From: a virus | Virus record (IMG/VR): IMGVR_UViG_3300038468_000075 | Span: 1-26,111 of that record | Direction: 5' to 3' (one strand) | Length of the DNA stretch: 26,111 nucleotides | Shown here: one piece after another, positions 1 through 26,111 of the stretch | Position numbering within the stretch: the stretch's first letter is position 1 | Layout: each line of letters starts with the position of its first letter | Translations under genes and position numbers: made by a program | Notes under the pieces: model-generated | The model's database searches: none | Told to the model about the DNA's origin: nothing | What the model saw: only the letters and a program-made list of their open reading frames with translations

Positions 1-190
1 GGCCAAGCGGACCACCGTTCAATTGGCCAACAATGATTGGCCGCTGAATCTGCAAGCCGCCCGAAAACCTCTCCATGTTCCGACTGTGCAGCCGGGTGAA
101 AACCGGGCTGTTCAGGAAGATCACATCAGTGGTCTTCGGAACAATATACTGGAGAGTGTAAGCGTTGATCTCAGTTAAAGTCAGCGCCAT
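1..190 (-). CDS. Major capsid protein, N-terminal part (cut by window edge)
   Basis: The leftward frame starts at ATG 190 and stays open to the window edge, giving about 63 residues. The N-terminus reads MALTLTEINAYTLQYIVPK and is followed by a segment with FLNSPVFTRL and a Gly-Gly turn. This helix, then 'NSP..RL', then 'GG' style is typical of the N-terminal region of phage major capsid proteins. Position supports the call: it is the next gene after a scaffold-like protein in a terminase-portal-scaffold series. The capsid call is an inference from this short segment plus gene order; most of the protein lies outside the window. Confidence 0.7.
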   Translation of the reverse strand, partial: MALTLTEINAYTLQYIVPKTTDVIFLNSPVFTRLHSRNMERFSGGLQIQRPIIVGQLNGGPLG

Positions 191-204
191 AGTTCATTCG
201 GAGC

Positions 205-1092
205 CTATTGAACTTTGTTGTCCGCTCCGAGTTCTCCTTTCAGGTACTTTTCGTACCCGAGTTGGGCCAGTGTCCCGTCGCCAAGCTTCACGCTGTCAGG
301 GATTTCGGGGGGATTATCCTTCTGTGCCCCGGATTGCGTGCGCTTCTGCATAATCTGTCGCTCCAACATCCCCATCCCGGATGTTCCGCCTTGGTCGCTG
401 GGAATCCTTCCACCCTGCCCCATCGACATTTCTCGGCGAGCTTTTTCCTCGCCTTCCTTGCGGGCGGCTTCGACCCGATCCTGGTATTCCTTCTCCCGCT
501 TCTCCGCCGCCACCTTGTCGCGCTCCTGCTTCAAGGGAGAGATGAAGGATTCGTAAGCCTGATCCGGGTCCTTGATCCCGGACTTCTGCCAATGGTCCAT
601 GAAGTCATTCATGTTCATCGGATCGCCGAATTCCTTCATGTGCTTGGACGGGAGATGGGCGGTCTTCTTGTAGATGTACTCAAATCCCAAGGCCAGTTGG
701 TTTTGAGAATTGCTGTATTCCTCCCGAGACACCAAGCCCGAAGTGGCCTGCTTAACCACTTCGGGGATCTCGTCGCGCTTGACAAATCCCTGTCCCCTCA
801 ATCCTTCGAGGATTTCATCGAATGTCATTTCCGTATCCTTTAAAGCTTCCAGCGCCCTGGCTCTGGCTTCCATCTCTTGGGCTTTCCGCTCGGCTGCGAT
901 CTGCTCAGTGGTTTTCCCGCTGTCGTAGTTGTAGTGCTTGAGCGCCCAGCTTTCCCATCCCTTCAGGCGGTTGTCGGCATCAGAGTAACGGGCCTCTAAG
1001 CCATCTACCGTTTCTTTAAGCTGCGGGTACTTGTCGAAGATTTCCTTGTCGTCATCCTCGACGTTTTCCAAGATGTCGTCAAAAACTCCCAT
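205..1092 (-). CDS. Candidate capsid scaffolding protein
   Basis: 295 residues, highly charged and predicted to be largely helical. The N-terminus is acidic (MGVFDDILENVEDDDKE). A long Lys/Glu/Arg coiled-coil stretch spans about residues 185-225, followed by a Gly/Gln-rich low-complexity segment (about 225-250) and a short C-terminal tail. I see no enzymatic motif. An acidic, helical, coiled-coil protein of about 300 residues directly upstream of the capsid gene is the usual form and place of a scaffolding protein that directs procapsid assembly. AGAGGG lies just before the start. The role is inferred from form and gene order, not from a recognised family. Confidence 0.6.
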   Translation of the reverse strand: MGVFDDILENVEDDDKEIFDKYPQLKETVDGLEARYSDADNRLKGWESWALKHYNYDSGKTTEQIAAERKAQEMEARARALEALKDTEMTFDEILEGLRGQGFVKRDEIPEVVKQATSGLVSREEYSNSQNQLALGFEYIYKKTAHLPSKHMKEFGDPMNMNDFMDHWQKSGIKDPDQAYESFISPLKQERDKVAAEKREKEYQDRVEAARKEGEEKARREMSMGQGGRIPSDQGGTSGMGMLERQIMQKRTQSGAQKDNPPEIPDSVKLGDGTLAQLGYEKYLKGELGADNKVQ

Positions 1093-1107
1093 TCCATCCC
1101 TCTCTCT

Positions 1108-1503
1108 TTAGGCCGCTGCCCTTCTCGGAGCCCCCTCCGCAGGTGTCGGAACCGGAGCACCCCCAGAACCCGAGGGAAGCGCCCCGCTCGCTCTCTGCTC
1201 AATTTCCGCAACCTGCGACATTAAAGCCTTTCCAGCCTGCGCAATCGGAACAAGCAACGCTCCGGACGGCGGATGCACGGTCCTCAGCAGAATCATCAGG
1301 TCCCCGGTCAGGGTTTCCAGTTCGCCCAGTTTGGACTTCAACTGCTGAATCGGATTCCCCGCTGCGCCGGGTTGCTGCTGCATTCCTGGCCGCTGTGCCA
1401 TCATCTGGTCTCGGCCAGCCATCATGAAGACCGGAGCGGGCGCTGCGGTCTGTTGGGATCGCACGGCTGGAGGGGTAGCCGGGAAGGGCAGGGTATCAGC
1501 CAT
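1108..1503 (-). CDS. Hypothetical Pro/Gln/Ala-rich protein in head module
   Basis: 131 residues. The first 50 are rich in Pro, Ala, Gln and Met, probably disordered. A helical middle (about 52-108) contains LKSKLGELETLTGDLMILL and AQAGKALMSQVAEIEQRA. The C-terminus is Pro/Gly/Ala-rich with basic residues. The start codon directly follows the stop of the upstream repeat protein (TAA then ATGG), so the two are probably co-translated. I do not recognise a family. A disordered-helix-disordered layout inside the head module suggests a small structural or assembly accessory protein. Confidence 0.6.
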   Translation of the reverse strand: MADTLPFPATPPAVRSQQTAAPAPVFMMAGRDQMMAQRPGMQQQPGAAGNPIQQLKSKLGELETLTGDLMILLRTVHPPSGALLVPIAQAGKALMSQVAEIEQRASGALPSGSGGAPVPTPAEGAPRRAAA

Positions 1504-1818
1504 TTACTTCTTCTTGCCGCCTTTTCCAGCAGCCGTGTTCGACTGCTGAATAGCGCGTTCAGACATCGGAAGATTCGCAGCCGAACCCCATCCCTTCACG
1601 GGAGTACGATTCAGCGAAACAGTATCCCCGACCAAATCGAATTGTCCGCTGCGAGGATTGGCGGAGGGTGATTGTACGGGCGTGCGCGAAAGGGAAACCG
1701 AATCTCCTACGAGTTGCGATTGCCCACTCTTCGGATTCGCGGACGGAGAGCTAACCGGCTTGTGGCTCAGTTTCTGCTCATCGCCCACAATCTGATACTG
1801 ACCCTTGCCTCTTGCCAT
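1504..1818 (-). CDS. Small basic protein with three tandem 26-residue repeats
   Basis: 104 residues from ATG 1818, chosen over GTG 1827 because GAGGTG lies 6 nt before the ATG and the codon overlaps the stop of the upstream 20-residue frame (TGATG). Three repeats follow one another, each with a core like GQxxLVGDxxSLxRTPVxSP then SANPRS (GQYQIVGD..., GQSQLVGD..., GQFDLVGD...). The C-terminus is Lys/Gly-rich (AAGKGGKKK). No known domain is recognised. Lying between portal and scaffold genes, it could be a minor virion or nucleic-acid-binding protein; that is inference. Confidence 0.65.
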   Translation of the reverse strand: MARGKGQYQIVGDEQKLSHKPVSSPSANPKSGQSQLVGDSVSLSRTPVQSPSANPRSGQFDLVGDTVSLNRTPVKGWGSAANLPMSERAIQQSNTAAGKGGKKK

Positions 1819-1880
1819 CAGTAACACCTCTTCGACATTCTTTTCTTTCCCTTTCGGGCCAACTGCCTTGGATTAGCCAT
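1818..1880 (-). CDS. Tiny basic peptide, 20 residues
   Basis: The frame starts MANPRQLARKGKK and ends RMSKRCY, with nine Lys/Arg residues out of 20. It is preceded by AAAAGGAATCCGCT, a weak to moderate ribosome site, and its TGA overlaps the next gene's ATG (TGATG). The same frame extends upstream without a stop to ATG 1994, giving a possible 58-residue product, but no ribosome site precedes that ATG and a strong inverted repeat sits there. It belongs with two other tiny Arg-rich frames just upstream. Whether it is a functional peptide or a translation-coupling leader cannot be told from sequence. Confidence 0.4.
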   Translation of the reverse strand: MANPRQLARKGKKRMSKRCY

Positions 1881-1894
1881 AGCGGATTCCTTTT

Positions 1895-1936
1895 CTAGCG
1901 ATGTTTCCGACCACGGCGACGGCCTCGACGTGCCAT
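1895..1936 (-). CDS. Tiny Arg-rich peptide, 13 residues
   Basis: The frame reads MARRGRRRGRKHR then TAG. It is preceded by a near-ideal ribosome site (AAGGAGGTGGAAT then ATG), unusual for a frame this short unless it is translated. The composition is protamine-like: eight Arg and one Lys of 13. It closely resembles the other tiny frame at 2035-2073 (both begin MARR and are Arg-rich throughout), so the pair may be related by duplication. It could bind DNA or RNA, be packaged, or serve as a leader peptide. The translation signal is seen; the function is unknown. Confidence 0.45.
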   Translation of the reverse strand: MARRGRRRGRKHR

Positions 1937-1957
1937 ATTCCACCTCCTTGTTTAATT

Positions 1958-2010
1958 CCCGTCTTGAATCGAGACGGGACGCGATCAGACGCATGACGTA
2001 AGATTACGTC
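1958..2010. other. Two inverted repeats between the tiny frames
   Basis: CCCGTCT and AGACGGG form a 7-bp stem around a 7-nt loop at about 1958-1978. GACGTAA and TTACGTC form a second perfect 7-bp stem with a 2-nt centre at 1995-2010. No T-run follows either, so neither looks like a terminator. The second could be a protein-binding palindrome. In leftward mRNA both would sit between the 12- and 13-residue frames. Confidence 0.4.
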
Positions 2011-2034
2011 CCGCGCTCCGCTCGGGCAGAAGCA

Positions 2035-2073
2035 CTACCGCGCTTTCTTGCCACGCCGCCTTCGTCTTGCCAT
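2035..2073 (-). CDS. Tiny Arg-rich peptide, 12 residues
   Basis: The frame reads MARRRRRGKKAR then TAG, with eight basic residues out of 12. A ribosome site AGAAAGGGGG lies 6 nt before the ATG. It is the first frame after the strong leftward promoter at 2115-2143, so it should be the first product of the head-protein transcript. Its similarity to the 13-residue frame downstream supports a real gene rather than chance. I know of no named family to place it in. Confidence 0.45.
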   Translation of the reverse strand: MARRRRRGKKAR

Positions 2074-2114
2074 GCAGAACCCCCTTTCTGTCACGCACCG
2101 CCGCTGACACCAAC

Positions 2115-2143
2115 AAAATAAGTTACACTTCTGGCTTTGTCAA
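2115..2143 (-). promoter_or_regulatory. Strong sigma70-type promoter for the head genes
   Basis: On the minus strand TTGACA (2143-2138) is followed by a 17-nt spacer and TATTTT (2120-2115). The -35 is a perfect consensus and the spacing is ideal. It lies between the portal stop codon and the tiny basic frames, so it should drive those frames, the repeat protein, the scaffold candidate and the capsid gene separately from the terminase-portal transcript. Confidence 0.75.
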
Positions 2144-2178
2144 GCGTAAGTGCCTTTATTTCTAATTGTTTACAGAAA

Positions 2179-4047
2179 CTAGAAGGGGCTGGCGTTGCGG
2201 GCGCTGCGAGTCATGCGGGGGACGCGGCCCTTGCCAGTGGCCATAGGAGGCAGTGATTCTCGCTCCGTTTTTAGTTCTTGCTCGACCTTCTCGATTAACC
2301 CATCCGGAAAATCTAGCGTGCGGAGCAGATGCCTGCGGGAGATTGCTCCCAAGCGGAATAGGGCGATGGCCACCTGCTTGTTGCGATCCTTGGCTCCACC
2401 ATGCAAAGACCCCGGAGCTACACGGATGACGAACTTTTTCCAGTGATCATAGCGTGGTTCAGACCAGGGGGTCATGTTGTCCGGATCGTAGTCGAAGTCT
2501 TCCCAGGTAAGACCGTCCGCCCCGAGAATCCTCATGCGCTGCTGGCGCGTATAGAACTGAAAGATATTCGAGATGAACTGTGCTCCAACGTCGCGCAGAA
2601 AAGGCTCCATGTAGCGCGACTCCAACCGGAATCCGGTCTGCATGGAATCCCGCATCTGTTCGATGGTGTCGCCCCCAGGAACCTGTTTCTTACCGCTCAA
2701 TTTGTTTATATCCAATGTCCCGGAGAGACGGTCGAATTCCTGGTTGATGTATTGATGGAAGGTCCCCACATAGGCCGGTATATTGGGCGGATCGATGTAT
2801 CGCAGGTCCTGAGACACCGAGGAGTTGGGGGTCATCTTCAGCCTGCCTCCCGGCATATCCGGCTGAAACTGCTCGAAGGTCTGCTGGCGGATCGCGCCTT
2901 CCTTGGTGACCACCACCGGGTTAATGGCCCGCTTCACCACATCTAGCGTCCCGGCACCCACCTCGTTGAGAGCCTTTGCGATGGGCATCATGTCCCGATA
3001 CTTCGACAGACCGCCCGGAGCCCAGACCATGGGATTCAGAATCAGTTCGGCAAAGGGGTAAAGCCCGTGCCAATAAGGGCTCGGGCCGTCGTACATGATC
3101 TTGTCGCCGCCGAAAACGATCAGCCGCTTGCGCGGCCATAGCCTTCCGCCAGCGGGGACCAGATACCAATAGTTGTGATCGGATGGCGACATATCCGGAT
3201 CTTTGACCGTCACCTCCACCTCGGAATCGTTGATCTCGGGATCGTCAATCCAATATTCTTCGTGTTCGATCACCGGAAAGGGGCTGCGGTCCTGGGGTTG
3301 CTTGCGCATGGAGCGCATACCGAGGTGCCGCTTCATCTGTGGGGAGAGCGAGTTCCAGGTGTATTCGGTGATGTGACCCGGCCTTACGTATTCGTTTGAA
3401 CTATTGGTCCAGGTGATGCTGGTGGCGTACTTCTCAAGACCGTTGGCCTTCTCCCCCCATTTCGCACGGAAATATTGTATTGGCTTGTAACCACGATATA
3501 AAACACCCACTGATTCCTGAAGACTGTCTCCCGGCATGATGGGCAAGACTTTATCCATACCGCAAGGGGATATCGTCATGACCCCCGGCATCAGAGCGCC
3601 GATTTTCCAGTAACCCACTGAAAACAGAGCGTGATCGATAACCTTACCGATTTCAAGATCTAGGTTCAGCCTGTACCACTCATGCTTGACGATGGCCTCG
3701 CAGAGTTTGGCTTGGGTTTCGTATGCCTGCACTGCCGCCGTCACTTCAAGCGCGGGCCGGATGTCGGTCAACAAGCTGATGGAATCAACGCGGAGGCGGG
3801 CTACCCGGTTGTCGAAGAAGCGGGAACGGTACTTCGGTCGATCTTCTCTCCACTGGCGTCCTTCAATCCAATCGATGTACTTGCCGACATCCGTGAATTC
3901 TGGATTGAGACGAACGGTATTGATGGCTTCGTCGCGGGCAGCATCCCGCCACTTGATCATTTTCCGCCGATAGTCATCGGCATAGTCCATGTTTCCGCTG
4001 CGGCCATAAGCCACCGGGCCGCGAGGAACCAACTCCAAAGTAGCCAT
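2179..4047 (-). CDS. Portal protein
   Basis: 622 residues. Portal proteins form the dodecameric ring at the capsid vertex through which DNA is packaged and ejected. Supporting features are the length, an N-terminal region with EWYRLNLDLEIGKVIDHAL, and a central segment reading YPFAELILNPMVWAPGG then SKYRDMMPIAKALNEV, a pattern common in the stem/wing region of podo- and siphophage portals. A charged helical C-terminus with the basic tail RMTRSARNASPF follows. It lies in the expected order between terminase and scaffold/capsid. The perfect palindrome at 4055-4068 sits just before its start. I cannot assign a subfamily by eye. Confidence 0.85.
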   Translation of the reverse strand: MATLELVPRGPVAYGRSGNMDYADDYRRKMIKWRDAARDEAINTVRLNPEFTDVGKYIDWIEGRQWREDRPKYRSRFFDNRVARLRVDSISLLTDIRPALEVTAAVQAYETQAKLCEAIVKHEWYRLNLDLEIGKVIDHALFSVGYWKIGALMPGVMTISPCGMDKVLPIMPGDSLQESVGVLYRGYKPIQYFRAKWGEKANGLEKYATSITWTNSSNEYVRPGHITEYTWNSLSPQMKRHLGMRSMRKQPQDRSPFPVIEHEEYWIDDPEINDSEVEVTVKDPDMSPSDHNYWYLVPAGGRLWPRKRLIVFGGDKIMYDGPSPYWHGLYPFAELILNPMVWAPGGLSKYRDMMPIAKALNEVGAGTLDVVKRAINPVVVTKEGAIRQQTFEQFQPDMPGGRLKMTPNSSVSQDLRYIDPPNIPAYVGTFHQYINQEFDRLSGTLDINKLSGKKQVPGGDTIEQMRDSMQTGFRLESRYMEPFLRDVGAQFISNIFQFYTRQQRMRILGADGLTWEDFDYDPDNMTPWSEPRYDHWKKFVIRVAPGSLHGGAKDRNKQVAIALFRLGAISRRHLLRTLDFPDGLIEKVEQELKTERESLPPMATGKGRVPRMTRSARNASPF

Positions 4048-4054
4048 AGTTTAT

Positions 4055-4068
4055 GTCCAGATCTGGAC
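4055..4068. promoter_or_regulatory. Palindromic site GTCCAGATCTGGAC upstream of portal
   Basis: A perfect 14-bp palindrome lies 7 nt before the portal start codon, in the 31-nt gap after the zinc-ribbon gene. The same palindrome recurs at 22236-22251 and, with mismatches, at 11037-11052, each time in an intergenic gap near a start codon. It could be an operator, or in mRNA a self-complementary hairpin or dimer element controlling the ribosome site. Confidence 0.5.
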
Positions 4069-4078
4069 GTGGTTTTCT

Positions 4079-4468
4079 TTATATCCACTGTCCGGACATG
4101 CCAGCCGATTGGAGCTTCTTTCCATCCGCAGAAACCTCCGCATTGGACGGCAAATCAGACGGAACCACCAATCCTTCTTCCTTGCAGAACTGCTTCTGCT
4201 TGGCCCACGTGTCGATCAGCACCGGCTCGGGATTTCCGCTCTTCGAGCTTCGCACCCGATAGGCCCAGTGCGGACCAGCCGAATCGGGTTTGTTGTGATC
4301 GGTGTACTTCGGCGTAATTGCGCCCGTCCAGATCACACCAAACGCGCTCGCCAAACGTCTCGTTTCGCCTCCGCAGCATCGGCAGGGCTTATTCTCGTCG
4401 GTACGCGACTTGGCATACCATTCGGTTTTTACGTTGCACCGTTCGCATAGTGCTTCGTAAATCGGCAT
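4079..4468 (-). CDS. FmdB-type zinc-ribbon protein
   Basis: 129 residues. The N-terminus MPIYEALCERC, followed about 20 residues later by CRCCGGETRRLASAFG, is the pattern of the FmdB/CxxC_CxxC_SSSS putative regulatory zinc ribbon: MPxYEYxCxxC, then CPxCG, then a basic segment. The remaining 90 residues are polar and unrecognised. The ATG overlaps the stop of the upstream gene (TAATG). Such small ribbons are common in phage packaging modules, but their partner is unknown. A role in protein or nucleic-acid contacts during packaging is inference. Confidence 0.65.
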   Translation of the reverse strand: MPIYEALCERCNVKTEWYAKSRTDENKPCRCCGGETRRLASAFGVIWTGAITPKYTDHNKPDSAGPHWAYRVRSSKSGNPEPVLIDTWAKQKQFCKEEGLVVPSDLPSNAEVSADGKKLQSAGMSGQWI

Positions 4469-5004
4469 TAGGCTGCCTCTCGCTGCTGAAGAATGTATTC
4501 CACGAGATCAGAGCCGTGGACATCATCCTTGCCCAGCGCCCCACGCAATGCTTCCATGTCTTCGGCTGTGATCAAGAGCCTGTGGGGCTGCGGATCAAGC
4601 TCGTACAACCACCCCTTGTCCATGGCCGTGTCCATGCAATCCTGGATTAGCTGCTGCACGGTTCTGCCCTGCGAGATGGCCGCATCTTCGAGATAAGGCA
4701 TATAGATCGGATCGATGCGCCATTCAGCGGCCACCTGCCCGTCTTTGCGGTTATATGCTTTTTCAACCACCGGGATCAGGTCACGGGGGTTGGATAAGCT
4801 GCCCATCATCTCCACGATCCGGTCTACCACCGACTTAGGAAGCAGCACCCCACCTTCTGCGATTTCAGTCAGGACCCCCGCCGCCATGCGTCCGATGATT
4901 TGAGAACTGGGTCCGGACTGTTTAGCTGAAGCCAGCAATAAGTTGACATTATGTTCAGATAGGTTAATGTCAACAGAAAATGTAACTTCCTTGCCTTTCG
5001 CCAT
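4468..5004 (-). CDS. Hypothetical protein between terminase and portal
   Basis: 178 residues from ATG 5004, chosen because GAGGAG lies 4 nt before it; an upstream in-frame extension would overlap the terminase. The N-terminus MAKGKEVTFSVDINLSEHNV looks like a beta-strand then helix. Helical segments and a C-terminal YLEDAAISQGRTVQQLIQDC segment resembling a small ribbon/helix fold follow. I do not recognise a family. A 10-bp perfect inverted repeat lies in its early codons (4942-4974). It is translationally coupled to the zinc-ribbon gene downstream. Confidence 0.6.
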   Translation of the reverse strand: MAKGKEVTFSVDINLSEHNVNLLLASAKQSGPSSQIIGRMAAGVLTEIAEGGVLLPKSVVDRIVEMMGSLSNPRDLIPVVEKAYNRKDGQVAAEWRIDPIYMPYLEDAAISQGRTVQQLIQDCMDTAMDKGWLYELDPQPHRLLITAEDMEALRGALGKDDVHGSDLVEYILQQREAA

Positions 5005-5011
5005 AGGCTCC

Positions 5012-7174
5012 TCACAATAGATCGTAATCGAAATTCTCGCTACTTCCTCGACCTTTATATGCCATTTCCTGAAAATCAAGGGTCCGGGCTGCGCTTTCCG
5101 ATTCCATCTTGCGCCCAGATAGCATGATCGAACCGCAATTCGGACATCCTGGAACCGATGGCTTGTCTGCCGGAAAAGCATGGTCGCAGCGCCGACAGCG
5201 CATCATCCAGTTGGCGGAAGGCAGAACGGCATCGCTGGCAATATGCTGGGGAGTCCCTACCCCGGCCTCATCCCAATCGAGATCGTGACTGGTATAAAGG
5301 GCGATCATAGCCGCCATAATCACGTCGTCATGGCTTCCCGATGCCGCCGAAGCTTTCTTGTCCTCGTAGTCTTCCTTCTGAAACCTCTTCATTTCCTCCG
5401 CGAAAATGGGATCTCGGACAACCCACAGCCTTGCCCGTAACCATTTGATGGCGGTTTGCCACAGCTTCGACTTGGTGTTTATCTGGGTCATCCAATGAAC
5501 CTTGTGGCTCAACATCTTGTCGTTATCCGGATGCTTCCAGCGAAACAGGTTCGGATACATGAAGTAGTTCTTGACCAGATCTGCGGTGGTCTGGAAGATG
5601 TTGTACTCGATGCTCATCAGGGCATCGTTATACCAGCGCCCCAAAAAGTTTACAGGAACCGCGAAAGCCCCTGGGTCGATGCGGTTTGAGCGGTAAGTGG
5701 CCACATGCACATCTGGACCGCCGTTTTCTCCCAACTTATTGACCCAGCCCACCGAGAAGTCGGAATCGGAATCACTGTCCCCGATCCCCTCCGATACATC
5801 CACGCCAACCACATAACGGCGCTTCAGATCGGGCCACTCCCAGATTTTCAACGGGTGCTCCGGCTCATAGCGATGATCCGCCCTGCACCACTCCTGCCAG
5901 CACTCTCCGGTTTTCCAACTCTTGGGTCCGTGAAAGCGTCCCTTGTCATCGAGGTTTCCCACGGCCAAAGGATACTGCTCAACGGTCTCGTTCACCCATT
6001 CATGGCAATCGGCAGGAAAAACCTGGATTCCTGTCAACTGAAACGCTTCCTCGGGCGTTGTGGCAAGTTCCTGGCGTAATTCTTTGACCGACTCCGAACC
6101 CTTGGCTTCCTTGTTGATGCGCTCCTGCCACATCCAACAAAGCTGATCGTCCTGCAATATGTATTCCCGCAGTATGCCTGAAGCACAGTCCGGACAGGGG
6201 AAGCCGAACAATGGGTCTCCCAGGAAATGAGATTCCTTGAAACGTCCGCACTTCGGATTGTCGCACCGCACCCATTCCTTGCTCACGCGGTCACGCATGG
6301 CCGCTTCGCGTTCTGGCACTACCCACCCGGTTTCCGGGGGAATAAAGCGCCCCTTTTCAAAGAACCAGGGCAGAAAGAGCGGATACCATTCGGCTCTTTC
6401 TGCCAGCTTCACATTAGCCAGCCAAAGGCTCTCGGTGTAGGTGCCCGCTCCTTTGGCTGTCGTTTCGAGGATGGCGAAGGTCTTGGGCTTTTCCGATAGT
6501 GCATAGCGGAGATCGCCATCGATGATCTCCTTGGCCCGGCGCTCCTCCCAGTCCGAGTATTCACTGGCATGGACAGCCGACAGACGATAGCCTTGGCCGA
6601 CGCCCGTGGTCTGCATGGCCGACTGCACCACAACCTTGGAGTTCATCCCTGGGCTGATGCGGCGCATGTCGAGGTTTGGATTGGCGAAATGGAGGCCCGT
6701 GTCGTACTTGCGCGTGGCGAGCATGGGCTTGAGCCACCACGGCATCTGATCGTAGATGTGCAGCATCAGCGAGAACAGGTAGCCGCCATGATCGTCCGAA
6801 TGGGATACGATCAGCGCATTCTGATTGGGGTAGAACATCGTCTGCCACGCAATCAGAGCCTCGATCAACAAACTGCAACCAAGCTGGCGGGCCTTGATGA
6901 CCATGAGGCGGCGAGGCCGCTTACGCTGCGAAAGGTAATCCAGTTTTTCGAGGATTAACTCCTGCGATTCCCACAGGTCGAATAGCTGATCCACTCCATC
7001 CTTATCCGTGATCCAAAAATAGTTGCGGGCGCAATAAACGAAATCGCGCTGGCAACGCTCAATCTCTGCCTCGATGACGCGCATCTCCTTGGCGGTCAGC
7101 TTGTCCAACTGCTCGGCACGCTCGGGCTGATCGAAGTATTCGATCAATTCGGTGACGCCCGCGTCTCGCGGCAT
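5012..7174 (-). CDS. Terminase large subunit (ATPase and nuclease)
   Basis: 720 residues. This is the motor that pumps DNA into the procapsid and cuts it. The N-terminal ATPase has a deviant Walker A, KARQLGCS, near residue 94, a Walker B ending SAVHASEYSDW near 199-209, and a coupling motif ETTAKG near 237. A CxxxxC...CxxC zinc ribbon lies around 303-335. The RNase H-like nuclease begins YVVGVDVSEGIGDSDSD near 455 and has a late acidic motif SGSHDDVIMAAM. A second zinc ribbon (RCRRCDHAF...PGCPNCG) closes the protein. The protein is long for the family because of the two ribbons. It follows the candidate small subunit by one base. Confidence 0.93.
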   Translation of the reverse strand: MPRDAGVTELIEYFDQPERAEQLDKLTAKEMRVIEAEIERCQRDFVYCARNYFWITDKDGVDQLFDLWESQELILEKLDYLSQRKRPRRLMVIKARQLGCSLLIEALIAWQTMFYPNQNALIVSHSDDHGGYLFSLMLHIYDQMPWWLKPMLATRKYDTGLHFANPNLDMRRISPGMNSKVVVQSAMQTTGVGQGYRLSAVHASEYSDWEERRAKEIIDGDLRYALSEKPKTFAILETTAKGAGTYTESLWLANVKLAERAEWYPLFLPWFFEKGRFIPPETGWVVPEREAAMRDRVSKEWVRCDNPKCGRFKESHFLGDPLFGFPCPDCASGILREYILQDDQLCWMWQERINKEAKGSESVKELRQELATTPEEAFQLTGIQVFPADCHEWVNETVEQYPLAVGNLDDKGRFHGPKSWKTGECWQEWCRADHRYEPEHPLKIWEWPDLKRRYVVGVDVSEGIGDSDSDSDFSVGWVNKLGENGGPDVHVATYRSNRIDPGAFAVPVNFLGRWYNDALMSIEYNIFQTTADLVKNYFMYPNLFRWKHPDNDKMLSHKVHWMTQINTKSKLWQTAIKWLRARLWVVRDPIFAEEMKRFQKEDYEDKKASAASGSHDDVIMAAMIALYTSHDLDWDEAGVGTPQHIASDAVLPSANWMMRCRRCDHAFPADKPSVPGCPNCGSIMLSGRKMESESAARTLDFQEMAYKGRGSSENFDYDLL

Positions 7175-7175
7175 A

Positions 7176-7571
7176 TCAGTTCTCCGGCTTGAGAGTGATG
7201 GTCTCTACGGATTCTCCGAGGCGGCGGGCGATGGCGTCAAAGGCGCGTTCATTGGCGGAAGAGTTGTTGTTCTGGTTGAAGATATTGTTGACAACCGAAA
7301 CTCCGCCCTGACGCTGGATGAAGTTATAGATCTGGAGCGCCAACTGAATGGCGTCCTTGTTCCCTTCCTTCACCTGGGAATAAATCGACTTCATCGTCTC
7401 GGGAATGATGTGAGGGGCAAACAGCAGGAGCATCCGCTCCTGGTAATTGGGCAGGTTGTTTTTGTTGACTTTTTTACGCTGATAAAGCTTGGAGGAGGTA
7501 ACTTCGGAAGGCAGCTTCTCCTTCTCAACAGAAGGGACTACAGCTAGAGCCGTAGGTTTCTTCTTGGCCAT
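7176..7571 (-). CDS. Candidate terminase small subunit
   Basis: 131 residues. The N-terminus is basic (MAKKKPTALAVVPS). A helical middle includes NLPNYQERMLLLFAPHIIP and DAIQLALQIYNFIQRQGG, followed by an Asn-rich loop and a helix with ERAFDAIARRLGESVETI. No clear helix-turn-helix is visible by eye. The small-subunit call rests on position directly before the large terminase, its size, the basic N-terminus and the helical body. The role would be recognition of phage DNA for packaging. Confidence 0.5.
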   Translation of the reverse strand: MAKKKPTALAVVPSVEKEKLPSEVTSSKLYQRKKVNKNNLPNYQERMLLLFAPHIIPETMKSIYSQVKEGNKDAIQLALQIYNFIQRQGGVSVVNNIFNQNNNSSANERAFDAIARRLGESVETITLKPEN

Positions 7572-7612
7572 CAGGTGGCGATTTTATCGATCCTGTCTTT
7601 CATTGTAATCAT
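7571..7612 (-). CDS. Possible tiny coupling frame, 13 residues
   Basis: The frame MITMKDRIDKIAT starts at an ATG overlapping the previous gene's stop (ATGA) and ends with a stop overlapping the next gene's start (TGATG). It is open further upstream in the same frame to ATG 7654 (27 residues, MSPVERLIDEF...). No good ribosome site is visible. It may simply couple translation between the membrane protein and the small-terminase candidate. Confidence 0.25.
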   Translation of the reverse strand: MITMKDRIDKIAT

Positions 7613-7893
7613 TTTTCGGTGGAATTCGTCAATGAGTCTCTCCACTGGGGACATCCCTCGATTTTCTTTGAAAGCCTCTCCAGGGCCTCCGTCATCGATT
7701 CGATTACCGCCAAGGTAGATGTGAGGCTTTCTGCCATCTTCAGATTGTGTGCCTCCTTGGCGCGGTTTTCTCGGTATTGCACCCATATCGCTACTCCCAT
7801 CAAACCGATGATCCCGATCTTTTCGAGCTTGTCGGGAACCAGATCTACCGATTGAGCCGCCACGAAAGGAAGCAGGAAAAGCAGGAGGTTCAT
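7609..7893 (-). CDS. Small membrane protein with coiled-coil tail
   Basis: 94 residues from ATG 7893, chosen because AAGGA lies 9 nt upstream; longer upstream starts lack this. An N-terminal hydrophobic segment (MNLLLFLLPFVAAQS) could be a signal peptide. A second segment, IGIIGLMGVAIWVQY (about 28-42), is a membrane helix, followed by a charged amphipathic helix to the end. The layout fits a holin-like or other phage membrane protein, but I do not recognise the family, and a better holin candidate lies near the lysin. Confidence 0.5.
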   Translation of the reverse strand: MNLLLFLLPFVAAQSVDLVPDKLEKIGIIGLMGVAIWVQYRENRAKEAHNLKMAESLTSTLAVIESMTEALERLSKKIEGCPQWRDSLTNSTEK

Positions 7894-8074
7894 TTGGCAT
7901 CGTCCTTTATCCGTTTTGTTTTTATAGGGTAAAGGGCTAGTCCATACTCCGGCTGCGCATCTATACGCGCAGAGCATACCCCTCGCAAAAGAGAAGTCAT
8001 GCTTTCATAGGCCCTCGTGGACAGTCTAATCGTACTATCGGTACTGACTCAAGAAAAATATACGATTGGAGCGG
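7894..8074. other. Intergenic gap with hairpins
   Basis: No reading frame is convincing here. CTGCGC/GCGCAG forms a 6-bp stem around 8 nt at 7953-7972, and GTAC-TATCG-GTAC lies near 8030-8045. A leftward TTGAGT near 8051 has only a poor -10 match 17 nt on. The gap is where a promoter for the packaging genes would be expected, but I cannot pick one confidently. Confidence 0.3.
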
Positions 8075-8803
8075 CTAGACTTCCGTGTGCGGAGAAGAGG
8101 AATCAAACCTCAACGAGCCAGTTCGTACCGGAGTGGAACTCCGGATCTCTTTCGGCCCCGCTCGGAACACCTCTCTCGCCCTCTGCCTGATTTTTACCAT
8201 TAGGTCGTCAGGAGAAGGAAGCGGGTCTTCGAGCACCGATACGACTTCGTAGGCTATCCGGTCTATGGACATTGGCTCTGTTTTATAGGGGTCGCTAGGA
8301 GAAGGGGCCACTTGGCCGGATAGGCTATAGGTGATCTTGATGGTTCCCGAAACTACGTCTGAAACGATGTCTCTGTCAAGACTTAGCTCGGTGTTGGTGC
8401 CATCAGGGACCACAACGATCTTTCCTGGGGTGGCTCTCTGAAAAAGATCGATTGCGAATTTTACGCGATCCATGATTTCCTGTTGAGAAAAGAACTGAGG
8501 CTTGCTCGGCTCGGTTTGAGGACGGGTACTGTAGATGGTAATCGGCTGGCCAGAAGATGGGATCACGGCGGGTGAGTCTGGAATCGAGACAATTTCGGCA
8601 CGTACAGGAGGTTTTTTGGGCGGCTCCATTTCGACAACCGGCCAATCGACCGGCTCTGCTTCTGGAGCGGGCGCATCGCCTTCAATGTCCATCAGCATCT
8701 CCAGCGCGTCGGCAATCCTTTCGGCTACTGCCGCTGTCGATTCTCCCTCCTTCGTGCGATCCAGAATCCGCTTGGTGACACGGATAAACTTCTCTCTTGT
8801 CAT
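8075..8803 (-). CDS. Hypothetical protein, helical N-terminus and Pro-rich linker
   Basis: 242 residues from ATG 8803, preferred over the ATG at 8827 because GAGGT lies 7 nt before it and its ATG overlaps the upstream stop (ATGA). The N-terminal helical part (TREKFIRVTKRILDRTKEG) is followed by an acidic Pro-rich linker (about 55-85) and a mixed region with two helical stretches. No family is recognised. The overlap with the upstream membrane coiled-coil gene suggests co-translation and a shared process. Confidence 0.55.
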   Translation of the reverse strand: MTREKFIRVTKRILDRTKEGESTAAVAERIADALEMLMDIEGDAPAPEAEPVDWPVVEMEPPKKPPVRAEIVSIPDSPAVIPSSGQPITIYSTRPQTEPSKPQFFSQQEIMDRVKFAIDLFQRATPGKIVVVPDGTNTELSLDRDIVSDVVSGTIKITYSLSGQVAPSPSDPYKTEPMSIDRIAYEVVSVLEDPLPSPDDLMVKIRQRAREVFRAGPKEIRSSTPVRTGSLRFDSSSPHTEV

Positions 8804-9228
8804 TCGCTGTACCTCAAATTCTTCCACACGTCCCGGTTCTTCTTTCTCTGAATCTCGGGATCGGAAGCCATCTCCTCAAACAGATCCGCCGCCTTGTTCG
8901 CTGCCTCCTCGGAGTACGGGATGTAGCCCTTGCTGTCTTCTGAAAACAGAGAGTTGTGCAGCAGCTTGATGGTCTCTTGGGTGGCCTTTAATTGCTCGGC
9001 CTGCATCTCGACGAGCTTGCGGAGATCCTGTGAGAACATCACCAGCTTTCCCATGTTCTGTCCGGAGTCGATCACCGCCTCGGTTTCCTTTTGGACAGCA
9101 GCGCACAGGCTCTCAAGATGTTTACGTAAATCAAGTAGAGCGCGAAGCGCCGCATAAACCACATAAACAATCGCCGCCAACGATACGGTAACGGCAATTG
9201 TTATCGCAACAATGGAAATCGTGCCCAT
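8800..9228 (-). CDS. Membrane-anchored coiled-coil protein
   Basis: 142 residues from ATG 9228. A GTG at 9246 is possible; neither has a clear ribosome site. One N-terminal membrane helix (ISIVAITIAVTVSLAAIVYVVYAAL without the first residues, about 4-28) is followed by a long amphipathic helix with LRKHLESLCAAVQKETEAVI and LRKLVEMQAEQLKATQETIK, then a charged tail. It resembles DUF948-like or spanin-like anchored coiled coils in layout only. Its start region faces the divergent promoter of the rightward gene at 9275. Confidence 0.55.
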   Translation of the reverse strand: MGTISIVAITIAVTVSLAAIVYVVYAALRALLDLRKHLESLCAAVQKETEAVIDSGQNMGKLVMFSQDLRKLVEMQAEQLKATQETIKLLHNSLFSEDSKGYIPYSEEAANKAADLFEEMASDPEIQRKKNRDVWKNLRYSE

Positions 9229-9237
9229 ATTGTCTTG

Positions 9238-9266
9238 TTGACACAAATCGAAGTTTTAAATAAAAT
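9238..9266 (+). promoter_or_regulatory. Consensus promoter giving a near-leaderless transcript
   Basis: TTGACA (9238-9243), a 17-nt spacer and TAAAAT (9261-9266). The ATG of the gene at 9275 begins 9 nt after the -10, so the mRNA would have a leader of only one or two bases. No ribosome site is present. Confidence 0.7.
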
Positions 9267-9274
9267 CATCACAA

Positions 9275-9472
9275 ATGCGCCCCAAGCTACCTGAAGACAG
9301 GAAAAGAGTCCTGGTGTTCGGTCGCGTAGATCCCAAAACGATGGAATTCATCCAGAGTTTGAACCATCGGAATTTTGGTCGCGCCTTCGACGCCATGGCT
9401 TCGGAACTCAAGCGTTTCAAATCCGACTCGGAGCCTTATGCTTCTGGCTCCGAAGGAACGATAGAAACATAA
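9275..9472 (+). CDS. Small ribbon-helix-helix-like protein, possible repressor
   Basis: 65 residues. The segment RKRVLVFGRVDPKTMEFIQSL followed by NFGRAFDAMASELKR has the strand-helix-turn-helix pattern of ribbon-helix-helix (Arc/MetJ-type) DNA-binding proteins. It is the only rightward gene in this neighbourhood, has its own consensus promoter, and appears to be translated from a leaderless message. Its last 37 bases overlap the end of the convergent gene at 9436. A regulator of the divergent leftward operon, or of the palindromes seen elsewhere, is plausible but unproven. Confidence 0.55.
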   Translation: MRPKLPEDRKRVLVFGRVDPKTMEFIQSLNHRNFGRAFDAMASELKRFKSDSEPYASGSEGTIET

Positions 9473-9738
9473 ATGTAGCCTTCATCGATCAGGAAATTGA
9501 CTCCGAAATTGAGGATCTGGCTGACTCGCTGATGAGTCTTCCCGATCTTGGCAGCGATCTCTTCCACTCCCATTCCGTCTTTGAAATAAAGCTCGCAAAG
9601 CGCGACCGAACGGCTGATCCGCTTTTTCTGCGCCTGACTTAAATATCTGGGAATACGAGGTTTTCCAGTTTTGAGAGCCAACGTTCCCGCTTTCATCCTG
9701 GTCTTAACATCCCTTGCGTTCAATAAGCGCAGAGCCAT
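9436..9738 (-). CDS. Helix-turn-helix protein (sigma region 4-like)
   Basis: 100 residues from ATG 9738, whose codon overlaps the upstream stop (TAATG). The C-terminal half, YLSQAQKKRISRSVALCELY then GVEEIAAKIGKTHQRVSQIL, reads as a helix-turn-helix with the recognition helix at about 62-80. It resembles region 4 of sigma factors or small phage regulators. The N-terminus is basic (LNARDVKTRMKAGTLALK). It probably binds DNA and may control phage transcription. Confidence 0.55.
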   Translation of the reverse strand: MALRLLNARDVKTRMKAGTLALKTGKPRIPRYLSQAQKKRISRSVALCELYFKDGMGVEEIAAKIGKTHQRVSQILNFGVNFLIDEGYIYVSIVPSEPEA

Positions 9739-10334
9739 TAGCGGATCAGTTGAATGGTTTTGGACTGGGAAACGTCGATGGTGTAGTTGCGGGGGGATGG
9801 ATTGAGCCATGGAGCCGTAAAGGCCGCAGTCACGGCTCCTTCTCCCGGCTCCAGCGTAACCACTCCCTTAAGGGAAATCGCCTCGAAGTTTTGCAGGATA
9901 TTGGGTTTTGCCGCCAGCAGCCGGTTGCTCAGATAGGGAGCATTCGATGAAAACAGAGCCATACCGGCCAGTGCCTGATCCGGCATGGCCACGATGCCTC
10001 CAGTCCCGAGTACGCTGCTGATCAGAACGAGATCCGATACGACTCGCGCCGCGATGGACCAGGGGCTTTTCTTCTCGGCGTCCTGAATCAAAATGCTGGC
10101 CATCTCATGGCTATAAGGTTTTAATTCGGACATATTTCTCAGGATGGCCCCCTCGCCAATGCCAACCGCGTTGGGAGTCTTGTTGTTCAAGGTGATAGTC
10201 CACAACTGAATGACCTTTACCGCCCGCCGTCCAAACATGCGCTTAACGGCGTCCCTGGACACCGGAGAAGCGGTCATCTCTACTTGACTATAAAGGCAAG
10301 ATGAGCAGAATAGAGCCGCTATCACCTTCCACAT
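9738..10334 (-). CDS. Secreted or periplasmic hypothetical protein
   Basis: 198 residues. An N-terminal signal-like segment (MWKVIAALFCSSCLYSQ) is followed by a polar beta-rich domain, a hydrophobic Gly-rich segment (LVLISSVLGTGGIVAMPDQA, about 102-121) and a C-terminal beta region with VVTLEPGEGAVTAAF. The Cys in the leader could serve as a lipidation site, but the lipobox is not convincing. No family is recognised. Export suggests a role at the cell envelope. Confidence 0.55.
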   Translation of the reverse strand: MWKVIAALFCSSCLYSQVEMTASPVSRDAVKRMFGRRAVKVIQLWTITLNNKTPNAVGIGEGAILRNMSELKPYSHEMASILIQDAEKKSPWSIAARVVSDLVLISSVLGTGGIVAMPDQALAGMALFSSNAPYLSNRLLAAKPNILQNFEAISLKGVVTLEPGEGAVTAAFTAPWLNPSPRNYTIDVSQSKTIQLIR

Positions 10335-10579
10335 TGCGGAATCGTCCCCGCTCTAGGAATCTCGTTTGGAATCTGGTACATCATGCGGCCTTCTTCATCC
10401 ACTACTCTACAAGCTATCTTCCTCTCCTTGAAATAGAGGCCAACGGCAGCGCTGGAGGCCGTTGAGAACTCTGCAAATTCTCCATGATCGTACCAGTAAG
10501 CCCTGTATGGACAACGATATTGAACCGTAAACACCGCTTGCACTCGCGGCCAAAACGACGTAGAATACAGTTGACACAC
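10322..10579 (-). CDS. Hypothetical 85-residue protein
   Basis: The frame starts at GTG 10579 (AAAGG lies only 3 nt before, AAAGGAG about 17 nt before, so the start is uncertain) and overlaps the next gene by 13 nt. The protein is rich in aromatic residues (QYRCPYRAYWYDHGEF) and ends in a basic tail. No domain is recognised. The overlap with the secreted protein downstream suggests co-expression. Confidence 0.4.
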   Translation of the reverse strand: MCQLYSTSFWPRVQAVFTVQYRCPYRAYWYDHGEFAEFSTASSAAVGLYFKERKIACRVVDEEGRMMYQIPNEIPRAGTIPQCGR

Positions 10580-10612
10580 ACCTTTCGGTTCTGTGTTGCT
10601 CCTTTCGTTTCT

Positions 10613-10632
10613 GGGCGGATGTCAATCCGCCC
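10613..10632 (+). terminator. Hairpin GGGCGGAT/ATCCGCCC with T-rich tail on plus strand
   Basis: An 8-bp perfect stem with a GTCA loop is followed on the plus strand by TCTTTTATTT, like a weak intrinsic terminator for rightward transcripts. On the minus strand no T-run follows, so leftward genes would read through. No rightward gene ends here, so its purpose is unclear. Confidence 0.35.
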
Positions 10633-10636
10633 TCTT

Positions 10637-10798
10637 TTATTTCCTGAAGACCGAGATTCGCTTTCTGTACTCTTCTGTCAATCTCTCAAGATCCCTTCTC
10701 GCACTGCCGCTCAAATGGATGTCGAGCAACGCCCCAACGGTGAACATGAGAGCAGCCGCAGCCGCCACCTGATCAATGGATACGATCATTTCATTCAT
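10637..10798 (-). CDS. Small membrane protein, 53 residues
   Basis: The frame starts at ATG 10798, overlapping the upstream stop (ATGA), with AAGGA close upstream. The first half has a hydrophobic helix (VAAAAALMFTVGALLDIHL), the second half is charged and amphipathic (RRDLERLTEEYRKRISVF). A single-helix anchored protein such as a holin accessory or spanin-like product is possible; no family is recognised. Confidence 0.5.
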   Translation of the reverse strand: MNEMIVSIDQVAAAAALMFTVGALLDIHLSGSARRDLERLTEEYRKRISVFRK

Positions 10799-11037
10799 CC
10801 TTTCCTTCCAGGTGGCAGAACCGGCACTTTCTCCTCATAGACGGCCACCTCGTCATCGCACCCCACTAGCTCCATCTCGACCACGGGAGGTTTCACGGGA
10901 AACATCGGCAATTCAAAACAGGCGTTAAACCCGCTATCTAAGCGTGCATTTTCCCATTCGAGTAGTGTAGGCGGAGGCGGATTCGCCACCACCGCCAATC
11001 GCATTCTCCCATCCTGTTTATACAACAGAGCCGTCAT
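10795..11037 (-). CDS. Hypothetical 80-residue protein
   Basis: Starts at ATG 11037, which lies inside the degenerate palindrome TGTCCAAATCTGGATG, with no strong ribosome site. The product begins MTALLYKQDGRMRLAVV and contains Pro-rich and acidic stretches (VVEMELVGCDDEVAVYEEK). No family is recognised. It is coupled by an ATGA overlap to the small membrane protein downstream. Confidence 0.5.
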   Translation of the reverse strand: MTALLYKQDGRMRLAVVANPPPPTLLEWENARLDSGFNACFELPMFPVKPPVVEMELVGCDDEVAVYEEKVPVLPPGRKG

Positions 11038-11052
11038 GTCCAAATCTGGATG
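11037..11052. promoter_or_regulatory. Degenerate copy of the TGTCCAGATCTGGACA palindrome
   Basis: TGTCCAAATCTGGATG lies exactly between the stop codon of the gene at 11053 and the start codon of the gene ending at 10795. It differs from the perfect sites at 4055 and 22236 at a few positions. Its placement over a start codon suits either an operator or an mRNA element. Confidence 0.4.
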
Positions 11053-11931
11053 TTACCTGCGGAACCCCGGTTCGTCCCAGCGTTCGATTATGAACAGTTC
11101 ACCGGCGCTGGCCATGCTTTTGGTGCTAACCGCTAGGAAGGGGTCTGGCCTTTTATCCTCATAGTCGGTGATGAAAAAGACCGCCTCTTCCATCCGGTGC
11201 GAGATCTTGGCGATGGTCTCAAGCACCGGCATCGGAATCCTGTGCCGGTAGGTCCCCACTCCAAGGCGCTGCATCCTAGTCCCGAGATCGAATAAAGATG
11301 GCACGAGATCCTTACTCCGCACCGGAAACCATTTCCAGGTCTTCCCCTGGGGGGTCTTGTGATCCATCCATTTGTTTACTTTTTCGGGATCGTAGATAGG
11401 GATGCCCTCATCTTCGAGAATCCGCAGGAGCCTTTCGCGGTCTACCGCTGCCGAAGAGATCCCCAATTCCTGTGCCAGCCCCAGATACTCCTCATCGGCC
11501 TCAGCCCGTGGAGCCGCCACAGCCACGGGAGTTTCAGGAAAAACTGCATGATCTCGCTGCGGGCTGTGCTGAAAAGCCTCCGGTTGCCATTGAAAAAAGG
11601 GATCGGAGCTTGTTCCGTTGGTGGTGACCGTATCGGTGGTGACCGTACGGAATATGAAAGGAGAGTCGGGGCCTGTCCAGGCTTGGTCCTCGTAACGCCC
11701 CACGAGACCTTCTCTGGCCATCGCCTCCTGCTTCATCCTGGATTCCTTGGCAAATTCTGATTCGATGAAGCGCTTGCCCTTCATCCTCCTAACTAACTCG
11801 TTATTTTCGTTTGTTTCCTCGAATTTTGCTGCTTCGAGTCCTTTGGTTATCATTCCGATTTCTCCTTTCAGAAAACCTTCTTTGGCCAGCGCCTCCTGCC
11901 TCATGATGGCCAACCCGTCGTCGGTTATCAT
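11053..11931 (-). CDS. Hypothetical protein with duplicated start region
   Basis: 292 residues from ATG 11931, preceded by GAAAGGAG. A second in-frame ATG at 11853 has almost the same upstream DNA (CTGAAAGGAGAAAWCGGA then ATGATAACC at both), so two products of 292 and 266 residues are likely. Within the protein IMRQEALAKEGFLKG (about 9-23) and RMKQEAMAREGLVGR (about 65-79) are related repeats. The C-terminal half, with WKWFPVRSKDLVPSLFD and AVFFITDYEDKRPDPFL, looks globular. No family is recognised. Confidence 0.55.
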   Translation of the reverse strand: MITDDGLAIMRQEALAKEGFLKGEIGMITKGLEAAKFEETNENNELVRRMKGKRFIESEFAKESRMKQEAMAREGLVGRYEDQAWTGPDSPFIFRTVTTDTVTTNGTSSDPFFQWQPEAFQHSPQRDHAVFPETPVAVAAPRAEADEEYLGLAQELGISSAAVDRERLLRILEDEGIPIYDPEKVNKWMDHKTPQGKTWKWFPVRSKDLVPSLFDLGTRMQRLGVGTYRHRIPMPVLETIAKISHRMEEAVFFITDYEDKRPDPFLAVSTKSMASAGELFIIERWDEPGFRR

Positions 11932-11945
11932 TCCGTTTTCTCCTT

Positions 11946-12446
11946 TCAGTTCTTCAAGAACCAGTACGGACCTGTTATGCCGCCAATTTTTCGATATACC
12001 TTCAAGGTCACTGGATCGGTGAAATTTTTGCCAGTGGGCCAGTTGTCCGTAGCGGACGGGTGAAAAGACCTGCCCGTAGGATCTGAACTGATGGGGCTTC
12101 CGATGGGATGCGGGTCATACTCCGGGATCGGAAATGGAGGCGAAGGGACCGGCGACAGCTTGAATTGACGCCCCAAGATCCCGGCCAGCTTCTCCGGATC
12201 TCCATCCACGGAAGCCTGATAGTAGTCTCCAGCCGTCACCGGCATGGACATATCGTTGATCACGATGGTCCAGATCATCACGTAGCTGTTCCCGTTCTTC
12301 ACATCTCGGAACGGAAACCCAATCACGGTGCTATAGAACTGTGGCGCAAGGCCATATCGCTCCCGGAACGCTTCCGTCAGATCTTCTCGGAACCATTCGT
12401 CTAATTCCATGTACACGTCTATGCTGTACGGATCAATTTTAGGCAT
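11946..12446 (-). CDS. Hypothetical protein, 166 residues
   Basis: An acidic/aromatic N-terminus (MPKIDPYSIDVYMELDEWF) and a beta-rich centre (SYVMIWTIVINDMSMPVTAG) precede a Pro-rich segment (PVPSPPFPIPEYDPHPIGSP) and a short basic C-terminus. No domain is recognised. It overlaps the end of the upstream 69-residue gene by 8 nt, so the two are probably translated together. Confidence 0.55.
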   Translation of the reverse strand: MPKIDPYSIDVYMELDEWFREDLTEAFRERYGLAPQFYSTVIGFPFRDVKNGNSYVMIWTIVINDMSMPVTAGDYYQASVDGDPEKLAGILGRQFKLSPVPSPPFPIPEYDPHPIGSPISSDPTGRSFHPSATDNWPTGKNFTDPVTLKVYRKIGGITGPYWFLKN

Positions 12447-12648
12447 GGTCCTCTTCCTTGCAAATTATAGCAAACGAAGGTGGATTCTCTTCTGCTTCCT
12501 TTATCACTGCCATGGCTACCTGCTGCCATCCAAACCGCTCGGACGGCCACAACTGCTCCCAAGTCCTGGTACGTCTCCGGCCCGGTGCCTTTCCGCTGGC
12601 CACCCAGGTCTCAAACGCACGCTTCGCTAGTCTTTCAGCGTATATCAT
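12439..12648 (-). CDS. Hypothetical 69-residue protein
   Basis: A short basic protein with an N-terminal helix (MIYAERLAKRAFETWV), a basic centre (GRRRTRTWEQL) and an amphipathic segment (WQQVAMAVIKEAEEN). No clear ribosome site precedes the ATG, although a strong SD-like AAAGGAGGTG lies about 125 nt upstream. No family is recognised. Confidence 0.45.
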   Translation of the reverse strand: MIYAERLAKRAFETWVASGKAPGRRRTRTWEQLWPSERFGWQQVAMAVIKEAEENPPSFAIICKEEDHA

Positions 12649-12865
12649 TGATATGATTACAGCGATAGAACCCGCCGCCCGACTGACGTTGGCTCTCGTC
12701 GTCTACCATACGGAGGAGGGATGGTAGCAGAGTCCAGGCGGCGGGATCTCTCGCACCTCCTTTCGCCAGCACTTGGCCACATATTAAAACGCCGCTCGGC
12801 GTTTTGCAAGCAAAATCCGTTGCAATATTATTGACTACAAATGTCAACACGCTTAATATTCTGGC
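12649..12865. other. Regulatory gap between divergent operons
   Basis: Leftward: AAAACGCC-GCTC-GGCGTTTT (12786-12805) is a terminator-like hairpin with T-rich ends. The SD-like AAAGGAGGTG (about 12759-12768) is followed by CTACCAT...ATGGTAG, whose 11-nt loop contains CCCTCCTCC and could pair with it. Rightward: GGAGGAGGG precedes a 37-codon frame at 12721-12834 (MVAESRRRDLSHLLSP...) that could be a small gene but has no promoter I can see. A leftward 71-codon frame from TTG 12850 lacks a ribosome site. The rightward promoter at 12831 closes the region. Confidence 0.35.
12831..12859 (+). promoter_or_regulatory. Promoter giving a leaderless transcript
   Basis: TTGACT (12831-12836), a 17-nt spacer and TAATAT (12854-12859). 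Only six bases separate the -10 from the ATG at 12866, so transcription should start at the A of the ATG. No ribosome site is present. Confidence 0.7.
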
Positions 12866-13636
12866 ATGAAGTTCTCCCTAGACGTATTGCTTAAATGGCT
12901 GCACGCCGCTTCCGCTCTGGCCATCATCGCCTTCATGGTGGCCGCAACCGCAGTCCTGCTTCAAATCAATGCCCGGATCGATCATTCCGCACAGTCACTT
13001 GATCAGGTTTCAGCTAATCTCAACAGCTACATCGATCCCAAAAATCCACGCGGATTCTCTGGCGTGCTGGCCAACACCAATGCCGTCCTGGTGCAACTTG
13101 GCCTGAGCGCCGATGAATGGCGGAGAGCTTCCCTAAACCAAAGAGAATACTGGGACAAGTCAGCAAAGGACGCGGCGGCGGCGGTAGCCAAAGCCAACGT
13201 CGTGTTGACAGACCTGCACGATACCATGCTCTCAACCCGCTCCCTGATCGAGCATTCCGACCACAATATCAACAGTGAATTGTTGCCAAAACTCTCAGCA
13301 GTACTGGAGCAATCCGGACGCAACCTACAAGTCCTGACCGATCAAACCAACCAAAACATGAAAGTGCTTCAATCGATCCTAGAGCATTCCGATCAACTAG
13401 CTAGAGATGAAAACGTCAAGAAGATGGTAGCGGAACTCGCTGGCAGCACCGAGGAATTGCATAAGGGGACAGCAGAAGTAGCTGAAACCATGGGGTATAT
13501 CCGGGATATGTTCAAGCCCACCAAGGCCAGCTTCTGGCACAACCTAACCAGTCAAGCTATCCCTACCGCGTTACGAGTCCTGATTCCTGGGGCCACTCGC
13601 GTCACCAACACCCCGACCGTGAAAACCGTCCAATGA
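12866..13636 (+). CDS. Membrane-anchored coiled-coil protein
   Basis: 256 residues. A basic-flanked membrane helix (about 10-33, WLHAASALAIIAFMVAATAV) follows a short cytoplasmic N-terminus. Nearly all of the rest is predicted helix with heptad-like patterns and many Gln/Asn/Ser residues, e.g. LDQVSANLNSYID, STRSLIEHSDHNINSEL and QILEHSDQLA-like repeats (IEHSDHN near 126, LEHSDQL near 173). The C-terminus is basic and Thr-rich. The layout resembles MCP or DUF948-type anchored coiled coils. Its stop overlaps the cREC start (ATGA), so the two are one operon, probably with leaderless translation of this gene. Confidence 0.6.
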   Translation: MKFSLDVLLKWLHAASALAIIAFMVAATAVLLQINARIDHSAQSLDQVSANLNSYIDPKNPRGFSGVLANTNAVLVQLGLSADEWRRASLNQREYWDKSAKDAAAAVAKANVVLTDLHDTMLSTRSLIEHSDHNINSELLPKLSAVLEQSGRNLQVLTDQTNQNMKVLQSILEHSDQLARDENVKKMVAELAGSTEELHKGTAEVAETMGYIRDMFKPTKASFWHNLTSQAIPTALRVLIPGATRVTNTPTVKTVQ

Positions 13637-14004
13637 TCAAGCTATTTTTGGACGATACCCGCGATCCCTGGGAGCATGGCCGGTGCGGCTGGACTTGGGT
13701 GAAAACCGTTGAAGAGGCGATCAAGCTGTTGCAATCGGGAGAAGTCTGGTGCGCTTCACTTGATCACGACCTGACGCCGATGGCCTCGATGGGCTTCTGG
13801 GAGGATCAGAAGACGGGCCTTGATGTCCTGATCTGGATGTGGAAAAACCAATCTTGGCCGGAAGGAGGAGTACAGATTCATTCCCAGAACCCCCTTGGAT
13901 CGGCCAGAATGCTAGGATTCCTGCGAACCCATTCACCCTACTGGCGCGAGCGGAATTCGATGACTAAATCCATCCCCAATACACTTGCGAAGCGTTCCAG
14001 TTGA
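13633..14004 (+). CDS. Cyclic-phosphate-processing receiver-like (cREC) protein
   Basis: 123 residues. The motifs match the cREC family: LFLDDTRDP at the N-terminus, W..V.....A...L, then SLDHDLTPM near 44-52, TGLDVLIWMW, and IHSQNPLGSARM near 83-94. cREC domains are known from comparative genomics as receiver-fold proteins predicted to process cyclic-phosphate RNA ends, and they travel with RNA repair genes. That fits the Ro60 gene and structured RNAs just downstream. The start overlaps the upstream stop (ATGA). The last 67 bases overlap the convergent regulator gene, and the segment after about residue 105 may be non-conserved. Confidence 0.75.
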   Translation: MIKLFLDDTRDPWEHGRCGWTWVKTVEEAIKLLQSGEVWCASLDHDLTPMASMGFWEDQKTGLDVLIWMWKNQSWPEGGVQIHSQNPLGSARMLGFLRTHSPYWRERNSMTKSIPNTLAKRSS

Positions 14005-14201
14005 AGCGCATTGGGATGCGTCCTTCCGGTTTCCCACGAGGAGACCGTCACCTGGGATATCTCCATCCTGTTGGCCAGATCCCCTTGCCGCAAACCCGCC
14101 ATCATACGGGCAATGCGCATCTTGCTGCCGATGCTGCCTGCTGGCGCTGGTTTTCCAGAGCGCGGCTTGTCGAGACCGTTAGATCCACTTCCATCTGTCA
14201 T
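13938..14201 (-). CDS. XRE-family helix-turn-helix regulator
   Basis: 87 residues from ATG 14201, chosen because AGAGGG lies 3 nt before it. The Gly/Ser/Pro-rich N-terminus is followed by a five-helix XRE/Cro domain: MRIARMMAGLRQGDLANRMEI, SQVTVSSWETGRTHPNALQL and ERFASVLGMDLVIEF. A leftward promoter TTGAGC-16-TACAGT lies just upstream. It is divergent from the structured-RNA/Ro60 region and convergent with the cREC gene, so it could control one or both. Confidence 0.75.
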   Translation of the reverse strand: MTDGSGSNGLDKPRSGKPAPAGSIGSKMRIARMMAGLRQGDLANRMEISQVTVSSWETGRTHPNALQLERFASVLGMDLVIEFRSRQ

Positions 14202-14256
14202 ATACCCTCTTACCAACTGTAGCATAAAATTTTTTGCGCTCAACATAAGATTTTTG

Positions 14257-14286
14257 TTGACAGGAAGCATCCTAAGGCTGTACCCT
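14257..14286 (+). promoter_or_regulatory. Possible promoter for the structured-RNA region
   Basis: A perfect TTGACA (14257-14262) is followed at 18 nt by TACCCT, a weak -10. It points into the tRNA-like RNA stretch and the Ro60 gene, and no better promoter is seen before them. Confidence 0.4.
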
Positions 14287-14318
14287 TGAGAAGCGATAGA
14301 GAAGTGAGCCTGAGCCCG

Positions 14319-14375
14319 ATCCCCGGCTGCGGTGATTCTGCCGAATCACGGAAGATTTGATCGGCAGCCGGGGAT
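14319..14375 (+). ncRNA. Long stem-loop RNA upstream of the tRNA-like cluster
   Basis: ATCCCCGGCTGC (14319-14330) pairs perfectly over 12 bp with GCAGCCGGGGAT (14364-14375). Inside the loop GTGATTC and GAATCAC (14332-14349) make a second 7-bp stem closed by TGCC, followed by an unpaired GGAAGATTTGATCG. No T-run follows, so it is not an intrinsic terminator. It could be a separate small RNA, a processing element, or an RNA bound by the Ro60 protein. Structure is seen; function is unknown. Confidence 0.5.
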
Positions 14376-14384
14376 AAAAAGTTT

Positions 14385-14502
14385 CCCGGCTACTAGTGAA
14401 GATACATGTAGCTCAACGGTAGAGCATCTGACTTATAATCAGAAATTTCCGGTTCGAATCCGGACACCCATTTCGGTGGGACTTCTTCACTGACTTGCCG
14501 GG
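14385..14502 (+). ncRNA. tRNA-like RNA with D, anticodon and T arms, candidate Y RNA
   Basis: The outer stem CCCGGC/GCCGGG and the inner stem GTGAAGA/TCTTCAC (14396-14402 with 14484-14490) enclose a tRNA body. This has a D arm GCTC-AACGGTA-GAGC, an anticodon arm TCTGA-CTTATAA-TCAGA (loop reads UAU at the anticodon place) and a T arm TCCGG-TTCGAAT-CCGGA. The bases where an acceptor stem should be do not pair (4 of 7). Instead CCCA-TTTCGG-TGGG closes on itself. So this is not a chargeable tRNA but a tRNA mimic on a stem, as in bacterial Y RNAs of the YrlA type. The right outer strand is shared with the next RNA. Confidence 0.65.
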
Positions 14503-14628
14503 ATTGGAGGTTTCCGGATACTGGAGTGCCTACATGTATCCCGGTTCAAATCCGGGTATCCCCCACGGGAGATATCGCCTAACGGTATGGCAACTACGGC
14601 ACGACGACTTTCCGGAATCAAGACCGGC
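14497..14628 (+). ncRNA. Circularly permuted tRNA-like RNA, candidate Y RNA
   Basis: Three stem segments join the ends: GCCGG/CCGGC (14497-14501 with 14624-14628), TTCCGGA/TCCGGAA (14512-14518 with 14611-14617) and GTGCC/GGCAC (14526-14530 with 14598-14602). Within them the order is T arm (CCCGG-TTCAAAT-CCGGG), a closed acceptor helix (TATCCCC-CAC-GGGAGATA, one bulge), TC, then a D arm (GCC-TAACGGTAT-GGC with the GG pair). This is a tRNA body opened at the anticodon stem, which becomes the long stem. Y RNAs that tether Ro60 use a tRNA-like module on a stem, and the Ro60 gene follows. Confidence 0.7.
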
Positions 14629-14731
14629 GAATACTGGAGCCGAGTACATGCTTATCCTTTTGAGCAAACCAACTCAACTCCGACTTTTCGCCGTTAAGTT
14701 TGGCGCTACTGAACCGGATACACGCTGGCAA

Positions 14732-14841
14732 AGTAGCCCGTAAGGGTTGCGATTCGGTTCGAATCCGAAAGGCCCCCCAAGAAAAATCTCACGGGGGCCT
14801 TGGACGCCGGTTCGACTTGCGCCATTGAAGTTGCGGCTACT
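14732..14841 (+). ncRNA. Third tRNA-like RNA, T arm and closed acceptor helix
   Basis: AGTAGCC (14732-14738) pairs with GGCTACT (14835-14841). Inside are a T arm TTCGG-TTCGAAT-CCGAA and an 8-bp helix AGGCCCCC/GGGGGCCT (14770-14777 with 14793-14800) with a 15-nt loop, in the same T-then-acceptor order as the permuted RNA upstream. A weak D arm (CGC...GCG, loop containing CGGTT) follows. The outer stem competes with a local hairpin GCTAC-TCCG-GTAGC. It ends before the preferred Ro60 start codon. The call is weaker than for the previous two. Confidence 0.5.
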
Positions 14842-14922
14842 CCGGTAGCTTACATGTCACCATCTTTCAATTGGTCCGACAGCCAATTGCATCCGGGACT
14901 TGCCGCACTAAAAGGAGCGACA

Positions 14923-16413
14923 GTGAAGAAAGAAACCGGGGTCCAAAAGACCCAAATCATCGCCGAACTCTCGCGGTCGGCGCATGGAAAGCTGGCCGAA
15001 TATGTGCCCATGGGACAGATTGCGGCCAAACAGGAGCCGGAATTCCTGGCGCACCTAATTGCCTGGAACCGCAAGAAAGGACAGATCCGGGACTCCAAGG
15101 TGGCCCTTCCGGTGGTATCTCTCGCCACGCGAGAGTTCCCGCAAGAATTCGTCGAGAATTCCCTCGCGCATCTCTCGCTGCTAGATCCGCGCAATCTGGT
15201 ACGGGCGCTGCGTTTTGCCAAGGAGATCAAACTGCCGGGGCGGGCGAAACTTCTGGATCGGGTGATCGGAAACTACCTAAAGACGCTCGAATCGAACTGG
15301 GCGCGTTGGGAAAGGACCGCCGTACAGCATCGCAAGAAGCTAAAGGAACTGTACGCCCTGACCCACGCCAAGCCTTCCGCCATGGCGGATCTCATTCTAT
15401 TCAAGGGAGATAAGCCTAAAGGGACGGTATTTGAAGCCATCGCCAACCTCAAGAATATGTCGGTCCAGGAAGCCGCCTCCGAGATCATGGATCGCAAGAT
15501 CCCCTTTCTGGTCGCCACGGGAGCCTTGGGCGAAAAACGGAAAGATCCCGACCTCGTGTTGGCGCTCATCAACCGTATGACGCCCACAGAATTGGTGACC
15601 AACACCAAGCTGCTGGAGCGCCTAGGAGTGAAATCCAACGCGGCGCTGCGGGCAGCCTACGAATCGGCGCTGGAGAAGGCATCGAAAAGCAAGAAAGTCA
15701 CCTTCAAAACCACGCGGGCGGCAGAAGCCATCGGCGATGAGGTTCTGAGCAAGAAGCTGGATAGCCTTCAGGAGCGGCAGATTAAGACCCTTGGCGGCAT
15801 CGAAGGCAACTGGCTAGTGCTCGGCGATAAGTCCGGTTCCATGAGTGTGGCCATCGAAGCATCTCGCATGATCGCATCCACCCTGGCCAAGTTGGTCCAG
15901 GGAGAGGTGCATTTGGTATTCTTCGATGTTTATCCGCGCTACATAGAGGTTACGGGCAAGACTTACAGTGAACTTAGCGCCTCGACTAAGCACGTCAGGG
16001 CTTGCGGCGGAACTTCCATCGGCTGCGGCTTGCAGTATGCAATCGATAATGGTCTTGAAATCAACGGTATAGCTGTAATTTCGGACGGCGGAGAGAACAA
16101 TCCTCCGTACTTCTACAACGTTTACAAGAAGTATGCTGAAAACACAGGCGTTGAGCCCACGGTTTACCTGTACCGACTGAGCGGTGATTCGGAGGATGTT
16201 TTCTCCGAAACGCTCGTGCGGGCCGGGATCGATTGCCAGAAGTTTGATCTGAGCGGCAGCAACGTAGACTACTACTCGCTGCCCAATCTGATCAAGACCA
16301 TGCGAACATCGCGTTACTCGCTGATCGACGAGATCATGGAGACGCCGCTACTGGAGTTGAAAGATGTCTTCGCCCAGAAGAAAGAGGAGGTTGAACATGC
16401 TGGAATTGGATGA
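14923..16413 (+). CDS. Ro60/TROVE-domain RNA-binding protein
   Basis: 496 residues from GTG 14923, chosen because AAAAGGAG lies 5 nt before it. ATG 14854 is in frame but has no ribosome site, and upstream starts run into the structured RNA. The N-terminal helical-repeat ring of the TROVE domain includes a helix ending LYALTHAKPSAMADLIL near 143-158, matching the HxKP-type motif of Ro60. The C-terminal von Willebrand A domain keeps the MIDAS residues D302-K-S304-G-S306, T364 (GGTSIGCG) and D388 (SDGGEN). Ro60 proteins bind Y RNAs and misfolded RNA ends and, in bacteria, work with exonucleases in RNA quality control. The structured RNAs just upstream are likely partners. Confidence 0.9.
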   Translation: MKKETGVQKTQIIAELSRSAHGKLAEYVPMGQIAAKQEPEFLAHLIAWNRKKGQIRDSKVALPVVSLATREFPQEFVENSLAHLSLLDPRNLVRALRFAKEIKLPGRAKLLDRVIGNYLKTLESNWARWERTAVQHRKKLKELYALTHAKPSAMADLILFKGDKPKGTVFEAIANLKNMSVQEAASEIMDRKIPFLVATGALGEKRKDPDLVLALINRMTPTELVTNTKLLERLGVKSNAALRAAYESALEKASKSKKVTFKTTRAAEAIGDEVLSKKLDSLQERQIKTLGGIEGNWLVLGDKSGSMSVAIEASRMIASTLAKLVQGEVHLVFFDVYPRYIEVTGKTYSELSASTKHVRACGGTSIGCGLQYAIDNGLEINGIAVISDGGENNPPYFYNVYKKYAENTGVEPTVYLYRLSGDSEDVFSETLVRAGIDCQKFDLSGSNVDYYSLPNLIKTMRTSRYSLIDEIMETPLLELKDVFAQKKEEVEHAGIG

Positions 16414-16705
16414 GCTAAAGAACCTGGACCTGATTCGCTTGTCGCTCGAAGAGGTGGTTTATCTTTATGGCACAGCTACCTCCTTGAAGCGGTGCTACAT
16501 GGAGCTTTCTACCGATGCCCCGGTGTGGCTCGATGAACGGATCTCTGAATTGAAGCGTGAGGTTCGCACCCGCAAGACCGACGTTATGGCCAAGCGGTTG
16601 CGTGAGGCCAAGATCCGGCTAGAGTCTCTGAAGACCGCCGAGGAGAAGCGGGAAGCTCTCCGGAAAGAAATTGCGGAGTTGGAGGCTGCCATTCCGGCAG
16701 AATGA
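16397..16705 (+). CDS. Small coiled-coil protein co-expressed with Ro60
   Basis: 102 residues from ATG 16397, with GAGGAGG 6 nt before it and a 17-nt overlap with the end of the Ro60 gene. Almost all is charged amphipathic helix (ISELKREVRTRKTDVMAKRL, LKTAEEKREALRKEIAELEA). No known domain. Tight coupling to Ro60 suggests a partner or regulator of that protein; this is inference from position only. Confidence 0.6.
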   Translation: MLELDELKNLDLIRLSLEEVVYLYGTATSLKRCYMELSTDAPVWLDERISELKREVRTRKTDVMAKRLREAKIRLESLKTAEEKREALRKEIAELEAAIPAE

Positions 16706-16784
16706 AAGCCCACGGTTCCGGGTAGTGTCCTAATGTTGCATTGATCCTTGGTGGCGGTCGGGAGAGGGAAATTTCGCACTGTCC

Positions 16785-17108
16785 TTACGGCTTGTACATG
16801 CTCGGGTCGCCGAAATTAAGACCGGGTTCAGCAGCCTTGACGGATCTTCCGATCTTCCTCTTCACAATATCCAGCCAGTCGGCGAGATCCTGAAAGCTCT
16901 CAGCACTGAGCGCGGCTGGCCATTGAATGGTTACGGTCCCCTCGGCTAGTGAGAATATATCCTGACGGATGCGGGCCTGTATGAACTGCTCGGCCGCCTT
17001 CTTAGAGAGCGCCTCTACAGCGACTTGGCCGGAAACTCCGACCGCACCTGTCGGCAGGCGAACGGGGCCATGCGATGTTTGTCCAAGGACAGCTTCAGAA
17101 GTATCCAT
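16785..17108 (-). CDS. Hypothetical protein with SAESFQDLADWLD motif
   Basis: 107 residues from ATG 17108 (purine-rich GAAGGGG upstream); GTG 17147 would add 13. The C-terminal half, AEQFIQARIRQDIFSLAEGT then VTIQWPAALSAESFQDLADW and LDIVKRKIGRSV, has a pattern I recall from small proteins and regulators in many bacteria, where 'QWP..LS.ES..DL.DWL' precedes a basic helix, but I cannot name a function. It is the only protein gene inside the 14-bp inverted repeats. Confidence 0.55.
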   Translation of the reverse strand: MDTSEAVLGQTSHGPVRLPTGAVGVSGQVAVEALSKKAAEQFIQARIRQDIFSLAEGTVTIQWPAALSAESFQDLADWLDIVKRKIGRSVKAAEPGLNFGDPSMYKP

Positions 17109-17177
17109 TTCGGCGTCCCCTTCTTCCCCCAATTCCAATCCTAACACATATTTGAAGACTCTTTAATCTGATTTCTG

Positions 17178-17207
17178 TTGACGGAATCTTGTAATTTCTC
17201 TTATTAT
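17178..17207 (+). promoter_or_regulatory. Promoter of a small RNA gene
   Basis: TTGACG (17178-17183), an 18-nt spacer and TATTAT (17202-17207). The predicted start, seven bases after the -10, falls on 17214, exactly the first base of the closing stem of the small RNA that follows. Confidence 0.65.
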
Positions 17208-17213
17208 AGAAAT

Positions 17214-17280
17214 GCGTCTGAGATGAGTCGCCTAGCGTCTCGATTTGGGGTTTAGGCCCCAAAAGCTCAGGCGCTTTTTT
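17214..17280 (+). ncRNA. Compact 67-nt small RNA with intrinsic terminator
   Basis: From the predicted start, GCGUCUGAG (17214-17222) pairs over all nine bases (one G-U) with CUCAGGCGC (17266-17274), followed directly by six U (17275-17280). Inside, UUUGGGG/CCCCAAA forms a 7-bp hairpin, and AAAAGC/GCUUUU offers an alternative terminator stem. Promoter, start, closed stem and terminator fit one another exactly, so this is a strong small-RNA gene call. No coding potential is seen. End-pairing is also how Y RNAs are built, but no tRNA-like arms are visible. Confidence 0.7.
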
Positions 17281-17301
17281 GCATCGTGTCGAACTAGGAC
17301 A

Positions 17302-17502
17302 CTACCCGTCTCCGACTTGCATCCCGAGTATATGCGATAACGGGAAGTATCGGACTATCCCTGATCTTTCAGTGAGATATGCCACACCGTTCAAGATGAA
17401 GAAGTTGGGCTGAGGACTCGACGGATCGTAGTCGTAGTAATAGGATTCCCTGTGTATCTTTGAGTCTATCAGAAACGAGATGGTCAACAGTTTGGTCTTC
17501 AT
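17302..17502 (-). CDS. Hypothetical 66-residue protein
   Basis: Starts at ATG 17502, overlapping the glycosyltransferase stop (ATGA), with GGAAGGAG about 11 nt upstream. Beta-rich sequence with many aromatic residues (ESYYYDYDPSSP) and a C-terminus ending SHILGMQVGDG. The stop codon lies in the right 14-bp inverted repeat. No family is recognised. Confidence 0.5.
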   Translation of the reverse strand: MKTKLLTISFLIDSKIHRESYYYDYDPSSPQPNFFILNGVAYLTERSGIVRYFPLSHILGMQVGDG

Positions 17503-18524
17503 AATGTGAGGAACTCCTTCCAGGCCATAACCCCGTGGAGATTATGGTCTTCAAGCGCAGCCAACCCATCTGCTGGGGCGTGAATATCGCCCAATAGGCA
17601 CCGGCCCGTTCTGGCTATTTCTCCAACGTCATCCATACACGCCTTCCAGTGTTCTGGCACCCAATCCACCGCATCGCTGACAACGCTCGGTATCCCCTCT
17701 GCTACGCCATCGGCGGTCACCATATTAAAGGACTCGGAATGGCTCGGTTGCAGGAGCAGGTTCATGTGCCGCACGGTCACCCGGAACTCCGGCCAAGTCT
17801 GCCAGTTCTGGATTACAAGCTTGGCGTGCGGCAGATCCCGGTACATCGCCTGCATGGAGTTTAGAATCCCCTGAGATCCCTCGCTTCTGCCGCCCGAGAT
17901 CCAGAATTCGAGCGAGACGTGCATATCAGCAGCCATCTCCAAAGCGGAAGCCGCCGCGCTGATGCAGTTCTTGAGCGGTCTGGCAGCGCCGAAACATCCG
18001 ACCCTCAATACACCACCACTGAACAGCGGGCGGTTGATGCGGACTTTCTGAAGGTGATAGAGATTCGGCAGATAGCTGCACGGCTGCTCGTAGGTATCCT
18101 CGATCCACCGCTGGAACTTCCTGCTGTTGCCAGCAATGTGAAAGTTCCAGGTTCCCAACTCCAGCTTCAGCCCTTCGCGCAGCAATTCCATCCCCCTCGG
18201 ATCGGCAAAGAGGAAACCGACATTCGAGTGGCAGTTGACCGCGAATATGTGGTCAGGATAAGTGCGTGTGATGTTGATCCAGTCGGCGATGGGTATCCAC
18301 GGAGCGGAAACGACGACATGGGTGACATCCTTGTCGGTGCGTAAGTGTTGCAGCAAATCGGCAGGTGAGACTATCGGCCAGACGATTACATTAATTCCCT
18401 GATCTCTCAATACCTTACAGATATTCAGGGCGCTCACGCCCAGGCCGATGTGGGAGATTCCGGCATGAGCGGCGAAATTCTTATAGGCGATGGCCAGTTT
18501 GATGGGTAACTTCTGGGGCTTCAT
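17499..18524 (-). CDS. Glycosyltransferase, GT-B fold (GT4-like)
   Basis: 341 residues. The N-terminal domain begins IKLAIAYKNFAAHAGISHIG with a Gly-rich loop. A central turn, LRVGCFGAARPLKNCISAA, is the start of the second Rossmann domain. The donor-binding motif QPSHSESFNMVTADGVAEG then IPSVVSD matches the E-x7-E region of GT4 enzymes. It probably transfers a sugar from a nucleotide donor. In phages such enzymes modify phage DNA, virion proteins or host surface sugars; the neighbouring surface-type gene favours a surface role, which is inference. Confidence 0.8.
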   Translation of the reverse strand: MKPQKLPIKLAIAYKNFAAHAGISHIGLGVSALNICKVLRDQGINVIVWPIVSPADLLQHLRTDKDVTHVVVSAPWIPIADWINITRTYPDHIFAVNCHSNVGFLFADPRGMELLREGLKLELGTWNFHIAGNSRKFQRWIEDTYEQPCSYLPNLYHLQKVRINRPLFSGGVLRVGCFGAARPLKNCISAAASALEMAADMHVSLEFWISGGRSEGSQGILNSMQAMYRDLPHAKLVIQNWQTWPEFRVTVRHMNLLLQPSHSESFNMVTADGVAEGIPSVVSDAVDWVPEHWKACMDDVGEIARTGRCLLGDIHAPADGLAALEDHNLHGVMAWKEFLTL

Positions 18525-18545
18525 TTGTTCTCTCTGGACGCGGAT

Positions 18546-19187
18546 TTACCATGTACCAAACGCAACTCGTTTCCAGTGTCCACTCGCTACACATACGTAG
18601 AGGTATTGGGCATCAGCCGTCCACTGCCCGAGTGCGCACTGGCTATATTCGGTTCCCGGAGCGGGACCGGGGTTCAGGGGATAATCGATGGCGACATGGG
18701 TGGTCCCATTAGCGTCCACCCACATTTTTGTGCCCTTGTCGGCGGTAATCGCTCCCACTCCGGCGTTCTGCAATCCCATGGGAGAACACGCCCAACGCCC
18801 GATGGTGCCATCGAAGAAGTAGCCCTGCCCACTGGGACATTTTTGCAGATAGGCGATGCCGGTGGGGGTGACGGCCAAGGGCGACGAGAAGACCAGCGCC
18901 AACCCTATCTTCGACTCCAGGGCCGTCACGCGGCCCTGGAGGGTGATGTTCTGCGCCAACAGTAAGGCTATCCTAGATTGAAGATCTTTAATGATATCGG
19001 TTGCCTTCAGTTCCGCCATGGATAGGGCCGCAACCCCATTGACGGTATCGTATACAATTACGTACTGGCTTTTCTCTTGAGCTAGTAACCCCATTCCAAT
19101 CACCAACATCAATGAAAATGTACGGATTAGTACTGAGCATCGGAGGCCGATACCGGCTTGGAAAGCACGCACCCTACGGGGCTTCAT
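18546..19187 (-). CDS. Secreted or virion surface protein, possible fibre-like
   Basis: 213 residues. A basic N-terminus and hydrophobic stretch (LIRTFSLMLVIGMGLLAQ, about 20-37) suggest a signal anchor; an internal start at that Met is possible since no ribosome site marks either. A coiled-coil segment (LQSRIALLLAQNITLQGRVT, about 70-89) precedes a Gly/Cys/aromatic-rich C-terminus with paired motifs (GRWACSPMG, GQWTADAQYLYVC, GHWKRVAFG). The layout recalls trimeric fibre or carbohydrate-binding proteins. Function is uncertain. Confidence 0.5.
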   Translation of the reverse strand: MKPRRVRAFQAGIGLRCSVLIRTFSLMLVIGMGLLAQEKSQYVIVYDTVNGVAALSMAELKATDIIKDLQSRIALLLAQNITLQGRVTALESKIGLALVFSSPLAVTPTGIAYLQKCPSGQGYFFDGTIGRWACSPMGLQNAGVGAITADKGTKMWVDANGTTHVAIDYPLNPGPAPGTEYSQCALGQWTADAQYLYVCVASGHWKRVAFGTW

Positions 19188-19234
19188 TTGAAATCAAGGA
19201 TAACAAGGATAATACACGTTTACCAGCTATTAAA

Positions 19235-19263
19235 TTGACCGTTCTTCCAATAAAGTTTACAAT
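19235..19263 (+). promoter_or_regulatory. Rightward promoter facing the lysin gene
   Basis: TTGACC (19235-19240), a 17-nt spacer and TACAAT (19258-19263). The transcript would start near 19270 and run antisense through the lysin gene. GGAGG precedes an ATG at 19300, but the frame from there is a shadow of the lysin gene for most of its length. Confidence 0.55.
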
Positions 19264-19371
19264 TTCGGATTAGTATAGTTCGGCGCAGGAGGACGGCTGA
19301 TGGTCGGAGCTAAGGGTAGTGCGCTGAATTCGAAAGTTAGGAACTTCCTTCGATTGAACGGCATAATATCC

Positions 19372-19998
19372 TCACAGTTTCAGAAACGTATGGTTTCCGA
19401 TCTTCATGGTCACCTTGGACGAGTCAAGCCAATTCGGCCTGCCTGCGTTCGGGTTCAGATAATGATTGGCCCCATGGGTGAGATCATCCGAGGCCAGACT
19501 CAAATGCTTAGATTTCATCCAGGCTACACAGGAAGACTTCCAACTCTCATCGCCAGTGGCAGTAGGGAAAAGGACCGAATTGGGATCTCCCAAATTGAAG
19601 CAGGAGAACTGCTTGGCCTGCAAACAGACATTGGATGCGGAATCCGGCCAGCGGGGATCTTTCATGCGGTTCCGGATTACCATGGCAACTGCAAGCCTAC
19701 CATCCGGTGGCTCTCCACGCGCTTCGCGCCAGACAGTCAGAGCAGCGATGAAATCATCGTATAAATCCATAAAACCAATAGATGGTGGCCCTGGAGGAGC
19801 CATGGCCACCAGTACAATCTGTTTGAGAATTTCATCTCCGGTCCTGGAAAGCCAATCCTCGAAGCTTTGCTTGATCGAGTCCTTGACTAACTCTGTTAGA
19901 TTTACGTGATGCTCTAAAATCCAGGAAGTCCAAGCGTCGGACACTCCCAGCCGTATGCCTAGGACATTCGGAGCATTTTCACTATCTTTTTTGGCCAT
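19372..19998 (-). CDS. SleB-type cell wall hydrolase (candidate endolysin)
   Basis: 208 residues, GGAAGG before the ATG. The catalytic domain (about 88-200) carries the Hydrolase_2/SleB signature: LTVWREARGEPPDGRLAVAM then VIRNRMKDP, followed by QAKQFSCFNLGDPN and a late segment with DDLTHGANHYLNP. The Glu of REARGE is the expected catalytic residue of this lysozyme-like fold. The N-terminal 80 residues have a helix and a hydrophobic Pro/Gly segment (VLVAMAPPGPPS) but no clear signal peptide. It should cut peptidoglycan glycan strands for host lysis, with the membrane protein across the array a likely holin. Confidence 0.8.
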   Translation of the reverse strand: MAKKDSENAPNVLGIRLGVSDAWTSWILEHHVNLTELVKDSIKQSFEDWLSRTGDEILKQIVLVAMAPPGPPSIGFMDLYDDFIAALTVWREARGEPPDGRLAVAMVIRNRMKDPRWPDSASNVCLQAKQFSCFNLGDPNSVLFPTATGDESWKSSCVAWMKSKHLSLASDDLTHGANHYLNPNAGRPNWLDSSKVTMKIGNHTFLKL

Positions 19999-20045
19999 TG
20001 CTTACCTTCCAAGAGTTGATTCACCAGAGCATCCAGTTACATCCG

Positions 20046-20064
20046 AGGAGCGGATTACGCTCCT
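20046..20064. other. Hairpin at the left edge of the array
   Basis: AGGAGCG and CGCTCCT form a perfect 7-bp stem around GATTA, 36 nt before the first array unit and just upstream of the lysin start. No T-run follows. It could mark an RNA end or processing point for the array transcript. Confidence 0.35.
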
Positions 20065-20099
20065 AGCGCTCCGCACATTTGAATACCATCTTTGTCCTT

Positions 20100-21458
20100 G
20101 GCTCGCTCACGCCTCACGAAACATTCCTTGGCAGTGGCTCGCTCACTTCAGATGAAACATTCGTTCATTTTGGCTCGCTCCCAATTTCTGAAACCTTCTC
20201 TTCCAATGGCTCGCTCATCTACAATGGAACGTTAAGCGCTGCTGGCTCGCTCGCTTCTCATGAAACATTCTCGACTTTTGGCTCGCTCCCACCTGATGAA
20301 ACCATCTGCCACTTTGGCTCGCTCATCTATCTTGAAGCATTCTGTGCCAATGGCTCGCTCAATTCCAGTGAAACCTTCACTCTTATTGACTAACTCATGC
20401 TCGCTGAAACCTTACCGCTCCATGGTTCGCTCACTACTGCTGAAACATTCTCTACCAATGGCTCGCTCACGCATCATGAAACATACATGCTCAATGGCTC
20501 GCTCTATCTACATGAAACAGTCATTTTGTACGGCTCACTCACTCGCAATGAAACATTCCGCTGAAATGGCTCGCTCACGCTTTATGAAACATTCTTCAGG
20601 CATGGCTCGCTCACATCTGTTGAAACATTCCATCGACATGGCTCGCTCGCTTCTCATGAAACATTCCCGATCAATGGCTCGCTCACAGCATGTGAAACAT
20701 TCCCCGTCAATGACTCGCTAACATCTATCGAAACCTTCCCCGTCATTGGCTCGTTCTATAATCATGAAACATTAGACTCTCTTGACTCGCTCGCGTGGCG
20801 TGAAACTTTCACGTGAAATGGCTCGCTCACAGGTCATGAAACATTCTTTTGGAATGGCTCGCTCTGAACTCGTGAAACATTCACATCCAATGGCTCGCCC
20901 TTGCAGTTTGAAACATTCCTCCGGCTTGGCTCGCTCCTGCATATGAAACATTCAGATCCTATGGCTCGCTCGCTTTTCGTGAAACATTCTTTCTTCTTGG
21001 TTCGCTCCTGCAACTTGAAACATTCGGCTTCACTGGCTCGCTTCCCCCGTATGAAACATTCAGATCCTATGGCTCGCTCCGAATATCTGAAACATTCACT
21101 CGCCTTGGCTCGCTCTCGTGGCTTGAAACATTCCTGAGTCTTGGCTCGCTCACTTTTGCAGAACATTCTCGCTCCGTAGCTCGCTCACATCGCAATGAAA
21201 CATTCCCCAGCACTGGCTCGCTCTGCCATCATGAAACATTCACGATCAATGGCTCGTTCGCACCACGTGAAACATTTCCGATCTCTGGCTCGCTCGCTTA
21301 TCGTGAAACATTCACGCGAAATGGCTCGCTCAGATCTGTCGAAACATTCCCCAATACTGGCTCGCTCACTCGGCATGAAATATTCTCATTCGATGGCTCG
21401 CTCAACTTTTTTGGAACATTCCCCGAACGTGGCTCGCTCCATATCTATCGAAACATTC
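20100..21458 (-). repeat. TIGR-like array, 38 units of 36 bp with two boxes and two variable 9-mers
   Basis: Each unit, read on the plus strand, is box A GGCTCGCTC, 9 variable nt, box B GAAACATTC, 9 variable nt. The start-to-start distance is 36 throughout, except 35 at units 24-25 and a 35/37 pair around unit 31. Box A is perfect in about 27 of 38 units and box B in about 23; the most degenerate copies lie at the left end. Variable 9-mers differ between units, usually ending in T. The layout matches the TIGR arrays found in phages and parasitic bacteria, which yield 36-nt guides with two short spacers used by Nop-domain Tas proteins. Flanking genes read leftward, so leftward transcription is assumed. 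No Tas gene is seen here. Confidence 0.8.
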
Positions 21459-21674
21459 TCATACCTTACCTAAATACCGAATCACGAAATACAGCCATCC
21501 CGGCATACCCAACATGAAGATAGCCGCTAAAATCATGAGCAGGAAGTCCTTGACTCGCAGTTCGCCATAGCGGCTAGCCTGCCTTCCAACGCTATCTATC
21601 AAAAAGTAGAGCATGACCGGAATGCTCCAGCAGATCATGGTAACGATAATTACTAGAGTCGTGGATGAGCCCAT
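21459..21674 (-). CDS. Two-helix membrane protein, candidate holin
   Basis: 71 residues with two membrane helices (LVIIVTMICWSIPVMLYFLI at about 7-26 and FLLMILAAIFMLGMPGWLYF at about 44-63) joined by a basic loop (GRQASRYGELRVKD). Size, two helices and proximity to the SleB-type lysin fit a class II holin, which would let the lysin reach the cell wall. Its stop codon directly abuts the last box of the array, so array and gene share a boundary with no spare base. Confidence 0.6.
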   Translation of the reverse strand: MGSSTTLVIIVTMICWSIPVMLYFLIDSVGRQASRYGELRVKDFLLMILAAIFMLGMPGWLYFVIRYLGKV

Positions 21675-21685
21675 ATGTCTGACTT

Positions 21686-21970
21686 TCAGGAAACATTTTT
21701 AAGTCCCGAATGTTCCATTTTCTCCATGATTGTGTCCACGATCAGGCGAACCGATTTTGGATCAAGAGAAAAGTGTTCCTTTGATTGATACGTTGTCAGG
21801 TAGAGATCGTCCTCCTTGATCTCGACTCCGAAGCATCGCAGCACTTCAAGATCACGAGGCGATGGCGCAAGGCTATAACTACTGCCAGCGGGATCGTATT
21901 CGTACTCGACGACTTGCGCCGCAACGCGGTAGCGAGAAATCAGGATCGTCAATGCTTCCCGGATATCCAT
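21686..21970 (-). CDS. Hypothetical 94-residue protein
   Basis: Starts at ATG 21970; a TTG at 22024 is in frame but lacks a ribosome site, and the ATG has none that is clear either. Begins MDIREALTILISRYRVAAQV, with a beta-rich middle and an amphipathic end (PKSVRLIVDTIMEKMEHSG). No family is recognised. Confidence 0.45.
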   Translation of the reverse strand: MDIREALTILISRYRVAAQVVEYEYDPAGSSYSLAPSPRDLEVLRCFGVEIKEDDLYLTTYQSKEHFSLDPKSVRLIVDTIMEKMEHSGLKNVS

Positions 21971-22010
21971 TACAAACAGAGCAAATTTAGGAGATGGTGC
22001 AACTGTTCCC

Positions 22011-22217
22011 CTACTCCAGCGCAACCGTCTTCTTCAACCGCTTGATCTCTTTGAACTCATAGACCGCGACCGCATCGCCATCCTGGTATACCGTCTCTTC
22101 GCTAAACCTGTCGATGGACGGAAGGGCGTCGAAGAGTGGACCATGATAGTTATCATACATGCGATAGATATACATTATCTTAGGGAACATAGATGCCTTG
22201 GAGCTTCCTTTTGTCAT
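22011..22217 (-). CDS. Hypothetical 68-residue protein
   Basis: GGGGAG lies 4 nt before the ATG. A short protein with an aromatic middle (IMYIYRMYDNYHGPLF) and a basic/amphipathic end (YEFKEIKRLKKTVALE). No family is recognised. The palindrome at 22236-22251 lies just upstream and may control it. Confidence 0.5.
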   Translation of the reverse strand: MTKGSSKASMFPKIMYIYRMYDNYHGPLFDALPSIDRFSEETVYQDGDAVAVYEFKEIKRLKKTVALE

Positions 22218-22235
22218 TTTTCTCCCCTCGCTCCA

Positions 22236-22251
22236 TGTCCAGATCTGGACA
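22236..22251. promoter_or_regulatory. Perfect 16-bp palindrome TGTCCAGATCTGGACA
   Basis: Lies in the gap between two leftward genes, 19 nt before the start codon of the 68-residue gene. It is the longest copy of the recurring palindrome (others at 4055-4068 and 11037-11052). It could be an operator or a self-pairing mRNA element. Confidence 0.5.
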
Positions 22252-22256
22252 CAGAT

Positions 22257-22724
22257 TTATGAATCACCATAGTTGATTGTTCCATCCGGATTGATATCGA
22301 TGATGGCCTCGACTCCAGCAGTATGCCATTCAAGCTGGATTCCGCCATCAGCCGTTGGCACCGAAGTCGCGGTCGTGCCCATAATGGCTTCGGCCATCCG
22401 CAGCGCCGCCTCCGTGATGGGTTTGGCGCGATAGGAATCCCACCCCGGCTTTAGCTCACGAAGCTGTTGGATTTGTTTGGCGATTGCCGATTGGCTGGAA
22501 CGACCCACAAGCTCGTAGATCACCTCATTCGCATAGTGATCCTGGACGGCCAACTGGGCTGCCTGCAAACTGAGGAACTGGCCGAAAGCTATATTTCCGC
22601 AGGAAGCAAAGTGTATCCCATCGGTTCCCGAGAACACTTCCCCCACGATCCGCTCAGTGCTCATGTCGCAATATCTCAGGATGGTTCCGCTGGTGGAAGA
22701 TTTTATCCATTCCATCTTTGGCAT
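22257..22724 (-). CDS. Hypothetical protein with GWDSYRAKPI motif
   Basis: 155 residues from ATG 22724, with GAGAGGTAGG just upstream. The C-terminal half carries ELKPGWDSYRAKPITEAAL, a helix, then VPTADGGIQLEWHTAGVEA, a combination I recall from a widespread family of uncharacterised proteins, often next to toxin-like or regulatory genes. The N-terminus is beta-rich. It follows the XRE regulator by 13 nt, so regulator and target or partner are possible. Confidence 0.55.
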   Translation of the reverse strand: MPKMEWIKSSTSGTILRYCDMSTERIVGEVFSGTDGIHFASCGNIAFGQFLSLQAAQLAVQDHYANEVIYELVGRSSQSAIAKQIQQLRELKPGWDSYRAKPITEAALRMAEAIMGTTATSVPTADGGIQLEWHTAGVEAIIDINPDGTINYGDS

Positions 22725-22737
22725 GGGCCTACCTCTC

Positions 22738-23079
22738 TCAGGCGGCTGGCGGCAGGTTGGAGGGCGCTCCCGAGGCATCGACTACAAGCTTGACCCCGAG
22801 GGCGAGACAGTACCTCATGATGGTGTCCAGACGCGGGACGCCCTGCCCGCCGTAGCGGCCAGTTTCGAATCTGGCAAGTGAAGGCTGTTCGATCCCCATG
22901 GCGGAGGCAAGCTCTCCCTGGGGGATCTTCAGCAGATCGCGGCGCATGTAGACCAGCTTTGAAATCAGTTCGATGGCTTCCAGGCGGGCCTGCTCCGAGA
23001 GCAGGATACGCCTGTTGAAGCGTTCCCTGCGCTTCTGCTCTTGCTCCGGCCCATCTCCTGTTTGCGTCTCTATTGCCAT
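22738..23079 (-). CDS. XRE-family regulator, probably leaderless
   Basis: 113 residues. A charged N-terminal helix (EQEQKRRERFNRRIL) precedes a helix-turn-helix: LLKIPQGELASAMGIEQPSL then ARFETGRYGGQGVPRLDTIM, and the C-terminal helix of an XRE/HipB-like domain. No ribosome site is present. A TACAGT -10 lies seven bases before the ATG, implying a leaderless mRNA, as for two other genes here. Likely represses its own operon and perhaps the divergent rightward genes. Confidence 0.7.
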   Translation of the reverse strand: MAIETQTGDGPEQEQKRRERFNRRILLSEQARLEAIELISKLVYMRRDLLKIPQGELASAMGIEQPSLARFETGRYGGQGVPRLDTIMRYCLALGVKLVVDASGAPSNLPPAA

Positions 23080-23433
23080 AGCCTATACTGTACACCTAGC
23101 ACCGATAGGGACGCAAGAGGAAAATATAGCCAGCAGGCTATAAAATGCTGGTTTTGGCCACTGGCCAGCCGTACTCCTGGGGTGGAAAGGCTTGCATAAA
23201 ATACAAAGAAAATGTCATAGGAGCGGGTGTTTTGCCGGGATTTTGGCTGCCTCGGGACCGTGGGGCTGTGCTAAAAGGCTTGCAAGGCTATAAGGAAGTG
23301 CGGCAGGGAGGACGTATCCTTATTATAGGGGGGTTGCCGGGAGGGGGTCTGGAGTGTGTTTGGTGCGCCGGTATATATTTTGGGTGATATACTAGGCCGA
23401 TGTCTGCCCAGACAATGGCTACGGAGGTCGGCG
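23080..23433. other. Divergent intergenic region with promoter and repeats
   Basis: Leftward: TTGCGT (23116-23111), 18-nt spacer, TACAGT (23092-23087). CCAGCA...TGCTGG (10-nt loop) and TATAGCC-AGCA-GGCTATA overlap near 23126-23155. Short motifs recur (AAGGCTTGCA twice, GGCTATAA twice). A rightward 80-codon frame from 23145 lacks a ribosome site and has an unlikely composition. TATTAT and TATACT near 23320 and 23390 are possible -10 boxes for the rightward genes, but no good -35 pairs with them. Confidence 0.35.
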
Positions 23434-23841
23434 ATGTGGTGCGGAACGTGGGTTCGGACGGGCTGTGAGCGCGAGATCACCTGCGAGGGCTGTTATTGTT
23501 GCGCGGAGCATTGCCAGTGCCTGGAAACGCAAGGAGATGAAGCCATGAAGAAGGGTAAACACATCGTCCACGGCGATCCATCATCGACCGCCCTTTGCCA
23601 GCGTTGCGGTGGAAGCCTGGGGGGTAAAGACACCTTCGATGGGTGTCATCGCTATTTCCCGGACTGTATGGAGACGATCCAAGCGCAGTTTGCCGAATTT
23701 GCCACGACTGGCCGGGTCCCTGTTTGGTACATAGGACCAGACCCCTGCGAGAGCATCCGGGAAAGGGTCCTTCGGTTAGGGTACAAGGAAAGATCTAGAT
23801 CGAAGAAGGATTCCTCCCTCGACCGCGAAACCATTCCCTGA
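23434..23841 (+). CDS. Cys-rich small protein with two possible starts
   Basis: 135 residues from ATG 23434, with GGAGG 6 nt before it; an internal ATG at 23545 also has AAGGAG 8 nt before it, so a 98-residue form is likely too. The N-terminal 35 residues are Cys-rich (CEGCYCCAEHCQC). A CxxC (LCQRCGGSLGG) and further Cys (DGCHRYFPDC) follow, suggesting metal binding. The C-terminus is basic. No family is recognised. Confidence 0.55.
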   Translation: MWCGTWVRTGCEREITCEGCYCCAEHCQCLETQGDEAMKKGKHIVHGDPSSTALCQRCGGSLGGKDTFDGCHRYFPDCMETIQAQFAEFATTGRVPVWYIGPDPCESIRERVLRLGYKERSRSKKDSSLDRETIP

Positions 23842-23849
23842 AGATCGGT

Positions 23850-24017
23850 ATGATCGTCGAGATAAGCGGTGAGGCCGGAAGGGAAAACCAAGGTAGCCGA
23901 TGCAACGTGGAGGCACACCCATTGACGGAGAAGGTAGTAGGCGGCATGAACATCACATGGCCGGTGGATGGGCGGTGGCCCGGCATAAGTGCTGTTTTTG
24001 CGGATATATACAGGTGA
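23850..24017 (+). CDS. Possible small protein, 55 residues
   Basis: Frame starting MIVEISGEAGRENQ and ending FADIYR, 8 nt after the previous stop, with only a weak ribosome site (GAAG). It overlaps the zinc-ribbon frame at 23900 in another phase. Both could be real overlapping phage genes, but this one has the weaker case. Confidence 0.3.
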   Translation: MIVEISGEAGRENQGSRCNVEAHPLTEKVVGGMNITWPVDGRWPGISAVFADIYR

Positions 24018-24115
24018 CCGTCTACCCGGCCAAGTGGCGCTCGGTCGAGTGCGCCCGCTGTGGCCGTATGACCGCCGTGCGGGCAGTGAGAAGGCAAACC
24101 AGGAGAAAATTCTAG
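23900..24115 (+). CDS. Small zinc-ribbon protein
   Basis: 71 residues. Two CxxC knuckles, KCCFCGYIQV and ECARCGRMTA, 17 residues apart, form a zinc ribbon, followed by an Arg-rich tail (VRAVRRQTRRKF) suited to nucleic-acid binding. The first 20 residues are poorly supported and the true start may be the Met at about residue 20. No specific function is recognised. Confidence 0.5.
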   Translation: MQRGGTPIDGEGSRRHEHHMAGGWAVARHKCCFCGYIQVTVYPAKWRSVECARCGRMTAVRAVRRQTRRKF

Positions 24116-24660
24116 TGCGGAATCCTTCATAGGCATAACCACAGGGAGCCAGACCCTCTTCCCATAGCTCCCTTATCCTTATATACATACCTTCCCTTCC
24201 CTCTTTCCTCTCTCCTCCCCAGCACAAAGCGAAGATCATAGGCGCATCCTAAATCTGGATGGAAAGATTTGGAAAGTTGTTTGATGGGATGTTTCAATTT
24301 TGCAGTTTTAAGTTGTTTTGAATTTTTGTTGATTTAAGTTGTTTGATGTTTTTATGGATTTTTATGGATTTTTATGGAGGGCGCGAGGAACTAAACAGTT
24401 CTATAAGCGCCCGCCGCTTGCGAGGCCCCTCCCCTGGGCCACTTTTGCCGCGATAAACAATCGGAACGGGAACCTCCGTTCTACTGTCACGGTAACTGAG
24501 ATTGCCATTACGGTTTCACTGTAAATTGCGTTCTATCTTGCAATCAAGTATCCAGAACTATTTCTCATTCAGAATCAACAAGTTACGAGAAAACGCTTGA
24601 CAATCGATTGCATTTCGGCGAAGTTTGGGGGGCCGAAAAAATTCGGCAGGAGATTGAACC
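24116..24660. other. 545-bp gap with short T-rich repeats
   Basis: No convincing gene. It holds a pyrimidine-rich run (about 24187-24220), a weak match to the recurring palindrome (CATCC-TAAATCT-GGATG, 24245-24261), a T-rich stretch with GTTGTTTGATG-like copies, three tandem ATTTTTATGG units near 24352-24380, and TTGACA near 24598 without a good -10. AGGAG precedes the next gene. The base composition contrasts with its GC-richer neighbours, so it may be a replication or regulatory region. Confidence 0.35.
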
Positions 24661-25140
24661 ATGACGTTAGCAGAGTTAGTGAAAGCTACGGGAATGCCCC
24701 GTGAGCAAGTGCTCAGCGTCTACAAAGACCTGGGCTCCTTGAAAGACACCGCAGAGTATTTCGGGATCACCGTGCTTGGTGGTCCCATGGCAGAACCCAA
24801 AGCGGCCAAAGCCGCCCCGAAACCGGCCAAAGTGGCTCCCAAAGCTGCCATCTCTCCAGTCGAGGCTTTCGTCCTGAAAGCCATCCCTTATCTGGCTGCT
24901 GCCAATGGCAGCAAGTCGAGGGGGGTTCATACCAGGATATCCGGGTTGAACTCCATGATAAGGCATCAATTCGGCATCGACCCAGTGGCCTTGCAAAAGG
25001 CGATGGTAGCCAAGGGTCTCGTAGAGGGCCATCCAGCCAAGATGGGGTACATGCTGTACCTCAGAGGGCAGATGCCCACACAACGGAGCGAGAAGGATCT
25101 CACCAGTCTCGCAGCGGAGATCCTCAAGAGCGGTGTATAA
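24661..25140 (+). CDS. Two-domain winged-helix-like protein with Ala/Pro/Lys linker
   Basis: 159 residues, AGGAG 8 nt before the ATG. An N-terminal helix-turn-helix-like segment (MTLAELVKATGMPREQVLSV then YKDLGSLKDTAEYFG) is joined by a repetitive linker (EPKAAKAAPKPAKVAPKAA, about 44-62) to a C-terminal domain (VEAFVLKAIPYLAAANGSK to YMLYLRG) that reads as a winged helix. Probably DNA-binding. It ends in a strong terminator, so it forms its own transcript. Confidence 0.55.
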   Translation: MTLAELVKATGMPREQVLSVYKDLGSLKDTAEYFGITVLGGPMAEPKAAKAAPKPAKVAPKAAISPVEAFVLKAIPYLAAANGSKSRGVHTRISGLNSMIRHQFGIDPVALQKAMVAKGLVEGHPAKMGYMLYLRGQMPTQRSEKDLTSLAAEILKSGV

Positions 25141-25153
25141 CGGCAACCTACTG

Positions 25154-25187
25154 AAGCCGTGGGACTTAACGGTTCCACGGCTTTTTT
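25154..25187 (+). terminator. Intrinsic terminator
   Basis: AAGCCGTGG (25154-25162) pairs perfectly with CCACGGCTT (25175-25183) around a 12-nt loop and is followed by T to 25187. It ends the transcript of the winged-helix-like gene. Confidence 0.85.
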
Positions 25188-25222
25188 CATGTCCACAGAT
25201 CTAGAAGGAGAAGGAGGGTTAC

Positions 25223-25627
25223 ATGGAAAGCCCTAGAAGAGTTATTGTCAGCCGCCACGCGGCTGCCATAGCTTTTATCCGGAACCGTGCTCCGGAGTTT
25301 GCGGACGCCGAGGTAATCGCGTCCGCCGCCCCCATTGATGTGATGGGGGCTATTGTAGCGGGAAATATCCCGCTACACTTAGCGGCGTTGGCCGAAGAAG
25401 TCATCGCCGTTGAATTCGACGGCCCGCCCCCACGCGGGGCCGAGTACGGACTCCCCGAGATGGAAGCGGCTGGAGCCCGCCTTGCCCGATATCGGGTCGA
25501 GTCGCTCGACGAGGACCCCAATTGCCCCTCTTGTCAAGGGGAGGGGTACATTGTTGACTACGAAAACGGTGACCACCTCTGCGGCATCTGCGGCGGTACT
25601 GGCCGCACAGAGGCCGCAAAATCTTGA
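25223..25627 (+). CDS. Csx16-like protein fused to a DnaJ-type zinc motif
   Basis: 134 residues, GGAGG 5 nt before the ATG. Residues 5-95 follow the Csx16 (Cas_VVA1548) pattern: VIVSRHAAAIAFIRNRAPEF, a middle GAIVAGNIPLHLAALAEEV, then PPRGAEYGLPEMEAAGARLA and RYRVES. The C-terminus adds two CxxCxGxG units, C101-PSC104-QGEG and C120-GIC123-GGTG, as in the DnaJ zinc domain. Csx16 proteins accompany type III CRISPR systems, and members have been reported as ring nucleases that degrade cyclic oligoadenylate. In a phage such a protein could blunt type III immunity. No CRISPR genes lie nearby. Confidence 0.65.
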   Translation: MESPRRVIVSRHAAAIAFIRNRAPEFADAEVIASAAPIDVMGAIVAGNIPLHLAALAEEVIAVEFDGPPPRGAEYGLPEMEAAGARLARYRVESLDEDPNCPSCQGEGYIVDYENGDHLCGICGGTGRTEAAKS

Positions 25628-25666
25628 TGTTGTTTCATGGGCTATCAGCCCGAAAGGAGAAAAAAC

Positions 25667-26111
25667 ATGCCACACATTATGGCCTACCATAAGCCATTGT
25701 TAGCCGAAATCTGCTGTGCTGCGGCAACTGAACTCTGCCGCACGGAGCAAGGGGATTTCGATCCAACCGCTTATGAATATGGGACGGAACCGTCCCGCTT
25801 CATGGCGGTAGCCATTCACGTCGCTCGCTCACTGGGGGGCGTCGTGACGTTCATCCAGCCAGACGGCCCTCAGCCGTCGTATGTCACTCCGGAGCCAGTC
25901 CACTTTGCAGACGGGTCCTACGTCTGCATCTCCTACGACTCCGCTATCGCCTTCCCCCCAAAAGGGAACTTCTACGCCATCCGCTATTACTACAGCAAAG
26001 ACCTAGAGACCGAATTCCAAATCCGCCGCTATTTCACCGCCCACACCACCGAGCAAGCCATCCTCGCCTTTGCGGGAATGGAAGAATGCTGGATTCAACT
26101 CCGGCACGCCG
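25667..26111 (+). CDS. Hypothetical protein, C-terminus beyond window
   Basis: Open from ATG 25667 (AAAGGAG 7 nt before) to the window end, 148 residues visible. Begins MPHIMAYHKPLLAEICCAAA, with a mixed alpha/beta body rich in Tyr and Phe (YVCISYDSAIAFPPKGNFYA, IRYYYSKDLE). No family is recognised. Directly follows the Csx16-like gene, after a small GGGCT-ATC-AGCCC hairpin, and is probably in the same operon. Confidence 0.6.
   Translation, partial: MPHIMAYHKPLLAEICCAAATELCRTEQGDFDPTAYEYGTEPSRFMAVAIHVARSLGGVVTFIQPDGPQPSYVTPEPVHFADGSYVCISYDSAIAFPPKGNFYAIRYYYSKDLETEFQIRRYFTAHTTEQAILAFAGMEECWIQLRHA

What the first reader, a model, noticed from the sequence alone, without database searches (positions are those of the whole stretch)
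20100..21458. A 38-unit array of 36 bp with two constant 9-mers and two variable 9-mers: a TIGR-like guide array in a phage
Seen: GGCTCGCTC and GAAACATTC alternate at 18-bp steps for about 1.36 kb with nearly every variable 9-mer different. Boxes are conserved at every position, including codon-wobble positions, so selection acts on DNA or RNA. Known: TIGR arrays of phages and parasitic bacteria give 36-nt tigRNAs with two short guides used by Tas (Nop-domain) proteins. Inference: this is such an array, with up to 76 short guide segments.
Basis: partly seen in the sequence, partly recalled or inferred. Interest (0 to 1): 0.95.

Follow-up and report, generated by a model that had tools for sequence, protein, structure and literature searches.

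The report
Phage TIGR guide-RNA array
A bacterial virus carries a 38-unit array of paired short guide sequences belonging to the recently described TIGR-Tas RNA-guided system, one of three arrays that appear to serve a single nuclease-free guide-binding protein encoded about 19,000 bases away.

Summary
In detail: window 20099-21458 holds 38 units of 36 bp, two constant boxes alternating with two variable segments. Repeats are 10 nt and spacers 8 nt. The likely transcript is the window's minus strand: edge GAGCGAGCCA, loop GAATGTTTCA. No Tas gene was found in the window, but the window equals part of a 95,392-bp phage record (6 of 26,111 bases differ) with two more arrays of the same repeats. 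Between those lies a 311-aa protein matching TasR (E 9.7e-15) and TasH; its predicted fold aligns best to TasH/TasR tigRNA complexes (Z 17.2-18.5). No nuclease domain was seen, so it is a TasA. Of 79 phage relatives, 76 gave parsed array chains (some weak), all on the tas strand. It is a new member of a known system. Less expected: the array is 18.9 kb from tasA, arrays more than 5 kb from tas occur in 6 of 15 long records, and guide sets often differ between phages with near-identical tasA. Targets were not found; a terminase lead was not upheld by controls. Processing and function are inferred from the published system.

The parts
20099..21458 (-). TIGR array 3 of this phage: 38 parsed units of 36 bp; transcript-strand edge GAGCGAGCCA, spacer A 8 nt, loop GAATGTTTCA, spacer B 8 nt
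   Evidence: same repeats flank tasA in the 95-kb record
21449..21458 (-). first loop repeat; starts directly after the TGA stop (21459-21461) of the upstream ORF
20067..20098 (-). degenerate last unit: spacer AGGACAAA, loop-like GATGGTATTCA, spacer AATGTGCG, 3'-truncated edge GAGCG
   Evidence: read by eye; not counted in the 38
20047..20063 (-). 6-bp hairpin GGAGCG-TAATC-CGCTCC just after the array; no T tract, so not a classical terminator
   Evidence: read by eye; the terminator scan did not report it
21459..21674 (-). 71-aa ORF upstream of the array on the transcript strand
   Evidence: no Pfam or PHROG match
19372..19998 (-). cell-wall hydrolase (Hydrolase_2), the next gene downstream on the same strand
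20280..20315 (-). unit 6: both of its 8-nt guides also occur as a pair in array 1 next to tasA; the only pair identical in two places among 79 units with two 8-nt spacers

Best explanation
A TIGR guide-RNA array of a tailed phage that uses a nuclease-free TasA. SHOWN: dual-repeat 36-bp array; two sibling arrays with the same repeats flanking a TasA gene in the same phage record; the edge pairing signature; position directly between minus-strand genes. INFERRED from the published system (PMC12045711): the array is transcribed on the window's minus strand with its neighbours and, with TasA present, cut inside each edge repeat (GAGCG|AGCCA) into 36-nt tigRNAs AGCCA-A8-GAAUGUUUCA-B8-GAGCG; a TasA dimer holds one tigRNA; spacer A pairs with one DNA strand and spacer B with the other at adjacent sites, opening and bending the target. 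INFERRED further by me: with no nuclease, TasA most likely blocks transcription or replication of rival mobile DNA (a role the paper also suggests), and the distant array feeds the same TasA in trans, giving about 80 guides in all.
For: Array anatomy. Window identical to G001 except 6 of 26,111 bases, none in the array. TasA between arrays 1 and 2: PDB TasR 9mty E 9.7e-15, TasH 5.9e-9; profile of 23 sequences 4.7e-25 and 6.1e-14; AF2 pLDDT 86.8, pTM 0.85; Foldseek ranks 1-11 are TasH/TasR chains; VIA Z 17.2-18.5 for TasH/TasR, 12.4-12.7 for IS110-family recombinases, next entry 8.2. Known TIGR phage Salicola CGphi29 has edge AAGCGAGCCA / loop AAGACAACCA, 36-bp units, same strand as TasH. 76 of 79 relatives' loci gave a parsed chain on the tas strand, 0 on the other (some chains weak, e.g. 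L087). Edge pairs 3-8 and 4-7 covary across 12 edge consensus types (Watson-Crick in 9 and 10 of 12; column-shuffle P 0.015 and 0.0026); in this phage 79/82 (3-8) and 76/82 (4-7) parsed edges pair, G-U counted. Truncated edge ...AGCCA at the start of arrays 1 and 2.
Against: No Tas gene found in the window itself (Pfam on 40 ORFs); PF01798 matches none of the three records. Foldseek TM-scores to TasH/TasR are moderate (query-normalised 0.43-0.57). This array is 18.9 kb from tasA. No promoter-like site by the array, and the one terminator-like site lies upstream of it, fewer than chance in both cases. No target found in the phage itself or in other phages beyond borderline excesses. RNA expression and processing untested. 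Spacers show a positional bias (G at position 7 in 55% of A and 65% of B) that the model does not explain.
Confidence: 0.93

Rival explanations
1. Remote array 3 is a decaying, unused TIGR array; only arrays 1 and 2 next to tasA work.
For: 18.9 kb from tasA; degenerate last unit; 11 of 38 edge boxes differ from consensus.
Against: It is the longest of the three, with 27 of 38 exact edge boxes and length faults in 4 of 38 V1. Arrays more than 5 kb from tas are seen in 6 of 15 long records. One guide pair is identical in arrays 1 and 3.
Confidence: 0.08
2. A protein-coding 12-residue repeat or low-complexity DNA, not guides.
For: The period is 36 bp, and a real 36-bp-period coding repeat exists elsewhere in this phage (G001 4106-5521).
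Against: 6-31 stops in every frame, off-length units, conservation at all box positions, same repeats beside tasA.
Confidence: 0.01
3. Guides bind the phage's own genome (self-regulation, packaging or segregation) rather than rivals.
For: The array lies beside a cell-wall hydrolase and a tail-protein-like gene; published TasA loci are sometimes joined to parB-like genes (PMC12045711).
Against: No composite target with 0 or 1 mismatch in its own 95 kb; 2-3 mismatch counts equal shuffled pairs. No ParB match among 6 ORFs around tasA.
Confidence: 0.1

Closest known systems
TIGR-TasH of Salicola phage CGphi29 (SpTIGR; PMC12045711)
   Same: 10-nt repeats with 8-nt spacers, 36-bp unit, near-identical edge (AAGCGAGCCA against GAGCGAGCCA), array on the tas strand, tailed phage
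   Different: Tas there carries HNH; one array of about 11 units in the stretch read; ends in a terminator-like hairpin with a T tract (read by eye)
TIGR-TasA-like dual-repeat systems of uncultured phages (L015-L093 here)
   Same: Tas protein 43-56% identical (best segment), same edge/loop grammar, mostly 8-nt spacers
   Different: Loop GAATGTTTCA is unusual beside the commoner GAGAGNACCA types
IS110-family recombinases (IS621, ISCro4) with bridge RNA
   Same: RNA-binding fold of TasA (VIA Z 12.4-12.7; Pfam Transposase_20 1.8e-5)
   Different: No N-terminal catalytic domain seen (311 aa; TasA aligns from its residue 25 to residue 125 on of the recombinase); array of guides instead of one bridge RNA
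CRISPR-Cas
   Same: array of variable guides
   Different: 10-nt alternating repeats; no cas effector or adaptation gene among the 40 window ORFs scanned with Pfam, only a Csx16-like protein

Membership tests
TIGR-Tas (dual-repeat) | two alternating repeats of 8-12 nt with short spacers (9 nt as a rule; 16 nt of variable sequence in SpTIGR) | tested here: met
   10-nt repeats, 8-nt spacers, 36-bp unit (paper)
TIGR-Tas (dual-repeat) | box C / box D ends shared by edge and loop repeats | tested here: met
   here both begin GA and end YCA; shared ends in most relatives' consensus pairs, with exceptions such as GAACGAGTCA/GAGAGAACCA differing at the third-last base. The ends differ from the UG...CCA of TasR
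TIGR-Tas (dual-repeat) | extra covarying pair in the edge only | tested here: met
   pair 4-7: 76/82 edges but 16/82 loops in this phage; 10/12 edge types, P 0.0026; 2 of the 12 types look mis-assigned by the script
TIGR-Tas (dual-repeat) | Tas protein with Nop / IS110-like RNA-binding domain | tested here: met
   not found in the window; in the 95-kb record: 9mty 9.7e-15, fold Z 17.2-18.5. PF01798 itself not matched
[quoted passage not shown]
   arrays 1 and 2 flank tasA; the window's array is 18.9 kb away
TIGR-Tas (dual-repeat) | truncated edge at both ends, then a rho-independent terminator (typical, not universal) | tested here: inconclusive
   5'-truncated edge in arrays 1 and 2; in array 3 only a 3'-truncated edge-like element with a hairpin lacking a T tract
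TIGR-Tas (dual-repeat) | 36-nt tigRNAs cut in the edge and bound by Tas | not testable with these tools
   needs small-RNA sequencing
TIGR-Tas (dual-repeat) | tandem targeting of opposite DNA strands | not testable with these tools
   only a database target search was possible; no convincing excess over shuffled pairs
TasA subclass | no nuclease domain fused | tested here: met
   311 aa, Pfam above cut-off only Transposase_20; model without an extra N-terminal domain
CRISPR-Cas | single repeat of about 25-36 nt with cas genes | tested here: not met

The most novel reading that the evidence does not exclude
Some phages run a genome-wide TIGR guide library: one nuclease-free TasA is supplied in trans by several arrays scattered through the genome (about 60-87 guides), and whole guide units are gained and lost faster than tasA mutates, i.e. 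an adaptive, CRISPR-like guide store without known adaptation genes.
Probability: 0.5. Interest if true: 0.72.

Novelty: new member of a known kind. Interest (0 to 1): 0.55.

Why it matters
It places TIGR-TasA, whose biological role is open, in a 95-kb phage record with about 80 guides. It suggests that surveys limited to 5 kb around tas genes (the published method) miss arrays: 6 of 15 long records here have arrays further away. Closely related phages with different guide sets give natural material for asking how TIGR arrays gain guides, which the discovery paper lists as unsolved.

Tried and rejected
Self-targets: 82 parsed units against the own 95-kb record with arrays masked, four arrangements, 12 partner shuffles each: no excess.

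Targets in other phages: 1045 guides against 84 sequences (1.8 Mb) of mostly TIGR phages, 5 shuffles: a B|rc(A) gap-1 excess at one mismatch (60 against 41; exact 2 against 0.6) was matched by a similar excess in a mechanistically meaningless arrangement (55 against 42; exact 2 against 1.2), so not believed. 1042 guides against 201 other phage loci (drawn in by two bait guides, which were left out), 20 shuffles: small excesses at gap 0 in both arrangements, for B|rc(A) 382 guides against 346.6 (sd 15.3) at two mismatches and 42 against 45 at one, for rc(A)|B 59 against 47.7 (sd 6.3) at one; 57 guides of this phage 5 against 1.8 (sd 1.2) at one mismatch. 75 guides of this phage: 6 hit with up to 1 mismatch at gap 0 against 2.9 in 200 shuffles (P 0.045), one of the 6 being a mis-parsed end unit. 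Borderline at best over many tests; I do not claim targets.

Terminase lead: the guide pair present in two arrays spells a 16-mer found exactly in 60 viral stretches at gap 0 (10 and 11 at gaps 1 and 2), 41 of them one homologous family that I recognised from memory as a terminase large-subunit motif. In its favour, no other cluster in these scans is as large (next 15). Against it, two shuffled pairs also gave gap-0 hits (60 and 17) and another real pair gave 9 at gap 0 but 28 and 25 at gaps 1 and 2. Not upheld as evidence; left as a lead.

Spacer bias: G at position 7 and T at position 1 in this phage is not a general rule in relatives; unexplained. The single-sequence AF2 model was poor (pLDDT 37) and not used. 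L003/G002 has one isolated match and no array chain; taken as chance. The genome collection scan gave 2 weak relatives only. Rows left out: the structure alignment used 38 of 79 relatives; of those not used, 5 had a stop inside the matched stretch (L039, L043, L051, L052, L058). 3 of 79 loci gave no chain (L015, L059, L085), of which the record of L059 later gave one. In one search the 'one arm replaced' rows for L026/L030 are a one-base phase artefact.

Full report
OBSERVATION. The array is real. 76 boxes alternate at about 18 bp between 20100 and 21458, and the edge box occurs 27 times exactly against 0.53 expected. The base before each box is nearly always T, so on the strand I take as transcript (minus) the repeats are GAGCGAGCCA and GAATGTTTCA, 10 nt each, with 8-nt spacers. 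No frame is open through it. Tandem Repeats Finder sees the 36-bp period with only 64% matches, because the spacers differ.

CONTEXT. The window is itself a virus record (G000). It is 99.98% identical over its whole length to part of IMGVR_UViG_3300038410_000026, 95,392 bp; the 6 differences lie outside the array. The record is classed linear and its completeness is not known. It holds two further arrays with the same repeats, about 20 and 25 units, on either side of a 311-aa ORF. 82 units were parsed over the three arrays, two of which run into neighbouring genes, so I say about 80. In transcript orientation array 1 begins inside the last codons of tasA with a truncated edge (...AGCCATGA), array 2 begins at the stop of the ORF upstream of tasA with ...TAGCCA and ends about 20 nt before tasA, and array 3 begins directly after a TGA stop. 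All three lie between ORFs of the same strand.

THE PROTEIN. P0001 matches PDB TasR 9mty (9.7e-15) and TasH (5.9e-9), then IS621 (0.029); with a profile of 23 sequences 4.7e-25, 6.1e-14 and 1.1e-4. Pfam gives Transposase_20 (1.8e-5), PHROGs a 'transposase' family (4.2e-42). The Pfam Nop model does not match. AlphaFold on 39 aligned sequences gives pLDDT 86.8 and pTM 0.85. Foldseek's first 11 PDB chains are all TasH or TasR complexes, with moderate TM-scores of 0.43-0.57; VIA-align Z is 17.2-18.5 for these, 12.4-12.7 for IS110-family recombinases and 8.2 for the next entry. No fused nuclease is seen, so it is a TasA.

RELATIVES AND ORIENTATION. A three-sequence alignment brought 233 relatives in viral contigs, 80 kept, one of them G001 itself. 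Of the 79 others, 76 gave a parsed array chain, all on the tas strand and none on the opposite strand; some chains are weak. The known Salicola phage array has the same edge motif on the TasH strand. Spacers of 8 nt make up 1889 of the 2084 in the six commonest lengths (54 loci). Edge positions 3-8 and 4-7 covary (G-C, A-T, T-A; C-G, T-A), and 4-7 pairs in most edges but few loops, which resembles the extra edge pair of the TasR structure (PMC12045711).

ARRAYS FAR FROM TAS. In 15 long records (60-123 kb, of which 40-120 kb was held), chains scoring above 45 were mapped; three reversed records used as a null reached 27.4 at most. Arrays more than 5 kb from tas occur in 6 of 15 (G001, G004, G005, G006, G007, G012). 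Halving the parsed repeats gives about 83, 60, 70, 87 and 67 units for G004, G005, G006, G007 and G012, so this phage is among the largest but not the largest. Array 3 alone (38 units) is within the range of relatives (up to 47); the paper gives 5 to 15 as most common and surveyed 5 kb on either side of tas. I found no mention of distant arrays with the terms searched in that paper or in the library searches; its supplement was not read, and the other papers were seen only as listings.

TURNOVER. L017 and L018 have tas genes 99.4% identical but share 3 of 19 guide pairs; L089/L091 95.8% and 0 of 8; other pairs at 97.0-98.3% share 1 to 8 pairs. Against a simple clock, L064/L066 and L079/L084 (99.1%) share 14 of 14 and 23 of 23, and L018 shares all 23 with L019-L021 at 96.2%, which hints at recombination between tas and array. 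In 8 aligned pairs 46 units were the same, 202 unmatched, 20 changed by points and 19 otherwise. Part of the unmatched count reflects incomplete contigs and rearrangement.

TARGETS. Not found; see Tried and rejected. Host: among the 15 of 120 terminase matches listed, Tunturiibacter (acidobacterial) phages have the highest score, at 23.8% identity, a weak hint only.

MECHANISM. Shown: anatomy, the partner protein, repeat pairing signature, arrangement. Inferred from PMC12045711 (abstract, sections 4-10, 24 and the legends in 49 read): 36-nt tigRNAs, Tas dimer, tandem strand pairing. Inferred by me: silencing of rival DNA without cutting, and supply in trans from array 3.

Noticed in passing
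window 25223-25627 +: Csx16/Cas_VVA1548-like protein with a C-terminal zinc-ribbon-like part; from recall, Csx16 proteins are linked to type III CRISPR signalling, so it may be counter-defence.
   Followed up: no
window 13633-14004 +: cREC_REC 'cyclic-phosphate processing receiver' protein, Pfam 3.5e-23, in the same phage as the Csx16-like protein.
   Followed up: no
window 14800-16413 +: 537-aa protein resembling a TROVE/Ro60-type RNA-binding protein (label recalled): PHROG 850 'RNA-binding protein' 2.4e-7, weak VWA match.
   Followed up: partly
window 20099-21458 and arrays 1-2 in L004: Spacers are biased by position (G at position 7, T at position 1) well beyond letter-shuffled spacers; relatives do not share it as a rule.
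   Followed up: partly
L012 4703-5022: Microcystis phage Mvi-JY20 carries a TIGR-like array (ATGCGAGCC / CGAAACCC, 36-bp unit) beside a Tas-like gene annotated as hypothetical.
   Followed up: partly
L011 3848-4555: Mycobacterium phage BPBiebs31 gp74 'transposase' is a short Tas-like protein (31% over 112 aa) with no dual-repeat array seen nearby.
   Followed up: partly
L004 4106-5521 -: 471-aa protein with a DUF6745 domain and a 12-residue repeat (36-bp period in DNA, coding, not a TIGR array) near tasA.
   Followed up: no
L004 10537-11160 -: Cas4/PD-(D/E)XK-like exonuclease, about the third ORF upstream of tasA on its strand.
   Followed up: no
L004 6330-6430: Array 1 ends in a partial edge GAGCGAG that overlaps the region just before the start codon of the next ORF.
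   Followed up: no
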